Source of the DNA: Bacillota bacterium
GTDB taxonomy: Bacteria > Sysuimicrobiota > Sysuimicrobiia > Sysuimicrobiales > Segetimicrobiaceae
Direction of reading: 5' to 3'
DNA: 56,568 nt
Assembly (NCBI GenBank): GCA_021324975.1
Contig: JAJPIA010000049.1
Span: 1-56,568 of the forward strand
Shown: in pieces, positions 1-56,568 of the stretch
Position numbering within the stretch: position 1 is the stretch's first letter
Layout of the letters: the number at the start of each line of letters is the position of its first letter
The notes under the pieces: model-generated
Told to the model about the DNA's origin: nothing
Seen by the model: the letters and a program-made list of their open reading frames with translations, nothing else
Databases searched by the model: none
Program-made: the position numbers and the translations under genes

Positions 1-86
1 GGCTTCCGAACGGGCAAACCCGCCGTGAGGCGGGGACGCAAAGCCGCGGGACTTCCACCGAAGTCGGCCGGGCCGCCGAAGAGCCG
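1..86 (+). ncRNA. cyclic-di-GMP-I (GEMM) riboswitch aptamer
   Basis: The signature blocks of the GEMM-I aptamer are present in order: GGGCAAACC at 12-20, a P2 hairpin closed by a GTGA tetraloop (about 20-34), GGACGCAAAGCC at 33-44, a P3 hairpin GACTTC/GAAGTC around CACC (50-65), and the conserved 3' block CCGGGCCGCCGAA at 68-80. P1 can form between 3-6 (CTTC) and 78-81 (GAAG), extended by GGC 1-3 with GCC 83-85. The aptamer is therefore complete and begins at the window edge. The first base of the GGG is G, which favours c-di-GMP over cGAMP, with limited certainty. No intrinsic terminator follows, and a ribosome binding site lies 16 bases past P1, so control is probably translational. It controls the CAP-domain gene at 116. 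Confidence 0.88.
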
Positions 87-101
87 GAACCAGCCCCGAA
101 T

Positions 102-118
102 GGAGGAGTACCGTCATT
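102..118 (+). promoter_or_regulatory. Shine-Dalgarno site and probable ATT start codon
   Basis: GGAGG (102-106) is followed after nine bases by ATT at 116. This start gives a normal signal peptide (Arg-2, then a hydrophobic stretch). No ATG, GTG or TTG lies in this frame at a usable distance; the next candidate, TTG at 131, is about 24 bases away and removes the basic N-terminus. A rare ATT start, as in infC, is the better fit but is inferred. Confidence 0.5.
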
Positions 119-718
119 CGCGGCTGGTCGTTGTTTGTCTGCGCGCTCGCCATACTCGCCGGCGCGCCCGCGGCGCGGGCGCCGCGGGCCGGGCCGGATT
201 CGGCGCCGCGGGTGCTGGGGGGGGAGCCGCTCGCATACGTGCTTCCGTATCATGTCCAAGCGGCGCCGTTTCGCGCCGATCTCGCCATGACCGTGCTCAA
301 CTTGCTCAACGAGACGCGCGTTGCGGCTGGGCTCGTGCCGTTGATGCCCCACGATACCCTTCAACGCGTTGCTGAGGCGTACGGCGAGGATCTGTTTGCG
401 CGCGGCACGCTCACGCACACATCGCTGGATGGTAAGACGCCGCGAGACCGCATCGTGGGGGCGGGCGTGCGCGTGCGGATCGTCGGCGAAAATCTCGCCT
501 ACGCCGACGACGTGACGGCGGCGCACGACGCCCTCATGGCGAGCGCGCCGCACCGGGCCAACATCTTGTATCCGGCCTACCGGTTCGTCGGAGTCGCGGT
601 GCTCGACGGGGGCTCCGACGGGGTGATCGTCGTCGAGGACTTCACCGATGACAGCGTGTCCCACCCGCTGCAAAAGTGGTGGACGGATCGCGCCACGGTC
701 GCGGTGACGCCGCCGTAA
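116..718 (+). CDS. secreted CAP/SCP-domain protein (YkwD-like)
   Basis: About 200 residues. Residues 1-22 form a signal peptide ending in an AxA-type site (ARA), so the product should be exported. Residues from about 60 to 195 match the CAP superfamily (PF00188): the 'LLNETRVAAGL' helix, the alternating 'LTHTSLDG' and 'GENLAYA' blocks, 'HRANIL' and a C-terminal beta strand ending 'VVEDFTD'. Bacterial CAP proteins are extracellular and mostly of unknown biochemical role; some affect spores, walls or adhesion. The gene stands alone behind a c-di-GMP riboswitch, so its level should follow the motile/sessile second messenger. It ends three bases before the stop of the convergent gene. Domain call is firm; function is not. 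Confidence 0.85.
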   Translation: MRGWSLFVCALAILAGAPAARAPRAGPDSAPRVLGGEPLAYVLPYHVQAAPFRADLAMTVLNLLNETRVAAGLVPLMPHDTLQRVAEAYGEDLFARGTLTHTSLDGKTPRDRIVGAGVRVRIVGENLAYADDVTAAHDALMASAPHRANILYPAYRFVGVAVLDGGSDGVIVVEDFTDDSVSHPLQKWWTDRATVAVTPP

Positions 719-721
719 TCG

Positions 722-1819
722 CTACCGCGCGAGGGCGTCCCGTACGCGGCCGCGCCGCCCGAAGCGCCGCCTGACGCGCGTCCACTGCACCTCTATGCGT
801 TCCGCGACGAGCGCGCCGTAACCCGGCGACGCCTCCCCGTCGGTCCACCAGAGCAACGTCTGCCGTGCCAGCGCCTCGAGCGGGGATGGACGCCGGAACA
901 GCGTCGCGCGAATCCGCCGTTGCACCAAGCGGTCCACCGCGGCGCCTCGCCTGGGACGGAGCGCTTCGATGACCCGCTGCGGGACGCGAACGCCGAGCAG
1001 CGCGCGGGCCGCGCCGAAGCTGAGCCGGAGCGGCCCGCGGAGGTGACGGCCGCCGCCGGCGCAGGCGATGACGCGATCCCAGTCCACGGGCTTGCGGCGG
1101 ACGATCTCCGCGATGTCGCACAGGTAGCGAAGCATGGGCTTGCTCTCCCAAGCCTCGCGGACCACTTCGACGCTCGAAGCCACGAGCAGGTCCTCGGGCG
1201 CCGGCACCAACGCAACGGCGGCCCCGACGGCGACGCGCGAGGCGCGCCCAAAGACGGCGCCATAGTCGAGCTCGATCGCGTGAAACGGCTCCGCGTACTG
1301 CCAGTGAACATCCACGGGGAGCTTGCTCCATGACGGCGTGAAATAGCAATGCTCGTAGGCGTGGGTCCTGAGCGCCGGGCCCACGGCCGCGTACCCGGCC
1401 GCCTGCATCACCCCGGCGACTGCCTGGACGTCGCCGGGACGGACGAGCAGGTCGAGATCCGTAAACGGGCGCAGCGCCCCGTCCTCGTACGTGAACCGGG
1501 CCAGCGCCGCGCCTTTCAGCAGCACCGCGTCGATGCCGGCCGCCGCCAGCGTTTGGAGAAGCGCCTCGAGTTGAGTGTACGCCGCCGCGGTACGATCGGC
1601 GCCCTCGCGGCGCAACCGCTCGAACGTCGGCGTCAGGGCTTCCGGGGCCGCTGGATCGGCGCACAGCCGGTCGCCGACGAGGGACGCGACGCCTTCGCGG
1701 AGCGCCAGGCGCAGAACCGCGTTCCATTCCGCCGCCGCCGGCGGGCCGGACGGCCTCCCCGTTCGCAGGATGGCGAGCAGATCGCGTTCGGCCTGCCGCA
1801 GCGGATCGCGGGCGATCAC
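722..1819 (-). CDS. nucleotidyltransferase-fold protein (PF14907 type)
   Basis: 365 residues. The block 'DAVLLKGAAL' near residue 98 followed by 'FTDLDLLV' near 120 is the hallmark of the NTP_transf_5 family (PF14907), whose aspartates resemble those of the nucleotidyltransferase fold. Start GTG 1819 overlaps the stop of the upstream permease by GTGA, so it is preferred over ATG 1867. Relatives commonly sit in clusters with PqqD-like and HprK-like proteins, for example lasso-peptide and HPr-rel-A type loci, and exactly those two partners occur on the opposite strand at 4849-5978. The substrate is unknown. It is probably translated from one transcript with the ABC exporter. Confidence 0.72.
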   Translation of the reverse strand: MIARDPLRQAERDLLAILRTGRPSGPPAAAEWNAVLRLALREGVASLVGDRLCADPAAPEALTPTFERLRREGADRTAAAYTQLEALLQTLAAAGIDAVLLKGAALARFTYEDGALRPFTDLDLLVRPGDVQAVAGVMQAAGYAAVGPALRTHAYEHCYFTPSWSKLPVDVHWQYAEPFHAIELDYGAVFGRASRVAVGAAVALVPAPEDLLVASSVEVVREAWESKPMLRYLCDIAEIVRRKPVDWDRVIACAGGGRHLRGPLRLSFGAARALLGVRVPQRVIEALRPRRGAAVDRLVQRRIRATLFRRPSPLEALARQTLLWWTDGEASPGYGALVAERIEVQWTRVRRRFGRRGRVRDALAR

Positions 1820-2619
1820 GCGCTGAAGGCGCCGGAGCGCCGGATTTCGTGGAGCGCGAACCGGCACACGAGCACCGCAACCGGAAAGAGCCCCACGGCG
1901 AACGCCAGCAGGGCCGCCAGGTCGCCCGTCAGCTCGGCCGGGCCGGCGCCCTGGATCGCGGCCAACCGGAGCGCGCGCAGGCCGTGCGTGAGCGGGAGGT
2001 ATTCCGCCGCGCGCCTGAGCGCCGGCGGCAGCACGGACGTCGGATAGAACACACCGGCCAGCAGCACCGAGACGCTGGCCAGCGTTCCGGTCAACAGGTC
2101 AGGGCGCCTAAAGAGCAATACGAACGCCGCGGCCAGCATGCCGAGCGGCACCTGAGCCGCAGCGGTCAGCCCGGCGGCGCACAGAACGCCGACCGGGTTC
2201 GCGTGGGCAAGATGGGTCGGGAAGACGATGCTGGCCAGGGCAAAGTAGACGCACGCCTGCCCGGCGGCGACGAGGATCGCCCACAGCGAAACACCGAGCG
2301 CCATGGCCGGAAACGAGGCCGGCATGACGAGCAGCGTTTCGATGGTGCCGCCCAATTGTTCGTTGCGCACCGCGGCGGCGCACGCGCCCATCATCGCCGA
2401 GAAGAACGTGGCGGCGGCAACCCCCACGACGACGAACGTGAAGTAATCGCCGCCCGGCGCGCTTAGTGCCGGCACGGCACCGAGGTGGATCAGGCGCCCG
2501 AGATAGTACAGCGTGGGAACCGCGAACCCGACCGCGACCACTTGCCAGGCGAGCGCGAGGCGCGAGCCGCTCGCGAGCAGGTAATCACGCCTCAGGCACG
2601 CCAGGATGGAGGCCGTCAT
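1816..2619 (-). CDS. ABC-2 type transporter permease
   Basis: 267 residues with about six hydrophobic membrane segments and the ABC-2 layout: a cytoplasmic N-terminus, 'NEQLGGTIETLLVMP' in the first cytoplasmic loop, and the typical late 'FYPTSVLPPALRRAAEYLPLTHGLRALR' region near the fifth segment (quoted here only as landmark blocks). These permeases export drugs, polysaccharides or peptides. ATG 2619 overlaps the ATPase gene by 4 bp and the stop overlaps the nucleotidyltransferase start by 4 bp, so the three genes are translationally coupled. The substrate is not evident; a modified peptide or surface polymer would fit the locus. Confidence 0.85.
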   Translation of the reverse strand: MTASILACLRRDYLLASGSRLALAWQVVAVGFAVPTLYYLGRLIHLGAVPALSAPGGDYFTFVVVGVAAATFFSAMMGACAAAVRNEQLGGTIETLLVMPASFPAMALGVSLWAILVAAGQACVYFALASIVFPTHLAHANPVGVLCAAGLTAAAQVPLGMLAAAFVLLFRRPDLLTGTLASVSVLLAGVFYPTSVLPPALRRAAEYLPLTHGLRALRLAAIQGAGPAELTGDLAALLAFAVGLFPVAVLVCRFALHEIRRSGAFSA

Positions 2620-3371
2620 TGCGGTCTCCCGAGGAGCGTATGGTAGCGGCGCGTGAGGTCCCCCGGGCCGTCCATCGACACGGCTTCCCGCACGGTCCCC
2701 CCGGTGAGGATCGCGGCACGGTCGGCGAGCACCTCGGCCTCCTCCAAGTTGTGCGTCGCCATCACCACGGTCCGATGGTGTTCGCGGGCGAGCTGAGCCA
2801 CAAGCGTGCGGAACCCCGCCGCGGCGACGGGATCGAGGCTGCGCGTCGGCTCGTCGAACAAGAGCACCGGCGGGTCGCCCAACAACGCTCTTGCGATCGC
2901 CAGTCGCTGCCGCAAACCGGTCGAATACCGCCCGACCGGTTCCCGCGCCATGGGAAGCAGGTCCACGCGCTCGAGAGCCTCCGTCGCCCGGCGCCGGCCT
3001 GCCGCGGCGTGCATTCCGAGCAGGCCGGCGAAGAACTCCAGATTTTCGAGCCCGCTGAGCCGCCAGTAGAATCCCTGGTCGTCGCCGGCCGCGCGCCCGA
3101 TCAGGCGCTTTACCCGAGCGCTCTCCCGTGCGACATCGAATCCACCGATGAGCGCCGAGCCCTCAGTAGGGAGCAGGAGCGTGGCGAGGATCCTCAGAAG
3201 GGTGGTCTTGCCTGCGCCGTTCGGGCCGACGAGCGCCAAAACTTCACCGCGCCCCACGGCGAGGGTAATGCCCCTCAGCGCTCGAACCGATCGGGCTCCG
3301 GTCCGCGGCCGAGCGGCAAGCGCCCACGCTGGTCGGCGGAAGACTTTGCCGAGGTTACGAACATCGATCAT
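2616..3371 (-). CDS. ABC transporter ATP-binding protein
   Basis: 251 residues. Walker A GPNGAGKT lies at 49-56, a signature-like 'STGLRQR' near 150 (the usual LSGGQ is degenerate), Walker B 'LLFDEPT' follows, and an H-loop 'MATHN' completes the site. This matches ABC-2 drug/polymer-type exporter ATPases, which commonly have an STG-type signature. It is the first gene of the minus-strand transcript and would energise the permease at 1816-2619. It diverges from the LPFTG surface-protein gene with about 260 bp between starts, which suggests shared control. Confidence 0.88.
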   Translation of the reverse strand: MIDVRNLGKVFRRPAWALAARPRTGARSVRALRGITLAVGRGEVLALVGPNGAGKTTLLRILATLLLPTEGSALIGGFDVARESARVKRLIGRAAGDDQGFYWRLSGLENLEFFAGLLGMHAAAGRRRATEALERVDLLPMAREPVGRYSTGLRQRLAIARALLGDPPVLLFDEPTRSLDPVAAAGFRTLVAQLAREHHRTVVMATHNLEEAEVLADRAAILTGGTVREAVSMDGPGDLTRRYHTLLGRPQ

Positions 3372-3426
3372 AATGGCCGTGCGGCGGGTCGCGCTGCCGA
3401 CCGCATGACCGTCCGCCGGCAGTCAA

Positions 3427-3516
3427 ATGATACCAGGCGGCGCCAATCCCGGCCGATTGATCTGGGGAATGATGGGAAGTGTCAAACAGATAAGCGGTGC
3501 CTGGTCCTTTGAATGA
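3427..3516 (+). CDS. possible 29-residue peptide ORF (weak)
   Basis: An ATG at 3427 opens a 29-codon frame (MIPGGANPG...GAWSFE) in the relatively AT-rich gap between the divergent arms of the surface locus. It has no Shine-Dalgarno site and lies upstream of the best promoter (3540). It is listed only because the locus encodes PqqD-like and HprK-like proteins that elsewhere act on small peptides. It is more likely to be noncoding. Confidence 0.12.
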   Translation: MIPGGANPGRLIWGMMGSVKQISGAWSFE

Positions 3517-3539
3517 GCAGGACAACTGCCGGGTGTGTG

Positions 3540-3545
3540 TAAAAT
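3540..3545 (+). promoter_or_regulatory. extended -10 promoter for the surface locus
   Basis: TAAAAT at 3540-3545 follows TGTG, resembling an extended -10 element in otherwise GC-rich DNA. No good -35 is seen. Transcription would begin near 3552, giving a leader of about 78 bases before the ATG at 3630. Confidence 0.4.
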
Positions 3546-3595
3546 CCAATTGTACGGCGATGTTTGGCACAGTCGAGGCGCGAACCGTGCGGCCC

Positions 3596-3700
3596 ACGCC
3601 GCCGTAAGGGGGACGGGGGAGACCGAGGGATGCTGGGTTTTCGTGGCGGGGTAACGGTTCAACCAATCCCATTCGACCTCGGGGTCGTGTCGTCGTTCTC
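3596..3700 (+). promoter_or_regulatory. possible structured leader, ydaO (c-di-AMP)-like
   Basis: The region holds GGGGGACGGGGGAGACC (3608-3624), GGCGGGGTAACGG (3645-3657) and a perfect CGACC-TCGG-GGTCG hairpin (3674-3687). The order recalls the GGGGGAACC ... GGGGUGAAUCC core of ydaO riboswitches, which often precede cell-wall genes. The conserved 3' block is not convincing and the region overlaps the proposed coding start, so this is a low-confidence candidate. Confidence 0.2.
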
Positions 3701-4232
3701 GCCCGCACCACCCGGCCCGCCGCCTACACCACCGGGCCCGCCAAGCGGCGGTGGGGGTGGCGGCGGTGGGGGTGGCGGTGGTGGGGGAGGGGGCGGCGGC
3801 GGTTCGAGCTTCCCGGTCGCTGCCGGACTGTTGCCGTTGCTCCTCGGTGGGTTGCTCCCATTGCTCGCCAGTGCGCCCCAGACCACGGCTCCCGTGGCGG
3901 CTGTTATTGCACCGGTGCCCGCTGCCGGACAGGCGGCACCGGTTGCCGATGCCGCGTCCGCGACCACGCCGCCTGCGGCCGCAAGTCCGGTTGTGCTGGC
4001 CCAGGGACCGCGAAGCGTCGCGCCTCCCCACAGGCCGGTTGCCGCGGTTGCGAGCCCGAGCCGTCCGGCGCCGCGGGTGCTGCCGTTTACCGGCGCGAAC
4101 CTGTGGCTGCCGTTCATGGCCGGTGCGTTGCTGATCTGGGCCGGGATCTGCATGCGAGTGCTCCGGCGGGGTCTCCTCACTCGGGGTGTCGTCGCGCCCG
4201 ATGATGACCCGCGCACACCGACGTCAGGCTAG
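3630..4232 (+). CDS. glycine-rich LPFTG-anchored surface protein
   Basis: 200 residues from ATG 3630, which has GGGGGAG about nine bases upstream. In order: a proline-rich stretch (near 25-38); 19 consecutive glycines (40-58); a hydrophobic segment (about 62-80) that could be a delayed signal anchor; an Ala/Pro/Thr/Val-rich low-complexity stalk; and a C-terminal sorting signal made of LPFTG (151-155), a hydrophobic helix and the charged RVLRR. The next gene encodes a sortase, so covalent cell-wall attachment after the threonine is expected. The arrangement is odd because no classical N-terminal signal peptide precedes the glycine tract; the true start or topology may differ. It is a hypothetical protein with no recognised fold. 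Confidence 0.7.
   Translation: MLGFRGGVTVQPIPFDLGVVSSFSPAPPGPPPTPPGPPSGGGGGGGGGGGGGGGGGGGSSFPVAAGLLPLLLGGLLPLLASAPQTTAPVAAVIAPVPAAGQAAPVADAASATTPPAAASPVVLAQGPRSVAPPHRPVAAVASPSRPAPRVLPFTGANLWLPFMAGALLIWAGICMRVLRRGLLTRGVVAPDDDPRTPTSG
3747..3803 (+). repeat. GGN codon tract encoding 19 glycines
   Basis: Nineteen consecutive GGN codons (mixed GGC, GGT, GGG, GGA) lie inside the surface-protein gene. The mixed third bases argue for selection on polyglycine rather than simple DNA slippage, although length variation between strains is likely. Confidence 0.9.
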
Positions 4233-4818
4233 ACTCCTCGGCATTCTCTCCATAGTCTGCCTGGCGGCAGGCGTTGCCCTCGTGTTTCTGCCGGGCCTGT
4301 GGATCGCGGGTACGGGTCTCGGCGTCGGCGGCGCGCAGATCACCGCGCTCGCGGGTTGGGACCAGGATGGCGGAGCGTTTCATGCTTCCCCCGCCGACGC
4401 GCTCGTGATCGAAATCCCGAGGCTGCACGTGCGCCGATACGTCCCGGACGGTGCGACGCCGGATCATCTTCGGAAATACGGCGTGGGGCGGATCTCGTGG
4501 ACCAGCTGGCCCGACCGGGGCGGGTTGGTGGGGATCGCGGGACACCGCACGACGTACGGCGCGCCGTTCTTCTGGATCAACCGGCTCCAACCGGGAGATT
4601 CCATTTTGCTCGACTACCACGGCAAGCGCTACGCCTACGACGTGGTGCGGCAGGTCACGGTCCTGCCGGAGCAGTCGGACGTGCTCGACAGCAGCCCGCT
4701 TCAGCACGAGGTCGCGCTCGTGTCGTGCACCCCCTGGTACAGCGCCGCGTTTCGCCTCGTCGTCTTTGCCGACCTGTCCCAGGTGACGGCCCTTGCGCGG
4801 GGCCGCACCGCGCCCTAG
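4201..4818 (+). CDS. sortase (class D/E-like transpeptidase)
   Basis: 205 residues. One membrane helix (about 12-34) anchors an extracellular sortase domain. The catalytic triad is visible as His115 in 'GIAGHRTTYGAPF', Cys176 in 'ALVSCTPW' and Arg185 in 'AAFRLVV'. The 'GHRTTYGAPFFWINRLQPGD' region is typical of class D/E enzymes of Gram-positive bacteria. It cleaves between Thr and Gly of LPxTG-like signals and links the protein to peptidoglycan or pili. The gene overlaps the LPFTG protein gene by 32 bp, so that protein is its likely dedicated substrate. GTG 4186 is an alternative start adding five residues. Confidence 0.9.
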   Translation: MMTRAHRRQARLLGILSIVCLAAGVALVFLPGLWIAGTGLGVGGAQITALAGWDQDGGAFHASPADALVIEIPRLHVRRYVPDGATPDHLRKYGVGRISWTSWPDRGGLVGIAGHRTTYGAPFFWINRLQPGDSILLDYHGKRYAYDVVRQVTVLPEQSDVLDSSPLQHEVALVSCTPWYSAAFRLVVFADLSQVTALARGRTAP

Positions 4819-4848
4819 GGACGCCGGCGCCCAACCCGTCCCGACCCC

Positions 4849-5121
4849 GTGACAGCCAGTAATCCGGTTCACGCGCCCGACGCGGCGTTCCTCGCGGCGG
4901 CGCTCGACGACGAGATCGTGCTGCTCGATCTGGCGCGGGGACAGCTGGTTCTGCTCGACCGCGCGGCGGCGCGGGTGTGGCGCGCCTGCGGCACCCCGGA
5001 GGCTGCCGGCACGCGTCCGGAACGGCGCACCATGGGCATCCTGCGCCGCCTGGCGCGGGCCGGTGCCGTGGTGCGTCACGACGGCCACCGGTGGGTGCAG
5101 GCCCGCGTCCGATGGATCTGA
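4849..5121 (+). CDS. PqqD-like small protein
   Basis: 90 residues from GTG 4849. The pattern 'DDEIVLLDLARGQLVLLDRAAARVWRAC' (landmark of the fold) followed by a short helical segment and 'LARAGAVVRHDGHRWV' is that of PqqD-like proteins, which bind leader peptides in ribosomally made peptide pathways and also occur in HPr-rel-A loci with an HprK-like kinase. It lies 30 bp after the sortase gene and overlaps the kinase-like gene by 10 bp, so the three are co-transcribed. No radical SAM or cyclase partner is nearby. The family call rests on pattern and context and is moderately secure. Confidence 0.68.
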   Translation: MTASNPVHAPDAAFLAAALDDEIVLLDLARGQLVLLDRAAARVWRACGTPEAAGTRPERRTMGILRRLARAGAVVRHDGHRWVQARVRWI

Positions 5122-5978
5122 CCCCCGTGCCGCCGCTCGATGCCGGCGGCCGCAAGGCGGCGAAGATGCGGCTCGCGCTCGGAAGCTGGACGCTGCATCT
5201 CGCCGGCCCCCCGTCGGCGCTGCCGGCGGTTGGCGCGGTGCTGTCCGGGCTTCGCGTGGACGGCGAGGCGCCGCCCGCCGTGACCATCGCGCTGTCGTCC
5301 GATCTACGATCAGCGACCGGTGCCATCGGGACGCGGACGCTCTGGACGCTCGCGCTGCCGCCGTCCGGGTGGCTCGGCGCCGTGGTCGGGCAGGCCGTCG
5401 CGACGCTCGCAAATGTGCTGACGCGGCTGCTGTTCATTCACGCCGGCGCGGTCGCCGCGGACGGGCGGGGCTGCGTGATCGTCGGCGAGAGCGGGGCCGG
5501 CAAGACGTCGTTGGTCGCGTCGCTGACCCGGGCCGGCGCGACATCCATGGCGGACGACCTCGTCTTGCTCGATCCGGAGCACGGGACGATTCTCCCGGTG
5601 ATCATCCCTCTCGGCGTGAAGGCATGGACGGCGCGGGCCGCGGGCACGCTCCCGGCCGGCCGGGAAGTCGCGTGCGAGGGGGGGACGCGCTATTGGCTCC
5701 CGGACGCGCGCGCCCACACCCCCGCCCGGGCCGCGGCCTTCGTGTTCGTGGGACGCGGCGGGCTACCGGGGGTGCGCCCGCTCACGAGAGGCCAGGCGCT
5801 GCTCGCGCTGGCGCAGCACACGTCCTCGCTGTCCCGCCGGCACCGTCTCGAGGAGGCGTTTAGCGGCTTTGCCCGGGTGCTCGCCGCGGCGCAGTGCCTG
5901 ACGATCGGCGGGCGGCGCCCGGCCGCCTTGGCGCCGTCGGTGCTGCGGTACCTGCGCGCCGGCGCCGCGGCCCGGTGA
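5112..5978 (+). CDS. HPr kinase-like P-loop protein
   Basis: 288 residues. The HprK/PEPCK-type P-loop GESGAGKTS is at 125-133, preceded by the typical 'FIHAGAVAADGRG' strand and followed by the acidic 'ADD' (147-149), which in HPr kinase corresponds to catalytic/metal-binding residues. It lacks the N-terminal domain of true HprK. Such proteins pair with PqqD-like and PF14907 proteins; in some lasso-peptide loci a homologue phosphorylates the peptide. ATG 5112 is chosen because it overlaps the PqqD-like stop; longer starts would run antiparallel to coding sense in the PqqD-like gene. The phosphate acceptor here is unknown. Confidence 0.75.
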   Translation: MDLTPVPPLDAGGRKAAKMRLALGSWTLHLAGPPSALPAVGAVLSGLRVDGEAPPAVTIALSSDLRSATGAIGTRTLWTLALPPSGWLGAVVGQAVATLANVLTRLLFIHAGAVAADGRGCVIVGESGAGKTSLVASLTRAGATSMADDLVLLDPEHGTILPVIIPLGVKAWTARAAGTLPAGREVACEGGTRYWLPDARAHTPARAAAFVFVGRGGLPGVRPLTRGQALLALAQHTSSLSRRHRLEEAFSGFARVLAAAQCLTIGGRRPAALAPSVLRYLRAGAAAR

Positions 5979-5993
5979 TCGATCGGGCCGTCG

Positions 5994-6848
5994 CTAGGCG
6001 GGTTCCCAGCGCTGTCCTCCGGACGCCGTACGGACGATCCGTCCCCATGCCGGGAATTGGTCGTGGGAGAACACGAGCAACGCCGGGCGGTCGGTGACGT
6101 CCGCGATGATGCGGTCGCGCGACGCCTCGAGCGCCACGGCGTCTCGATTCGGCGGAGTCCAGTCGAGGTGCTCGACCTCGCACGGATGGTGAAATAGATC
6201 ACCCAGATAGTAGAACTCGCGGCCGCCGGTCTGCACATGGACGGCCAAGTGGCCGGGAGATTCGCCCGGCGTCGGCACCAGCAGCACGCCCGGGACAAGC
6301 TCGCGCGCGTCCTCCACGGGATCGAGGAGACCGAGATCGTCGATCAGCCCGAGGCGCGCGGCGTGGTCGGACCCGGCGTCCGCGCGTGCGGGGTTGCCCT
6401 CCCAGTCGGCCAGGCCGATGAGGTGGCGGGCCCGCGGGAATCTCGCGACCAGCGAACCGTCGCGTTCCAGCGCGACCCCGGCAAAGTGGTCGGCGTGCGC
6501 GTGCGTAATCACGACGTGCGAGACCGACTCCGGACGCTCCCCGATCCGCTCGAGGGCCGCCGCGAGGCCCGGCGATCGTGTGAGCCCGGGCCACTTCTGC
6601 GCGAACGCGCGCTGCCACGCCGACGAGGGGTCGTCGAGCCCCGGATCGATCACGATCGACGCGTCGCGGATGCGCAGGTGCATCGCGTTCAACCCGAGCC
6701 GGACCTTCCCGTCCGCCCCGGCGTCCGGCATGGCGCGCCGGCGTTCCGCCTCGGTGATCGCAAACCGCGGAAGCCATTCCAGCGTGCCGTCCGAGATCAC
6801 GGTGACGGTCGCTTCGCCGATGCGGCGTGTGGCGACGAACTCGGACAT
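5994..6848 (-). CDS. MBL-fold metallo-hydrolase
   Basis: 284 residues of the metallo-beta-lactamase superfamily. The metal motif HAHADH is at 116-121, the next ligand in 'ESPGHLAVHV' near 206-210, an aspartate in 'YYLGDLFHHP' and a terminal His in 'LLVFSHDQFP'. The overall pattern (long N-terminal strand region before HxHxDH, 'PGESPGH') resembles lactonase- and glyoxalase-like hydrolases of the AHL-lactonase/AttM type. The substrate cannot be assigned. It is convergent with the HprK-like gene (15 bp gap) and lies just downstream of the nucleobase permease on the same strand, possibly co-transcribed. Confidence 0.85.
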   Translation of the reverse strand: MSEFVATRRIGEATVTVISDGTLEWLPRFAITEAERRRAMPDAGADGKVRLGLNAMHLRIRDASIVIDPGLDDPSSAWQRAFAQKWPGLTRSPGLAAALERIGERPESVSHVVITHAHADHFAGVALERDGSLVARFPRARHLIGLADWEGNPARADAGSDHAARLGLIDDLGLLDPVEDARELVPGVLLVPTPGESPGHLAVHVQTGGREFYYLGDLFHHPCEVEHLDWTPPNRDAVALEASRDRIIADVTDRPALLVFSHDQFPAWGRIVRTASGGQRWEPA

Positions 6849-6876
6849 GGTACACCTCCCCGGCGCGGGTGCGCCG

Positions 6877-8184
6877 TTACGCGCCCGGCTGCTCGCTCGC
6901 GCCGGTGTCCGTGGCGGTGCCCGCGCCCTCCCGGAGCAATTGATACAGGACGATGGCGCCGAGGGCTCCCAGGCCGAGGTTGTTGATCTCGAACGCGCCC
7001 GCTTTGATGTCCGCCCCGCTCGCCGCCAGAATCAAAGGGATCGCCGCCGTCGCGAGGTTCGCGCGGTTGGAGAAGTCCACGCGGCCATCGACCCAGATCT
7101 TGCCGCCGATCGCGGCGATCAAGCCGAAGAGGTACAGCTCGATGCCGCCGAGCACGCTGAGCGGAATGCTCCCGACCAGGCCGCCGAACTTCGGCACGAA
7201 CCCGAGGAGGATGGCGACGATCGCGGCGGTGACGTACACCGTGATCGCAAATACGCGCGTGATGCCCATGACGCCGATGTTCTCCGCGTATGTCGTTTCC
7301 CCGGTGCCCCCGAACAGGGCGCTCACCATCGTGCCGATCCCGTCCCCCATGAAGGTTCGCCCGAGGTATCCGCTCAGGTCGCGCTTCATCAGACCGCTGA
7401 TCGCGTACACGTGGCCCGTGTTCTCGGCGATCAGCAGGATCGGGACGAACCAGAACAGGCTCAGCGCCCGCCAGGTGAACTGCGGCGGAAAGCTCAGCTG
7501 CGGATGGCCGAGCCAGGCGGCCCCGCTGACGAGCCCCCAGTTGACGTGGCATCCGGCCGTGGCGGGCGCGCATGCCGGATCGATCAGGGCCGCGATGTAC
7601 CCGACGATGATCCCGATGAGAATAGGCAGCAGCCGCAGGAATCCGTGGAGGTACACGCTCGCGAGCACGGCGGCGAGCACGGTGATCGTGGCCGTGACGA
7701 GGTCCTTGGAGTAGCTGCTCCAGGCCACCGGCGCGAGGGCCAGCCCGATCACGGCGACCACCGCCCCCGTGACCACCGGCGGCATGAAAAATCGCACGAC
7801 GCGCGTGCCGGCCCGGTGCACCACGAACCCGGCGATGAAATAGAGCAGGCCCGCAATGAAGATGCCGCCGAACGCCAGCGGCTGATTGTGGCCGGCGCCG
7901 CCCTGGATCGCCAGGATGGAGCCGATGAACGAGAACGACGAGCCGAGGTAGCTCGGCACGTTCCCCGCCGTCACGACAAGGAAGATCAACGTCGCGATGC
8001 CGCTGAACAACAGCACCGTATTGACGTTGAACCCGAGGATCAGCGGTACGACGACGGTGGCGCCGAACATCGCCATCACGTGCTGGATGCCCATCAGGAC
8101 GGTCTGGCCCCAGGGCAGACGATCCTCGGGGTAGTAGATGGGCTCTTCGCGGACGAGAGCGCGGGCACCCACTGCTGTCGCCAT
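6877..8184 (-). CDS. NCS2 family uracil/xanthine permease
   Basis: 435 residues and about 12-14 membrane segments. The family motif occurs as 'TTYAENIGVMGITRV', close to the UraA/RutG pyrimidine group, and the N-terminal 'GIQHVMAMFGATVVVP' is typical of NCS2 proton symporters. ATG 8184 is chosen because AAGGGGGG stands just upstream on this strand; the open frame continues upstream as unrelated low-complexity sequence. It likely imports uracil or a related base. The 380-bp leader region before it is unusually long for this genome. Confidence 0.9.
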   Translation of the reverse strand: MATAVGARALVREEPIYYPEDRLPWGQTVLMGIQHVMAMFGATVVVPLILGFNVNTVLLFSGIATLIFLVVTAGNVPSYLGSSFSFIGSILAIQGGAGHNQPLAFGGIFIAGLLYFIAGFVVHRAGTRVVRFFMPPVVTGAVVAVIGLALAPVAWSSYSKDLVTATITVLAAVLASVYLHGFLRLLPILIGIIVGYIAALIDPACAPATAGCHVNWGLVSGAAWLGHPQLSFPPQFTWRALSLFWFVPILLIAENTGHVYAISGLMKRDLSGYLGRTFMGDGIGTMVSALFGGTGETTYAENIGVMGITRVFAITVYVTAAIVAILLGFVPKFGGLVGSIPLSVLGGIELYLFGLIAAIGGKIWVDGRVDFSNRANLATAAIPLILAASGADIKAGAFEINNLGLGALGAIVLYQLLREGAGTATDTGASEQPGA

Positions 8185-8564
8185 TGTGCGTCCCCCCTTG
8201 TGCGCGCGCCTCACCGCGCGCGCCGCGAACGCATCCGCTGGTGAGTTCGTGGTTCCGGTCGTGGGACCTCCGCCCGTAGCCGGGCGGGGCCGATCGACGC
8301 CCGGGCAATAGTCGGCCGAGCCGCTCGGCGGCGACCGGACCGCTAGCGTCATCGCATTACTTCGGCAACGACTGGTGCCGGGCGGACCTGTCCTCCGCTC
8401 CACTGGGCCTGCGGCGCGAGCCAAAGCGCCCGACGCCTGGCCAATGCCGTGCCTTCGCTTCATCCGCAGCGCAAGTAAAGTGATGCCACGCAGCTGTGAG
8501 GATCGCGGGCGTCGCACATGCGAGATGAGGCACTGGGCCTGCAGCAGGGGGAACGCCGCGCGCG
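8185..8564. other. long divergent intergenic region
   Basis: 380 bp separate the permease and dipeptidase starts. The region holds several GC-rich inverted repeats, for example GCCGAGCCGCTCGGC near 8316-8332, which could form a leader structure for the permease. No known purine or guanidine riboswitch core was recognised, nor a clear sigma-70 promoter. Short frames here look noncoding. Confidence 0.4.
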
Positions 8565-9644
8565 ATGGAAGCTACGGGCATGGCGCCTACCTCTACGCAT
8601 CCCGCGGTGTTCGACGGCCACAATGATACCGTGCTCAGCCTCGAGCGCACGGGGCGCTCATTCTTCGAGCGGTCCCCGGAGGGCCACATCGATCTGCCCC
8701 GCGCGCGCGCCGGCGGGCTCGGCGGCGGAATCTTCGCCGTGTACATCCGGGACCCCATCGCCGTCGATCCCCAACGGCTCGATACCGTCATGAATATCTA
8801 CGGCGACGAGCGAACGTGGCCCGAGCCGATGCCGCTCGAGTACGCCCAGTCGATGGCGCTCAATCTCTTGGGGCGGTTGCTGAGAGTCGCCAACGCCTCG
8901 GACGGGCAAGTCGCCGTCGTCCGGGCGGCCGCGGATCTGCAGCACTGTTTGGACCGCGGGATCTTCGCGATGCTGCTGCACTTCGAGGGCGCGGAACCGC
9001 TGGATCCGGACGGCCACGCGCTCGAGGCGTTTTATGCCGCGGGCGTCCGATCCGTGGGCCTCACACACAGCCGCCGCAACCGCTACTGCCAGGGGGTCCC
9101 GTTCAAGTTTCCCAGCACGCCGGATCTCGGGCCGGGCTTGACCGACGAGGGTCGGGTGCTCGTCCGCCAGCTCAATGCCCGGCGGGTCATGATCGATCTC
9201 TCGCACCTGAACGAGCAGGGATTCTGGGACGTCGCGAAGCTGAGCACGGCCCCGCTCGTCGCGACGCACTCCAACGCGCATGCGCTTTCGGCGACCCCTC
9301 GGAACCTGACGGACCGGCAGCTCGACGCGATCCGGGACTCCGGCGGCGTGGCGGGGCTCAACTTTCACGTCGGCTTCCTGCGCCGCGACGGCGGGCGCGA
9401 CGCCAATACCCCGCTCGCGACGATGGTGGATCACGTCGCGTACATGGTCGAGCGGATGGGTATCGATCACGTGGCGATGGGGTCCGACTTCGACGGCGCG
9501 ACGATGCCGGCGGATCTCGGGGACGCGGCGGGGCTGCCGAAGCTCGTCCGGGCGCTCGAGGAGCGCGGCTTCACCGGGGAGGATCTGCGAAAGCTCCTCC
9601 ACGGCAACTGGGTTCGCGTGCTGAGGGAGACCTGGGGCGCCTAG
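8565..9644 (+). CDS. membrane dipeptidase family (peptidase M19)
   Basis: 359 residues with the zinc-site pattern of renal-type dipeptidases: H19-N-D21 ('DGHND'), the bridging Glu in 'LHFEGAEPL' near 145, 'LTHSRRN', the His ligands in 'MIDLSHLN' and 'VATHSNA', and 'MGSDFDGA' near the end. Members hydrolyse dipeptides, including those with a C-terminal D-residue. No signal peptide is visible, so it is probably cytoplasmic. AGGGGGAA lies upstream of ATG 8565; ATG 8580 is an alternative. It stands alone, divergent from the nucleobase permease. Confidence 0.92.
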   Translation: MEATGMAPTSTHPAVFDGHNDTVLSLERTGRSFFERSPEGHIDLPRARAGGLGGGIFAVYIRDPIAVDPQRLDTVMNIYGDERTWPEPMPLEYAQSMALNLLGRLLRVANASDGQVAVVRAAADLQHCLDRGIFAMLLHFEGAEPLDPDGHALEAFYAAGVRSVGLTHSRRNRYCQGVPFKFPSTPDLGPGLTDEGRVLVRQLNARRVMIDLSHLNEQGFWDVAKLSTAPLVATHSNAHALSATPRNLTDRQLDAIRDSGGVAGLNFHVGFLRRDGGRDANTPLATMVDHVAYMVERMGIDHVAMGSDFDGATMPADLGDAAGLPKLVRALEERGFTGEDLRKLLHGNWVRVLRETWGA

Positions 9645-9786
9645 CGGCGCGCAGACCGCCTACCTAGAGTGCGCCGTTGCGGTTTTCCGGCAAGGGTTGG
9701 AGCTGGCGGCCCCAACCTTCGCTCCACGCACGACGCCTGGCAAATCCGTCCATAAGGGTTCTTCGTCGCACATTAGCGACGAAGTA

Positions 9787-10338
9787 CTAGGCGCGCTTGA
9801 GCTTCTCCCGGTACTGCTGGCGGAACTTCGCCACCTTCGGTGCGATCACGGCGCGGCAATACGGTTGGTTGCCGTTGTGCGCGAAATACTCCTGGTGGTA
9901 GTCCTCGGCCTGGTAGAACGCGGTAAACGGCTTGACCTCGGTCACGACCGGCGCGCGCCACAGCTCGGCGCGGGTGAGCTCCTGGATGACCTGCTGCGCC
10001 GTCGCCTGCTGCTCCGGCGTACGGTAGAAGATCGCGGAGCGGTACTGCGTCCCGACGTCCGGGCCCTGCCGGTTCGGCGTCGTGGGGTCGTGGGTCGTAA
10101 AGAACACCTGGAGGATCTCCTTGAGCGAGATCACGGACGGGGCGAATGTGACCTGCACGACCTCGGCGTGGCCGGTGGTTCCGGTGCAGACCTGTTCGTA
10201 GCTCGGGTTTGGAACGGTGCCGCCGGAGTACCCCGACTCCACTTTCTCCACGCCCCGCAGGTCCGAAAACACCGCCTCGGTGCACCAAAAGCAACCCCCG
10301 CCGAGCGTAATGACCTCGTTGGTATGTGCGTGCTCCAC
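9787..10338 (-). CDS. msrA: peptide methionine (S)-S-oxide reductase MsrA
   Basis: 183 residues. The active site GCFWC (15-19) is followed by 'TEAVFSDLRGVEKVESGYSGG' and the conserved 'HTDPTTPNRQGPDVGTQYRS'-type block (here HDPTTPNRQG), plus 'AEDYHQEYF'. It repairs methionine-S-sulfoxide in proteins. Start GTG 10338 is chosen because GGAGG is present ten bases upstream on this strand and the family starts a few residues before GCFWC; the frame extends further without similarity. It is convergent with the dipeptidase gene. No MsrB is seen in the window. Confidence 0.95.
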   Translation of the reverse strand: MEHAHTNEVITLGGGCFWCTEAVFSDLRGVEKVESGYSGGTVPNPSYEQVCTGTTGHAEVVQVTFAPSVISLKEILQVFFTTHDPTTPNRQGPDVGTQYRSAIFYRTPEQQATAQQVIQELTRAELWRAPVVTEVKPFTAFYQAEDYHQEYFAHNGNQPYCRAVIAPKVAKFRQQYREKLKRA

Positions 10339-10458
10339 GGCCTGGCCTCCAGAGTGTGTCTCGGCAGTCCACCTGCCGGGTACTGCCGTCCCGGTGAGCC
10401 GCCGCGTCCATTGTAACGCGCGGTCGCCGTGTTGTGACGCCCCGTGCGGACCCAACCT

Positions 10459-11595
10459 CTACGAGGTCGGCGCGATCCCGTAGAGCGCCGCCGCGTTGTC
10501 GTGCAGCAGGAGCCTGGCCACGTCCCGGCGCTCCACCGCCGGGAGAAACCCGCGTGCGCCGATGAGATCGGCGGCGGCATTGAGCGCCTCGCGCGCGTGG
10601 CGCGCCCCCAGCCAAAACAGCTCCGGGATCGAGAACGCGTCCGTGGCCGCCAGGATCTTGGTTGCGGGCGCCATCGCCAGCGCCTCGGCAAACGCGTCGG
10701 GCGCGCCGTGCGCGAGAAACGGCACGGTCAGCGACAGGTCGAGATACACGTGAGGATACACCGCCGCGAGCCAGGCGGCTTCGCTTACGTACGGGTGGCA
10801 GTGCAACAGGACGAACGAGACGCCGCGGAGCGCCGGATCCTCGACGACCGGCCGCAGCCACGCGGGGTTGGCGAGCCGCAGGTCCAAGTCACGGTCCCCG
10901 AAGCCGGTGTGAATCTGCACCGGCAGGCGCCGCCGCGCGGCCACCTGGAGCGCCCGGCCCAACAGCACATCCAGGAGCGGTTTGGACTCCAGGCGGCGCC
11001 GCCCCGCGCGAAAGACGCCCTGTGTGTTGTGAAACGCCCGCTCGAGCGCGTCCCCGTCCCAGTGCTCGAGCGCCAGCCCCGTGCGGTACGCAATGATCGA
11101 TTTGAGCGCGCGCAGATCGCCGTTCGCGGCGGTCTCGACCTCCGCCACGAAGCGGTCCTCCAGATCCGGCCAACTCGACGCCTCGGGTATGAGCCGCTCC
11201 GCCAGCGCCTCCAGCCGCAGCACGGGAAACGCGGGACAGGGGAGGAGCCTCCGCAGCGACTCCAGATCGAAGTGCGCGTGCGCCCGCAGGCCGAGATCGA
11301 CCAGCACCCCGGCGATCGCCGCGTCGGTGAACATGTCGCGCGCCAACTGGCCGAGCGGCCGCTCCCGGCGGGCCTCGAACACCGCTTCCTCGGCGGGCGC
11401 GCACCCAAAGAAATCCGCGAGGTCTCTGATCGCCCGGCGGTAGAACAAGCTCCACGGCACGTGGCGGTCGATGATCTCGCCGGCGTCGCTTTCGGTGAAG
11501 CAGGCGCGAAACTCGCGTGGCGTGGCGGGCTGGGCGCGCAACAGGGAGTGCGCGTGCTGGTCCAGGAGCGGGATCTCGGCAAACGGCACGGGCAC
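10459..11595 (-). CDS. amidohydrolase related to the FluG N-terminal domain
   Basis: 378 residues of the amidohydrolase-2 type TIM barrel: metal ligands HAH (14-16), 'VQIHTGFGD', 'LLHCHPY' and 'ATDAFSIPE'. The order and spacing resemble the N-terminal amidohydrolase half of fungal FluG and its bacterial stand-alone relatives. Its start lies one base after the stop of the glutamine-synthetase-like gene, so the two are an operon and reproduce FluG as separate chains. A role in hydrolysing a gamma-glutamyl or amide compound made or used by its partner is inferred. The substrate is unknown. Confidence 0.82.
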   Translation of the reverse strand: MPVPFAEIPLLDQHAHSLLRAQPATPREFRACFTESDAGEIIDRHVPWSLFYRRAIRDLADFFGCAPAEEAVFEARRERPLGQLARDMFTDAAIAGVLVDLGLRAHAHFDLESLRRLLPCPAFPVLRLEALAERLIPEASSWPDLEDRFVAEVETAANGDLRALKSIIAYRTGLALEHWDGDALERAFHNTQGVFRAGRRRLESKPLLDVLLGRALQVAARRRLPVQIHTGFGDRDLDLRLANPAWLRPVVEDPALRGVSFVLLHCHPYVSEAAWLAAVYPHVYLDLSLTVPFLAHGAPDAFAEALAMAPATKILAATDAFSIPELFWLGARHAREALNAAADLIGARGFLPAVERRDVARLLLHDNAAALYGIAPTS

Positions 11596-11596
11596 G

Positions 11597-12979
11597 TCAG
11601 TACGCGAGTAGGTGGGCCCGGACCTGCGCGTCGTACGGCAGGTCGCGCAGCGCGTTCGACTCCGCGCGGCGCACCGCTACAAACGATTGCGCCAGCGGCG
11701 CCCCGAGCACATCGAGCAGCACGGCGTCGTCGTGGAGCGCGTCGACGGCCTCGTCCAGGCTTCGCGGTAAGGCGCGCACCCCGCGGGCGGCCCGCTCGGC
11801 GTCCGACAGGACCGCCGGGTCTCCCTCCGTCGGGTCGCCGCACGACAGGCCGCGGCGCAGGCCGTCGAGGCCCGCCGCGATGACCCCGGCCAGCGCGAGG
11901 TAGGGATTGGCGCTGCCGTCGACCGTCTTGAGCTCCAGGTTGAGCGACGACGGGCCGCGGCGGGGTGTGATCACGCGCAGGGCGGCCTCCCGGTGATCGA
12001 TCCCCCAGCAGGCATACGCCCCCGCCCAGGCGCGCGGCTGGAGGCGCGCGTATGAGTTCACGGACGGCGTGGCGAGCGCGCACAAGCCGGGCAGGTGGGC
12101 GAGCACGCCCGCGATCCAGGCCGATGCGGTTCGCGAGAGCCGCGCCGGGTGCCGCTCGTCATACAGGAGGTTTTGATCGCCGCGCCACAGGCTGACGTGC
12201 AGGTGGCACCCGCTCCCGGCGGCGCCGGCGAGCGGCTTCGGCGCGAACGACGCGAAGATGCCGTGCCGGAACGCGACGCCGCGCACCGCATCCCGGAGCA
12301 ACACATGCCGGTCCGCCGCGGCGAGCGCCGGGGCATGCCCGATCGACAACTCGAACTGGCCGGGGCCCGATTCGGGATGGACGAGGGCCGCGTCGAGCCG
12401 CATGGCGCCCAGCGTCTCCACGAGGTCGCGCAGCAGGTCATGGGCCAGATCGTGCGCGGCGGTCATCGCGAAGTTGGTCCGGTCCAGGGGTTCGTACTCG
12501 GTGCCCGCGCGCCGGAACAGATAGAATTCCGGTTCGTACGCCGCGCGGACCTCGACGCCGTCCGCGGCGGCCGCAGCAACCGCGCGCCGCAGGCAGGCGC
12601 GCGGGCAATGCTCCCACGGCGCCCCCGTCGCCGTCACGAAATCGCCGAGCAGCGTGGCGCAGCCGGGACTGTAGGGCAGCACCGTGAAGGTCGCCGGATC
12701 CGGCACAAGCCACACTTCGCCGACGGGCGCCAGGCCGCTCGCAGAGAGGACGGTATCGGCCATGAGCGGGAGCGCCTGCTGCGCGACCGTGAAGCCGACG
12801 CCGTACCGGAGCGCGTCCTCCACGCCATGGAGAGGGACGGCTTTGGCCCGCACCAGGTTCGCGTTGTCGCAGTACGCGACGCGCACGAGCACAACGCCCG
12901 CAGCGCGGGCTTGGTCGACGAGGGAGGCCATGGCCTCGTACGGATTCGCGGCGCCGGATCCGATCCCCCGCGTCTCCAA
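11597..12979 (-). CDS. glutamine synthetase family ligase (FluG C-terminal-like)
   Basis: 460 residues. It shows the GS catalytic-domain blocks: 'YEPEFYLF' (metal Glu), 'GPGQFELSIGHAPAL', 'GSGCHLHVSLW', and 'ANPYLALAG' near the C-terminus. The block before this reads 'LELKTVDGS', so the arginine usual in true GlnA (ExR...NPY) is replaced by lysine. With the N-terminal 'LVRVAYCDNANLVRAKAV', this places it among GS-like gamma-glutamyl ligases (polyamine/amine type or FluG-like), not ammonia assimilation. It is first in a two-gene operon with the amidohydrolase and divergent from the gene at 13042. Confidence 0.85.
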   Translation of the reverse strand: METRGIGSGAANPYEAMASLVDQARAAGVVLVRVAYCDNANLVRAKAVPLHGVEDALRYGVGFTVAQQALPLMADTVLSASGLAPVGEVWLVPDPATFTVLPYSPGCATLLGDFVTATGAPWEHCPRACLRRAVAAAAADGVEVRAAYEPEFYLFRRAGTEYEPLDRTNFAMTAAHDLAHDLLRDLVETLGAMRLDAALVHPESGPGQFELSIGHAPALAAADRHVLLRDAVRGVAFRHGIFASFAPKPLAGAAGSGCHLHVSLWRGDQNLLYDERHPARLSRTASAWIAGVLAHLPGLCALATPSVNSYARLQPRAWAGAYACWGIDHREAALRVITPRRGPSSLNLELKTVDGSANPYLALAGVIAAGLDGLRRGLSCGDPTEGDPAVLSDAERAARGVRALPRSLDEAVDALHDDAVLLDVLGAPLAQSFVAVRRAESNALRDLPYDAQVRAHLLAY

Positions 12980-13041
12980 ACCCGCGGCGGCAGGGTCCGC
13001 CGCCGGGTACCGTTGACGTGCGGCCGGGCAGGGGGGAATAA

Positions 13042-13737
13042 ATGAAGGTAGATTTGCACGCCAGTTCCGAGGGTGCCGTCATGCCGAGGCCGAATGCCAA
13101 GGTGGTCGCTGCCGTCGTTGCTGTGGTGCTCGCGGCCGGCGCGGTCGTCGCGGGGCCGTGGCACCCCTGGGCCACCCGCACCGCGCACGGGCCGGCCACA
13201 TCGTCAGGTCCCCAGGCAGCTCCCGGCGGGACGGGTGATGTGACGGCGCGCACGGCTCCGGCGCGCCCATCGCCGCGTGGAGCGGGCTCGGCGCATCCCC
13301 CGACACCGCGCGGGGCCGCACCCATCCCGTTGCGTTCGCCCGGCGCGCCGCAGGCGCCGGCTCACCAACGAGCCGCGGGGACGGCACCGCAAGTCTCGCC
13401 CGGTGCACAGCCCCAATCGCGGAGCGGGTGGCCTCAGAGTACCGCGGTCTATCCGTCGGCGCCGTATCGTCCCGTCGCCGCCCCCCAAACCGCACCCCGC
13501 GCGGCGGCGGTGCGCGTTCGGCAGGCGGCGCCCCGCGCGGTCACCGGCGCCGTCAGCATTCACATGACGTTCCGGCGGGAGTGGCATCCACTCCGGCTCG
13601 AGGTCGGCCCGGCGTCGACGCCGCCGCCCGTGACGTTCGTCTGTCCCTCGTGTCCTCCGTCCGCGGCAACGACCCGGGATTACTCCAGCGCCAAGCCGGC
13701 CCACCCGTCGGGCAGCGCGACGACCAGCAGTTACTGA
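13042..13737 (+). CDS. hypothetical Pro/Ala-rich membrane-anchored protein
   Basis: 231 residues. After a short N-terminus a hydrophobic helix (about 20-38) looks like a signal anchor. The rest is Pro/Ala/Arg/Ser/Gln-rich and disordered, with one short folded-looking stretch (ITMTFRREWHPLRLEV-like near 170-188) and a 'CPSCPPS' motif near 203. No domain recognised. GGGGGG five to ten bases upstream supports ATG 13042; ATG 13081 is an alternative. Its last seven bases overlap the 3' end of the convergent tag gene. The composition suggests an extracellular or wall-spanning linker; this is inference. Confidence 0.5.
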   Translation: MKVDLHASSEGAVMPRPNAKVVAAVVAVVLAAGAVVAGPWHPWATRTAHGPATSSGPQAAPGGTGDVTARTAPARPSPRGAGSAHPPTPRGAAPIPLRSPGAPQAPAHQRAAGTAPQVSPGAQPQSRSGWPQSTAVYPSAPYRPVAAPQTAPRAAAVRVRQAAPRAVTGAVSIHMTFRREWHPLRLEVGPASTPPPVTFVCPSCPPSAATTRDYSSAKPAHPSGSATTSSY

Positions 13738-14306
13738 GCGGCGCGGGCCCGGTCACGGCTTCGGAAGCACGTGACGAGGTGATCGTCCACCAGACCCACC
13801 GCCTGCATGAACGCGTAGCATATCGTTGGACCCACAAACGTGAAACCCCGCCGCTTCAGGTCCTTGCTGAGCGCACGTGACTCCGGCGTCTCCGCGGGGA
13901 TGTCCCTGAGTGAGCGCCGGCGCTTTCGAATCGGTGCGCCGTTCACGAACCGCCACAGGTAGGCGTCGAAGCTCCCAAAGGCATCCTGGACCGTGAGGAC
14001 GGCCCGCGCGTTCGTAATCGCCGACACGATCTTGAGGGAGTTGCGGATTAACCCGGCGTCACGCATGAGCGCCCCGCGCCGGCGCGCGTCGAACCGCGCG
14101 ACGGTCGCCGGATCAAACCCCTCGAACGCGGCGCGGTAGTGGGGGCGTCGCCGCAGGATGGTGAGCCAGCTCAAGCCGGCCTGCGCCCCCTCCAGCACCA
14201 AAAACTCGAACAACGTGCGATCGTCGTGTACCGGGGTGCCCCATTCGCTGTCATGGTACGCCGTCATGAGGGGATCACCCGTGGCCCAGCCACAACGCGT
14301 CGGCAT
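13731..14306 (-). CDS. tag: DNA-3-methyladenine glycosylase I (Tag)
   Basis: 191 residues. The zinc ligands of Tag are all present at near-identical spacing to E. coli: Cys5 and His18 ('RCGW', 'AYHDSEWG') and His176 and Cys180 ('DDHLVTCF'). The middle has the HhH-like 'EGAQAGLSWLTILRRR' region. It excises 3-methyladenine from DNA in base-excision repair. It overlaps the upstream hypothetical gene by 32 bp on the same strand. With Ada at 16316 the neighbourhood has two alkylation-repair genes, although they are on opposite strands and not one operon. Confidence 0.95.
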   Translation of the reverse strand: MPTRCGWATGDPLMTAYHDSEWGTPVHDDRTLFEFLVLEGAQAGLSWLTILRRRPHYRAAFEGFDPATVARFDARRRGALMRDAGLIRNSLKIVSAITNARAVLTVQDAFGSFDAYLWRFVNGAPIRKRRRSLRDIPAETPESRALSKDLKRRGFTFVGPTICYAFMQAVGLVDDHLVTCFRSRDRARAAQ

Positions 14307-14715
14307 CGATATCGTCCCTCTTCGGCTCCGGCCGGTGCGCGATCCCGGCCAGGCGGAGCGCTTCGCGCGAGACGGACGCTGCCCCGGCGGCGGTCGCCGT
14401 CACAGCAATCGCGGCGCGCCGTATCTTCTGCCGGACGCCGTCCCAGCCCTCCCGGCCGGCCCGCGCAGCCGTTTCGCCGCAGTCCGCAAGACGCTGCGTG
14501 GCCGCGGCAATGGTGCCGAGGCTGTCGGCGATGCGGTCGAGGCTCGTGGCGAACACCCGTAGCTCGGCGGCGAGCCCGGCGACGGATGTCGCGATACGCC
14601 CCTGCATCGCCGCAGCGCGAAGCGCGGTCCTCCGCATCTGCGCCAGGGTCCTCCCTGCCGCGCCCAGCGCGACCAGGATCCCAACGGCGGTGATGGCAGC
14701 GGCAATCCCCGGCAT
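14275..14715 (-). CDS. hypothetical single-pass membrane protein, DUF948-like
   Basis: 146 residues from ATG 14715. An N-terminal membrane helix (about 2-20) is followed by an Ala-rich amphipathic segment with heptad-like spacing (about 25-90) and a basic C-terminus. The layout resembles DUF948/YtxG-type proteins of Gram-positives, but the match is by architecture only. GTG 14760 would add 15 residues without a better ribosome site. It overlaps tag by 32 bp, so co-transcription is likely. Function unknown. Confidence 0.5.
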   Translation of the reverse strand: MPGIAAAITAVGILVALGAAGRTLAQMRRTALRAAAMQGRIATSVAGLAAELRVFATSLDRIADSLGTIAAATQRLADCGETAARAGREGWDGVRQKIRRAAIAVTATAAGAASVSREALRLAGIAHRPEPKRDDIDADALWLGHG

Positions 14716-14961
14716 GGCACGCACGGCGCTTCTCCCGGTGTAGACGTGAGCGGGCGCCACGTCCGGCCGTCCGCGCCGGAACGCCGTCGCACCCCGGTAC
14801 GGATTGTTCCCCGCGGCGCAGCGTCGGTACCCGGGTCGCGAACGGCCGCACCGCAGTCAGGCCTCGCGCCGCCGTGACTGCCGTTTAGTCGCTGAGGGAC
14901 GTCGCCTCTCGGGCCCAGGAGCAGGCGTCGTCGTTTGCGCCACGGAACTGATCGTCACCTC

Positions 14962-16146
14962 ATGACCGCGCTCGATCTCGCGCTCGTCTTCATGCTGGTG
15001 GCGGCGGCGGTTTCCATTCTGACCGAGTCGCTCCGGGTGCCCTATACGACGGCGCTGGTCGTCGCCGGCCTGGTGATCGGCAACATGCATCTCGCCCCGC
15101 CCGTTCCGGTGACGCCCGAGGTGCTGCTGACCTTATTGATCCCGCCGCTTCTGTTCGAGGGCGGCCTGCGTCTGCCGCCCCGGCATCTCAGGACCTACTG
15201 GGGCGTCATCGCGTTGCTGGCGGTCCCCGGCACCGTGCTGACCGCGGTAGCGGTCGGTGCCGCCGCCGTGGCGGTGTTTCACCTCGATTGGCGCAGCGCG
15301 GTCGTACTGGGTTCGATCATCGCGGCCACGGATCCGGTGAGCGTCCAGGTGCTGCTCCGGGAAGCCGGGTTGGGGCTGCGTCTCGGCACGGTGCTGGATG
15401 GCGAAGCGGTGCTCAACGACGGCGTCGCGATCATCTTATTCATGATTCTCGGTGCCCGCACCGCCGTGGAACCGGCCGGCGCCGTCGTGCGGTTCCTGTG
15501 GCTGTTGTGCGGCGGCATCGCGGTCGGCGCGCTCGTGGCCCTGGCGACCGCGTACGCGATGGGCCGCACGCGGCGTCCGCTCGTGGAGGCCCTCGGGAGC
15601 CTCATCGCCGCGCTCGGGGCGCTGCTTGCCGCGGGCGCGGTGGGCGCCAGCGGCGTGATCGCCGTCGTCACCGCCGGGGTGGTGTTTGCGAGCCAGGGCA
15701 TCCGGCACATAACGGACATCGGCCGGGAGACCGTGAGCGTTATCTGGGACATGATCGCGTTTCTCGCCAACTCGATCTTGTTTCTGGTCATCGGGCTCGA
15801 AGTGCCGGCGGCGCTCCTTGCACGCTACTGGACGCTCATCGCGGTCGTCGTCGTCGCCGCCCTGGCGGCGCGGTGGCTGATCGTGTACGGTGCCGTGGCC
15901 GTGGGGCAGACGCAGACACGCCTGCTGCCGAATGCGTGGCGCCCCGTGCTCGTGTGGGGCGGACTTCGGGGCGGCGTCGCCATCGCGCTGGCGCTCAGCG
16001 TGGACGCCGGATTTCCCGGCCGGGATGAGATCGTCGCCGCCGCCTTCGGGCTTGTCGTGTTCACCCTGCTGGTCCAGGCACTGTCGGTGCCGTACGTCAT
16101 GCGCCGCGCCGGCGTGCTCCCGGCGGCCCACTCACGAGATGCTTGA
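14962..16146 (+). CDS. CPA1-type Na+(K+)/H+ antiporter
   Basis: 394 residues and about 12 membrane segments. CPA1 signature residues are visible: 'LIPPLLFEGGL' near 60-69, 'AATDPVSV' (122-125 ATDP) and 'LNDGVAI' with the Asn152-Asp153 pair that marks electroneutral exchangers; 'LVWGGLRGGVAIALAL' follows near the C-terminus. It expels Na+ in exchange for protons at the cell membrane. No C-terminal TrkA or CNBD regulatory domain is attached. ATG 14962 begins 'MTALDLALVF', directly at the first helix; GTG-like upstream starts add only charged residues. Confidence 0.92.
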   Translation: MTALDLALVFMLVAAAVSILTESLRVPYTTALVVAGLVIGNMHLAPPVPVTPEVLLTLLIPPLLFEGGLRLPPRHLRTYWGVIALLAVPGTVLTAVAVGAAAVAVFHLDWRSAVVLGSIIAATDPVSVQVLLREAGLGLRLGTVLDGEAVLNDGVAIILFMILGARTAVEPAGAVVRFLWLLCGGIAVGALVALATAYAMGRTRRPLVEALGSLIAALGALLAAGAVGASGVIAVVTAGVVFASQGIRHITDIGRETVSVIWDMIAFLANSILFLVIGLEVPAALLARYWTLIAVVVVAALAARWLIVYGAVAVGQTQTRLLPNAWRPVLVWGGLRGGVAIALALSVDAGFPGRDEIVAAAFGLVVFTLLVQALSVPYVMRRAGVLPAAHSRDA

Positions 16147-16315
16147 GGCGTGCGGCTGCTCGTGCAACGATCCGCGCGGGCCGTTACATTGAGCGTCGAG
16201 CGATGCCGGTCACGCCCGGATCGACCCATCGGGGTCCGCTCCCGGAATTCGATCGCAAGAAACGGATAGCACGCTACCGCCTGCGGCCGTAGCATGGGAT
16301 CGGAGGTGGAGGGAG

Positions 16316-17425
16316 ATGGCGATGACGATGACACTCGCAACAACGACGGATTCGAGGTGGCAGGCCGTACTGTCACGGGACCCTCGTGCCGATGGCGCGT
16401 TTGTATTTGCGGTGCGGTCCACGGGAATTTACTGCCGTCCGACGTGCCCCGCGCGGCGCCCCGGCCGTGACCGGGTGGCATTTTTTGGCAGCCCCGCGGA
16501 AGCCGAACGGGCGGGGTTCCGCGCGTGCCGGCGATGCCGGCCGCAGGACGCCGAGCCGGCGTCGATGCAGCTGCGGATGGTCAAAGACGCCTGCCGGTAC
16601 ATCGAAGCACAGGCCGGTGACGGCGGCGTTCGCCTCGCGGCGCTGGCGGGTCATCTGGGGCGAAGCCCGCACACGTTGCAGCGCGTGTTCTCACGCCTCG
16701 TGGGGATTACCCCGCGGGAGTACGCGGACGCGTGCCGCCTCGACCTGGTGCGCGCGCGGTTGCGGGCGCAGGAGGCGATCGCCGCCGCGCTGTACGCATC
16801 GGGCTTTGGATCCAGCAGCCGCCTCTACGAGCGCGCGCGACGAGATCTCGGTATGACGCCGGGAGCGTACCGCCGCGGCGGGCACGGGATGCAGATCGCG
16901 TACACGATCGTGCCGACGCCGCTCGGACACCTGCTGGTCGGAGCCACCTCCCGGGGGATCTGCGCGGTCTGCCTGGCGGCAGACGATCGGACGCTGGAGG
17001 CGGCGCTGGCCGCCGAGTACCCCATGGCGGGGCGCCGGCGGGACGACGCCGGCCTGCGGGAGCGGGTCGCGGCGATCGTCGACCATCTCGCCGGCAGGCG
17101 GCCGCACCTTGCGTTGCCGGTCGACATTCAGGCAACGGCGTTTCAGCGGCGCGTGTGGACGGAGCTGCAGAAGATTCCCTACGGGGAAACGCGGTCCTAC
17201 GCCGACGTCGCCCGCGCGCTGGGCCGGCCATCCGCTGCCCGCGCGGTCGCCCGCGCGTGCGCGTCCAATCCCGTGGCGCTGATCGTGCCCTGTCACCGCG
17301 TCGTGCGGTCGAGCGGTGAGCCCGGGGGGTATCGGTGGGGCGCCGAGCGGAAGCGCGCGCTGCTGCGACGCGAGCACGAAGCGGCGGGGCGCTCCCCCGG
17401 TGGCCGCGCCGCGGCTGCGCGCTGA
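16316..17425 (+). CDS. ada: bifunctional Ada regulator/O6-methylguanine-DNA methyltransferase
   Basis: 369 residues in the full Ada order. The N-terminal zinc site is Cys40, Cys44, Cys71 and Cys74 (the first is the methylphosphotriester acceptor). An AraC-type HTH (about 85-180; 'LAALAGHLGRSPHTLQRVFS') follows, then the MGMT domain with the active-site 'VPCHRVV' (Cys near 326) and the 'YRWGAERKRALL' tail. It repairs methylated DNA and, once methylated, should activate its own promoter. GGAGGTGGAGGGAG just upstream of ATG 16316 is a strong ribosome site. A likely Ada box could not be identified in the 170-bp gap before it. Confidence 0.95.
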   Translation: MAMTMTLATTTDSRWQAVLSRDPRADGAFVFAVRSTGIYCRPTCPARRPGRDRVAFFGSPAEAERAGFRACRRCRPQDAEPASMQLRMVKDACRYIEAQAGDGGVRLAALAGHLGRSPHTLQRVFSRLVGITPREYADACRLDLVRARLRAQEAIAAALYASGFGSSSRLYERARRDLGMTPGAYRRGGHGMQIAYTIVPTPLGHLLVGATSRGICAVCLAADDRTLEAALAAEYPMAGRRRDDAGLRERVAAIVDHLAGRRPHLALPVDIQATAFQRRVWTELQKIPYGETRSYADVARALGRPSAARAVARACASNPVALIVPCHRVVRSSGEPGGYRWGAERKRALLRREHEAAGRSPGGRAAAAR

Positions 17426-17513
17426 GCGCGGTGATTCGGGTTCTGCACAAGGATTCCGCGCCGGTCGAGAGGAATGCCTTCGCGCACGCTGCTGTAGTGA
17501 GGAGGCACGCGCA

Positions 17514-18611
17514 GTGCGAGCGGCGGTCTTCTATGAGGTCGGGAAGCCGCTGGCGGTGGAGGAGGTAGAACTGGCTCCGCCGCGCGGCGGTGAGGTGCTC
17601 GTGCGGATCGCCGCGACCGGCGTGTGCCATAGCGACCTTCACTACATTAAGGGCGACCTCGCGATGCCGCTGCCCGTGGTGCTCGGACACGAGGCGGCGG
17701 GGGTGGTGGAGACGGTGGGGCCCGGTGTCGAGTCGGCGCGGCCCGGCGATCACGTCGTGCTCCTGTTTGCGCCCGCGTGCGGGCATTGCCGCTACTGTGA
17801 CGGCGGGCGCCCTCATCTCTGCGAGATGCGGTACCGGGTCCGCGGCAAGATGCCGGACGGCACGTCGCGCCTCCGGCTCGGCGACCAGGAGCTGCATCAC
17901 TTTACCTGTGTGTCGTCGTGGGCCGAGCAGGCCGTCGTGCCGGAGTCGGGCGTGCTGCCGATTCCAAAAGACGTGCCGCTCACGATCGCGGCGCTGCTGG
18001 GGTGCGCCGTGACGACCGGCGTGGGTGCCGTCGTCAACACGGCCCGCGTACGCCCGGGGACCAGCGTGGCGGTGTTTGGGCTCGGCGGTGTGGGATTGAA
18101 CGTCGTGCAGGGCGCCAGGATCGCGGGCGCGGTGACGATCGTGGGGGTGGATCTGCTCGACCATCGATTGGAGGCCGCGCGTCGCTTCGGCGCCACGCAT
18201 ACGATCAACGCCCGCGCCGGCGACGCCGTGCAGGCGGTGCTGGATCTAACGAACGGCGGCGCGGACTACGCCTTCGAGGTGATCGGCCGCGCGGCCGCCG
18301 TGCGGCAGGCCGTCGACAGCGTCGCGCGGGGCGGTGTTGCGGTTGCCGTCGGGCTCCCGCCGGCGCGCGAGGAACTGGTGTTGCCGGGTCCATCCTTTGT
18401 CCTGAACGAAAAAACGCTGCGGGCGTGCTTCTATGGGTCGGCGCGCCTGCGCGACGACATCCCGAGGCTGCTGTCCCTCTATGGCGCCGGCCGGCTGATG
18501 CTCGACGAGCTCGTGACCGCGTCGTACCCGCTGGAGCGCGTGAACGAGGCGGTCGAGACGCTCGACCGTGGCGACGGGCTCCGCAGTATTCTTCAGATGT
18601 CCGCGGCATGA
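17514..18611 (+). CDS. zinc-dependent alcohol dehydrogenase (MDR family)
   Basis: 365 residues. Catalytic zinc ligands Cys38 ('GVCHSD') and His59 ('GHEAAG') and the structural zinc cluster Cys89, Cys92, Cys95 and Cys103 are present; the NAD site is 'GLGGVGL' near 180. This is the class III-like, aryl/NDMA-type group of medium-chain dehydrogenases that oxidise alcohols to aldehydes. GTG 17514 is preceded by GAGGAGG; the frame upstream lacks similarity. Its stop overlaps the ATG of the D,D-carboxypeptidase gene, so both may share a transcript. The substrate cannot be told from sequence. Confidence 0.9.
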   Translation: MRAAVFYEVGKPLAVEEVELAPPRGGEVLVRIAATGVCHSDLHYIKGDLAMPLPVVLGHEAAGVVETVGPGVESARPGDHVVLLFAPACGHCRYCDGGRPHLCEMRYRVRGKMPDGTSRLRLGDQELHHFTCVSSWAEQAVVPESGVLPIPKDVPLTIAALLGCAVTTGVGAVVNTARVRPGTSVAVFGLGGVGLNVVQGARIAGAVTIVGVDLLDHRLEAARRFGATHTINARAGDAVQAVLDLTNGGADYAFEVIGRAAAVRQAVDSVARGGVAVAVGLPPAREELVLPGPSFVLNEKTLRACFYGSARLRDDIPRLLSLYGAGRLMLDELVTASYPLERVNEAVETLDRGDGLRSILQMSAA

Positions 18612-19843
18612 TGCGGTTCGCGCTTCTGTGGTTCGCGCTCGCCCTCGCGCTGGCCCCCGGGCAACCGGCGCGCGCGGCCGCGGGCCGGCATCCCCTGCGG
18701 CCGCCCAGCGCCGCGGGCGAATCTCGCGCCGCGCCGGCGCCGGCGTCCGTCCTCATGGAGGTCTCGACGGGGCAGGTGCTCGCCTCGAGCGGCGCGCATC
18801 GCCGCCTGCCGCCCGCAAGCCTCGACAAGCTCATGACGCTCTACCTGGCGCTGCAGGCGATTCGAGACCATCGGACGACGCTCGATACCGTGGTCACGAT
18901 CAGCGCCGACGCCTGGCGCATCGGCCGGACCGCGGAGAGCAGCCGGATGTTTCTGAACGTCGGCGACCGTGTGACCGTGCGGGAGTTGCTGAGCGGGCTC
19001 ATGGTGGCCTCCGGCAACGACGCGGCGGAAGCGCTCGCGGAGGTCGTAGGCGGATCCGCGGAAGAGTTTGTGGCCATGATGAATGCGGAGGCGGCACGGC
19101 TCGGCCTGCACGACACGCACTACGCCAGTCCGCACGGGCTGCCGGCGCCGGACGAGTACACGAGCGCGTGGGACGTGGCGCTGCTGAGCCGGCGCATCCT
19201 GCTCGATTTTCCGGAGGTCGTGTCGATCACCGCTGCGCGCTACGAAACCTACGGCGGGATCAAGCAGGCCAACTGGAACAACCTCGTATTCAGGGATCCG
19301 CGCGTCGACGGGCTGAAGACCGGGCACACGAGCGCCGCCGGCTACTGCATCGCGGCAACGGCCCAGCAAGACGGGATGCGCCTGCTCGCGGTCGTGATGG
19401 ACGCGTCGACGCTCCAGCGCCGTACGGCGGTCGCGGAAGGATTGTTTGCGCAGGGGTTCAACCGCTATGCGCTCGTCTCCGTGCCGTGGGAGCGAGTCGT
19501 TCCCTCATCGTTTCGAATCTACGGCGGCACCGTCGCCAACGTCCCGCTCGCGACGCCGCATCCCGTGACCGTGCTCGTGACGAGGGGCGGCCGCCCCTCG
19601 TTCTCGATCTCAGAGAGGATCACCGCACGCCCCTTTGCGCCGCTCGCGCGGGCGCAGCAGGTGGGGATGCTCACCGTCGCGCTCGACGGGCGGGCGCTCG
19701 TCACCGCGCCGCTCGTCGCCGGGCAGGCCGTCGCCCGCGCGGGCGTGCTGGGACGGTTCTGGGGATACGTGCGGTACGAGTTCGGCGCGATCTTCCACCG
19801 GCATCCCAGGTACTCGCAGGGCACCTACACACCGGCCGCTTAA
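18608..19843 (+). CDS. D-alanyl-D-alanine carboxypeptidase (S11 family)
   Basis: 411 residues. A signal peptide (about 1-24, ending ARA) precedes a penicillin-binding fold with all three motifs: S71-L-D-K74, S135-G-N137 and K237-T-G239 ('LKTGHTSAAG'). A C-terminal beta-rich PBP5-like domain (about 290-390) follows. It removes the terminal D-Ala from peptidoglycan stem peptides outside the membrane. No clear amphipathic membrane anchor is seen at the end. Two adjacent ATG codons (18608, 18611) overlap the upstream stop by 4 or 1 bp. Confidence 0.95.
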   Translation: MMRFALLWFALALALAPGQPARAAAGRHPLRPPSAAGESRAAPAPASVLMEVSTGQVLASSGAHRRLPPASLDKLMTLYLALQAIRDHRTTLDTVVTISADAWRIGRTAESSRMFLNVGDRVTVRELLSGLMVASGNDAAEALAEVVGGSAEEFVAMMNAEAARLGLHDTHYASPHGLPAPDEYTSAWDVALLSRRILLDFPEVVSITAARYETYGGIKQANWNNLVFRDPRVDGLKTGHTSAAGYCIAATAQQDGMRLLAVVMDASTLQRRTAVAEGLFAQGFNRYALVSVPWERVVPSSFRIYGGTVANVPLATPHPVTVLVTRGGRPSFSISERITARPFAPLARAQQVGMLTVALDGRALVTAPLVAGQAVARAGVLGRFWGYVRYEFGAIFHRHPRYSQGTYTPAA

Positions 19844-20042
19844 TTCGCCCGGACGCGCCGCGCGTCGCGTGGCGTCGCTGGACGCATCCCGGCGCGTAGA
19901 TTTTCCGTCTTTTCGGCGCAAACGGCGAAATCTCCGCAGGAGTGAACCAGCGCGGTCCCGAAACTCGGCGAGGTATTCAGCGGTGATTACTTCGATTACG
20001 TCGGCCCTGCGCGGGGATTGTAGGAGTAGCTGGAGGTGTCGC

Positions 20043-20324
20043 GTGGAAAATGAGGCACGATCGGAGGACAGCGCCGGGGCCGCGCAGGAGCGCCGTGCTT
20101 GGGCCGAGCCGCTCCTCGCCGGGGTCGTGGTATCGCTGATCGCCGAAGCCAAGGAAGCCGGGTGGAGCGGGCGGCTCGAGTACGTCGTGGAGATGTGCGT
20201 ACAGGAGATGACATCCACGCTCGGGATGTCGCATGACGAGATCGTGGACGTGCTGATGCGCTGGTCCGGGGAACTCGGAGAGGAGTTGAGCCGGGACGAT
20301 ATCCAAAAGGCAATCGAAGCATAA
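20043..20324 (+). CDS. small conserved-looking hypothetical protein
   Basis: 93 residues from GTG 20043, with GGAGGT seven to thirteen bases upstream. The sequence is acidic and helical, with no membrane segment ('EPLLAGVVVSLIAEAKEAGW' is amphipathic), and ends in a regular Glu/Asp-rich helix. The codon pattern and strong ribosome site support a real gene. No domain recognised. It is 200 bp after the carboxypeptidase gene and is followed by a 23-residue membrane peptide gene. Confidence 0.6.
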   Translation: MENEARSEDSAGAAQERRAWAEPLLAGVVVSLIAEAKEAGWSGRLEYVVEMCVQEMTSTLGMSHDEIVDVLMRWSGELGEELSRDDIQKAIEA

Positions 20325-20445
20325 CCTCACCGCGCCGCCTCGGCGCGCCGTAGCCGCTCCCCCACGCCGCTAGGCCGCAGGTTTGGCCGCCGGGCGCAAG
20401 AGGGTAAAACGTCGGCGCGATTGGCGAGGGTAGGAGGTGGGGGGC

Positions 20446-20517
20446 ATGTTCCTGGCGGGACTCCTGGTGCTGCTCGGGATCGCGCTCTGGGCGACCGGGC
20501 ATTTGATTCTGCGGTAG
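20446..20517 (+). CDS. 23-residue hydrophobic membrane peptide
   Basis: ATG 20446 opens a 23-codon frame (MFLAGLLVLLGIALWATGHL...R) ending at TAG 20515-20517, with a second in-phase TAA directly behind. GGAGGTGGGGGG lies 5-14 bases upstream, the strongest ribosome site in this stretch. The peptide is one transmembrane helix with a C-terminal Arg, like many small bacterial membrane proteins. A stable hairpin follows ten bases later. No family is known to me. Confidence 0.6.
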   Translation: MFLAGLLVLLGIALWATGHLILR

Positions 20518-20527
20518 TAACCGGCCC

Positions 20528-20551
20528 CCGGAGACGGCCGGCGGTCTCCGG
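20528..20551. terminator. GC-rich hairpin between convergent genes
   Basis: CCGGAGAC (20528-20535) pairs perfectly with GTCTCCGG (20544-20551) across an 8-base loop. It sits between the stop of the small membrane peptide and the stop of the convergent amidohydrolase. There is no T-tract, so it may act as a terminator with Rho or simply protect 3' ends. Confidence 0.55.
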
Positions 20552-20552
20552 A

Positions 20553-21560
20553 TCACGGTGGGGACGTGTGATCTAGAGCGGTCTCGGACGGTTTGGGCTG
20601 CAACGCGGAGCGGGCGCTGATGCCAAACGCCCGCTCCGCGCTTTTCCAGTAGATCTGTTCGAGCACATCCTCCGGTAAGTCGAGGCCTCGCAGCATCGGG
20701 ATCCCGTCCGCGTCGGGATCGGGAATCGGCGAGGGGCACACCAGGTCCGTTTCCCAGAACATCTGATGCACCCAGTAGCGCACGGTGTACCGCACGGGAT
20801 CGGACTCCTTCAGCACGACCTGGTCGGTGCCAAAGCAGATCCGGTCGGCCCAGCGCCTGAAGAACGCCCGCGCCGCCTCCCGCTGCCTGCCGAGCTCCCG
20901 CACGATCCACTTGGTCGCGCTGGTGTCGAGATAGAGATTTGGGTAGCGTCCGAGGAGGTCGCCGAGGTGATCGAGGTGTTCCGGATCCCCGCCCATGTGC
21001 GCCGCCAAAAACGGCGTGCGCGGGAACTGCCGGAGGCGCGTCTCCAGCATCGGGTACTGCTCCAGCTTCGTGCCGTATTTTGCCGGGTCGTACTTGCGCT
21101 CGAACCACCGGTCCGGATCGCTCACGTGTACCAAGACGCCCAATCCGCGATCCGCGATGGCCTGAAAGACCGGGTCGAGCCGTGGATCGTCGAGCAGGAG
21201 CGGCAGGCGATCCCGGACGCGGGGAGCGAACCAGAACTTGATGAGCGGTGCACCGGACGCGTGCGCCCGGGGAATCAGACGCAGCATTCGCCGCTCGAAG
21301 GGGACCGGCGACTGCCATTGCTCGCGCGCGGCGATGACGATTTCGTTCGGATAGCGCTCGCGAAGCTCGCTCCCCTCCTCGAGCGTCGTGATCGCGACGA
21401 TCGGACCGACGCCGTAGATCCGCGCCGCCTCGATGAGTTCGTGATTGACCGCCGCTTCGGTCATGTGCGTGTGTATGTCCACGATCGGTCCGGGCACTTT
21501 ATGCGGTGGCGGGGTGCGAAAGCCCGCGGCGTTGGCTTCGTCAAGCGATTGTCCGTGCAT
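20553..21560 (-). CDS. amidohydrolase-2 family hydrolase/decarboxylase
   Basis: 335 residues of the PF04909 TIM-barrel type: 'VDIHTHM' (HxH ligands near 29-31), 'VLVHVSD' (His), 'LAAHMGGDPEHL' (His) and 'CFGTDQV' (Asp). Family members are ACMSD-like decarboxylases or hydrolases of lactones and related carboxylates. It is divergent from the aldehyde dehydrogenase/M20/ECF operon with 123 bp between starts, so it may belong to the same catabolic function. GGGGAG precedes ATG 21560. Substrate unknown. Confidence 0.82.
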   Translation of the reverse strand: MHGQSLDEANAAGFRTPPPHKVPGPIVDIHTHMTEAAVNHELIEAARIYGVGPIVAITTLEEGSELRERYPNEIVIAAREQWQSPVPFERRMLRLIPRAHASGAPLIKFWFAPRVRDRLPLLLDDPRLDPVFQAIADRGLGVLVHVSDPDRWFERKYDPAKYGTKLEQYPMLETRLRQFPRTPFLAAHMGGDPEHLDHLGDLLGRYPNLYLDTSATKWIVRELGRQREAARAFFRRWADRICFGTDQVVLKESDPVRYTVRYWVHQMFWETDLVCPSPIPDPDADGIPMLRGLDLPEDVLEQIYWKSAERAFGISARSALQPKPSETALDHTSPP

Positions 21561-21683
21561 CCCACGCTCCCCGAGCTGCCATAGGATTCCGTTGCAGAGC
21601 CTACCAACCCACTAGCGATAACGCCGCGCAACGCGGCGGGCTTCCAGGAGGACTTTCATTTTGGCGAGCGGAAAGCCTCGCCC

Positions 21684-23138
21684 ATGAGCACGACGCAGGA
21701 TGCACGCGGCGCGCGTGTGATCGTCGACACCAACCCGGCCGACACAACCGACGTGCTGGCGGAACTGGCCCCGCAGACGCGTGGGGACGTGGAGCGCGCG
21801 GTGGAACGGGCCAAGCGCGCCTATCCCGGATGGCGCGCCACGCCGCCTCCGGAGCGCGGACGTGTGCTGGCGCGCGCGGCGGCGCTCGCGCGTGAGCGGC
21901 TCGACGACCTGGCGCGTCTTCTCACTCGCGAGGAAGGCAAGATTTTGAGCGAGGCCCGGGGCGAAGTGCTCAAAGGCATCAATCTGCTCGAGTGGTACTC
22001 GGGCGAGGGGTTTCGGCTCGGCGGCCGGACGCGCCCCTCCGAGATGCCGACGACCTTGTTGTGGTCGATGCGCCAACCGCTCGGGGTCGTCGCCGTCATC
22101 ACGCCCTGGAACTTCCCCTGGGCGGAGCCGGCGTGGAAGGTCGCCCCGGCGCTCGTGGCCGGCAACGCCGTGTTGCTCAAGCCCGCGTCGTTGACGCCGC
22201 TCGTGGCGCAGCGCTTTGTGGAGATCCTCGCGGAAGCGGGACTGCCGGACGGCGTCCTGACCGTGCTCGTCGGCGCCGGCGGCGACGTGGGCACGGCGCT
22301 CGTCGATCATCCCGAGGTCCGGGCGGTATCGTTCACGGGTTCCTGCGACGTAGGCGGCGGCGTCTATGCGCGCGCGGCCGGCCGGCTTGCCAAGGTGACA
22401 TGCGAGATGGGCGGCAAGAACGCCGTCGTCGTCATGCCCGATGCGGATTTGGATCTCGCCGCGGCTGGGATCGCACAGGGAGCGTTTGGAAGCACCGGCC
22501 AGCGGTGCACCGCGACGAGCCTTGGCGTGCTGCATCGCGACGTGGCGGTTCGAGTGGGCGATCTCGTCGTCGACCGGGCGCGGGCGCTCCGGATAGGCAA
22601 CGGGCTCGAGGACGGCGTCACGATGGGGCCGCTTGTGGACGGCGGGCAACTGCGTACCGTGCTTGGATACATCGAGCGGGGCCGGCACGAAGGGGCGCGC
22701 CTCCTGACCGGCGGCCACCGGCTGGACGACGGACCGTGCGCGCGCGGGTTTTTCGTGGAGCCGACCGTGTTTGGCGACGTCGGGCCGTCCCACCGGATCG
22801 CGCAGGAAGAGATCTTCGGACCCGTGCTCTCCCTCGTCGAGGTCCGGTCCCTCGAGGAAGCCCTCGAGGTCGTGAACGGCCTGCGCTACGGCCTGACGTC
22901 GTCGATCTACGCGGGCGACGCCAACACGATCATGCGGTTCGTGGACGACGTCGAGACCGGGATGGTGCACGTCAACTCGCCGACGGTCGGCGGCGAGGCG
23001 CAGATCCCGTTCGGCGGCGTGAAGTGGAGCGGGGTTGGGGGCCGGGAGATGGCCGAGGAAGGCCTCGAGTTCTTCACCGAGCTCAAGAGCGTTTTCTTCG
23101 ACTACACAGGGCGCGCGCGCGCAACCAATATCTACTGA
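21684..23138 (+). CDS. NAD(P)-dependent aldehyde dehydrogenase
   Basis: 484 residues of the ALDH superfamily: Asn143 in 'TPWNFP', Glu241 in 'EMGGKN', nucleophile Cys275 in 'GQRCTA', and 'EEIFGPV' near 370. The overall pattern fits the succinate/alpha-ketoglutarate semialdehyde dehydrogenase branch. It would oxidise an aldehyde to its acid in the cytoplasm. It heads a run of six genes (to 27657) with short gaps or 4-bp overlaps, ending in an ECF transporter, which suggests use of an imported compound. The exact aldehyde is unknown. Confidence 0.92.
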   Translation: MSTTQDARGARVIVDTNPADTTDVLAELAPQTRGDVERAVERAKRAYPGWRATPPPERGRVLARAAALARERLDDLARLLTREEGKILSEARGEVLKGINLLEWYSGEGFRLGGRTRPSEMPTTLLWSMRQPLGVVAVITPWNFPWAEPAWKVAPALVAGNAVLLKPASLTPLVAQRFVEILAEAGLPDGVLTVLVGAGGDVGTALVDHPEVRAVSFTGSCDVGGGVYARAAGRLAKVTCEMGGKNAVVVMPDADLDLAAAGIAQGAFGSTGQRCTATSLGVLHRDVAVRVGDLVVDRARALRIGNGLEDGVTMGPLVDGGQLRTVLGYIERGRHEGARLLTGGHRLDDGPCARGFFVEPTVFGDVGPSHRIAQEEIFGPVLSLVEVRSLEEALEVVNGLRYGLTSSIYAGDANTIMRFVDDVETGMVHVNSPTVGGEAQIPFGGVKWSGVGGREMAEEGLEFFTELKSVFFDYTGRARATNIY

Positions 23139-23157
23139 CGCCCCGGTGCGGCAGGCG

Positions 23158-24408
23158 ATGGCGACGGCCGGCGAGGGAGGCGTGGACCGCGGGGTGGAGC
23201 GCGCCGTCGACGCGGCGCTGGCCGCGATCGACGACCGGTATCTCATAGACCTGGCGCGGCGCCTCGTTGCGGTGCCGAGTGTGTTTCGCCCGGGCGAGCC
23301 CGGCGAAGCGCCGGCGGCGGCCCTCGTCGAGCGCGAACTGCGCGCGCTCGACCTCCACGTGACCGTCGAGGAGGCTGCGCCCGGCCGCCCCAACGTCGTC
23401 GCGGACTGGCAGGGCTCCGTGGCCGCTCCGGTGCTCATCTTCGAAGGGCACACCGACGTCGTCACCGAGGGCGATCCCGCGCAGTGGTCCGTGCCGCCGT
23501 TCGCCGGCATCGTTCGCGACGGCCGGCTCCACGGGCGCGGGGCGGCGGACATGAAGGGCGGCATCGCGGCGGCGATCACGGCGGTGCGCGCGCTCCGGGA
23601 GGCGGGGGTGCGGCTCGGGGGAGTGGTGCGGCTCGCCTTGGTCGCTGACGAGGAAGGCATGATGCTCGGCATCAAGGCGTTCGTCCGGAACGGCTGGGCG
23701 AACGGTGCGCTCGGCGCCATCATCTGCGAGCCCGAGGCCAACCGGCCGTGTCTCGTGCAAAAGGGCGCCGTCCGGGCGGCGGTTCGGTTTCATGGCCGTA
23801 TGGCGCACGGCGCGATGCCGCGGAGCGGGATCAACCCGATCCCGGCGGCGGCCGCCCTGATCGGGGAAGCGGCGGAGCTCCAACGGGCGTACGTCGCGCG
23901 GCACGGAGCGCACCCGCTGCTCGGCGAACCCAGCGTGACGCCGACCGTGTGCCGCGCCGGCGATCTCGCGCAACTCAACGTCGTGCACGCCGACGCGCTC
24001 GTGGCGCTGGACATCCGGACGATTCCGGGCCAAGTACACGAGACGATCCGCGCCGATTTGAGCGATGCGGTCGAGCGCGCCGTCGCGAGGGTGCCGGGCT
24101 GCCGCGGTACCGTGGAGATCGTCGAGGAGCGGCCCTGGACGGAAACGTCGCCCGACGCAGCCGTGGCCCGCGCGGTCGAGCGGGCGTGCGAACGGGTGCA
24201 GGGTCGCCGTCCGGATCCCGGGGGCGTGCCGGGGGCCACGGACGGCACGTTTCTTCACGCCTGGGCCGGCGTACCGATCGTGACGATCGGGCCGGGCGAC
24301 GTGACGATCCCGCACCAGGTGGATGAGTTCGTGGGGCTGGACGCGCTCGGCGAAGCCGCGCGCATCTACGCGGCCGCCGCGTGCTATTGCCTCGGCATCC
24401 GGCCGTGA
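23158..24408 (+). CDS. M20 family metallohydrolase (ArgE/DapE/CPG2 type)
   Basis: 416 residues. Di-zinc site motifs are present: 'FEGHTDVV' near 90-97, 'GRGAADMKGG' near 124-132 and 'VADEEGMML' near 160-168. The dimerisation domain ('RPCLVQKGAVRAAVRFHGRMAHGAMP') follows and the last ligand lies in 'TIPHQVDEF'. It cleaves N-acyl amino acids or small peptides. ATG 23158 is used; GTG 23146 would add four residues. Its last base pairs overlap the GTG of the first ECF ATPase (GTGA), tying it to the transporter operon. Confidence 0.88.
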   Translation: MATAGEGGVDRGVERAVDAALAAIDDRYLIDLARRLVAVPSVFRPGEPGEAPAAALVERELRALDLHVTVEEAAPGRPNVVADWQGSVAAPVLIFEGHTDVVTEGDPAQWSVPPFAGIVRDGRLHGRGAADMKGGIAAAITAVRALREAGVRLGGVVRLALVADEEGMMLGIKAFVRNGWANGALGAIICEPEANRPCLVQKGAVRAAVRFHGRMAHGAMPRSGINPIPAAAALIGEAAELQRAYVARHGAHPLLGEPSVTPTVCRAGDLAQLNVVHADALVALDIRTIPGQVHETIRADLSDAVERAVARVPGCRGTVEIVEERPWTETSPDAAVARAVERACERVQGRRPDPGGVPGATDGTFLHAWAGVPIVTIGPGDVTIPHQVDEFVGLDALGEAARIYAAAACYCLGIRP

Positions 24409-25247
24409 TCGGCGAGCCGCTCATCGTCTGCGACGGCGTGGAATACGGCTACGGCGAGGCCCAGGACGGCCTCGCCCTGCGGGGCGTCTCGCTGCAGGTT
24501 TCGGCCGGCGAGCACGTTGCCATCATCGGTCCGAACGGTTCGGGCAAATCCACGCTCGCCCGCCACCTCAACGGCCTCCTGCGCCCGTGCGCCGGCACGG
24601 TGCGGATCCGGGGGATGGACACGCGCGATCCGGCGCACACCCGCTACATCCGCCAGACGGTGGGCATGGTCTTTCAGCATCCCGACAGTCAGATGGTGGC
24701 GACCGTCGTCGAGGAAGACGTCGCCTTTGGTCCCGAAAATCTCGGCGTGCCACACGCCGAGCTCCACACGCGGGTTCGCGAGGCGCTGGAGTTTGTGGAG
24801 ATGTGGGACTATCGCGACCGGCCGCCGCACCTGCTCTCGGCCGGCCAAAAGCAGCGCGTGGCCATCGCGGCGGTGCTGGCCATGCGGCCGGCGTGCATCG
24901 TCTTGGACGAAGCCACCTCGCTGCTCGATCCCCGCGGCCGCGCGGATCTGGGGCGTCTCGTTGCCGGCCTGCGGCGCCAGGGGACGGCCATCGTGTCGAT
25001 CACGCATCTCATGGACGAGGCCGCCGTCGCCGACCGCGTCGTCGTGCTCGGGGGCGGATTGGTCGTCGCGGCAGGGCCCCCGCGCGACGTGTTCGGGGAC
25101 GCCGAACGCCTCGCCGTGCTCGGCCTGGACCTGCCGGCGGCGACCGCGCTCGCGCTTCGCGTGCGGCGTGAGATTCCCGATTTTCCGGTAGATCTCATGA
25201 GCGTCGACGAGATCGTCGATGCCGTGGCCGGCCGCGCCGCCTCATGA
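24405..25247 (+). CDS. ecfA1: ECF transporter ATPase A1
   Basis: 280 residues. Walker A 'GPNGSGKST' near 44-52, the Q-loop 'GMVFQHPDSQMVATVVEEDVAFGPEN' hallmark of CbiO/EcfA, signature 'LSAGQKQR', Walker B 'CIVLDEAT', and a His-loop 'SITHLM'. As the first of two ATPases it would form the asymmetric EcfA1-A2 dimer that drives vitamin uptake. GTG 24405 overlaps the upstream stop by 4 bp and its stop overlaps the next ATG by 4 bp. Confidence 0.92.
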   Translation: MIGEPLIVCDGVEYGYGEAQDGLALRGVSLQVSAGEHVAIIGPNGSGKSTLARHLNGLLRPCAGTVRIRGMDTRDPAHTRYIRQTVGMVFQHPDSQMVATVVEEDVAFGPENLGVPHAELHTRVREALEFVEMWDYRDRPPHLLSAGQKQRVAIAAVLAMRPACIVLDEATSLLDPRGRADLGRLVAGLRRQGTAIVSITHLMDEAAVADRVVVLGGGLVVAAGPPRDVFGDAERLAVLGLDLPAATALALRVRREIPDFPVDLMSVDEIVDAVAGRAAS

Positions 25248-26167
25248 CGGCGTCCCACGGGGTGACGTCCGCCGTCGGCGCGCGCGCCGCGACCGGCCGG
25301 GCGGACGAGGCGCTCATCCGCGTCGAGGACCTGTGGCACACGTACATGGCCGGCACCCCGTTTGCGCAGGCTGCGCTCCGCGGCGTGACGATGTACGTGT
25401 GCCCGGGCGAGGTTGTGGGCGTGATCGGGCACACCGGGTCCGGGAAGTCCACCCTGATTCAATACCTCAATGGGCTGCTCCGTCCGAGCCGCGGCCGCGT
25501 CGTGGTGGCCGGGTACGAGGTGGGGCGCTCGAACTCCGGCATCGAGGCGGTCCGGCGGCTCGTCGGGGTCGCGTTTCAGGACCCTGAGGACCAGGTGTTC
25601 GAGCCGCTCGTCGGCGACGACGTCGCGTACGGGCCGCGCCAGCTCGGCCTCGCGGTGGACGAGCTCCGGGCGCGCGTCCGATGGGCGATGGAGGCGGTCG
25701 GGCTGCCGTTCGACGCGTTCAAGGACCGCTACACCTATACGCTGAGCGGTGGCGAGCTGCGCAGGACGGCGCTTGCCGGCGTGCTGGCGATGCGGCCGCG
25801 GGTGCTCGTGCTGGACGAACCGACCGCCGGCCTCGATCCCGTGACGCGCTCGGATGTGAGGGAGCGGCTCCTGACCCTGTGCCGCCGGGACGGGTTGACG
25901 CTGGTGCTCGTGTCACACGATATGGACGAGATCGCCGGCCTCGCCGACCGCGTCTACGTGCTGCACGCCGGCGCGGTGGTCGCCTCCGGCCCGCCGCGGG
26001 AGGTATTCGCGCGCCCCGACGCGCTCGCTCCGTACGGCCTGCTCCCGCCGTATCCTACCCAGGTGTGCATGCGGCTCCGGGCGCGCGGCATCCCGGTGCG
26101 CGGCGACGCGCTGACAATCGAGGAAGCCGGAGCGGCGATCGCGGCGGCGCTTCGGGCAACCCGGTGA
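25244..26167 (+). CDS. ecfA2: ECF transporter ATPase A2
   Basis: 307 residues. Walker A 'GHTGSGKST' near 68-76, Q-loop 'GVAFQDPEDQVFEPLVGDDVAYGP', signature 'LSGGELRR', Walker B 'VLVLDEPTAGLDP' and 'LVSHDMDE'. The N-terminal 20 residues before 'IRVEDLW' look extra; a shorter start at a later codon is possible but ATG 25244 gives the ATGA coupling. It pairs with EcfA1 and binds the coupling helices of EcfT (next gene, 4-bp overlap). Confidence 0.92.
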   Translation: MTASHGVTSAVGARAATGRADEALIRVEDLWHTYMAGTPFAQAALRGVTMYVCPGEVVGVIGHTGSGKSTLIQYLNGLLRPSRGRVVVAGYEVGRSNSGIEAVRRLVGVAFQDPEDQVFEPLVGDDVAYGPRQLGLAVDELRARVRWAMEAVGLPFDAFKDRYTYTLSGGELRRTALAGVLAMRPRVLVLDEPTAGLDPVTRSDVRERLLTLCRRDGLTLVLVSHDMDEIAGLADRVYVLHAGAVVASGPPREVFARPDALAPYGLLPPYPTQVCMRLRARGIPVRGDALTIEEAGAAIAAALRATR

Positions 26168-27015
26168 ACGAGTTCGAGCTGCTGCGCAACATCACGATCG
26201 GTCAATATCTGCCGGCCGATTCGTATCTCCACCGGCTGGATCCCCGGGCGAAGATCCTCGCCGCGATCTTGGTGATCGCAGCGGTCACCTTCACGCCGAG
26301 CCTCGTCGGGAACGCGTGCCTGCTCGCGGCGGCCCTGGCGCTCGTGCGGGTCGGCCGCATCCCGCTCGCGTACGCGCTGCGGGGTCTCGTGCCGGCGGTG
26401 CCGCTCCTCGTCCTCCTCGCCGTGATGCAGCTCTTGTTCTTCGGCCGCAACTACGACCCGACGAGCTCCGTGGTGTTTCAGTGGCGCTGGCTTGCCGTCA
26501 CGATCGTCGTCACGGCGGCGGTCCTCAAGCTGGTGGTCGTGTCGGCCGCGCGTTTCATCGAGTTGCTGCTCGTGACCAGCGTGTTCACGCTGTCCACGAA
26601 GACGACCGAGTTGACGCTGGGCATCGAGAGCCTGCTGCGCCCGTTCCGGCGGCTGCGCGTGCCTGCGCACGAGCTTGCCCTCGTCGTAACGATCGCCGTG
26701 CGATTCGTGCCGACCCTCGCGCTCGAGGCAGAGCGGCTGATGAAGGCCCAGGCTTCCCGGGGCGGCCGGTTCGGCGGCGGCCGGTGGCATTTCGTTACCC
26801 GCGTGCGCCAGCTGCTGCCCATTCTCGTGCCGTTGGTGACCTACGCGCTTCGGCGCGGCGAAGAGCTCATCGTCGCCATGGAGGCGCGGGCGTACACAGG
26901 CGGCACGGGGCGGACGGCCTACACCGTCCTGGCGAGCGGGCCCGGCGACTGGCTCGCCGTCTGCATCGCGGCCGCCTTTCTCGCGGCTATGCTGCTGGCG
27001 CCGTTTCCCGCGTGA
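26164..27015 (+). CDS. ecfT: ECF transporter membrane component T
   Basis: 283 residues. Five to six membrane segments, the CbiQ/EcfT start 'SYLHRLDPRAKILAA', and two coupling motifs: the 'AQASRGGR' helix (near 196-203) and 'AMEARAYTGG' near 238, equivalent to the paired Ala-Arg-Gly/Ala signatures that dock into the ATPases. GTG 26164 overlaps the EcfA2 stop by 4 bp. It transmits ATP-driven toppling to the substrate-binding S component. Confidence 0.93.
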   Translation: MNEFELLRNITIGQYLPADSYLHRLDPRAKILAAILVIAAVTFTPSLVGNACLLAAALALVRVGRIPLAYALRGLVPAVPLLVLLAVMQLLFFGRNYDPTSSVVFQWRWLAVTIVVTAAVLKLVVVSAARFIELLLVTSVFTLSTKTTELTLGIESLLRPFRRLRVPAHELALVVTIAVRFVPTLALEAERLMKAQASRGGRFGGGRWHFVTRVRQLLPILVPLVTYALRRGEELIVAMEARAYTGGTGRTAYTVLASGPGDWLAVCIAAAFLAAMLLAPFPA

Positions 27016-27105
27016 CCGGGGCAGGGGGGCCGCCAGCGTCCGGGGAATCCCGTGGTGCGGTTTGCGTTCGGAACGCATCGGCCGGGCGAAAAAGGGGGGC
27101 GATCC

Positions 27106-27657
27106 ATGCAGGACGCGGGACGGGGTGCTCTCTCCATCCGAGGGATCGTGATCTCCGCGGTGCTCGCGGCCGTCGCGATCCTTCTCGGCGCGACGCGGGT
27201 CGGATTTATCCCGACACCGACGGGCATCGCGGCGACGATCATGCACGTGCCGGCGATCATCGGCGGCGTCCTGGAGGGCCCGGTCGTGGGCGCGATCATC
27301 GGCACGATCTTCGGCGTCTACAGTTTCTTCTACGCGACCGTGCCGATGTTCAAAGACCCCATCGTCGCGATCGCGCCGCGCATCTTCATCGGCATCTTCG
27401 CCGCGTGGACGTACTGGTCGCTGCGGCGCATGAGCGAGTTGTGGGCCATCGTGCTGGCCGCGATCGTCGGCACCGCGACGAACACCGTGCTGGTCCTGGG
27501 CTTCGGAGTGGCGCGGCACTATCTGCCGGCCAAGGTGGCGTGGGTGGTTGGGATCACCCACGGGATCCCCGAGGTCGTCGTCGCGGTGATCCTCTCGGTG
27601 GCGGTGCTGCTCCCCTGGAAACGGGCGCACCGAGGCCAGGCCCGCGCGCGCGTCTGA
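27106..27657 (+). CDS. ECF transporter substrate-binding S component
   Basis: 183 residues, about five or six membrane segments. 'GATRVGFIPTPTGIAATIMHVPAIIGGVLEGPVVG' followed by 'GTIFGVYSF' matches the PF12822-type ECF S proteins (pantothenate/cobalamin-related group), which bind the vitamin. The substrate cannot be set from sequence. ATG 27106 follows GGGGGGCG. With A1, A2 and T directly upstream the set is a complete group-I-like dedicated transporter. Its linkage to an aldehyde dehydrogenase and an M20 amidase hints that the substrate may be a precursor those enzymes process. Confidence 0.85.
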   Translation: MQDAGRGALSIRGIVISAVLAAVAILLGATRVGFIPTPTGIAATIMHVPAIIGGVLEGPVVGAIIGTIFGVYSFFYATVPMFKDPIVAIAPRIFIGIFAAWTYWSLRRMSELWAIVLAAIVGTATNTVLVLGFGVARHYLPAKVAWVVGITHGIPEVVVAVILSVAVLLPWKRAHRGQARARV

Positions 27658-27755
27658 ACCGACCGACGATAGCGCTGGTGCTTCATCTGGTATGTGCGAC
27701 GAGGGTAGACGGGGCCGCCCGGCGCCAGCCCTTGCCGAATTAATGCGATGACGCG

Positions 27756-28256
27756 CTAGCGGGCGCGCGCGTTCTCTGCGGGGTAGCCTGCGACCCGGCG
27801 GAGCGCGAGGTGGACGGGCCACATCACGGGGACGCCCAGGACGATCAGCAGGAGCTCGCTGGCGAGGATCGGCAGCGCGATCGGCTCCAACGGCGCGTGC
27901 AGGACCGAGGACAACATCGTCGAGACCGCGGCGGCCGTCACGACCGCGTAGACGGCGGCGCCGAGATAGGCGTTGACCCGGCCGGCCCGCCAGCAGAGCC
28001 ACGCGCCCACCAGGTTGGCGCACGGCATCCAGACGAGCTCCCAGTACCACGGCCACGGGCTGCCGAGGTTGCCCAGCAGATTGCCGAGGACAAACGCCGG
28101 GATGAGATCGGGTTCCCAGATCACGAGCGGCTTCAGCGTCTCCGCGAACCGCAGTTGCAGCGGGCCGTAGGAGGCCGGGGCGAGCGCTAACGTGGTCGCC
28201 GCGTAAGCCGCCGCGACGACCCCGACGTAGGCAACTTTGACCGCCGGCCGCCTCAC
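27756..28256 (-). CDS. queT: QueT-family queuosine precursor transporter
   Basis: 166 residues, about five membrane helices. The N-terminal pattern 'AAYAATTLALAPASYGPLQLRFAE' and 'NLLGNLGSPWPWYWEL'-like block (landmarks near 10-70) are those of PF06177/QueT S components that import queuosine precursors (preQ0, preQ1 or queuine), normally using an ECF module. GTG 28256 overlaps the queF stop by GTGA, so queF-queT is one transcript. The ECF A1-A2-T genes 740 bp away could energise it as well as their own S protein; this is inference. Confidence 0.85.
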   Translation of the reverse strand: MRRPAVKVAYVGVVAAAYAATTLALAPASYGPLQLRFAETLKPLVIWEPDLIPAFVLGNLLGNLGSPWPWYWELVWMPCANLVGAWLCWRAGRVNAYLGAAVYAVVTAAAVSTMLSSVLHAPLEPIALPILASELLLIVLGVPVMWPVHLALRRVAGYPAENARAR

Positions 28257-28708
28257 GAGGTCACGCCCGGCCACCGGATCTTGACGACGGTGTGGACCCC
28301 TCCGCGGACGCGGTAGTCGAGCTCCAACTCCATCCACGAGGGGGCGCAGGCGGTCACGAGATCCCCCATGATGCGATTCGCCGCATGCTCCTGGTAGATG
28401 CCGACGTTCCGGTAGGTGAGCAGGTAGTATTTGAACGAGCGCAGCTCCAGGACCCGATCGATCGGGAGATAGCGTATGCGGATGGTCCCGAAGTCGGGCA
28501 GGCCGGACCACGGGCAGACGGCGGTGAACTCGTCGGTTGAGATTTCGATCGTGGCCGGAGAACCGGGATACTCATAGGGGAACGTTTCCAGGACGTCGGG
28601 CCGCACCGACGACGGTGGCCGGATCTCGAGGTCTGGCCGGTCGGTGCCGGCCTCCGCCGCGGGGCCGTGGGCTACGGCGATGCGGGATTCCTCTGGCACG
28701 TCGGGCAC
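28253..28708 (-). CDS. queF: NADPH-dependent preQ0 reductase QueF
   Basis: 151 residues of the short (unimodular) QueF type. Catalytic Cys65 and Asp72 lie in 'TAVCPWSGLPDFG', and 'LELRSFKYYLLTYRN' and 'YQEHAANRI' carry the substrate-binding Glu and His. It reduces 7-cyano-7-deazaguanine to preQ1 for queuosine in tRNA. GAGGAG stands about 12 bases before GTG 28708. No queC, queD or queE are in the window, consistent with dependence on imported precursor through the adjacent QueT. No preQ1 riboswitch was found in the short leader. Confidence 0.95.
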   Translation of the reverse strand: MPDVPEESRIAVAHGPAAEAGTDRPDLEIRPPSSVRPDVLETFPYEYPGSPATIEISTDEFTAVCPWSGLPDFGTIRIRYLPIDRVLELRSFKYYLLTYRNVGIYQEHAANRIMGDLVTACAPSWMELELDYRVRGGVHTVVKIRWPGVTS

Positions 28709-28732
28709 GGTCCGGCTCCTCTAACCGACAAA

Positions 28733-28761
28733 TTGAACCCGTTGGCGTTGTATGGTAAGAT
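28733..28761 (+). promoter_or_regulatory. sigma-70-type promoter for the DEAD-like gene
   Basis: TTGAAC (28733-28738), a spacer of exactly 17, then TAAGAT (28756-28761). Transcription would start near 28768, giving a leader of about 118 bases. On the opposite strand the same AT-rich block may hold the queF promoter, so the two would overlap. Confidence 0.6.
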
Positions 28762-28885
28762 ATTAGCAGAAAGCATGTTCAATCGCGTCCTTTGACGGCG
28801 GGAGGGCGACGCGCTCTCCCGTTCTGCGTGCCGCCCAGATCGCTGCGGGCGCACGACGCAAAACCCACGAGGGGCGTGTGATCAC

Positions 28886-29581
28886 ATGGCGGTGGAGTCT
28901 CGCACGGCCGGATTTTCCGGTCTGGTGGATGCACGGATTCAGCGGGCCATCCAGGAGATTGGATGGGCGGCACCGACCCCGATCGAGGCGCAGGTGATCC
29001 CGAGCCTTACGATCGGGAGAGACCTCGTCGGTCAGGCCGACCCTGGCTCGCGCACGACGGCGGCATTTGGGATCCCCATGCTGCAGCGCCTCGACCCGCG
29101 GAGCAAGGCGGTCCAAGGCCTGGTGCTAGCCCCGACACGGGAGCAGGCCAGGCGCGTGACGAGCGACCTGTCCAAGCTGGGGGTCCACACCCGGCTGCGA
29201 ATCGTCGCCGTCTACGGCGGCGAGCCTATGGCGCGCCAGACGCAGCGCCTGCGCGAAAAGCCGCACATCGTGGTGGGGACCCCGGCGCGCGTGCTGGAGC
29301 ACCTGGGCAAGGGGACGCTGACGCTTCGCAGCGTGCACATGCTCGTGCTCGACGACGCGGACCGGATGCTCAAGATGGGGCTGCGATCCGAGGTCGAGCA
29401 GATCCTCGTCCGGACGCCATCCACGCGGCAGACCGCCCTGTTTTCGGCCACCCTCCCGGACCCGATCCGCGCCATGGTCGGCCGGTATCTGCGCAATCCG
29501 ATCTGGGTGACGCCTGGTCCCGCGAACGGCGCGCTCTTTCAGGACGCGCAGCGGCGAAACCCGCGCACGGCCGTGTCGTAA
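28886..29581 (+). CDS. truncated, degenerate DEAD-box protein
   Basis: 231 residues covering only the first RecA domain of a DEAD-box helicase. Recognisable parts: aromatic and Q-motif region ('PTPIEAQVIP', Gln35), motif Ia 'PTRE' (83-86), 'GG', motif Ib 'TPAR' (132-135) and motif III 'SAT' (187-189). Motif I reads ADPGSRTT (51-58) in place of AxTGxGKT, so the ATP-binding lysine is replaced by threonine, and motif II reads DDAD (156-159) instead of DEAD. The second RecA domain is absent, and only about 90 bp separate it from the next gene, so this is not a frameshift. It probably cannot hydrolyse ATP and may serve as an RNA- or protein-binding module. Confidence 0.85.
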   Translation: MAVESRTAGFSGLVDARIQRAIQEIGWAAPTPIEAQVIPSLTIGRDLVGQADPGSRTTAAFGIPMLQRLDPRSKAVQGLVLAPTREQARRVTSDLSKLGVHTRLRIVAVYGGEPMARQTQRLREKPHIVVGTPARVLEHLGKGTLTLRSVHMLVLDDADRMLKMGLRSEVEQILVRTPSTRQTALFSATLPDPIRAMVGRYLRNPIWVTPGPANGALFQDAQRRNPRTAVS

Positions 29582-29590
29582 GACCGACGG

Positions 29591-29620
29591 TTGCGGGCCG
29601 GTTCCACCCGCCCCTATAAT
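29591..29620 (+). promoter_or_regulatory. sigma-70-type promoter for the methyltransferase
   Basis: TTGCGG (29591-29596), an 18-base spacer and a perfect TATAAT (29615-29620). Because the -10 box overlaps the ATG at 29619, that codon cannot be the start; transcription should begin near 29627 and translation at GTG 29673. Confidence 0.7.
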
Positions 29621-29672
29621 GGGGCTACCTGATCGCTCCGGGGCGGGAGCGGGGAGGAGCCGCACGTCAAGA

Positions 29673-30494
29673 GTGGATGAACTGGTCTCGGAGGGCGATC
29701 GCTTCGGGTTCTGGCGGTTCGCCCGCCACGCATTTTTCACCGAGATCAACCGGTGGCTCGTCCAACAGGTCGCGCTGCTGGGTCCGCGCGTTGTCGATCT
29801 CGCGTGCGGCCCGGGCGCCATCACCGAGCTTATCCTGGCGACCGTCAAAGAGCGGAGCCGCCTGCTGATCTACGCCGTGGATCCATCGTTGACCGAACTG
29901 GACCGGGCCCGCCGCCGGATCGCGTCGGGCCTGGTTCGATTTATCCAGGGTGGCGCGGAGAACCTCAGCCGTCTGGTTCCGCAGGTCGACGTGGTCATCT
30001 TTTGCAATGCGATCCATCTCGTGGCGGACAAGAGCCGGGCCCTCGGTGAGATCCGCCAGGTCTTGGGGCCGGGCGGGACCCTCGCCTTCAACACCACCTA
30101 CTTCAAGGGATGCTACGTACCGGGGACGGAGCGGTTTTGGCGGTACTGGGCGCTTCGCGCGGCACAGTACCTGCGCGACCGCGGCATCCCCGTGCTGCGG
30201 GCCGCGAAGACGCCCGCGATGCGATGGTTCAGCCCGGAGGAGTACGGCGCGCTCGCGGCGTCCTCGGGTTTCGTCGGGGCGTCGTGGCAGCTCCATGAAG
30301 CCACGCTCTCGCCGGAGAGTCTCGAGGATATCGGGCAGTTTTCGATGTTCATCCAGGGCGCGCTGCCCGGCGTGCCACTCGAGTGCGGCGCCGAGGCGCT
30401 GCGCGAATCCGTGCGGGTGGCAATGGCGGACGCCAACCTCACGGGCGGCGTGCCACGATACTGGCTGCAGTTCATCGCGCACGCCCCCGTCTGA
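29673..30494 (+). CDS. SAM-dependent class I methyltransferase
   Basis: 273 residues. The SAM-binding motif I is 'VVDLACGPGAITE' near 34-46, an acidic motif II 'IYAVDPS' follows, then 'DVVIFCNAIHLV' (motif IV position) and 'VLGPGGTLAFNTT'. This is the methyltransferase-11/25 pattern for small molecules. The C-terminal 120 residues ('AMRWFSPEEYGALAASSGF') are as in ubiquinone/tocopherol-like methyltransferases. GTG 29673 follows GGGAGGAG by about 13 bases. Substrate unknown. It is transcribed from its own promoter between the DEAD-like gene and thrC. Confidence 0.82.
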   Translation: MDELVSEGDRFGFWRFARHAFFTEINRWLVQQVALLGPRVVDLACGPGAITELILATVKERSRLLIYAVDPSLTELDRARRRIASGLVRFIQGGAENLSRLVPQVDVVIFCNAIHLVADKSRALGEIRQVLGPGGTLAFNTTYFKGCYVPGTERFWRYWALRAAQYLRDRGIPVLRAAKTPAMRWFSPEEYGALAASSGFVGASWQLHEATLSPESLEDIGQFSMFIQGALPGVPLECGAEALRESVRVAMADANLTGGVPRYWLQFIAHAPV

Positions 30495-30572
30495 TCGAGC
30501 CCGGGTGGCACAGAATCTGTCCCGCGTGGCGGCAGATTGACTCTGCGGTGGGTCATGCGCCACCGGACGAGC

Positions 30573-30578
30573 TACAAT
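30573..30578 (+). promoter_or_regulatory. possible -10 element upstream of threonine synthase
   Basis: TACAAT at 30573-30578 lies 55 bases before the thrC start. No matching -35 hexamer is found at 16-18 bases. Confidence 0.3.
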
Positions 30579-30633
30579 AATTGCGGGGTTCGCGCATCGG
30601 AGGCGCGGGCCGTTTTTTGTTGAAAGTAACCAT

Positions 30634-31854
30634 ATGGGATACCTCAGTCATCTCGAGTGCACAGCATGCGGGGCAACGTACTCCGCGAACGAGCTCCACA
30701 CGGTCTGCAAGGCCTGCGGCAAAGTGCTCTTCCCCCGCTACGATCTCGAACGAGCCAAGTCCGCCGTCTCACGCGCGGCGATCGCCGGCCGGGCGCCGAC
30801 GATGTGGCGGTATCACGAGCTGATGCCGGTCTCGGACCCCGGCCACATCGTGACGCTCGGCGAGGGGATGACACCGTTGCTCCCACTGCCGCGCGTCGCG
30901 CAACGTCTGGGCCTCCGCCAGGTGTGGGTCAAGGAGGAGGGCCTCAATCCGACGGGGTCGTTCAAGGCCCGCGGGCTCTCCGCCGCCGTCAGCAGAGCCA
31001 AGGAGCTGGGCGCCCGCGCCGCGGCGCTGCCGTCGGCGGGCAATGCCGCGTCCGCGGCCGCGGCGTACTGCGCGCGGGCCGGATTGGACTGCTACATCGT
31101 CATGCCGGTGGACGCACCCCATACGAACAAGGCCGAGGGCGACGTCTACGGGTCCCACACGTATCTGATTCGCGGACTGATCAATGATGCGGGCAAGGTG
31201 ATCCGGGACGGCAGCCGGGAGCACGGGTGGTTCGACATGTCGACGCTCAAGGAGCCGTACCGGGTCGAGGGCAAGAAGACCCTCGGTTATGAGCTCGCCG
31301 AACAGCTGGGTTGGAGCCTGCCCGATGTCATCATCTACCCCACGGGAGGCGGCACCGGCATCGTCGGCATGTGGAAGGCCTTTGCCGAGATGGAGGCGCT
31401 CGGCTGGATCGGCGCCCACCGGCCGCGCATGGTCATTGTTCAAGCCGCGGGGTGCGCGCCGATGATCCGTGCCTATCGAGCGGGCACCGACCACGCCGAG
31501 CCCTGGGAACGGGCGGAGACGATTGCGGCGGGGCTGCGGGTGCCGCTCGCCATCGGCGACTATCTGATCCTCGGGGCCGTCCGCGAGAGCGGGGGCGACG
31601 CGTACACCGTGACCGACGACGAGATCCTCGCGGACATGCGCGACCTCGCCACGACCGAAGGTCTTTTTGCCTGTCCCGAGGGCGCGGCGACCTACGGCGC
31701 GCTCAAGGCAATGGTGCGTGACGGCAAGATCGGCCCCGCGGAGCGGGTGGTGCTGTTCAACACCGGCGCCGGGCTGAAGTACGTGGACCTGCTGCGCCCC
31801 GAACTGCCGATCGTCGACGCGGACCACCCGATCGTGGTGGCGCGCGGCCGGTGA
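30634..31854 (+). CDS. thrC: threonine synthase
   Basis: 406 residues. An N-terminal zinc-ribbon-like segment (Cys9, Cys12, Cys25, Cys28) typical of the class II/archaeal-type threonine synthases is followed by the PLP fold: the Schiff-base lysine Lys111 in 'NPTGSFKARG', the phosphate-binding loop 'PTGGGTGIVG' near 235, and 'TGAGLKY' near the end. It converts O-phosphohomoserine to threonine. Its stop overlaps the start of the DUF815 ATPase gene by 4 bp (GTGA), so the pair is translationally coupled, an unusual partnership. Confidence 0.93.
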   Translation: MGYLSHLECTACGATYSANELHTVCKACGKVLFPRYDLERAKSAVSRAAIAGRAPTMWRYHELMPVSDPGHIVTLGEGMTPLLPLPRVAQRLGLRQVWVKEEGLNPTGSFKARGLSAAVSRAKELGARAAALPSAGNAASAAAAYCARAGLDCYIVMPVDAPHTNKAEGDVYGSHTYLIRGLINDAGKVIRDGSREHGWFDMSTLKEPYRVEGKKTLGYELAEQLGWSLPDVIIYPTGGGTGIVGMWKAFAEMEALGWIGAHRPRMVIVQAAGCAPMIRAYRAGTDHAEPWERAETIAAGLRVPLAIGDYLILGAVRESGGDAYTVTDDEILADMRDLATTEGLFACPEGAATYGALKAMVRDGKIGPAERVVLFNTGAGLKYVDLLRPELPIVDADHPIVVARGR

Positions 31855-33311
31855 CGCGGCGCGCGGCCGCGCATCGCGAACGGGCGCCGCGACGGTCGAC
31901 GCAGGCCCCGCCGTGGGACAGTGCACGGCGGGCCGCGGCGTCGCTCGTGGTGTTCTGCGCCGTGCTCGAGGATCGAGCAGGCTCCGCGTGGCGGGACCTC
32001 GTCACCGCCATGAGCGGCGGGCCGGAGCGCGCGGTGGCGGTCACCACCGCGTACGCACTGTTATTTTCGCTGCTCGCCGACGAGGCGGAATTGTCCACGA
32101 CCCCGCTCATCGGAGACGCCTGGCAACACCACCTGCTGTCGCGCCTGCTCGACGCGGACACGCCGTTTACCCGCAAGGCGGAAGCCGGCGGTTGGAGCGC
32201 GATGGGACCGGCGCTCGCGACGCAGGCGCGTGCGGACCTCGCGGCGCTCGAGCGTTGCTACCGATTGACCGGGGCGACGCTGGCGGCCGCGGTCGCGCGG
32301 ATCGCCGGCGTGCCGGTGACACCGTGGGATCAGTTCCGTCCGCTGGGCGGCGGACCGGCCGCCAGCCCGCGTCTTGGGCTCATGCGGCGATTTCACGCGA
32401 CGCGCGGATGGGACCGCCTGGCGCAGGCGCTCGCGGACCACGTTGCCGAGCACGGGGCGGGGATGTTCGGGCGCTACCGCGCCTTTCGGTGGGTCGGGGG
32501 CCGCGGCGGCCGGCTTGAGGGAATCCGGCATCCCGACCCGGTGGGTCTTGACGACCTCGTCGGATACGAAGTCGAGCGCCAGCCGGTCGTGGACAACACG
32601 AGGCAGTTCGTCGCGGGCGGTCCCGCGAACAACGTGCTCCTCTACGGCGACCGCGGGACCGGCAAGTCATCGACCGTGAAGGCCCTGCTGAATGAGTACG
32701 GCGACCTCGGGCTGCGCCTGATCGAGGTCGCGAAGGAGGACCTTGGCGATTACGCGGCGATCCTCGGCGCGCTGCGGGGACGGCGGGAGCGCTTCGTGCT
32801 CTTTGTCGACGACCTGTCGTTCGAGGAACATGAGACGCAGTACAAGGCGTTGAAGGCCGCGTTGGAAGGTGGCCTGGAGGCGCGCGCCCCGAACGTCATC
32901 CTGTACGCGACGAGCAATCGACGGCATGTAGTGACTGAACGATTCGCGGACCGTCACCGTGCCTCGACCGACGACGAGGTGCATCCCGAGGACACGGCCC
33001 AGGAAAAGCTCTCCCTCGCGGACCGGTTTGGAATTCACGCGCCGTTTCTCGTCCCCGATCAGGAACGGTATCTGCGCATCGTCGCGGAGCTGGCGGTGCG
33101 CCACGGCCTCCGGGTTCCGAGCGGCGAATTGCGCCGGCGGGCGCTCGTATGGTCGCAGTGGCACAACGGCTTGTCGTGCCGGACCGCGCGTCAGTTTATC
33201 GACGGTCTCCGCGGCGAGGCGCTCCTCGCACAAGCCCCGTCGAACGGGCGGGCCCGGCGGGCCGGGGGACGGCTCACGCCCCGGAACGGATCTGCTGCAC
33301 GAGCTCGATAA
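31851..33311 (+). CDS. DUF815 family AAA+ ATPase
   Basis: 486 residues. About 225 N-terminal residues are Ala-rich helices. The AAA module then follows: 'VGLDDLVGYEVERQ' (230s), Walker A 'GDRGTGKSS' (266-274), Walker B 'RFVLFVDDLSFE' near 310-320, sensor 1 'ILYATSNRRH' and a C-terminal lid with 'DRFGIHAPF'. This is the PF05673 pattern. Biochemical role is unknown for the family. GTG 31851 overlaps thrC. Its last 38 bp overlap the convergent VOC gene; the final 30 residues are low-complexity and may not be conserved. Confidence 0.85.
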   Translation: MTRRAAAHRERAPRRSTQAPPWDSARRAAASLVVFCAVLEDRAGSAWRDLVTAMSGGPERAVAVTTAYALLFSLLADEAELSTTPLIGDAWQHHLLSRLLDADTPFTRKAEAGGWSAMGPALATQARADLAALERCYRLTGATLAAAVARIAGVPVTPWDQFRPLGGGPAASPRLGLMRRFHATRGWDRLAQALADHVAEHGAGMFGRYRAFRWVGGRGGRLEGIRHPDPVGLDDLVGYEVERQPVVDNTRQFVAGGPANNVLLYGDRGTGKSSTVKALLNEYGDLGLRLIEVAKEDLGDYAAILGALRGRRERFVLFVDDLSFEEHETQYKALKAALEGGLEARAPNVILYATSNRRHVVTERFADRHRASTDDEVHPEDTAQEKLSLADRFGIHAPFLVPDQERYLRIVAELAVRHGLRVPSGELRRRALVWSQWHNGLSCRTARQFIDGLRGEALLAQAPSNGRARRAGGRLTPRNGSAARAR

Positions 33312-33720
33312 GCGTCCCGCCGGTGCCGCGGGGATCTAGGAAGACGCTGAGCACGCTGCCGGCCTCACGGCGCGGCCGGCGGTCCAGCAGGGCGACGCCC
33401 CGGGCGTCCAGCGCGGCGATCGTCTGAGCCAGATCCGCGACCTCCAGGGCGACATGGTGGGCCCCCTCGCCGTGACGCCGCAGTGCCTCGGCAAAGGGCG
33501 AATACGGATCGAGGGGCTCGATCAATTCGAGCCGGGTCTCGCCGGCATCCATGAACGCGACGCGCCAGGCCCCGGGTCGCTCTTCCACGGCGACCGGGGC
33601 GAGGCCCAGTCCCCGTTCGTAGGTGTCCGCCGCCAGCGACGCGTCGCGCACGACGACCCCCACGTGGTGGATGCGGAGGATCCCGGGAAGCGTGTGTTCG
33701 GGCGCGCCCGAGTCGGGCAC
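33274..33720 (-). CDS. VOC-family protein, methylmalonyl-CoA epimerase-like
   Basis: 148 residues. Two beta-alpha-beta-beta-beta repeats: 'RIHHVGVVVRDASLAADTYERGLGL' and 'GAHHVALEVADLAQTIAAL', with the metal-binding His residues in 'HHVGV' and 'HHVAL' and Glu residues in 'RLELIEP' and 'GTLIELVQ'. This matches methylmalonyl-CoA epimerase/glyoxalase I-like folds. Start GTG 33720 has GAGGAGG upstream on this strand. No mutase gene is nearby, so the epimerase role is inferred and another glyoxalase-type activity is possible. Confidence 0.78.
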   Translation of the reverse strand: MPDSGAPEHTLPGILRIHHVGVVVRDASLAADTYERGLGLAPVAVEERPGAWRVAFMDAGETRLELIEPLDPYSPFAEALRRHGEGAHHVALEVADLAQTIAALDARGVALLDRRPRREAGSVLSVFLDPRGTGGTLIELVQQIRSGA

Positions 33721-33925
33721 GGCGTACCTCCTCGCGCAATAGATGTCCAGGCGTGCCTTCCTATCGTGCGGACAGGAGTCCTTCCGGCGTCGGACCGCGA
33801 GGGATGGGCGTGCCGAGGGCGAAGCGGGATACGATGTTGCCGCGCGAGGCACCAGCGACGTTGTGGGAGGGAGCCGTGAGGCAGGCGGCATGGGGCCGGC
33901 CCGGGCAGCCGGTGGGGGGTGGCTC

Positions 33926-34750
33926 GTGGCGTTGAAGCCGGCCGATCTCAGCCGGATGCGTGTGCTCGATCTCTCGCAGAACTTCAGCGTGGACTCGCCT
34001 CCGTTTGCGTTCTACGAGGGCCCCACGGTGAAGTGGGTCAAGAAGATGGCGTTCGAGGGGGTCAACGCGCAACTCATCAGCAGCACAAACCACATCGCGA
34101 CGCATCTCGATTCCCCGCTGCACTTCAACGACCCCGGTCCGGACGTGGCGGGCATTCCGCTCACCGAGTTGCTCGGCCCCGCGTGCATCGTTGACCTCAC
34201 CCAGTTCGGTGTGGGCGACTACGACATCTACGGTCCGGAGCACATGGAGCGCTGGGAGAAGCGGTACAAAACCCGCATCCAACGGGGCGACATCCTCGTG
34301 ATCCACACGGGCTACCACCACTACTACAACGAGGACTGGTACAAGGTCCGCAACCGCGACAAGCCCAACCTTCCGCGGGCCTTCCTCCGCCATCCGGGAC
34401 CGCAGGCGGAGTTTTGCGACTGGGTGCTCGACCGGGGTATCCGCTGGCTGGCCGTCGACGCGATCTCGACCGACCATCCGTTCAATACCAATGTGCGGCG
34501 GGCGCGTCCCGATCTGATCCCGGAGGTGGAGCGGAAGCTCGGCATGCCGATCGACCAGGCGTTTCCGTGGCCCCACGCCTATCAAGCCACGCACACGTAC
34601 CTCTTCCCGAAAGGCGTGTTTCACGTGGAAAACGTGGGTGGGATGATCGACGAGGTCCTCAACATGCGCGTGTGGTTCGGCGCGTTTCCGTTCCGCTTCA
34701 AGGGCGGGGAAGCCGCGTTCTGCCGCTGCTTCGCCTTCGTGCAGAAGTAG
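33926..34750 (+). CDS. cyclase-family (kynurenine formamidase-like) metal hydrolase
   Basis: 274 residues of the PF04199 family. The metal site is 'NHIATHLDSPLHF' (His56, His60, Asp62), with 'DILVIHTGY' and 'VDAISTDHP' as later conserved blocks. Relatives include kynurenine formamidase, isatin hydrolase and polyketide cyclase-like hydrolases, acting on amides or cyclic imides. GTG 33926 is preceded by GGTGGGGGG. The next gene (CoA transferase) begins eight bases after the stop, suggesting that the hydrolysed acid is activated to a CoA thioester. Confidence 0.82.
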   Translation: MALKPADLSRMRVLDLSQNFSVDSPPFAFYEGPTVKWVKKMAFEGVNAQLISSTNHIATHLDSPLHFNDPGPDVAGIPLTELLGPACIVDLTQFGVGDYDIYGPEHMERWEKRYKTRIQRGDILVIHTGYHHYYNEDWYKVRNRDKPNLPRAFLRHPGPQAEFCDWVLDRGIRWLAVDAISTDHPFNTNVRRARPDLIPEVERKLGMPIDQAFPWPHAYQATHTYLFPKGVFHVENVGGMIDEVLNMRVWFGAFPFRFKGGEAAFCRCFAFVQK

Positions 34751-34758
34751 GCGCGTCG

Positions 34759-35940
34759 GTGCATCCGCTCGACGATCTGACGGTGATCGACATGACACGC
34801 GCCCTGGCGGGGCCGTACTGCACGATGATGCTCGCCGATCTCGGAGCGCGCGTGATCAAGATCGAGACCCCGGGCGCCGGCGACGACACGCGCGGCTGGG
34901 GGCCGCCGTTTGTCCGCGGGGAGAGCGCCTACTTCATGAGCGTCAATCGCAACAAACGGAGCGTCACGCTCAACCTCAAGGCGGACCGGGGACGGACGTT
35001 GCTGTGGAAGCTGCTCGCCGGCGCGGACGTGCTCGTGGAAAACTTCCGTCCGGGCACGATGGATCGCCTCGGCTTCGGCTACGAGGCCGTCCACGCCGCG
35101 CTGCCCCGGCTCGTGTACTGCTCGATCTCCGGGTTCGGCCAGACCGGGCCGTACCGCGAACGGCCGGCCTACGATCTCATCGTGCAGGGCATGGGCGGGC
35201 TGATGGGGATCACCGGCGAGCCGGACGGCGCCCCGATGCGCGTCGGCGTGGCGGTGGCGGACATCTGCGCGGGGATGTTCGCCGCGTTCGCCATCCTGGC
35301 CGCGCTCCGCGCGCGCGAGCGGACCGGCGCGGGCCAATGGGTGGACGCGGCGATGCTCGACGGCCAGGTCGCGTGGATGACCTACATGGCAGCCAACTAC
35401 TTCGCCACCGACCGGGATCCCCCACGGGTAGGGTCGGCCCACACGAACCTCGTCCCGTACCAGCCGTTTGCGACCCGGGACGGCTTTGTCAACGTAGCCG
35501 TGGGCAACGATGCGCAGTGGCAGCGGTGCTGCGGGGCCCTGGAACAGCCCCTCGCCGCCGATCCGCGGTTTGCCACGAACGCGGACCGGGTCGCGCACCG
35601 GGCCGAGCTCATCGCGCTGCTCGCGCCGGTGTTTCGCACCCGCGCGACCGCGGAGTGGGTGACCCGGCTGCTGGAGGCCGGCGTGCCGGCCGGCCCGATC
35701 TCGCGGATGCATGAGGTGATGACGGACCCGCAGGTGCAGGCGCGCGACATGGTGGTCGAGGTCGAGCATCCGCGCGCCGGGCGCGTGCGGGTCACGGGCG
35801 TCCCCGTGAAGCTCTCGGCGACGCCGGGCGCGGTCCGGACCCCGCCGCCGGCGCTGGGCGAGCATACCCACGCCGTGCTGCGCGAGCTCGGCGTGGGCGA
35901 CGAGGAGATCGCAGCGCTCCGCACGGAAGGGGTGATTTAA
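34759..35940 (+). CDS. CaiB/BaiF family (class III) CoA transferase
   Basis: 393 residues. Family blocks: 'LDDLTVIDMTRALAGPYCTMMLADLGARVIKIE' start (landmark), 'FRPGTMDRLGFGY', 'ISGFGQTGPY', the region of the catalytic Asp in 'AYDLIVQGMGG', and 'GAGQWVDAAMLDG'. Such enzymes move CoA between organic acids such as formyl-CoA/oxalate, carnitine or succinyl-CoA donors. GTG 34759. It is followed two bases later by accDA. The substrate is unknown; an operon with the cyclase-family hydrolase is likely. Confidence 0.9.
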   Translation: MHPLDDLTVIDMTRALAGPYCTMMLADLGARVIKIETPGAGDDTRGWGPPFVRGESAYFMSVNRNKRSVTLNLKADRGRTLLWKLLAGADVLVENFRPGTMDRLGFGYEAVHAALPRLVYCSISGFGQTGPYRERPAYDLIVQGMGGLMGITGEPDGAPMRVGVAVADICAGMFAAFAILAALRARERTGAGQWVDAAMLDGQVAWMTYMAANYFATDRDPPRVGSAHTNLVPYQPFATRDGFVNVAVGNDAQWQRCCGALEQPLAADPRFATNADRVAHRAELIALLAPVFRTRATAEWVTRLLEAGVPAGPISRMHEVMTDPQVQARDMVVEVEHPRAGRVRVTGVPVKLSATPGAVRTPPPALGEHTHAVLRELGVGDEEIAALRTEGVI

Positions 35941-35942
35941 TC

Positions 35943-37697
35943 ATGTTCCGCCGCCGCGCCGCCGCGCACCCGGTCGCCTGCCCTTCCTGCGGCCTCGAGC
36001 ACACGCGCGCGGCGCTCGAAGAGCGCCAGTACGCGTGCGCCGGCTGCGGGCGGTTGCTGGCGATGCCGTCCGCGGCCCGGACCGCGTTGCTCGCGGATCC
36101 CAGGACGTTTCGCGAGGTTGACCGCCATCTCATCTCGGTCGACCCGCTGAGCTTCATCGACCGCCGCCCGTATCGCGAGCGGCTGCAGGAGGCGCAGCGG
36201 CAGACCGGGCTGCGCGAGGCCGTGACGACCGGATTCTGCCGTATCGGCGGCCGCCCAGCGATGCTCGCGGTGTTCGACTTCGAGTTTCTGGGCGGCACGA
36301 TGGGCTCGGTCGTGGGGGAGAAGGTGGCGAACGCGTTCGAGCATGCTACGCGCCGGCGCGTTCCGATCGTCTGTGTCGCGGCGAGCGGCGGCGCGCGCAT
36401 GCAAGAGGGCATGCTGTCCCTCATGCAGATGGCAAAGGTGTCCGCCGCCGCAGCGCGGCACGACCGCGCCGGGCTGGCCTTTATCTCCGTGCTCACGGAT
36501 CCCACGTTCGGCGGGGTGACCGCGAGTGTGGCCTCCCTCGGCGACGTGATCCTCGCCGAGCCCGGCGCGCAGATCGGCTTCGTGGGGCCGCGGGTTATCC
36601 AGCAGACGAGCGGGCAGGCGCCGCCTCCCAATTCCCATCGGGCCGAAACGCTGTGCCGCAATGGGTTGCTGGACCTCGTCGTGCCGCGCCCGCAACTGCG
36701 CAAGACCATCGCGTACCTCGTCGGGCATCTCAGGCCGTTGCCCCCCGCGCGCGGGCGCGCGGGACGGCTGCCGGCGGGCGTCGAACGCCAAGCGCTGCCG
36801 GCCTGGGAGGAAGTGCGCCTGGCGCGGCACACCGCGCGCCCCACGGCGCTCGACTATATCGAGCGCGTGACGACCGGGTTCGTCGAGTTGCACGGGGATC
36901 GCGAGGGCGGCGATGATCCGGCGATCGTGGGCGGACTCGCGGAGATCGACGGGTTGCCCGTCATGATCATCGGCCACGAGCGCGGCGGCACGCCGGAGGC
37001 GCTGGAAGCCCACCACCGCGGCGCCGCCGGTCCCGCCGGTTACCGCAAGGCGCTCAGGCTGATGCAGCTCGCCGCGAAGTTCCACATCCCGGTGGTGACG
37101 CTGATCGACACGCCGGGCGCCGACTCCACCTATGAGGCCGAGCGGCAGGGGATCGCGCAGGTGCTGGCGCGCTCGCTGGCCGCCATGACGGTGTTGCCGA
37201 CGCCCATTGTATCTGCGATTATCGGTGAAGGGGGCAGCGGGGGGGCGCTCGCTCTCGGCGTCGCGGACCGCGTACTGATGCTCGAGCATGCCATTTACTC
37301 GGTGATCTCGCCGGAGGGCGCGGCGGCGATCCTGTACCGCGACGCCGCGCAGGCGGCCTCACTGTCTGAGGCGCTCAAGCTGACCGCGCACGACCTCCGC
37401 CGGCTGGGGGTCATCGACGTGGTCGTGCCGGAGCCCGAGGGCGGCGCACATCTCGATCACGCCGCCGCGGCCGCGGCGTTGCGCCGGCACGTGGTCGCGT
37501 CGCTCATGGCGCTCCGGCGCGTGCCGCGGGAACGGCTCCTCGCGGGACGCTACGCCAAGTACCGCCACATCGGCCGCACCGGCGTCTACTGGCGCGAGAT
37601 CGTGCGCGCCGAGATGCAGGACGTTCTGGACGCCATCGCGCGGCGCCTGCCGAGGGGCGAGGGACCGTCGCGCCGGACTAGCGCGCAGCGAGGGTAA
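35943..37697 (+). CDS. accDA: fused acetyl-CoA carboxylase carboxyltransferase (AccD-AccA)
   Basis: 584 residues. The beta part comes first: zinc ribbon Cys13, Cys16, Cys32 and Cys35, then the crotonase-like domain with 'GGTMGSVVGEKVANAFEHA' and 'ASGGARMQEG' (to about 270). The alpha part follows from about 295: 'ALDYIERVTTGFVELHGDR', 'HIPVVTLIDTPGA' and 'GEGGSGGALALG'. In most bacteria these are two genes; the single chain guarantees 1:1 stoichiometry and is known in some Actinobacteria-like and deep Terrabacteria lineages. It makes malonyl-CoA. No biotin carboxylase or BCCP gene lies in this window. Confidence 0.94.
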   Translation: MFRRRAAAHPVACPSCGLEHTRAALEERQYACAGCGRLLAMPSAARTALLADPRTFREVDRHLISVDPLSFIDRRPYRERLQEAQRQTGLREAVTTGFCRIGGRPAMLAVFDFEFLGGTMGSVVGEKVANAFEHATRRRVPIVCVAASGGARMQEGMLSLMQMAKVSAAAARHDRAGLAFISVLTDPTFGGVTASVASLGDVILAEPGAQIGFVGPRVIQQTSGQAPPPNSHRAETLCRNGLLDLVVPRPQLRKTIAYLVGHLRPLPPARGRAGRLPAGVERQALPAWEEVRLARHTARPTALDYIERVTTGFVELHGDREGGDDPAIVGGLAEIDGLPVMIIGHERGGTPEALEAHHRGAAGPAGYRKALRLMQLAAKFHIPVVTLIDTPGADSTYEAERQGIAQVLARSLAAMTVLPTPIVSAIIGEGGSGGALALGVADRVLMLEHAIYSVISPEGAAAILYRDAAQAASLSEALKLTAHDLRRLGVIDVVVPEPEGGAHLDHAAAAAALRRHVVASLMALRRVPRERLLAGRYAKYRHIGRTGVYWREIVRAEMQDVLDAIARRLPRGEGPSRRTSAQRG

Positions 37698-37704
37698 AGT
37701 CTCC

Positions 37705-38760
37705 ATGCCGGCGCACGCGATGACGGCCGTGCGGAGCCTACTCGGGCGGTTGACCCGGGAGCTGGGGATCGATCTGGGGACGGCCAATACCCTCGTCTAC
37801 CTGCGCGGCGAGGGGATCGTGGTGCAAGAGCCCTCCGTCATCGCCCACCGGACCGATCGGAAGCGGGTGCTCGCGGTCGGCGACGAAGCCAAGCGCATGA
37901 TCGGCCGCACCCCTGCGGAGATCGTGGCAACGCGGCCGCTTCGCCACGGCGTGATCGCCGACTTCGACATTACGGCGTCGATGCTCGGCTACTTCATCCG
38001 CCGCGGGCTCGCGGGCCACACCTCCCGCCGCCCGCGGGTCATCGTCGGGATCCCGTACGGGGTGACCGAGGTCGAGAAGCGGGCGGTGCTCGACGCGACG
38101 ATTCAAGCCGGGGCGCGGGAAGCCTACCTGATCGAGCAACCCCTTGCCGCGGCGATCGGCGCGGGACTGCCGGTAGGGGAGCCCGTCGGCACCATGGTCG
38201 TCGACATCGGCGGCGGGACCACGGAGGTGGCCACGATCGCCCTCGGGGGCATCGTTACCGCCCGCAGCATCCGCGTGGCGGGTGATGAGATGGACGATAC
38301 GATCATTCAGTACGTGCGCAAGGCCTACAACCTCCTGATCGGCGAGCGCACGGCGGAGGAGATCAAAATCACGATCGGCTCCGCCTGCCCGCAGGACGAG
38401 GAGCCGACGATCAAGGCGCGGGGGCGCGATCTCATCTCCGGCCTCCCGCGCACCCTCGTGCTCACGAGTGCGGAAGTCCGGGAGGCCTTGGTCCCGCCGG
38501 TGCAGACGATCATCGAAGCGGTGCGCATGACGCTGGAGCAGACCCCGCCGGAGCTCGCGGCGGACGTGATGGACCGCGGCGTGCTGCTGACCGGCGGCGG
38601 GTCGCTGCTGCGCGGGCTCGGCACGTTGCTCGCCGACGACCTTCGGATCCCGATCCGCCCGACCGACAGCCCGCTCTGCGACGTCGTGGTCGGGACGGGG
38701 AAGGTGCTGGAGCAGATGGAAACGCTCCGCCGGGTGCTGCTCACGAGCAAGCACGTCTAG
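37705..38760 (+). CDS. mreB: rod-shape protein MreB/Mbl
   Basis: 351 residues of the actin fold. Phosphate 1 motif 'LGIDLGTANTLVY' near 20-31, 'VGIPYGVTEVEKRAV', phosphate 2 'MVVDIGGGTTEVA' near 163, and the adenosine motif 'LLTGGGSLLRGL' near 294. Membrane-associated filaments direct lateral wall synthesis. Single mreB-like gene without mreC, mreD or rodA beside it. It starts seven bases after accDA, an odd pairing of fatty-acid and shape genes that may link membrane supply to elongation. ATG 37720 is an alternative start. Confidence 0.93.
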   Translation: MPAHAMTAVRSLLGRLTRELGIDLGTANTLVYLRGEGIVVQEPSVIAHRTDRKRVLAVGDEAKRMIGRTPAEIVATRPLRHGVIADFDITASMLGYFIRRGLAGHTSRRPRVIVGIPYGVTEVEKRAVLDATIQAGAREAYLIEQPLAAAIGAGLPVGEPVGTMVVDIGGGTTEVATIALGGIVTARSIRVAGDEMDDTIIQYVRKAYNLLIGERTAEEIKITIGSACPQDEEPTIKARGRDLISGLPRTLVLTSAEVREALVPPVQTIIEAVRMTLEQTPPELAADVMDRGVLLTGGGSLLRGLGTLLADDLRIPIRPTDSPLCDVVVGTGKVLEQMETLRRVLLTSKHV

Positions 38761-38792
38761 GGCGCGCCCGTGCGCGGGAAGGCAGGCGTGGC

Positions 38793-39467
38793 ATGCACGA
38801 GGGCATCGAGGCCGGACGCGCGGAGGGACCGGGGCTCACGCCGCTCGAGGTCGGCGTTCTGTGCGGGTTGGTGGAGGGGCTGGGCGATCGCGGCATCGCG
38901 GCGCGACTCGGCCAGCCGGTGGCCGCCGTGAAACGCCACGTGCGGGAGATTCATCGCAAGCTGTTCCTCCGGCCGGAGGCGCTGGTCGCGACGTCCGGCC
39001 CCGTGGAGCGGGAACTCTTCGATGCGCCCGAGCTACGCGAGTTGGTGGCCTTGGAGATCGAGCGACGCTTCGTGGACGCGATCGCGGCGTCGCTCGGCGA
39101 GACCTCGGGCTGGTCCGCCTCGCGGGCCGCGATGCTGGCCGACTACCGGCAACGGCTCGTGGACCTCGACGCGGCCATCGAGCAACTCCGCCCCCGCATT
39201 GAGAGCGAGCGGCGCCGGTTCGCGGCCCGCGTGGCGGAGCCGCGGCCGGTCCGGCCCACGGCGCCCGCGCGCAAGGATGTGCGCGCCGCGGAACCGTCGG
39301 TGCTCAGAGGGCTCGTCCGCGGTTTCGCCGAGTTCGTAATGGCGGGGGCCGCCGGCCGGGAGGACGCCGTTCTCGGCTACGTGCGCGATGTGGTCGGCCT
39401 CGAGCTCGCCCACCGCCGGCGCACGCGCGAGCTGGACCGACGCTGTGCCGAACTCATGCGACGCTGA
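38793..39467 (+). CDS. LuxR-type HTH protein with coiled-coil tail
   Basis: 224 residues. An HTH of the LuxR/FixJ type lies at the N-terminus (about 14-60; 'LTPLEVGVLCGLVEGLGDRGIAARLGQPVAAVKRHV', cited as a landmark). Unlike response regulators there is no receiver domain. The rest is Arg/Ala/Glu-rich helix with heptad character (about 75-150) and a further helical C-terminus. It is 32 bp after mreB and could be a DNA-binding regulator or sigma-like factor for the mreB/accDA transcript. Function beyond DNA binding is unknown. Confidence 0.6.
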   Translation: MHEGIEAGRAEGPGLTPLEVGVLCGLVEGLGDRGIAARLGQPVAAVKRHVREIHRKLFLRPEALVATSGPVERELFDAPELRELVALEIERRFVDAIAASLGETSGWSASRAAMLADYRQRLVDLDAAIEQLRPRIESERRRFAARVAEPRPVRPTAPARKDVRAAEPSVLRGLVRGFAEFVMAGAAGREDAVLGYVRDVVGLELAHRRRTRELDRRCAELMRR

Positions 39468-39472
39468 CGCGG

Positions 39473-40462
39473 TCAGGCGCGGGCGCTGTCGGCCGCGGGC
39501 GGACTGGACGGCCGCGCATCCATGTTCGGCAGCGCCGCCTCGGCGAGCGGTGGGAACCGATAGATGGCGCTGAGCGCGCCGAGGAACCCCGCCAGCATGT
39601 CCGCTCCCGACGTCTCGCCCACCTGGGTCACGGCCCGCGCCGCCGTGGCCGCGGCCTCGGTGTCGCTCCCACCCAGCGCCGTGAGCAGCGGCTGCCACCG
39701 CTCCGCAACCTCGCCCGCGTGCGCGGCCCGCAGGTAGGCCGCGCTGATCTCGTGCGTCCGCGGCGCGGCGGTTTCGACGACCTGCTCGGCGATCTCCCGC
39801 AACGCGGCGTCCGGGCGCCGCTCCTGCGCCAGCGCGAGCGCGAGCAGCACACCCGCGAGAAAGTCATCCCCGGACGGGGTCAGCCCCGGACCGAGCCCCG
39901 CGAGTGACGCCGTGACAACCTTCAGACGCCGGCGGTTGCGCTGCGCGAGCCCGTCGACCAGGCCGGCGATGAGCGCGTGGCTTCGCGGAAAGTGCGCAAC
40001 ATCGTGCATGTTCTCGGGCAGGTCTTCCTCCCCGAGGTACGGGAGTAGCCGCGCGAGGCTGGCGGGCGACGCCGCGTCGACCGCCGCATGGTACACCGCG
40101 GCGAGGCCGCCCGACAGGACGAGGTCATCCGCGGCGAGGCCCGGGTACGCCTTGGGATCCCACAGTGTCCCGGCGCCGAGGCCGATGCGGACCGCGTCGC
40201 CGAGGTTGAGTCGCGCGCCGTCCCCGGTGACCGGTGTGCCGGCCGCCAGGTCCTGAAACATCGAGGCCGGCCCGGCCGGGATCACGATGCTGAACGGGCC
40301 GTTGCCGAGCGGTTGCTGCACGACGACGTACACGGTGCCGTCCTCGTCCAGGACATAGCAGCTCCGCGGGTGCGCCGCGAGCACCTCGCCGCTCCAGCCG
40401 GGCTCGCGCATGACGCGGGCCACCCGCCAACTCATCGACACAGCTTCGAACTCGTGCGCCAT
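39473..40462 (-). CDS. DUF2877 (AllH/YlbF-like) protein
   Basis: 329 residues. The family motif 'GLGPGLTPSGDDFLAG' lies near 189-203. DUF2877 includes AllH, a subunit of the oxamate carbamoyltransferase encoded with fdrA/allF and allG in allantoin-using bacteria. Neither partner is in this window. It lies 125 bp downstream of coxG on the same strand. A CATAAT -10-like box at 40473 leaves almost no leader, so translation may be leaderless from ATG 40462. The role here is unclear. Confidence 0.75.
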   Translation of the reverse strand: MAHEFEAVSMSWRVARVMREPGWSGEVLAAHPRSCYVLDEDGTVYVVVQQPLGNGPFSIVIPAGPASMFQDLAAGTPVTGDGARLNLGDAVRIGLGAGTLWDPKAYPGLAADDLVLSGGLAAVYHAAVDAASPASLARLLPYLGEEDLPENMHDVAHFPRSHALIAGLVDGLAQRNRRRLKVVTASLAGLGPGLTPSGDDFLAGVLLALALAQERRPDAALREIAEQVVETAAPRTHEISAAYLRAAHAGEVAERWQPLLTALGGSDTEAAATAARAVTQVGETSGADMLAGFLGALSAIYRFPPLAEAALPNMDARPSSPPAADSARA

Positions 40463-40472
40463 ACGTGCACCT

Positions 40473-40478
40473 ATTATG
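40473..40478 (-). promoter_or_regulatory. extended -10 element before the DUF2877 gene
   Basis: Read on the minus strand, TGCCATAAT places CATAAT about ten bases before the ATG at 40462, with no Shine-Dalgarno site in between. This predicts a leader of only a few bases. Confidence 0.4.
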
Positions 40479-40586
40479 GCATGCGAGCGACCGCGATGCA
40501 CGACCCCGCCGCGGTCGCGCTCGCGTTCGCCCGTGCCCTGCGCGGTCATGGGACGCCTCCGCGGCCCGGGCGCGCGCGGAGGGACG

Positions 40587-41030
40587 TCATGGGCTACGGG
40601 TGAGCTGCTGCTCGAGGCACTTGAAGAACTGCCCGATCAGCATCTTGCCGACGCCGCCCAGCATCCGCTGCCCGACCCCGGCGATGATGCCGCCGATCTG
40701 CATGTCTCCCACCCACTTGAGCACGGTATTCTCGCCCTGCGCCTCGAGATCGACGATCCCTTCGCCTTTCATGAAACCGCTGCCGCCGCTACCCTCCAGC
40801 AGGAGCTTGTAGTGCGACGGTGCCTGCTTGTCCGTGATGGACAGCGTGCCTTTGTAGCTGCCTCGGACCGCGGCGATCCCGATCGTCAGCGTGGCTTCGT
40901 ACCTGTCCGGCTCCAGCTCCTTGAGCTCGTGCAGCCCCGGCGTACAACGGCGAAGCGCCTCGGGGTCGTTGAGCATCTTCCACACGGTCTCGATCGGAGC
41001 GGGAAGCGTGTTGGTCCCTTCGAGTTTCAT
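40587..41030 (-). CDS. coxG: CoxG-like SRPBCC protein (CO dehydrogenase subunit G)
   Basis: 147 residues of the SRPBCC fold: 'KLEGTNTLPAPIETVWKMLNDPEALRRCTPGL' start (landmark) and 'VGDMQIGGIIAGVGQRM', as in CoxG, which helps place Mo-hydroxylases at the membrane or binds hydrophobic ligands (recent work ties mycobacterial CoxG to menaquinone delivery). The ATG overlaps the stop of the large-subunit gene by 4 bp and has GGAGGG just upstream. The C-terminus lacks a strong membrane anchor. Confidence 0.9.
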   Translation of the reverse strand: MKLEGTNTLPAPIETVWKMLNDPEALRRCTPGLHELKELEPDRYEATLTIGIAAVRGSYKGTLSITDKQAPSHYKLLLEGSGGSGFMKGEGIVDLEAQGENTVLKWVGDMQIGGIIAGVGQRMLGGVGKMLIGQFFKCLEQQLTRSP

Positions 41031-43360
41031 CGATCCCTCCGGGCCTCGACGATGAGCTGCCGCAGCCGGCTCGGGCTGAGCGGCGCCTCCGTGATATGAA
41101 TTCCGAGCGGAGCCAGCGCGTCCTCCACCGCCTGCACGATGACCGCGGGCACCGGGATCACGCCCGCCTCGCCCGCGCCCTTGACCCCGAGGGAATTGAG
41201 CGGCGACGGCGTCTCCACGTGCTCGATCTCGAGCGGCGGCACCTCCACGGCGGTGGGGAGGAGATAGTCCATGAACGTGGTGCTGAGCGGCTGCGCCTCG
41301 TCGTCGTACGCGAGCTTCTCCCAAAACGCGCCGCCGAGCCCCTGCGCCACGCCCCCCTGGATCTGGCCGTCCAGGATCACGGGGTTGATCACCCGGCCGC
41401 AGTCGTGGACGACGACGTAGCGCTCCACGCGGAGGAGGCCCGTCTCCACGTCGACGGCGACGATGCACGCGTGGACGCCGTTGCTGAACGCCCCTTGGGA
41501 AGGCGCAAAGTAGCGCGCGGCTTCGAGGCCAGGCCCCTCCCACTCCTTGGGCATCGTGAAACGCAGCGGATTGGCCGCGCGGGCGAGTTCGCCCAATGTG
41601 ACAGATCGCCCGGGCACGCCGCGCACGAACGCCGTGCCCTCCCCGAGCTCAATCTCCTCGGGCGGCGCCTCGAGCAGGGACGCCGCGACCAAGCGCGCCT
41701 TGGCCGCGACGGCCTGGGCGGCCAGGGCGACGGCGTTGCCGGCGACCGTCGCCGCGCGGCTCGCGAATGTGCCGGTGCCCCATCCGAACAGGGCGGTGTC
41801 CCCGGTGTGGACGGTGATATTCTGCGGCGGCACGCCGAGCACGTCGGCGGCGATCTGCGCCAGGGAGGTCATGTGCCCCTGTCCCTGGGTGCCGACGCCG
41901 GTGGCAATAAACACGCGCCCCGAGGGCTCGACCGTCACGCGCGCCCCCTCGTAGGGGCCGATGCCGGTGCCCTCCACGTAGCAGGCAATGCCGCAGCCGA
42001 GCCACCGGCCGCGGGCACGGGCCGCCGCCTGCGCCGCCGGCCAGCCGGCGTACCCGATACGGTCGAGCGCCCGCTCGAAGCACGCCGGGTAGTTGCCGCT
42101 GTCGTATCGGAGCGGCGCGTTGTCCTGGTAGATCAGCCCCACCTCGTACGGGAACTCGTCCGGCTGGATGAAATTGCGGCGCCGCACGTCCGCGCGATCC
42201 AGGCCCAGTTCCCGCGCCGCGCGGTCGAGCAGCCGCTCCATGACGAAGACGCCGTGCGGCCGGCCGGCGCCGCGATAGGGGCTCACCGTCGTCTTGTTGG
42301 TAAACACCGCGCGGAACTCGCAGTGATAGTTGGGGATGCGGTACGGCCCGGGCAGCGTGGTGCTCGCCACGATCGGCACGATGATGCCGTACGGGATGTA
42401 GGCGCCCGCGTCGTAGAGAAAGACGGTACGCACGCCGAGGATGCGCCCCTCGGCGTCCAGCGCGATCTCCGCGTCGTGGATCTGTTCCCGCTCCTGGTTC
42501 GTGGCGACGAAGTGCTCGCGGCGGTCCTCGATCCATTTCACCGGGCGCCCGAGCCGCATCGCCGCGAGCGGGACGAGGATCTCCTCGGGATAGAACATCA
42601 TCACCTTCGATCCAAACCCGCCGCCGACGTCCGGCGCGACCACGCGGACGTTCTGCTCCGCCAGGCCGAACATCGCGGCCAACCCGTTGCGGATCGGGAT
42701 CGGCGCCTGGGTGCTGTCCCACACATCCAGGCGCCGCGCGCGGGCGTCCCACGCGGCCACGACGCCGCGCGTCTCCAGGGGGCACGCCGCACCGCGATCG
42801 ATCCGGAACCGCTCGCGTACCCGGTGGGACGCCATCGCGAATGCCTGCTCCACGTTCCCCACGCGTTGGGTGTAGTGCGCGCACACGTTGGAGTCCATGT
42901 CCGCGTGGACCCGCGGCGCGTCCGGCGCGGCGGCCGCCTCGAGCGACGCCGCCACGGGCAGGGGATCGTACTCGACCTCGATCAGGTCGCAGGCGTCCTC
43001 GGCAAGGTACCGGCTCTCTGCCACGACAAAAGCGACGGGCTCGCCGACGAACCGGACCGTGTCCCCGGCGAGCGCGCTCTGGGTCTTGTGGTGCAGAAGG
43101 GCGGGATGCGGGATGAGTCTGGGCAGCGGCCCGCCGAGCGCCCCGAGGTCGGGGTGTGTCAGCACGGCGACCACGCCGGGGGCGGTACGGGCGCGGCCCG
43201 CGTCGACGCGCCGGATGCGCGCGTGCGCGTGCGGACTCCGCAGCACGGCCGCGTGCGCCATGGCGGGGAGATGCACGTCGTCAACGAAGAGACCACGTCC
43301 GGTGAGCAGCGAAGGGTCCTCGTTGCGCGGCACGGGAGCGCCGACGTAGCGCGTGCTCAT
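41027..43360 (-). CDS. molybdenum hydroxylase large subunit (form-II CoxL/XDH-like)
   Basis: 777 residues. Mo-pterin binding blocks are present: 'VGGGFGSKV' near 270, 'PYRGAGRP' near 375, 'GVGTQGQGH' near 500, and the catalytic Glu in 'GVKGAGEAGVIP' near 735. Aerobic CO dehydrogenases (form I) have AYXCSFR at the second site; this protein has PYRGAGR, so it belongs to form II, which act as aldehyde or purine-type hydroxylases. The FAD (CoxM) and 2Fe-2S (CoxS) subunit genes are missing nearby. ATG 43360 has no Shine-Dalgarno site on this strand. Confidence 0.9.
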   Translation of the reverse strand: MSTRYVGAPVPRNEDPSLLTGRGLFVDDVHLPAMAHAAVLRSPHAHARIRRVDAGRARTAPGVVAVLTHPDLGALGGPLPRLIPHPALLHHKTQSALAGDTVRFVGEPVAFVVAESRYLAEDACDLIEVEYDPLPVAASLEAAAAPDAPRVHADMDSNVCAHYTQRVGNVEQAFAMASHRVRERFRIDRGAACPLETRGVVAAWDARARRLDVWDSTQAPIPIRNGLAAMFGLAEQNVRVVAPDVGGGFGSKVMMFYPEEILVPLAAMRLGRPVKWIEDRREHFVATNQEREQIHDAEIALDAEGRILGVRTVFLYDAGAYIPYGIIVPIVASTTLPGPYRIPNYHCEFRAVFTNKTTVSPYRGAGRPHGVFVMERLLDRAARELGLDRADVRRRNFIQPDEFPYEVGLIYQDNAPLRYDSGNYPACFERALDRIGYAGWPAAQAAARARGRWLGCGIACYVEGTGIGPYEGARVTVEPSGRVFIATGVGTQGQGHMTSLAQIAADVLGVPPQNITVHTGDTALFGWGTGTFASRAATVAGNAVALAAQAVAAKARLVAASLLEAPPEEIELGEGTAFVRGVPGRSVTLGELARAANPLRFTMPKEWEGPGLEAARYFAPSQGAFSNGVHACIVAVDVETGLLRVERYVVVHDCGRVINPVILDGQIQGGVAQGLGGAFWEKLAYDDEAQPLSTTFMDYLLPTAVEVPPLEIEHVETPSPLNSLGVKGAGEAGVIPVPAVIVQAVEDALAPLGIHITEAPLSPSRLRQLIVEARRDR

Positions 43361-43378
43361 AGGAGGGTGTACGTTTCG

Positions 43379-43819
43379 ATGATCCGCAAGACGATTCCTA
43401 TACCACGCTGGTGCGCCGCCGCTCGCCCCGCGGCGCGCCGGGCGCCGCGGACGGCGCACTTTGTGTATCTTCTGCGCTGCGGCGACGGGACGCTGTACGC
43501 GGGGTATACGCGGGACCTTGCCCGCCGGCTCGCCGCCCACCGGGGGGGACGGGCCGCCCGGTACACGCGCGGCCGGGGACCGTGGGAGTTTGCCGCGGCG
43601 TGGCGGTGCGACACCGCCGGCGCCGCGCTGCGGCTCGAGCGTCTGCTGAAGCGGCTCGACCGGGCGGGGCGCCTGCGCCTGGCCGGCGGCGCGCCGCTCG
43701 GCCGCGTCGTTCCCGCGGCGGCCGCGTGTGGCGCAAGGCGCGTCCGCCCGCCCGGGACTCCGCGGGCGCGTCTGCTCGTTATGCTAAAATGTAGAAGTTT
43801 GAGAATTTCAGGGCCATGA
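43379..43819 (+). CDS. GIY-YIG domain protein
   Basis: 146 residues from ATG 43379, preceded by AGGAGGGTG. The GIY-YIG core is 'HFVYLLRCGDGTLYAGYTRDL' (residues about 26-46, landmark) with the Arg in 'LARRLAAH' and Glu near 85 ('LRLERLL'), as in YhbQ/UPF0213-type stand-alone domains that act on DNA. The C-terminal 40 residues are Arg/Pro-rich and probably variable. It starts 18 bp from the divergent Mo-hydroxylase start and its 3' end contains the promoter for the next operon. Confidence 0.82.
   Translation: MIRKTIPIPRWCAAARPAARRAPRTAHFVYLLRCGDGTLYAGYTRDLARRLAAHRGGRAARYTRGRGPWEFAAAWRCDTAGAALRLERLLKRLDRAGRLRLAGGAPLGRVVPAAAACGARRVRPPGTPRARLLVMLKCRSLRISGP
43782..43790 (+). promoter_or_regulatory. 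extended -10 promoter of the cox maturation operon
   Basis: TGC directly followed by TAAAAT (43785-43790) in the 3' end of the GIY-YIG gene. Transcription would begin near 43797, leaving about 108 bases before the CoxD start. No clear -35, as common for extended -10 sites. Confidence 0.5.
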
Positions 43820-43904
43820 GCGCGTGACATCGGCGCGGCTCATTTTACCGCGGCGCTGCGGCGTTGTGCGTGCCGCATTCCCAAAGGTGAGGTGAAGGTT
43901 CCGG

Positions 43905-44879
43905 ATGGCGTCCGCACCCCGGCCGGCGACGTTCGGCGGCATCCCGCAGATCCTCGACGTGCTCAAGGAGCAGGGGTACATCGCGGATCGCGCGCTCGCC
44001 ACGTCCGTGCATCTCAGCATCGTGTTGAACAAGCCGCTCTTGATCGAGGGCGAGGCGGGCGTCGGCAAGACGGAGGTCGCGAAGGTGATGGCCCGGGCCC
44101 TGGGCACGGATCTCATCCGGCTGCAGTGTTACGAGGGCCTGGACGTCCACACGGCGCTCTACGAGTGGAACTATCAGCGCCAGATGCTGCGCATCAAGCT
44201 CGAGGAGGCGAGCCTCCGGCCGGTTGAGGACAAGGAGCACGTCATCTTCAGCGAGCCGTTCCTGCTGAAGCGGCCCCTGCTTCAGGCGATCACCGCCGAG
44301 CGAGCCCCGGTGCTGCTCATCGACGAGGTGGACCGCGCGGACGAGGAGTTTGAGGCGTTCCTCCTCGAGGTGCTCTCCGACTTTCAGGTGAGCATTCCCG
44401 AGATCGGGACCATCACGGCGCGCCAGATCCCCTACGTCGTGCTGACCAGCAACCGGACGCGGGAGTTGAGCGACGCGCTCAGGCGGCGGTGTCTTTACCT
44501 CTGGATCGATTACCCGTCGTTCGACAAGGAGCTGCGCATCGTGCACTCCAAGGTGCCGGCGATCAACGACCGGCTGGCGGAGCAGATCTGCGCGTTCATG
44601 CAGCTGGTCCGGACCGTCCCGCTGTCCAAGGTGCCCGGCATCGCGGAGACCATCGACTGGAGCGCCGCGCTGCTGGCGCTGCATCGGGACCACCTGGACG
44701 CGCAGGCCGTCGAGGAGACCCTGGGTTGTCTGTGTAAGGATCAGGAGGACCTCGTGCGCGTGCGCACGCAGTATCTTGCGCCCATCCTCGACACGGTGCG
44801 CACGGCCGGTCTCGCGACCGATGGCTGGAACCCCGAGCGAATCGCGTCCCTGGCCGCCCAACTCCCCAAGACCCGCTGA
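43905..44879 (+). CDS. coxD: MoxR-type AAA+ ATPase (CoxD)
   Basis: 324 residues. Walker A 'GEAGVGKTEVAK' near 50-57, Walker B 'VLLIDEVDRADEEFEAFLLE' near 142, sensor 1 'VVLTSNRTRELSDALRRRC'. This is the CoxD/MoxR group that pairs with a VWA protein; CoxD of Oligotropha promotes sulfuration of the Mo-Cu site. Upstream GAGGTGAAGG is the ribosome site. Here the enzyme it would mature is the divergent form-II Mo-hydroxylase. Confidence 0.92.
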   Translation: MASAPRPATFGGIPQILDVLKEQGYIADRALATSVHLSIVLNKPLLIEGEAGVGKTEVAKVMARALGTDLIRLQCYEGLDVHTALYEWNYQRQMLRIKLEEASLRPVEDKEHVIFSEPFLLKRPLLQAITAERAPVLLIDEVDRADEEFEAFLLEVLSDFQVSIPEIGTITARQIPYVVLTSNRTRELSDALRRRCLYLWIDYPSFDKELRIVHSKVPAINDRLAEQICAFMQLVRTVPLSKVPGIAETIDWSAALLALHRDHLDAQAVEETLGCLCKDQEDLVRVRTQYLAPILDTVRTAGLATDGWNPERIASLAAQLPKTR

Positions 44880-44910
44880 CGCGGGCGGCGCGCCGTCCCG
44901 GGCGCAGCGG

Positions 44911-46113
44911 ATGCGCCCCGGGAATCTCGGCGCGAACGTCACGCTGTTTGGACGCCGCCTGCGGGACCGCGGCCTGCTCGTGGGGGCCGCCGAGATCGGC
45001 GACGCGCTGCGCGCGCTGACGGCCGTGAACATCGCCGACCGCGAGGAGGTGCGCGTCGCGCTGCGCACCGTCTTCGCGTCGTCCGCGGCGGACCTGCCTG
45101 TGTTCGACGAGGAGTTCAGGCGCTTCTTTGCGGAGGCTGCCGCGACGGAGACGCCCCCGCTGCCGAACGCAGACGACGACGGCGCGCAGGGTCCGGAGGG
45201 CGCCCCGGGCGAGACGGAGCGCGCCGAACTGAGCGTCACCGAGTGGTCGGGCGAGGAGCAGTCGCCGGACGAAGAGCGGTCCGTGCCGGCCTACAGTCCC
45301 GCGGAGGTCAAGGCCCGCAAGGACTTCAGCGCGTTTTCCGCCGACGACCTCGCGGCCATCTCGCAGCTCATCATGCTCATCGCGCGGCGCATCGCCACCC
45401 GGCTGTCGCGCCGCATGCGATCGGCGCGTCGCGGCACGCTCGTCGACCTGCGGCGGACGATGCGGCGCAGCCTGCAGTTCGGCGGCGACGCGGTCGAGCT
45501 GTTGTGGCGGCGCCGGCGGGTGCGCAAGGCGAAGCTCGTGCTGCTCTGCGACGTCAGCGGCTCCATGGACATCTACAGCCGCTTTCTCGTGCAGTTCGTC
45601 TACGCGCTCCAGGACGCGCTCGGACGGGTGGAGTCGTTTTTGTTCAGCACGTCGCTGACGCGCGTCACGGACGCCCTGGACCGCCGGGACATCCAGAGCG
45701 CGCTCGCGGAGGCCTCCCGGCGCGTGCCCGACTGGTCCGGCGGCACCAAGATCGGCGCGAGCCTCAAAACGTTCAATGAGCGTTACGGGGCGCGCCTGCT
45801 CGATCCGCGCACGATCGTCGTTATCTGCAGCGACGGGTGGGACACCGGCGACCTCGAGATCCTGGTCGACGCCATGCGCGCGCTGCGGGCGCGCGCCGGC
45901 AAGGTGATCTGGCTCAACCCGCTCCTCGGCAGCCCGGGCTACGAGCCGGTGACCCAGGGGATGAGTGCGGCGTTGCCCTACGTCGACGTCTTTGCGTCCG
46001 CGCACAGCGTGCGCAGCCTGCGCGAATTGGAGCGCCACCTGCGGGGTCCCCGCCCGTCGTCACGGGCGCGGGCCGCGGCATGGGCGAGAGATGCTGGAGG
46101 AGACCGGCCATGA
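44911..46113 (+). CDS. coxE: VWA-domain protein (CoxE)
   Basis: 400 residues. N-terminal helical region, an acidic linker (about 75-125), then a von Willebrand factor A domain with the MIDAS motif 'DVSGSMD' near 215 and 'CSDGWDTGD' near 310. This is the DUF/CoxE type that works with CoxD in metal-site assembly. ATG 44911 ('MRPGNLGANVTLF') is chosen by family alignment; its stop overlaps the XdhC-like start by ATGA. Confidence 0.9.
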   Translation: MRPGNLGANVTLFGRRLRDRGLLVGAAEIGDALRALTAVNIADREEVRVALRTVFASSAADLPVFDEEFRRFFAEAAATETPPLPNADDDGAQGPEGAPGETERAELSVTEWSGEEQSPDEERSVPAYSPAEVKARKDFSAFSADDLAAISQLIMLIARRIATRLSRRMRSARRGTLVDLRRTMRRSLQFGGDAVELLWRRRRVRKAKLVLLCDVSGSMDIYSRFLVQFVYALQDALGRVESFLFSTSLTRVTDALDRRDIQSALAEASRRVPDWSGGTKIGASLKTFNERYGARLLDPRTIVVICSDGWDTGDLEILVDAMRALRARAGKVIWLNPLLGSPGYEPVTQGMSAALPYVDVFASAHSVRSLRELERHLRGPRPSSRARAAAWARDAGGDRP

Positions 46114-47288
46114 GAGAGCTGCGGGACATCTTGAGTCGCGTCGCATCGCTGCGCGCCCGCGGCGGATCGGCTGCGATGGGCACGGTGGTCCGCGTGCGGG
46201 GATCCACGTACCGGCGCGAGGGCGCGCGACTGTTGATCCTGCCGGACGGCAGCACCGAAGGATCGATCAGCGGGGGATGCCTGGAGGGTGACGTTGCTGA
46301 GATCGCGCGGGAGGTGCTTGCGACCGGCCGGCCGCGCCTCGTCAGCTACGACCTGACGTCGGACGACGACGCCGTCTGGGGGCTTGGGTTGGGCTGCAAC
46401 GGCGCGATCGATGTGTTCATCGAGGCGGTGGCCGATGCCCGCGCCGACGAAACCGTGGCCGTGCTCCGCGACGGCGTCGAGCAGCGGCGGACGACCGTGC
46501 TCGTGACCGTGCTGACCGCGCCGGCCGGCGGCCCCGCCGTCGGAGCGCGACTCGTGCTCGCCGGCAACGACGATCGCCTGCGGGGTACGCTCGGCGATCC
46601 GGGGCTCGACGCGCGGGCGCTCGGGGCGGCGCGCCGGCAGCTCGCGGACCGCCGCTCCGCGGTCGTGGCGCTCGAGACGGCGGCGGGCACTGCCGAGGTG
46701 TTCGTGGAGGTCGTCGCACCGCCGTTGCCGCTCTTGATCTGCGGCGCGGGCCACGACGTGGCCCCCGTGGTGCGGATGGCGCACCAACTCGGCTGGTGGG
46801 TGATGGTCGCCGACAGCCGTCCGGCGTTTGCGACGCGCGAGCGGTTTCCCGAAGCGGACGAGGTCGTGCTCGCCGCGGATGCCGAGGTTCCGCAGAAGGT
46901 CCGGATCGACGGCGACACGTTCGTCATCCTTATGACGCACAACTACCTGCACGACTTGGCGCTGCTGCGCGGTTTGCTTGGGTCGCCCGCGCGATACGTG
47001 GGCATGCTCGGACCGAGGCGGCGGACGGAGCGATTGCTGGCCGACCTCGCCAAGGAGGGGATCACCCTCGACGACGCGGCGCGGGAGCGCCTGTTTGCGC
47101 CGGTGGGTCTGGATCTCGGCGCGGAATCTCCCGAGGAGATCGCCCTGAGCCTGCTGGCCGAGGTGCTCGCCGTCCGGAACGGGCGGAGCGCGCTGAGGCT
47201 GCGTGACCGGCGCGGACCCATCCACGAGACCGGTGTGAACACCGGTGCCCGCGCTCCGGTGCGAAACGCGGTCGTCTGCCAGGAATAG
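46110..47288 (+). CDS. XdhC-family Mo-cofactor sulfuration/insertion protein
   Basis: 392 residues. N-terminal XdhC/CoxI domain with 'GTVVRVRGSTYRREGARLLI' and 'ISGGCLEGDV' (about 20-60); central 'LGLGCNGAIDV'; C-terminal Rossmann-like XdhC_C with 'LLICGAGHDVAPVV' near 210 and 'YVGMLGPRRRTERLL' near 300. XdhC binds Moco, recruits its sulfurase and loads XDH/Cox-type enzymes. The last about 30 residues are variable. It belongs with CoxD and CoxE upstream and MocA downstream (18 bp). Confidence 0.92.
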   Translation: MRELRDILSRVASLRARGGSAAMGTVVRVRGSTYRREGARLLILPDGSTEGSISGGCLEGDVAEIAREVLATGRPRLVSYDLTSDDDAVWGLGLGCNGAIDVFIEAVADARADETVAVLRDGVEQRRTTVLVTVLTAPAGGPAVGARLVLAGNDDRLRGTLGDPGLDARALGAARRQLADRRSAVVALETAAGTAEVFVEVVAPPLPLLICGAGHDVAPVVRMAHQLGWWVMVADSRPAFATRERFPEADEVVLAADAEVPQKVRIDGDTFVILMTHNYLHDLALLRGLLGSPARYVGMLGPRRRTERLLADLAKEGITLDDAARERLFAPVGLDLGAESPEEIALSLLAEVLAVRNGRSALRLRDRRGPIHETGVNTGARAPVRNAVVCQE

Positions 47289-47306
47289 CAGGCGCCGCGC
47301 CGCATC

Positions 47307-47930
47307 ATGATCGCCGCACTTGTGCTCGCCGCGGGCCGGGCGGCGCGCATGGGATCGCCGAAGCTGCTGGCGACGCTTGACGGCCGCCCGCTCGTGTACT
47401 GGGTCATCGCGGCCGCGCGCGCGGCCCGATGCGACGATGTGGTCGTCGTGGTCGGGGCTCAGGCGGATGATGTCACCGCGGTCGCGGTGCGGGCGGATGC
47501 CCGCACCGTGCTCAACCCGCGGTATCGCGAGGGCATGGGCACCTCGCTGGCGGCCGGGATCACCGCGCTCCCGGCGGACTGCGACGCCGCCGTCGTGCTC
47601 CTCGGAGATCAGCCGTTTGTGACGCCGGCGATGATCGACGCGCTCATCGCCGTGTACCGCACCACGCGACGCCCGTTGGTGACGTCACGCTACGGCGGCG
47701 TCCGCGGCGCGCCGACGCTTGTGGGCCACGTGCTGTTCGAGGAAGCGAAGCAACTCGGCGGCGATGTGGGCGGCCGCGTGCTGTTTCAGCGCCATCCGGA
47801 CCTCGTCACCGATGTCGACCTCGGTCCAGGACCGGCGATGGAAGACGTGGATACCCCGGACGACTTGGAGCGGGTGCGTCGCGTGTGGGCCGAGCGCCGG
47901 AGCCAGGATCGCGCGGGACGAGACTCCTAG
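47307..47930 (+). CDS. mocA: MobA-like molybdopterin cytidylyl/guanylyltransferase (MocA)
   Basis: 207 residues. The NTP-transferase start 'LVLAAGRAARMGSPKLL' (residues about 4-21), 'YREGMGTSLAAGI' near 74 and 'VVLLGDQPFV' near 95 are typical of MocA/CoxI nucleotidyltransferases that attach CMP to molybdopterin for XDH-family enzymes. 'YGGVRGAPTL' is the substrate-side loop. It is the last gene of the maturation operon, before a strong terminator. MocA is favoured over MobA because of the XdhC neighbour. Confidence 0.85.
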   Translation: MIAALVLAAGRAARMGSPKLLATLDGRPLVYWVIAAARAARCDDVVVVVGAQADDVTAVAVRADARTVLNPRYREGMGTSLAAGITALPADCDAAVVLLGDQPFVTPAMIDALIAVYRTTRRPLVTSRYGGVRGAPTLVGHVLFEEAKQLGGDVGGRVLFQRHPDLVTDVDLGPGPAMEDVDTPDDLERVRRVWAERRSQDRAGRDS

Positions 47931-47944
47931 GCGGTCGCACAACA

Positions 47945-47986
47945 ACGAGGGACGCGGCCCGCGCTGCCGCGGGCGGCGTCCCTCGT
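47945..47986. terminator. strong bidirectional hairpin terminator
   Basis: ACGAGGGACGC (47945-47955) pairs with GCGTCCCTCGT (47976-47986), with an inner CCCGCG/CGCGGG stem. It lies between the convergent mocA and 48024-48371 genes, so it can serve both strands. No long T-tract. Confidence 0.8.
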
Positions 47987-48023
47987 CGCGCCTGCTATCT
48001 GTAGAGGCGACCGCGAATCGCGG

Positions 48024-48371
48024 CTACCACTCGTCGTCGCCCGGCGTTCCCCAATCGTCGTCGTCGTCCTCGACGATCTGGCTGCGCGGATCCTCGTCCT
48101 CTTCCAGCCAGTCGAGATCCTCGTCGTCCTCCGCGCGCACGGCAGGCAGGTCTTCGCGGCGCAGCTCCTCCGGGTCCGGCCCGTGTGCGATGCCCGGGTT
48201 CGCCGTCTCGCGCGTCTCCGGACGCTTCCGTTCGACGGTTCCCCGGCTCGCCGGCTTGGCCGCGCGGGCGCTGGCCGTCTTTTTCCCAGTCCGGGTCCCC
48301 GCGCGCGACGTCGACTTTGCCGCGCGCGGGGCGCCCGCCTTGCGCCCGCGTGACGCCGTCTTCCGGGTCAT
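48024..48371 (-). CDS. small protein with basic N-half and acidic C-half
   Basis: 115 residues from ATG 48371, preceded by a perfect GGAGGTGA. The first about 60 residues are Lys/Arg/Ala/Ser-rich, like the tail of histone H1-like or nucleoid proteins; the last about 45 are strongly acidic with a run of five Asp before 'WGTPGDDEW'. No globular domain. It may bind nucleic acid through the basic half, with the acidic half moderating this, or be an assembly factor. Its leader carries three 20-bp repeats and its own promoter. No family known to me. Confidence 0.65.
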   Translation of the reverse strand: MTRKTASRGRKAGAPRAAKSTSRAGTRTGKKTASARAAKPASRGTVERKRPETRETANPGIAHGPDPEELRREDLPAVRAEDDEDLDWLEEDEDPRSQIVEDDDDDWGTPGDDEW

Positions 48372-48380
48372 GCCATCACC

Positions 48381-48440
48381 TCCACACCTGAGATCACGCT
48401 TCCACACTCAAGATCACGCTTCCGCACTCAAGATCACGCT
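48381..48440 (-). repeat. three 20-bp direct repeats in the leader
   Basis: Three consecutive 20-base units (48381-48400, 48401-48420, 48421-48440), each ending on the plus strand in GATCACGCT. Units 2 and 3 differ at one base and units 1 and 2 at three. They fill the space between the -10 box (48445-48450) and the ribosome site, so they are transcribed. They could be protein-binding iterons or an RNA motif. Confidence 0.9.
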
Positions 48441-48444
48441 GTAT

Positions 48445-48450
48445 ATTATA
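48445..48450 (-). promoter_or_regulatory. TATAAT -10 box for the bipolar protein gene
   Basis: On the minus strand TATAAT (48450-48445) lies immediately before the repeats, ten bases after the moeA-mobB stop. The -35 at 17-18 bases is poor (CCAGAA-like); a TTGACC nearby is at the wrong spacing. Transcription would start inside repeat 3. Confidence 0.5.
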
Positions 48451-48459
48451 GCCAACAGG

Positions 48460-50226
48460 TCAAGCGTTTCTGGGTGCCTTTCCCAAGCGCGCACGCACGA
48501 CCCCGGCCACCCGCTCCAGCTCGCCGGCAAGCTCGCCGGCATCGAGGCCGGCGACGGCCGGCACCGACACCCACACGTCGCGCGCGACCGCGCCCGGTTT
48601 GGAAGCGCCAACCTGGACGACGGGCCGGTCGGGGTGGTCGTAGCCCTCGAGGAAGACGCAGTCGGGCGGGGCGCCCCGTGCGCTGCGGCAGAGCTCGATC
48701 ACGAGGCGTACCGCGCGGTCCGGACCGGCGATCTCGCCGGCGATCCGGAGCATTGTTTCTTCCGGCCCCACGACGGCCACGAGCATCGGCCCCGCGTCCC
48801 ACAGGCGCCCGCTGTCGCTTCCCGGCCGGTCGGCTGAGAAGCCGTGTGCCGCGTGCTTGACGGCGGCGGCCGTGATGCCCCACGCGTTGAGACGGCGCAG
48901 CACGCCGTCCAGGACGGTCGTCTTTCCACTACCGGACTCTCCCACCACCCCGATGACGAGCGGCGCCGGCTCCGAGCGAGGCACGGCAAGCGCGTTCGCG
49001 GTCTCCGGCTGATCGAGCAGCAACGCCGGCACGCGCGACCCCGATGGGAGCGGCGGGGTGCCGGGCGCGAGCAGGGCGAGCGCGTTGGCGTCGAGGATCG
49101 CCGCGTAGTTGCCGACGCTGCTCCCGTCGAGGATCGAGATCTCGGGCGGGCCCTCCGCGGGCTCACGGACCTTGCCCCACAACGCCCGCTGACGGTCCGC
49201 CGCGCGATGCAGCGGCGTGGTCAGCGTGACCAGGCGCACCGGCCGGACCGCGAAGCGCCGCCCCGCAAGGCGCAGGACCGCGGGGCGACCGAGCAGGTGG
49301 TACGCGGCGAAGCAGGCCACCGGCGTCCCGGAGAGGCCGAGGACCCACCGATCGTCGAGGCGGGCCGCGAAGAACGGTCCGCCCGGCTTGAGATCGACGC
49401 GGCCCACGATCCGACGCGCCCCCAGATCGAGCCACGTTCGATGGACGGCATCGTACCGCCCGACGGACACGCCGCCGGTCGAGACCACCACGTCATCGCG
49501 CGCGACCGCGCCCGCGAGCGCGGAGCGCAGGGCGTCCGGATCGTCTCGGACGACCCCGCGATAGGTCACGTCGCATCCCAGGCCGGCGAGCGCGCCGCAG
49601 AGCGCGATCGAGTTGCTGTTGATCACGCGCCCGGGCGCGAGTGCGGCGGCGTCCGGGGCGGCGTCCTCCAACTCCGTGCCGGTCGCGACGACGCCGACGC
49701 GCAACCGGCGGCGCACGGCGATGGTCTCCACGCCGGAGGCCGCAAGCGCCGCCGCCGCCTCGGGCGTGATCACGGCGCCGGCGACCACCAGCGGAGCGCC
49801 GCCCCGGATGTCTTCGCCGGGCTCGGCGATGTTGCGGCGGCCCGCCGGGGAATGGTCGATGCGTATCGCGGCGCCTTGCGGCCGCACCGCCTCGATGGGG
49901 AGGACGCGATCGCCACGCGCGGGCATCGGCCCGCCGGTCGTGACGCTCCAGGCTTCTCCCCTCGCCGGTCCCGCCCCCGGGGGAGCGCCCATGCGTACGG
50001 CTCCGGAGACGCGCAGCGATACCGGGCGCTCGACCGACGCGTCGCGGAGATCGTCATCATGGCAGACGTACCCGTCCATGGCCGCACGCCGGAAATGCGG
50101 CACCGGAACCCTCGCCGCGACGTCTTCCGCCGCAACGCGGCCGGCCGCCTCGCGCGCCGGCGCCCACTCCGCCGGGACCGGGACCGCTTCCGCCAGCAAC
50201 AGGTCGAGCGCGTGGCCGAGCTCCAT
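48460..50226 (-). CDS. moeA-mobB: MoeA-MobB fusion, molybdopterin molybdotransferase
   Basis: 588 residues. MoeA comes first: 'RAAMDGYVCHD' near 49, 'TGTELEDA', 'INSNSIALCGALAGLGCDV', 'VVSTGGVSVGRYD' and 'LSGTPVACF'; then the C-terminal MoeA domain to about 405. From about 415 a MobB domain follows: Walker A 'GESGSGKTT' and 'AVKHAAHGFSAD'. MoeA inserts molybdate into adenylated molybdopterin; MobB is a GTP-binding helper of Mo-cofactor maturation. Fusions exist in scattered bacteria. ATG 50226 follows GGAAGGT. Together with CoxD, CoxE, XdhC and MocA it serves the Mo-hydroxylase. Confidence 0.9.
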   Translation of the reverse strand: MELGHALDLLLAEAVPVPAEWAPAREAAGRVAAEDVAARVPVPHFRRAAMDGYVCHDDDLRDASVERPVSLRVSGAVRMGAPPGAGPARGEAWSVTTGGPMPARGDRVLPIEAVRPQGAAIRIDHSPAGRRNIAEPGEDIRGGAPLVVAGAVITPEAAAALAASGVETIAVRRRLRVGVVATGTELEDAAPDAAALAPGRVINSNSIALCGALAGLGCDVTYRGVVRDDPDALRSALAGAVARDDVVVSTGGVSVGRYDAVHRTWLDLGARRIVGRVDLKPGGPFFAARLDDRWVLGLSGTPVACFAAYHLLGRPAVLRLAGRRFAVRPVRLVTLTTPLHRAADRQRALWGKVREPAEGPPEISILDGSSVGNYAAILDANALALLAPGTPPLPSGSRVPALLLDQPETANALAVPRSEPAPLVIGVVGESGSGKTTVLDGVLRRLNAWGITAAAVKHAAHGFSADRPGSDSGRLWDAGPMLVAVVGPEETMLRIAGEIAGPDRAVRLVIELCRSARGAPPDCVFLEGYDHPDRPVVQVGASKPGAVARDVWVSVPAVAGLDAGELAGELERVAGVVRARLGKAPRNA

Positions 50227-50350
50227 GGGCTGTACCTTCCACGACCGTGAAGCGACGCCTTCACGCCCGCGCGCGCGTCCACGTATCCGCACGTGGCGGT
50301 GTCCGCGCGTGCCGCGTAGCCGTGTGCACCGCCTCCGCGCGCGCTGCGCG

Positions 50351-50773
50351 CTACCCGGGCGTGGCCCCGTCGACGATCCGCCAGGTGTAGGTAAGCTCGG
50401 CCGCCTTGCGCAGCATGGCCGACACGGAGCAATAGCGATCCTGGCTGAGTTCCACGGCGCGCCGAACCTGCTCCGGCTTGAGTCCCTGACCGGTGAACAC
50501 GTACTCCAGGGCGATGCGGGTGAATACCCGGGGATGCTCGTCCGCACGCTCACCGGAGACGCGGATCTCCAGGCCTTCGAGCGGCGCGCGCATCTTCTCC
50601 AAAATTGACACGACGTCAATGCCGGTGCAGCCGCCGAGCGCGATGAGGACGGTCTCCATCGGCGAAGGTCCCGCGCCGCCATGCTCCGGGGTCGTGTCCA
50701 AGGTGACGGTGCCGCCGGACCCGGCCGTGGCGCCGAAGGTCAGCCCTCGGTTCCAGCGTATGGTTGCCTGCAT
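50351..50773 (-). CDS. OsmC-family protein
   Basis: 140 residues. The two peroxidatic cysteines of the family are seen in 'ALGGCTGIDVVS' (near 49) and 'DRYCSVSAML' (near 116), with 'GAGPSPMETVL' upstream. It is of the YhfA/OsmC-like group that reduces organic hydroperoxides or binds thiols. GGGAGGG precedes ATG 50773. It is 125 bp upstream of moeA-mobB on the same strand and divergent from the adenosine kinase-like gene. Confidence 0.9.
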   Translation of the reverse strand: MQATIRWNRGLTFGATAGSGGTVTLDTTPEHGGAGPSPMETVLIALGGCTGIDVVSILEKMRAPLEGLEIRVSGERADEHPRVFTRIALEYVFTGQGLKPEQVRRAVELSQDRYCSVSAMLRKAAELTYTWRIVDGATPG

Positions 50774-50951
50774 CGATCCCTCCCATGAGAACGCTCGTAA
50801 ACGCTCGCCTTCGATTCGAATCCGCGCCCCGCGGAGTGGGCCGTGGCGCCGTGCGCGGGTTCGTCGGCGGGGGCGTCCGCCCTCCGAGTGTACCAGGAAA
50901 GGGCTTTCCCGCGGGTGAAGGAGGGACGCGGGCACGCGTGAGGAGGCGCGC

Positions 50952-51434
50952 ATGGAGATTCATGTCGTGGGCATCGAGAACCCCGGCGGTCTCAACTTGA
51001 TCCTGGGACAATCGCACTTCATTAAGACCGTCGAGGACCTCCACGAAGCGCTCGTGGGGACCGTGCCGGGCATCCGATTTGGCGCCGCGTTCTGCGAAGC
51101 CAGCGGCGAGCGTCTCGTGCGTACGACCGGTACCGATCCCGAGCTCACGCAGCTGGCGGCGCGCAACATGCAGGCGGTCGGGTGCGGCCATGCGTTTCTG
51201 ATCATGTTGGGCAACGCCTACCCGGTCAACGTGCTGGACGCCGTGCGTCGCGTCCCGGAAGTCTGCCGCGTGTACTGCGCCACCGCGAACCCATTGCAGG
51301 TGATTGTCGGCGAGACCGAACAGGGCCGGGGTATTCTCGGCGTCATCGACGGCCAGCCGCCACTCGGCGTCGAGGGACCCGACGACATCGCCGCCCGCCA
51401 TCAATTGCTCCGCAAGATGGGGTACAAGCTGTGA
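50952..51434 (+). CDS. adenosine-specific kinase (PF04008)
   Basis: 160 residues. The whole chain fits the Adenosine_kin/DUF355 family known from a Pyrobaculum structure: 'GQSHFIKTVEDLHEALV', 'GIRFGAAFCEASGERLVR', 'NMQAVGCGHAFLIML', 'PEVCRVYCATANPLQVIV' and 'ILGVIDGQPPLGVE' (landmark blocks). Family proteins bind adenosine/AMP; enzymology is thin. It overlaps rpiA by 4 bp (GTGA), which hints at nucleoside ribose salvage. Ribosome site GAGGAGGCG upstream. Confidence 0.88.
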   Translation: MEIHVVGIENPGGLNLILGQSHFIKTVEDLHEALVGTVPGIRFGAAFCEASGERLVRTTGTDPELTQLAARNMQAVGCGHAFLIMLGNAYPVNVLDAVRRVPEVCRVYCATANPLQVIVGETEQGRGILGVIDGQPPLGVEGPDDIAARHQLLRKMGYKL

Positions 51435-52177
51435 CCCGTTCGGACCCGGGCGACGTGGCGCCGGGCGTGACGGTCTCGGACACCGATCCGCGCGACCGCC
51501 TGAAACGCGACGCAGCGATCCACGCGGTCGCGGTGGAGGTCCGCGACGGTATGGTCGTGGGCCTGGGGACCGGCACCACCACCGCGTTCGCCATCGAGGA
51601 GCTCGGGCGGCTCGTGCGCGAGCGCGGGTGGCGCATCCGCGGCGTGCCGACCTCCGAGCAGGCCGCGGCCCTCGGCCGGCGTATGGGCATTGTCTTGACC
51701 ACGCTGGACGAAACGCCGGACGTGGTGATCGACGGGGCCGACCAGGTGGACCCGGCGCTTAATCTGGTCAAGGGCGGGGGCGGCGCGCACGTTCGCGAGA
51801 AGCTGCTCGCGCTCGCTGCCCGTCGCGTCGCGATCGTGGCCGATTGCCACAAGCTGGTGGAGCAGTTGCACGGTCCGATTCCCCTCGAGGTATTGCCCTT
51901 CGCCGAACCGTGGGTGACGCGCGCCCTCCCGGACCGTTGGCCCGGCGGCGTGGCGCGGGTTCGGCTGCGGGACGGGCGGCCGATGCGGTCCGACAACGGC
52001 AACCTGCTCATGGATCTCCAGTGCGGGCCGATCGCGGATCCGGCCGCGGGCGCCGTGGTCCTGGACGGCGTATCGGGGATCGTGGATCATGGCCTGTTTG
52101 TCGGCCTCGCCGACGTTGTCTACGTGGCCGGCGCCAACGGTGTGCGCGCGCTACCCGGAGAGCGCCGGCGTCCATGA
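51431..52177 (+). CDS. rpiA: ribose-5-phosphate isomerase A
   Basis: 248 residues. 'VVGLGTGTTTAF' near 42-52 (phosphate-binding), 'DGADQVDPALNLVKGGGGAHVREK' near 100-123 (landmark, catalytic Asp, Glu and Lys), and 'GLFVGLADVVYV' at the end. It interconverts ribose-5-phosphate and ribulose-5-phosphate. GTG 51431 overlaps the adenosine-kinase-like stop. The extra N-terminal 20 residues before 'DPRDRLKRDAAIHA' are not conserved, so a later start is possible. Confidence 0.93.
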   Translation: MTRSDPGDVAPGVTVSDTDPRDRLKRDAAIHAVAVEVRDGMVVGLGTGTTTAFAIEELGRLVRERGWRIRGVPTSEQAAALGRRMGIVLTTLDETPDVVIDGADQVDPALNLVKGGGGAHVREKLLALAARRVAIVADCHKLVEQLHGPIPLEVLPFAEPWVTRALPDRWPGGVARVRLRDGRPMRSDNGNLLMDLQCGPIADPAAGAVVLDGVSGIVDHGLFVGLADVVYVAGANGVRALPGERRRP

Positions 52178-52497
52178 CGCCGCTGGGGGGGCCGTGGCCC
52201 GCCATCTTTCACCCCTTCGCGCAGCGCCTCCTGGGGCTGCCGCCCGGGACGCTGCTCGTGCTCGTGGTGTGGACCCTCGTCTGGAAGGGCCTCGCGTTGT
52301 GGCGCTCCGCGCGGGCGGACCAGCCGGTGTGGTTCGTGGTGCTGCTCATCGTCAACACCGTGGGCATTCTCGAGATCCTCTATCTCGTGTTCTTCGCGCC
52401 CCGCCGGCCGCCGGCGTCCACGCCGGCGCCGCCCGTCCCGGGCGGGGGCCAGGGGGCCGCTTCCTCTGCGCCTGTGCCGAGTGGTTCGGATCGGTAG
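52174..52497 (+). CDS. DUF5652-like small membrane protein
   Basis: 107 residues with two membrane helices (about 26-42 and 52-72) separated by a 'KGLALWRSARADQPVWF' loop, as in DUF5652 proteins, and a Pro/Ala/Gly-rich tail. ATG 52174 overlaps rpiA by ATGA, so it is the third gene of this transcript. Function unknown. Confidence 0.7.
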   Translation: MTPLGGPWPAIFHPFAQRLLGLPPGTLLVLVVWTLVWKGLALWRSARADQPVWFVVLLIVNTVGILEILYLVFFAPRRPPASTPAPPVPGGGQGAASSAPVPSGSDR

Positions 52498-52532
52498 GGC
52501 CTCCGCGTTCCGCGCGGGCTGAGGAAGGATCA

Positions 52533-54344
52533 ATGGGGTACGCGCCCATTGAGCACTACGGCGTGGTCGGCGATCTCCGCACCGTCGCGCTGATCGGCAT
52601 GGACGGGTCGGTCGATTTCATGTGCTTCCCGCGGTTCGATTCGCCAACCGTTTTCTGCGCGCTCCTGGACGACCAGTGCGGCGGCCGTTTCGCGATCCAG
52701 CCCGTGCTCGGCGATGCGCAGCCGCGCCAGCTGTACCTGCCCGACTCCAACGTGTTATTGACGCGGTTCCTGTCCGAGTACGGCGTGGCTGAGATCTCGG
52801 ACTTCATGCCCGTGCGGGATGGGGCGGATGTCCGGGCGCTGGTGCGGCGGGTCAAAACGATCCGCGGCGACATCCGCTTCCGGCTCGTCTGCGCGCCGCG
52901 CTTCGACTACGCGCGTGCGCACCACCACGTCGAGGCCGCGGGATGCGAGGCGCTGTTTACGCCCGACGGCGGCCACCCGCCGCTCCGGCTCCGCAGCGCC
53001 GTCCCCCTGGAGGTGCGGGACGGCGCCGTGGCCGCGGAGTTTTCGCTGCGCGCCGGCGAGACCGCCGCGTTTGTGCTCGAAGACGCGTCGCTGGGGCCGG
53101 ACCGTCCGACCGCGAGGCCCGCGTACGTGTCGGAGGCGTTCAAGCGCACGCTCAACTTCTGGCGCGGGTGGACGGGACGCTCCACCTACCACGGGCGGTG
53201 GCGCGAGATGGTGTACCGATCCGATCTCGTCCTGCGCCTCCTGGTCTCGGACCCGCACGGCGCGCCCGTGGCCGCGGCCACGTTCGGGCTGCCGGAGCGC
53301 GTTGGGGGCGAGCGCAACTGGGACTATCGGTACACGTGGATTCGTGACGCCTCGTTCATTCTCTCCACGCTGGTCCAGGCCGGCCATCGGATCGATGATG
53401 CCGACGCCTTCCTGCGGTGGATCGAGGCCCGCTGCCGCGAGGCCGGCGGCCCCGAGCCGCTTCAACCGCTCTATCGCGTAGACGGCGGCGCGCAGCTGGA
53501 TGAAGAAACCCTGCCGCACCTCGAAGGCTACCGTCGCTCCGTCCCGGTGCGGATCGGCAACGACGCCCACGCGCAGCGGCAACTCGACCTCTACGGTGAG
53601 TTGCTCGACGCCGTGTGGATCTTTCACCGCCACCGGGCGCGCATCTCCCGTGACCTCTGGGCGGCGCTCCGGCGGATCATCGAGTGGGTGTGCGCGCACT
53701 GGATGGAGCCCGACGAGGGGATCTGGGAGGTGCGGGGTGGGCCGCAGGAATTCTTGTACTCCCGGCTGATGTGCTGGGTGGCGCTCGACCGGGCGCTGCG
53801 GCTCGCCACCGGCGACGGGCTGCCGGCGGACGTGGACCGGTGGCGGCGGGTCCGCGCGGAGATCGCCCGAGACATTCACGAGCAGTTTTGGAACCCGCAC
53901 CGCCGGGCCTTCGTGCAATCCAAAGGGTCGACGGCGATGGGCGCGGCGACGCTCCGCATGCCCCTTGTCGGGTTCATCAGCGCGACGGATCCGCGCTGGC
54001 GATCGACGCTCAGGGCGATCGAAGAGGACCTCATCGACGACTCGTTCGTGCACCGCTACCGCGTCGAGCAGGCGCCCGACGGGCTCAGCGGTCACGAGGG
54101 GGCGTTTTGCATCTGCTCGTTTTGGTACGTGCAGTGCCTCGCGCGCATGGGCGACGTCGAGCAGGCGCGGCTGATCTTCGAGAAGATGCTGGGCTACGCG
54201 AATCACCTGGGGCTCTACGCCGAGCAGCTCGGTCCACGGGGCGAGCACCTCGGAAACTTTCCGCAGGCGTTTACGCACCTCGCGCTCATCACCGCCGCCT
54301 ACGACCTGAACCGGAGGCTCGACGCGGCCGGCCGGTCGGGCTGA
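52533..54344 (+). CDS. glycoside hydrolase family 15 (trehalase/glucoamylase type)
   Basis: 603 residues. N-terminal beta-sandwich ('IEHYGVVGDLRTVALIGMDGSVDFMCFPRFDSPTVF', landmark) then an (alpha/alpha)6 catalytic domain. Hallmarks: 'NWDYRYTWIRDASF' near 265-278, 'DEGIWEVRGGPQEF' near 391-404 and 'DGLSGHEGAFCICSFW' near 514-529, the last two holding the general acid and base glutamates. Bacterial members without signal peptide are often trehalases. No signal peptide is seen here. GAGGAAGGA precedes ATG 52533. The product may feed glucose into the pentose pathway near rpiA; that is inference. Confidence 0.92.
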   Translation: MGYAPIEHYGVVGDLRTVALIGMDGSVDFMCFPRFDSPTVFCALLDDQCGGRFAIQPVLGDAQPRQLYLPDSNVLLTRFLSEYGVAEISDFMPVRDGADVRALVRRVKTIRGDIRFRLVCAPRFDYARAHHHVEAAGCEALFTPDGGHPPLRLRSAVPLEVRDGAVAAEFSLRAGETAAFVLEDASLGPDRPTARPAYVSEAFKRTLNFWRGWTGRSTYHGRWREMVYRSDLVLRLLVSDPHGAPVAAATFGLPERVGGERNWDYRYTWIRDASFILSTLVQAGHRIDDADAFLRWIEARCREAGGPEPLQPLYRVDGGAQLDEETLPHLEGYRRSVPVRIGNDAHAQRQLDLYGELLDAVWIFHRHRARISRDLWAALRRIIEWVCAHWMEPDEGIWEVRGGPQEFLYSRLMCWVALDRALRLATGDGLPADVDRWRRVRAEIARDIHEQFWNPHRRAFVQSKGSTAMGAATLRMPLVGFISATDPRWRSTLRAIEEDLIDDSFVHRYRVEQAPDGLSGHEGAFCICSFWYVQCLARMGDVEQARLIFEKMLGYANHLGLYAEQLGPRGEHLGNFPQAFTHLALITAAYDLNRRLDAAGRSG

Positions 54345-54448
54345 TGCCGCGCTCGCCCTTCTCGCCCTTCTCGTCGTTCTCGGATGAGAAGACGCGCTCT
54401 CGGTGGCGGCGTCCGCGGCAGATCCGCCGGCGCGGGCGCGACGGCTGA

Positions 54449-55285
54449 CTACCGGGGCAGCCGCGGGTCCAGGACGTCGCGCATGCCGTCGCCCAGCAAG
54501 TTGAACCCCAGCACGGCGAGGGAGATCGCGACCCCGGGAAAGATCGCGGTGAAGGGTGCGGCGACCATGAATTGGCGCGCCTCGTTCAGCATGCTGCCCC
54601 ACTCCGGCGTCGGCGGCGGCGTGCCGGCGCCGAGGAACGACAAGCCGGCTTCGATGACGATCGCGCTCGCAAACCCGACGGTGACCTGCACGAGAATCGG
54701 CGCGACGCTGTTCGGGAGCACATGCCGCCACAAAATCCCCCAGTCCGTGCGGCCCAGGGCCCGCGCGGCGTCGACGTACTCCTCGCGGCGGCGCGCGAGC
54801 ACGGCGCCGCGGACGACGCGGGCCACAACCGGGACGTAGACCACGCCGATGGCGATGACACCGCTCGCCGTCCCGGGTCCGAGCGAGGTCACCAGCCCGA
54901 TGGCGAGCAGGATCGCGGGGAAGCCCAGGATCGCGTCCATCGCCCGCATCGCCATGGCGTCGAACGGTCCGCCGAGAAACCCGGCCGCGGCACCGATCGG
55001 CAGGCCCGCGGCGGTGGCGAGCAGCATCGACAGCAATCCCACCAGGAACGAGAGCCGCGCCCCGTAGACGACCCGCGACCACTCGTCTCGTCCGAACTGG
55101 TCGGTGCCGAACCAGTGGGCGGCCGACGGCGGCTGGAGCGCGTCGGTCATGTGCATGCCGAGCGGGTCCGTACGGGCGACGAGCGGCGCGCCGGCCGCCG
55201 TGGCGAGCAGGGCCGCGACGAGGACCGCCCCCAGGAGGCCCAGCCGGTGCCGCAACAGCGCCTTCCAGCGTCGCGTCGCGCGCAT
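54449..55285 (-). CDS. peptide/nickel-type ABC permease (DppC-like)
   Basis: 278 residues with five to six membrane helices. The N-terminal 'HWFGTDQFGRDEWSRVVYGAR' block marks DppC/OppC, and the EAA loop 'AARALGRTDWGILWRHVLPN' contacts the ATPases. It pairs with the DppB-like permease; its start shares one base with that gene's stop. The ATPases are not in this window. The long upstream open frame is noncoding. Confidence 0.93.
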   Translation of the reverse strand: MRATRRWKALLRHRLGLLGAVLVAALLATAAGAPLVARTDPLGMHMTDALQPPSAAHWFGTDQFGRDEWSRVVYGARLSFLVGLLSMLLATAAGLPIGAAAGFLGGPFDAMAMRAMDAILGFPAILLAIGLVTSLGPGTASGVIAIGVVYVPVVARVVRGAVLARRREEYVDAARALGRTDWGILWRHVLPNSVAPILVQVTVGFASAIVIEAGLSFLGAGTPPPTPEWGSMLNEARQFMVAAPFTAIFPGVAISLAVLGFNLLGDGMRDVLDPRLPR

Positions 55286-56229
55286 TAGTCGTAACGGATG
55301 CGGGGGTCCAACAAGGCGTAGGCCACGTCGACCAGGACTTGAATCACGGTGGCCAGCGCCGCCACCACGAGGATGATCCCCTGGAGCACAGGGTAGTCCC
55401 GGCTCTGGACGGCCTGCACCGTGAGCTGTCCCACCCCCGGCCACGCGAAGATTTGCTCCGTGATCACCGCGCCGCCGAGGAGCACGGTGACCTGCAGGCC
55501 CAACACCGTCAAGGTGGGTAGGATGGCGTTGCGCAGCACGTGTCCGGCGACGACGCGGGAGAAGCGCAGCCCTTTCGCGCGCGCGGTGCGCACGTAATCG
55601 TGCCCCAGCTCCTCCAGGATGCCGGAGCGTACCATCCGCGTGAGCACCCCGGCGAGGCCGAGCCCGAGCGTCGCGGCAGGGAGCACGAGATGGCGGAGTG
55701 CATCGGCGGGATCGTGCAGCAGCGGCGTGTACCCGATCGAGGGGAACACGCGCCAGTGCAGGGCAAAGAGCAAGATGAGGAGCACGCCGAGCCAGAACGA
55801 CGGGATCGACACGCCCGCGAGCGCGATGCCCATGGCACCGAGATCCCAGCCGGAGTTGCGCCGCACGGCGGCGAGGATGCCCGCCGGCAGCGCGATGCCG
55901 AGGCCGAACACCCCCGCGGCGGCCGTGAGCTCGAGCGTGACGGGGAGCTTCTCCCTGAGGATGGCGGCGACGGGCGCGTTGGTTTGCACCGAGCGTCCCA
56001 GGTCGCCGTGCAACGCCCGCCCGATCCACCATCCGTACTGCGCGAGCACCGGCCGGTCCAGGCCCATCGCGTGCCGCAGCGCCTGCTTCGTGGCCTGGTC
56101 CACCTCGGTGCCGAGCATCGCATCGACCGGGTCGCCGGGGATCAGGTGCACGAAGGAGAAGACGATGACCGACATCAGCGCGAGGGCGATCGCGAGCGCG
56201 AGGAGCCGGGCCTGGAGGTAGCGGAGCAC
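55285..56229 (-). CDS. peptide/nickel-type ABC permease (DppB-like)
   Basis: 314 residues. 'LIPGDPVDAMLGT' and 'YGWWIGRALHGDLGRS' mark the DppB/OppB N-terminal half, and 'YVRTARAKGLRFSRVVAGHVLRN' is the EAA loop. Six membrane helices. GTG 56229 starts two bases inside the gap after a large hairpin. With DppC and the binding protein it forms the membrane core of a dipeptide, oligopeptide or nickel importer. Confidence 0.93.
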   Translation of the reverse strand: MLRYLQARLLALAIALALMSVIVFSFVHLIPGDPVDAMLGTEVDQATKQALRHAMGLDRPVLAQYGWWIGRALHGDLGRSVQTNAPVAAILREKLPVTLELTAAAGVFGLGIALPAGILAAVRRNSGWDLGAMGIALAGVSIPSFWLGVLLILLFALHWRVFPSIGYTPLLHDPADALRHLVLPAATLGLGLAGVLTRMVRSGILEELGHDYVRTARAKGLRFSRVVAGHVLRNAILPTLTVLGLQVTVLLGGAVITEQIFAWPGVGQLTVQAVQSRDYPVLQGIILVVAALATVIQVLVDVAYALLDPRIRYD

Positions 56230-56239
56230 CGAGCGGGGA

Positions 56240-56267
56240 GGGGGCGGGCGCGTTCGCGCCCGCCCCC
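56240..56267 (-). terminator. 12-bp hairpin between binding-protein and permease genes
   Basis: GGGGGCGGGCGC (56240-56251) pairs perfectly with GCGCCCGCCCCC (56256-56267) around GTTC. It sits in the 45-bp gap inside the ABC operon. Lacking a T-tract, it may partially stop transcription or protect the upstream mRNA, raising binding protein over permease. Confidence 0.7.
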
Positions 56268-56274
56268 GGCACGC

Positions 56275-56568
56275 CTACTTCGAGAGCCAGACGTCCTGCA
56301 CGCCGCCTCCGGCGTAGGACAGCGCGCCGATGACCTGCGGCGCGAAACCGTGGACCGTGGACCGCCAGCCGACGCCGGAGTCCCCGCTGCCGAAGATCAG
56401 CATCGATGCATCGTCCTGCATGGTTTGCACCACGCGCACGTAGAGCGCCCGCTGCGCGGTGGGATTCGACTGGGCGCGCGCCTGATCGAGCGCCTGATCC
56501 AGCGCGGGATCGCTGATGAAGCCGCCGATCGACCACGCGCCGCCGCCCGTGTGGAGGTAGCGATAGTA
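56275..56568 (-). CDS. solute-binding protein family 5, C-terminal part
   Basis: 97 residues to the stop; the rest lies beyond the window. The sequence 'GGFISDPALDQALDQARAQ...QRALYVRVVQTMQDDASMLIFG' (landmarks) is the C-terminal lobe of SBP_bac_5 proteins such as DppA or OppA, where the 'ALY..VQ..' helix and 'P/A-x-xxF' strand are typical. It would be the extracellular, probably lipid-anchored, binding protein of the following permeases. Ligand not assignable. Confidence 0.85.
   Translation of the reverse strand, partial: YYRYLHTGGGAWSIGGFISDPALDQALDQARAQSNPTAQRALYVRVVQTMQDDASMLIFGSGDSGVGWRSTVHGFAPQVIGALSYAGGGVQDVWLSK

Follow-up and report, generated by a model that had tools for sequence, protein, structure and literature searches.

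A sortase locus joined with lasso/LPP-type peptide-modification genes in the order Sysuimicrobiales

Introduction

HprK-like kinases have been reported to phosphorylate serine residues in the precursors of lasso peptides and of LPP, the linear polyphosphorylated peptides described in 2026 (PMC9266682, PMC13381572). Lasso systems of the paeninodin/pseudomycoidin type have a PqqD-like recognition protein and an HprK-like kinase with a His-Lys-Asp-Asp set, and PsmN, annotated as a nucleotidyltransferase, adds a hexose to the phosphorylated lasso peptides (PMC9266682). The LPP system consists of LppA, LppB, LppK, LppN, LppS and LppD and includes a discrete recognition protein, an HprK-like kinase and an NTP-transferase, with no cyclase; its clusters encode one to three precursors of 35–200 aa, which share a conserved N-terminal motif and have variable C-termini (PMC13381572). 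Sets of HprK-like, PqqD-like and PF14907 genes are widespread in bacteria, the role of the phosphorylated peptides is unknown, and a role in biofilms has only been speculated upon (PMC13381572). A search of the literature found no published system that joins a sortase with PqqD/HprK.

Here we describe a locus of this composition from a member of the Segetimicrobiaceae (Sysuimicrobiota; Sysuimicrobiia; Sysuimicrobiales), in an uncultured phylum (Candidatus Sysuimicrobiota). The window, that is, the whole stretch of DNA analysed, is 56,568 nt long and corresponds to positions 1–56,568 of the forward strand of contig JAJPIA010000049.1 (GCA_021324975.1). Sortase and peptide-kinase genes are confirmed at 722–5978 as the original prediction had described them. 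It had counted eight components and named seven; all seven are present in the interval and encode intact proteins, and the natural eighth is a CAP gene outside it. It mentioned neither that gene nor its c-di-GMP riboswitch, nor that the N-terminus of the LPFTG protein is leader-like.

Gene content of the locus

The plus strand carries the gene of an LPFTG protein of 200 aa, the proposed precursor and sortase substrate (3630–4232), followed by a class E-like sortase (4186–4818), a PqqD-like protein of the RiPP recognition element type (4849–5121) and an HprK-like kinase (5112–5978). These genes overlap or lie 30 nt apart, so the operon has no space for a further precursor. An additional small precursor peptide inside the operon was rejected for this reason and because no other conserved ORF of at least 60 aa occurs near the loci; an all-against-all comparison of such ORFs found no further conserved gene family around them. 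A divergent intergenic region of 258 nt (3372–3629), where promoter-like sequences are consensus-type matches only, separates this operon from three minus-strand genes. These encode a DrrA-like ABC ATPase (2616–3371), a DrrB-like ABC-2 permease (1816–2619) and a PF14907 protein of the nucleotidyltransferase fold (722–1867; 148 bits, cut-off 31). The DxD (D137, D139) and HW motifs of the last are invariant among its orthologues; score and DxD together place it in PF14907.

The sortase belongs to PF04203 (80 bits), and its catalytic residues His120, Cys181 and Arg190 are invariant. It resembles SrtE in its best NCBIfam class match, in its best solved structures, which include SrtE1 (5cuw), and in the conserved His, Cys and Arg. 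It differs in that its score with the class E model NF033747 (83.6 bits) does not reach the curated cut-off of 160, and in its sorting motif, LP[FY]TG or LP[FY]GG.

The PqqD-like protein of the window scores 19.9 bits (E = 9e-4) against a Pfam cut-off of 23.4, and eight of its ten orthologues match PqqD, the best at 1.5e-6. A profile of the family has the lasso leader-binding protein TbiB1 (5v1u) as its best match (E = 5e-5). Foldseek also ranks TbiB1 first, with a structure model of low confidence (pLDDT 56) that is too weak to serve as stand-alone evidence.

The kinase has the PEPCK/HprK fold (Foldseek: PEPCK 1.7e-8, HprK 3e-4) and the residue set of HprK/PEPCK kinases, with H110, K131 and D148 invariant and the fourth position, D149, occupied by Asp or Glu. 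Its best NCBIfam match is TIGR04352, HprK-related kinase A (E = 1e-11), which all 12 orthologues match (best E = 1.6e-17); at 44.6 bits against an equivalog cut-off of 200, the window protein is a relative of that family and not a member. The sortase-linked kinases form a clade of their own, distinct from the remaining HprK-like proteins of the order (SH-aLRT 96).

Co-inheritance across genomes

Among 43 genomes of the order, the sortase subfamily occurs in 11, the HprK-like subfamily in 12 and both in 11, counts that are not phylogenetically independent; the twelfth HprK-like gene lies at a contig end. The genes for the LPxTG protein, sortase, PqqD-like and HprK-like proteins are adjacent in all 11, and distances are correlated (r = 0.84–0.96). 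This joint presence and conserved adjacency bear out the proposal that the genes form one co-inherited system. The arrangement is kept over three families of the order and under purifying selection (dN/dS of the LPFTG gene 0.12–0.26), which argues against chance. Three loci are rearranged with the genes still together (G009, G021 and G032). Outside the order, the HprK-like subfamily was found in none of 343 genomes, a search in which few candidates were scored per genome and distant cases can be missed. When TIGR04352 matches were compared with sortase positions in 386 genomes, one other neighbourhood appeared (G373), which is different.

Whether the two strands are conserved together was the point on which the original prediction had placed its own refutation, and the outcome is divided. 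They are co-conserved in most lineages, and their merger into a single operon in G009 speaks for a functional link. The minus strand is nevertheless dispensable. PF14907 is present in the window and most loci and absent from the G020 locus; in G021 it is absent throughout the genome, and the ABC genes are absent at the locus. PF14907 was therefore rejected as a core part. The minus-strand part is accessory, and the idea of a nucleotidyltransferase as an essential step is not supported in that form, since G021 has the core genes with no PF14907 anywhere.

The proposed precursor and its leader

The LPFTG protein has a leader-like N-terminus, a PG/poly-Gly stretch (its gene holds 19 consecutive Gly codons), a hydrophobic segment, a Pro/Ala-rich stalk and a sorting signal. 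The sorting motif is encoded at 4080–4094 on the plus strand and is followed by a hydrophobic stretch and an Arg-rich tail. A TTG at 3564 was rejected as the start codon; the ATG at 3630 is common to close orthologues, and the frame is closed upstream in L025. As the original prediction supposed, this protein would be the substrate, being the only visible candidate at the locus.

The leader-like motif, MLGFRGGVTVQPIPFDLGVVSSFSP, spans about 25 residues (3630–3704, plus strand) and ends in an invariant Ser24 (codon 3699–3701), conserved in 13 of 13 LPxTG-family genes. Its profile matches only these 13 genes of the loci (E ≤ 1.3e-10); the genome-wide search returned no extra substrate with the same leader, the next best match being at E = 0.07. 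In leave-out tests, the f6 profile recovered f2 at 6e-8, and omitted f1 genera were recovered at 4.5e-8 to 3e-14; a profile from another genus of the same family failed to recover the leader of G032. The profiles did not bear out a single leader family across the whole order: those of f1 and f6/f2 miss each other, with no significant similarity (best cross match E = 0.55). Two loci (L026 and L032) encode an additional short protein that shares the leader and the hydrophobic segment and has no sorting signal.

CAP gene and riboswitch

Upstream of the interval lies a gene for a secreted CAP-domain protein with a signal peptide (116–718, plus strand; PF00188, 53 bits). It probably starts at ATT 116, the mechanical ORF starting at TTG 131. 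It is preceded by a c-di-GMP-I-GGC riboswitch aptamer (RF03167; 4–81, plus strand; 62.5 bits, gathering 59). At 89–127 of the same strand, the putative ATT start and its Shine-Dalgarno sequence, GGAGGAG, lie within a hairpin (fold of RNA 1–130, z = -2.6); both arm sequences are kept in L025 and L028, and the hairpin is likely the expression platform of the riboswitch. Aptamers of the c-di-GMP-I class occur at the corresponding place in L026, L027, L028, L031 and L035, and a further sortase locus, L077, has one in front of its CAP gene. CAP orthologues lie beside the system in eight of the nine compared loci whose contigs reach that far. In L036 the CAP gene shares one operon with the LPxTG, sortase, PqqD and HprK genes, and in G021 it lies inside the operon.

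Comparison with lasso and LPP systems

The reading of PqqD, HprK-like and PF14907 proteins as a lasso-type trio holds, PsmN being the counterpart of the PF14907 protein (PMC9266682). The lasso protease is missing as predicted: the host genome (G000) has no B2 protease (PF13471) anywhere, and neither do eight of the ten other genomes with a sortase locus; G005 has one on another contig, and G041 has a sub-cut-off match elsewhere. Neither the genes of the locus nor those conserved across the loci include a macrolactam cyclase (asparagine synthetase-like). Unlike the phosphorylated lasso peptides, the substrate here would be a 200-aa wall protein.

The LPP system is similar in its recognition protein and kinase without a cyclase; its NTP-transferase has a counterpart in the window and most loci, though not in G021 or at the G020 locus. 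The conserved N-terminal motif of its precursors likewise ends in a conserved Ser, the phosphorylated S3 of LppA in that paper's numbering (PMC13381572). The LPP leader reads YxxPxVLxHQxIxFETxxS, whereas those found here read GVTVQPIPFDLGVVSSFSP or GVRIASIPLAQGVTTFSP, so that the agreement is limited to the overall layout and the Ser at the end. Known lasso and LPP recognition proteins use [Y/W]xxP, a motif that the leader here lacks. The present locus also differs in having a sortase, an LPxTG sorting signal in the precursor, a CAP protein and a c-di-GMP riboswitch, in its ABC-2 permease with separate ATPase instead of an MsbA-like exporter, in lacking a conserved archaeal-type signal peptidase I-like leader peptidase among ORFs of at least 60 aa around the loci, and in belonging to a different phylum.

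Proposed function and alternatives

There is about an even chance that the locus forms a single surface system, combining a class E-like sortase with a lasso/LPP-type modification module, and that the LPFTG protein is the precursor. The N-terminal ~25 residues would be the leader, bound in the cytoplasm by the PqqD-like protein, which would present the chain to the kinase. The kinase may then add one or more phosphates on Ser, most likely on S24 of the SP motif, and in lineages that keep PF14907 this protein may decorate the phosphate as PsmN does on lasso peptides. Modification before export, by phosphorylation or nucleotidylation, was the original proposal and is an inference. The hydrophobic segment would insert the protein in the membrane with the Pro/Ala-rich stalk crossing outward, and the sortase would cleave LPFTG and link the stalk to an acceptor in the wall. 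The CAP protein would be a secreted partner with expression set by c-di-GMP, and the system thus probably belongs to an attached life style. The fuller proposal has somewhat less than even odds: a wall protein anchored by the neighbouring sortase would have its own RiPP-type leader recognition and HprK-type phosphorylation, co-inherited across the order, with the CAP gene as the link to c-di-GMP. Removal of the N-terminus by a signal peptidase would speak against the reading as one surface system, since the modified part would then not reach the surface, and that reading gives the ABC-2 transporter no role.

Signal peptidase I is blocked by a Pro directly after its cleavage site. The hydrophobic segment is mostly followed by such a Pro (ASA-P, AHA-P, AGA-P), and it could then stay uncleaved, with the C-terminus fixed to the wall. 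With an N-terminus that remains inside, the leader would face the cytoplasm, and HprK proteins are reversible kinases; the cytoplasmic tail of such a membrane-wall tether might be reversibly phosphorylated as a signal of wall attachment, with no modified surface product. The nearest precedents yield peptide products, however, and PF14907 would have no obvious role, and this reading appears unlikely while keeping some weight. Somewhat more doubtful is that the trio modifies another target, such as a glycan or lipid that the ABC-2 pair would export, and lies beside the sortase since both serve the envelope. HprK/PqqD/PF14907 genes are often found in polysaccharide loci, the host genome has a second such locus followed by glycosyltransferases, ABC-2 exporters often carry glycans or lipids, and the PF14907 gene overlaps the permease gene and not the kinase gene. 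On the other hand, the overlapping kinase and PqqD genes, at 30 nt from the sortase gene, always accompany it in the subfamily, G021 has both without ABC or PF14907 genes, a recognition protein implies a peptide substrate, and the only conserved leader is that of the LPxTG protein.

The second short leader proteins of L026 and L032 recall the multiple LPP precursors (PMC13381572) and would fit a cryptic linear peptide: the modified N-terminal region would be cut off and released as the active product, with the anchored stalk as carrier or by-product. This is improbable, given that the locus has no conserved gene for a leader peptidase and that both the sorting signal and the sortase are invariably present in the 11 loci. 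Least probable is that the genes are neighbours by chance, passed on by descent and functionally unconnected. All loci lie within one order, and common descent accounts for some of the synteny, but the genes stay together through the rearrangements, they are jointly present or absent over the 43 genomes, and no HprK/PqqD genes lie next to the order's other sortases.

Overall, co-inheritance ties the peptide-kinase module here to a sortase substrate, which is a defined destination at the cell surface, and also to a partner gene with a c-di-GMP riboswitch. A vague guess on the role of phosphorylated peptides may thereby be turned into a concrete and testable function. If the proposed reading is true, the sortase substrates would extend to proteins with a leader and an installed modification, and the locus would shed light on how an uncultured phylum anchors its wall proteins.

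Organization and Inheritance of the Sortase Locus

All seven genes that the original prediction named at 722-5978 were found and are intact. Within this region the minus strand encodes the PF14907 protein, the ABC-2 permease and the ABC ATPase, and the plus strand the LPFTG protein, the sortase (class E-like but under the subfamily cut-off), the PqqD-like protein and the HprK-like protein; adjacent genes on either strand overlap or are separated by a 30-nt gap. Just outside, convergent with the PF14907 gene, lies the gene for a secreted CAP-domain protein. The genome (G000) is incomplete (4.4 Mb, 144 contigs, 96% complete) and the window is one entire contig. Judged by the HprK-like gene, the closest public relatives are Centralia_MAG_47 (88% identity) and Armatimonadetes bacterium CSP1-3, the latter now classed as Candidatus Sysuimicrobiota.

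Forty-three genomes of the order were searched with the HprK-like query and then with HprK-like and sortase profiles. The sortase subfamily occurred in 11 of the 43 (E<=2e-86) and the HprK-like subfamily in the same 11 (E<=8e-97), the two genes being neighbours in every one; a twelfth HprK-like gene sits where a 3.3 kb contig ends. In every locus examined, the LPxTG, sortase, PqqD-like and HprK-like genes were together. The genome G009 carries LPxTG-sortase-PqqD-HprK-ATPase-permease-PF14907 in one direction (L034), the operon of G021 (L036) consists of CAP-LPxTG-sortase-PqqD-HprK with the ABC genes absent, and the locus of G020 lacks PF14907. On this gene content the core comprises the LPxTG, sortase, PqqD-like and HprK-like genes, the CAP gene is nearly always there, and the ABC-2 and PF14907 genes are accessory. 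The nucleotidyltransferase does not seem to be an essential step, as G021 holds the core and no PF14907 protein was found anywhere in its genome. In an all-against-all comparison, no further gene family was conserved in most loci. The sortase-linked kinases form a clade apart from other HprK-like proteins of the same genomes, and pairwise distances of the proteins correlate (r 0.84-0.96). The loci are not independent, but their shuffled gene order with retained partners argues against shared ancestry alone.

The CAP Gene and c-di-GMP

A c-di-GMP-I-GGC riboswitch (4-81) lies upstream of the CAP gene. Behind it, a hairpin (89-127), also present in L025 and L028, covers the CAP Shine-Dalgarno sequence and an apparent ATT start; the arm CGAATGG, with the Shine-Dalgarno sequence alongside, pairs with the region of this rare start, which may be held by the pairing. 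Together, riboswitch and hairpin suggest that c-di-GMP controls the CAP partner. In Gram-positive bacteria, riboswitches of this class are known to precede genes for adhesins and for sortase substrates. Such control is not universal among the loci, since no riboswitch was found ahead of the CAP genes of L032, L034, L036 and L078, and neither riboswitch nor CAP gene was found in L037. The other sortase type of the order (L077, G023:C48; L078, G009:C65) has an adjoining CAP gene and no HprK or PqqD neighbour; in L077 the CAP gene is likewise preceded by a c-di-GMP-I-GGC riboswitch.

Putative Recognition Protein and Modifying Enzymes

The PqqD-like protein alone gave a weak Pfam match under the cut-off. 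A profile of ten orthologues matched the lasso leader-binding protein TbiB1 (PDB 5v1u; E=5e-5), which was again top-ranked by Foldseek with a low-confidence model. The HprK-like protein has the PEPCK/HprK kinase fold (Foldseek: PEPCK 1.7e-8, HprK 3e-4) and retains His110, Lys131, Asp148 and Asp/Glu149, matching the His-Lys-Asp-Asp set required in lasso kinases (PMC9266682). The PF14907 protein retains a DxD motif. In lasso biosynthesis, HprK-like kinases phosphorylate a precursor Ser, and hexose addition to the phosphate depends on the nucleotidyltransferase PsmN (PMC9266682). In linear polyphosphorylated peptides (LPP), the kinase phosphorylates precursor Ser3, at which the conserved N-terminal motif ends; that S3 is the Ser closing the motif is derived from residue numbers in PMC13381572.

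The LPxTG Protein as Candidate Substrate

The layout of the LPxTG protein is constant over all lineages: about 25 conserved residues (the leader), a Pro/Gly-rich stretch (19 consecutive Gly in the window protein), a hydrophobic segment that in most cases has Pro next to its end, a stalk rich in Pro and Ala, and a sorting signal (LPFTG, LPYTG, LPFGG or LPYGG) ahead of a hydrophobic tail and Arg. In family f6 (L026 7603-8112, L032 10796-11314, L037 9016-9660) the motif is LPYGG/LPFGG, so that Gly replaces the Thr where sortases cleave. The f6 sortases also carry CTPAY behind their catalytic Cys; the others show W, P or F at the position of the A, a difference confounded by descent.

A 28-residue leader profile matched 13 LPxTG-family genes in 11 genomes (E<=1.3e-10), the same genes from which it was built, and in the 43 genomes nothing beyond the LPxTG-family genes of these loci fell below E 0.07. 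When f1 genera were omitted, the remaining f1 members recovered them (4.5e-8 to 3e-14), and a profile of f6 members recovered the f2 leader at 6e-8. Profiles of the f1 type and of the f6/f2 type failed to recover one another, and a profile from another genus of its own family missed the G032 leader; a common leader across the order therefore rests on its position, its layout, a single Gly and the Ser that ends it (S24), the last conserved in 13/13. An additional short protein that shares the leader but lacks a sorting signal is encoded in L026 and L032, much as LPP clusters have multiple precursors.

Related Loci

A second PF14907/PqqD-like/HprK-like trio of G000 (L003, G000:C131, 9323-12389) is followed by glycosyltransferases. 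Its PqqD-like ORF has the C-terminal tail TFEAPVLHKYSDMQELLLLDPIHEVDEVGWP; this resembles a precursor that bears an FxxPxL motif and has been joined to the protein recognizing it. At 6419-7459 the same locus encodes a surface-type protein with a long C-terminal Gly/Asn (GNGG) repeat, near an apparent sigma factor gene. In another phylum, G373 (L074, 6446-15873) carries, consecutively on one strand, PqqD-like, radical SAM/SPASM-like, HprK-like, signal peptidase-like and C25-like peptidase genes, a sortase and an LPATG protein, several of these names being read from sequence alone; the HprK-sortase spacing is retained in a second genus (G393). This is possibly an independent pairing of a sortase with a PqqD/HprK module. 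HprK-like genes near PF13471 and PF14907, without a sortase, occur in L043 (G005:C115), L041 (G014:C17) and G026:C1, probable lasso-type clusters of the same order; G005 carries both such a cluster and a sortase-linked locus.

Proposed Mechanism

The system acts like the LPP and lasso kinase modules yet falls outside their definitions, because the B2 protease of lasso systems was not found in the G000 genome, the leader peptidase of LPP is not conserved in these loci, the leader has no YxxP motif such as known leaders of both classes carry, and an ABC-2 exporter replaces the MsbA-like exporter of LPP. Modification of a surface protein coupled to wall anchoring, the central idea of the original prediction, is the best-supported reading, its chemistry being proposed at every step. 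The PqqD-like protein would recognize the leader, the HprK-like kinase would phosphorylate the precursor, with S24 as the best guess, and the PF14907 protein would optionally decorate it; the protein would then insert into the membrane and the sortase would anchor the stalk. The Pro behind most candidate cleavage sites would favour no cleavage. Depending on whether the N-terminus is retained or lost, the system would yield either a modified surface product or a tether between membrane and wall whose inward tail is phosphorylated.

Follow-up and report, generated by a model that had tools for sequence, protein, structure and literature searches.

The window, a stretch of 56,568 nucleotides that makes up the whole of contig C53, belongs to a genome of 4.43 Mb assembled in 144 contigs. 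An open reading frame in this window starts with ATG at 28886 and ends with TAA at 29579-29581, encoding a protein of 231 residues, hereafter psDEAD. The earlier note on this DNA had described a complete and well-framed gene, and the coordinates, frame and length it gave are exact. The features of the locus are listed below, with the evidence in parentheses.

28253..28708, minus strand: queF (preQ1 synthase), the divergent neighbour of psDEAD (NCBIfam match and neighbourhood)
28733..28761, plus strand: promoter-like TTGAAC-N17-TAAGAT (pattern recurring upstream of orthologues)
28784..28866, plus strand: conserved, probably structured 5' leader, with a closing stem GCGUC/GACGC, a GC-rich hairpin and a second stem of variable length (alignment, structure comparison)
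28886..29581, plus strand: psDEAD, a single RecA1-domain pseudo-DEAD-box protein of 231 aa (open reading frame, profile match, orthologues, structure model)
29036..29059, plus strand: degenerate Walker A, residues 51-58 ADPGSRTT, GSGKT lost (GKT in 0 of 11 orthologues)
29351..29362, plus strand: degenerate motif II, residues 156-159 DDAD, DEAD lost (DDAD, DDTD or DAAD in orthologues)
29673..30494, plus strand: class I SAM-dependent methyltransferase directly downstream of psDEAD, with its own TATAAT-like element upstream (gene neighbourhood and genome comparison)

The gene order ECF transporter genes, queT, queF, psDEAD, methyltransferase, thrC and DUF815 is kept in all 10 relatives examined, as far as their contigs or extracted stretches extend. 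The genes at 24381-28708 encode an ECF transporter (two ATPases, a CbiQ-type T and an S component) beside queT and queF, in an order conserved in the family; together they perhaps form a queuosine-precursor uptake and synthesis cluster. At the left end of the window (4-81, plus strand), a c-di-GMP-I-GGC riboswitch aptamer was found with 62.5 bits, just upstream of the open reading frame 131-718, whose product, judging by its residues, resembles a secreted CAP/SCP-type protein.

Residues 31-194 of psDEAD match the Pfam family DEAD (PF00270) with 130 bits against a cut-off of 26. The best NCBIfam model is that of CshA, the degradosome helicase, which gives 218 bits, far below its cut-off of 646 bits, and covers only positions 6-200 of 434. 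The Walker A lysine is lost from A51-D-P-G-S-R-T-T58 and motif II reads D156-D-A-D159. The last predicted strand is followed by 23 more residues and by no helicase C-terminal domain, and the next gene is that of the methyltransferase. All three losses had been read correctly in the earlier note, which had also held that motifs Q, Ia, Ib and III are kept. That claim stands for SAT, which is present here, but the Q position is occupied by Glu34 (PTPIE, also genus-wide), Ia reads PTREQ, Ib reads TPAR and SAT drifts in relatives. With regard to the DEAD-box family, psDEAD has the RecA1 fold and the domain-1 similarity, and lacks GxGK[ST], the DEAD glutamate and the second RecA domain. Because these three defining features fail, we would not class psDEAD as a helicase, and its sequence is strong reason to infer that it is neither an ATPase nor a helicase. 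It shows what would mark a pseudohelicase, namely a helicase fold that has lost its catalytic motifs and is under selection.

Of the 12 family genomes, 11 carry psDEAD, the copies in the relatives being 72-97% identical to that of the window; no orthologue was found in the 31 other genomes of the order. A profile built from 10 orthologues scored the 11 copies at 366-448 bits and everything else at no more than 245 bits over the 43 order genomes, which are the same 43 genomes as the phylum set. The genome without psDEAD, G010, is 64% complete and also misses the neighbouring methyltransferase, and the entire locus may simply be missing from the assembly. In the named collection, orthologues come from the MAGs 'Terrabacteria group bacterium ANGP1' and 'Bacillota bacterium Centralia_MAG_45'. 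Going by NCBI names and by PMC11604079, the phylum would be Candidatus Sysuimicrobiota and the family, one of uncultured soil bacteria, probably Segetimicrobiaceae. Examination of 44 of the best 80 loci in this collection revealed 3 orthologues. The other 41 loci combine GKT and a DEAD motif II with a second domain, save L117, whose contig ends ahead of that domain. Viral contigs scanned for phage carriage yielded 49 pattern matches, none encoding a psDEAD relative.

The earlier note had proposed to check the conservation of ADPGSRTT and DDAD. Both the Walker A lysine and the DEAD glutamate are lost in 11/11 orthologues, by differing changes: Walker A reads GSRTT, GDRTT, APRTT or GSART, and motif II reads DDAD, DDTD or DAAD. 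None of the 11 extends past domain 1 into a second RecA domain with motifs IV-VI. Relatives with an intact GKT and a C-terminal domain, which had been put forward as the sign of a recent decay in this genome, are therefore not found among the orthologues, and the description of psDEAD as a stable, single-domain, probably non-ATPase helicase relative agrees with these sequences. Ten of the 11 copies are intact, across four genera; these ten represent about three lineages within one family. The copy in G011 ends early, and tail-like residues in another frame indicate a missing stretch, which is due to decay or assembly.

A full-length, two-domain CshA-type helicase occurs together with psDEAD in 10 of the 12 family genomes, and domain 1 of this paralogue is about 50% identical to psDEAD. 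G010 has the two-domain helicase only; G005, which is 96% complete, has psDEAD, and no CshA-type two-domain helicase was found in it. As to a possible origin by duplication within the family, the psDEAD clade has a support of 100/100 on a branch of 0.72-0.74 in a tree of 50 chosen rows. AU tests, run without the row of G017, which was left out as long branches met, did not reject a grouping of psDEAD with the full-length helicases of the order (p 0.49) and nearly rejected one with those of the family itself (p 0.063).

A codon model fitted to the same 9 genomes gave psDEAD an omega of 0.026, the lowest of seven genes and a sign of strong purifying selection, on long codon trees near saturation that make the values rough and leave the ranking informative. 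The other values are 0.042 for the methyltransferase, 0.059 for thrC, 0.063 for queF, 0.064 for ecfT, 0.077 for ecfS and 0.085 for the full-length paralogue, whose rows were cut to domain 1 for the codon tests. The paired tests of omega, face identity and site rates leave out G005 (no paralogue) and G011 (shortened copy). Fourfold-degenerate sites of psDEAD are only 30-49% identical, and therefore the constraint acts on the protein; the same identity (0.30-0.49) rules out constraint on DNA or on an overlapping frame. A decaying pseudogene or an assembly artefact might be suspected from the loss of the catalytic residues and domain 2 and from the G011 copy without its end, but the low omega, the intact copies over four genera and the agreement of separate MAG assemblies speak against it, and we consider its probability negligible. 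Recent decay is ruled out by the orthologues and the omega, and as judged from sequence psDEAD is a stably kept protein and not a decaying leftover.

An AlphaFold model from 30 alignment rows shows one RecA domain with a pLDDT of 84.8 and a pTM of 0.82, the P-loop being of low confidence. The fold model depends on the full-length helicases in its alignment, since 4 orthologues alone gave a poor model with a pLDDT of 49.9. The nearest solved structures found by Foldseek are domain 1 of DEAD-box helicases, including CshA and Hera. The loops were split by the topology of the predicted model, and not from coordinates, into those after the strands, forming the catalytic face (motifs I, Ia, GG, Ib, II and III), and those before the strands, forming the opposite face. 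In the 9 genomes with both proteins, the mean pairwise identity of the catalytic-face loops (36 sites) is 0.68 in psDEAD versus 0.88 in the paralogue, whereas that of the opposite-face loops (42 sites) is 0.94 versus 0.56. A permutation test of this contrast found 0 of 20,000 as extreme. Maximum-likelihood site rates of psDEAD are 1.37 at the front and 0.68 at the back (p 1.3e-4), and those of the paralogue are 0.48 and 1.52 (p 9e-6); site rates of the two proteins are uncorrelated (rho 0.10). As assigned on the model, conservation in psDEAD is inverted: the catalytic face drifts and the back face is nearly frozen, the paralogue showing the reverse. Numbered as in the window protein, K74, V76, T102, K125, R148, L202 and N204 are among the residues that do not vary in psDEAD and never occur in the paralogue, while those invariant in the paralogue and variable in psDEAD include positions 53-57 (P-loop) and 84-88 (Ia), G111, A134, D157 and SAT 187-189.

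Three other readings of the protein were weighed. psDEAD might be an RNA chaperone that uses the ordinary RNA surface of DEAD-box domain 1, made of motifs Ia, GG and Ib. Its domain is basic, TP-R of Ib is invariant in the orthologues and Arg85 of Ia is nearly so. However, Ia reads PTREQ, PNRDA or PSKDL, the first Gly of GG is G, T or E, and the Gly of Ib is A, G, S or N, while the opposite face is frozen, making this reading unlikely. Similarly unlikely, if not slightly more so, is a role beside the cell's own full-length CshA-type helicase, as its regulatory or dominant-negative partner. The co-occurrence of both genes and the similarity of psDEAD to helicase domain 1 would suit such a partner, but it is the cleft face, against which a second RecA domain would pack, that drifts, and G005 keeps psDEAD with no full-length helicase, so that an obligate dependence on this helicase is unlikely. 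The earlier note had suggested an RNA chaperone or a partner of a real helicase; this survives only in part, given the drift of the canonical RNA surface and the G005 case, and RNA binding by another face of psDEAD is possible. Thirdly, an unusual P-loop could bind nucleotide without hydrolysis and act as a nucleotide-dependent switch, given that in 11/11 copies the Walker Lys is replaced by Thr or Arg and motif II retains both Asp residues. Against this, the P-loop varies by sublineage (the four variants given above) and is poorly modelled, and one genus has lost motif Q; we regard a switch as very unlikely.

The net charge of the whole domain is +10 to +13 in psDEAD versus +2 to +6 in the paralogue. 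On the back face the two are about equal (+6 in psDEAD, +4 to +7 in the paralogue), and a newly gained basic patch there is unsupported.

The class I methyltransferase is conserved across the phylum, in 11 family genomes and in 24 of the 31 others, and is under strong selection. Its gene adjoins that of psDEAD in 11/11 genomes, and among the seven genes only psDEAD has a lower omega, as would fit a psDEAD that serves as an RNA- or substrate-presenting subunit of this enzyme. However, the 24 other order genomes with the enzyme are all without psDEAD, and in most genomes a TATAAT-like element lies ahead of the methyltransferase gene. At the 12 psDEAD-less loci examined, the gene is not beside queF or thrC. 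A dependence of psDEAD on the methyltransferase is possible and not needed, and a subunit role seems quite improbable.

The earlier note had also given psDEAD its own promoter. The pattern TTGA[AC]C-N17-TA[AGC][AG]AT lies upstream of 9 of the 11 orthologues, in favour of this claim, but a consensus promoter scan found none, the site in the window scoring under its threshold. A leader of roughly 120-160 nt separates the promoter-like site from the start codon. Its core shows strong conservation in 8 of the 11 genomes, whereas the sequences of G004, G007 and G009 have diverged. The three-helix structure pairs 91% of cells, compared to 37-64% when slid. Covariation in the leader is no greater than in shuffles, partly because its sequence hardly varies. 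A covariance model found a single copy in each of 9 of the 12 genomes, always at psDEAD; it was built from 8 of these, so that the match in G007 (39 bits) is independent. The model missed G004 and G009, and G010 is without the locus. A search of Rfam gave no match to the leader, which, judging by these alignments, is a candidate new cis-regulatory RNA found in these genomes only at the psDEAD gene.

We propose that psDEAD is a bacterial non-ATPase pseudohelicase re-used as a back-face binding or scaffold module, with its expression controlled via the leader, and give this reading a probability of roughly 55%. The protein would be a stand-alone CshA-type RecA1 domain without normal ATP binding, hydrolysis or RNA unwinding. 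The back face would consist of the loops before strands 1-7 (R45-D46, L69-Q77, T102-R105, K125-H127, T144-V150, T177-R181 and L202-P205), and its invariance suggests a docking surface for one conserved macromolecule, since a frozen face points to a single conserved partner. The likeliest class of partner would be RNA or an RNP, such as the ribosome, RNA polymerase or an RNA-decay complex, which is favoured because of the family origin, the net charge of +10 to +13 and the leader RNA. The leader would control psDEAD synthesis, perhaps by feedback.

Similar to domain 1 of CshA-type helicases (PDB 6aib, 5gju and 5ivl), the psDEAD model has a TM-score of 0.81-0.83 by query length, at 39-46% identity; unlike them, it has no second RecA domain, GKT or DEAD, and its conserved face is the opposite one. 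Few helicase pseudoenzymes have been described, and the closest cases found are Utp25 and PriA of Deinococcus radiodurans. Utp25/Def is a pseudohelicase of the eukaryotic SSU processome, derived from DEAD-box proteins, with the catalytic motifs lost and a non-enzymatic role as a component; it keeps two RecA-like domains, has a disordered N-terminal part and is essential in ribosome assembly (PMC9539457). It resembles psDEAD in its DEAD-box origin, the loss of catalytic motifs and its retention, whereas psDEAD is bacterial and has one domain and no assigned process. PriA of D. radiodurans is a bacterial pseudohelicase that has lost its motifs throughout a lineage and retained a binding role (PMC4504706). 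This relative of a DNA helicase takes the place of the active enzyme (PMC4504706), whereas psDEAD comes from the RNA helicase family and is an additional protein, with one domain. No one-domain bacterial DEAD-box pseudohelicase was found in the literature searched. psDEAD would be such a bacterial case, accompanied in most of its genomes by an active paralogue and with its conservation shifted to the face opposite the catalytic one. It would offer a clean natural experiment on the conversion of an ATPase domain into a scaffold, with defined residues to probe.

A narrower form of the proposal would make psDEAD a novel bacterial RNP protein, whose back face recognises a structured RNA or RNP and which regulates itself via the leader, as in ribosomal-protein leaders; we advance it only tentatively. 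No 16S rRNA was found in the 12 family genomes. The comparison for rRNA mimicry covered partial 23S rRNA from 2 of the 12 genomes, to which the leader gave matches of up to 18 bases, no better than chance, and on this comparison a leader that mimics 23S rRNA was not retained as a candidate. The 23S rRNA match in G009 (L227 and L228, contig C58, 13325-14859) is interrupted between model positions 2035 and 2049. Its 5' piece takes up 925 bases where the model has about 345 positions, possibly reflecting an insertion or an intron.
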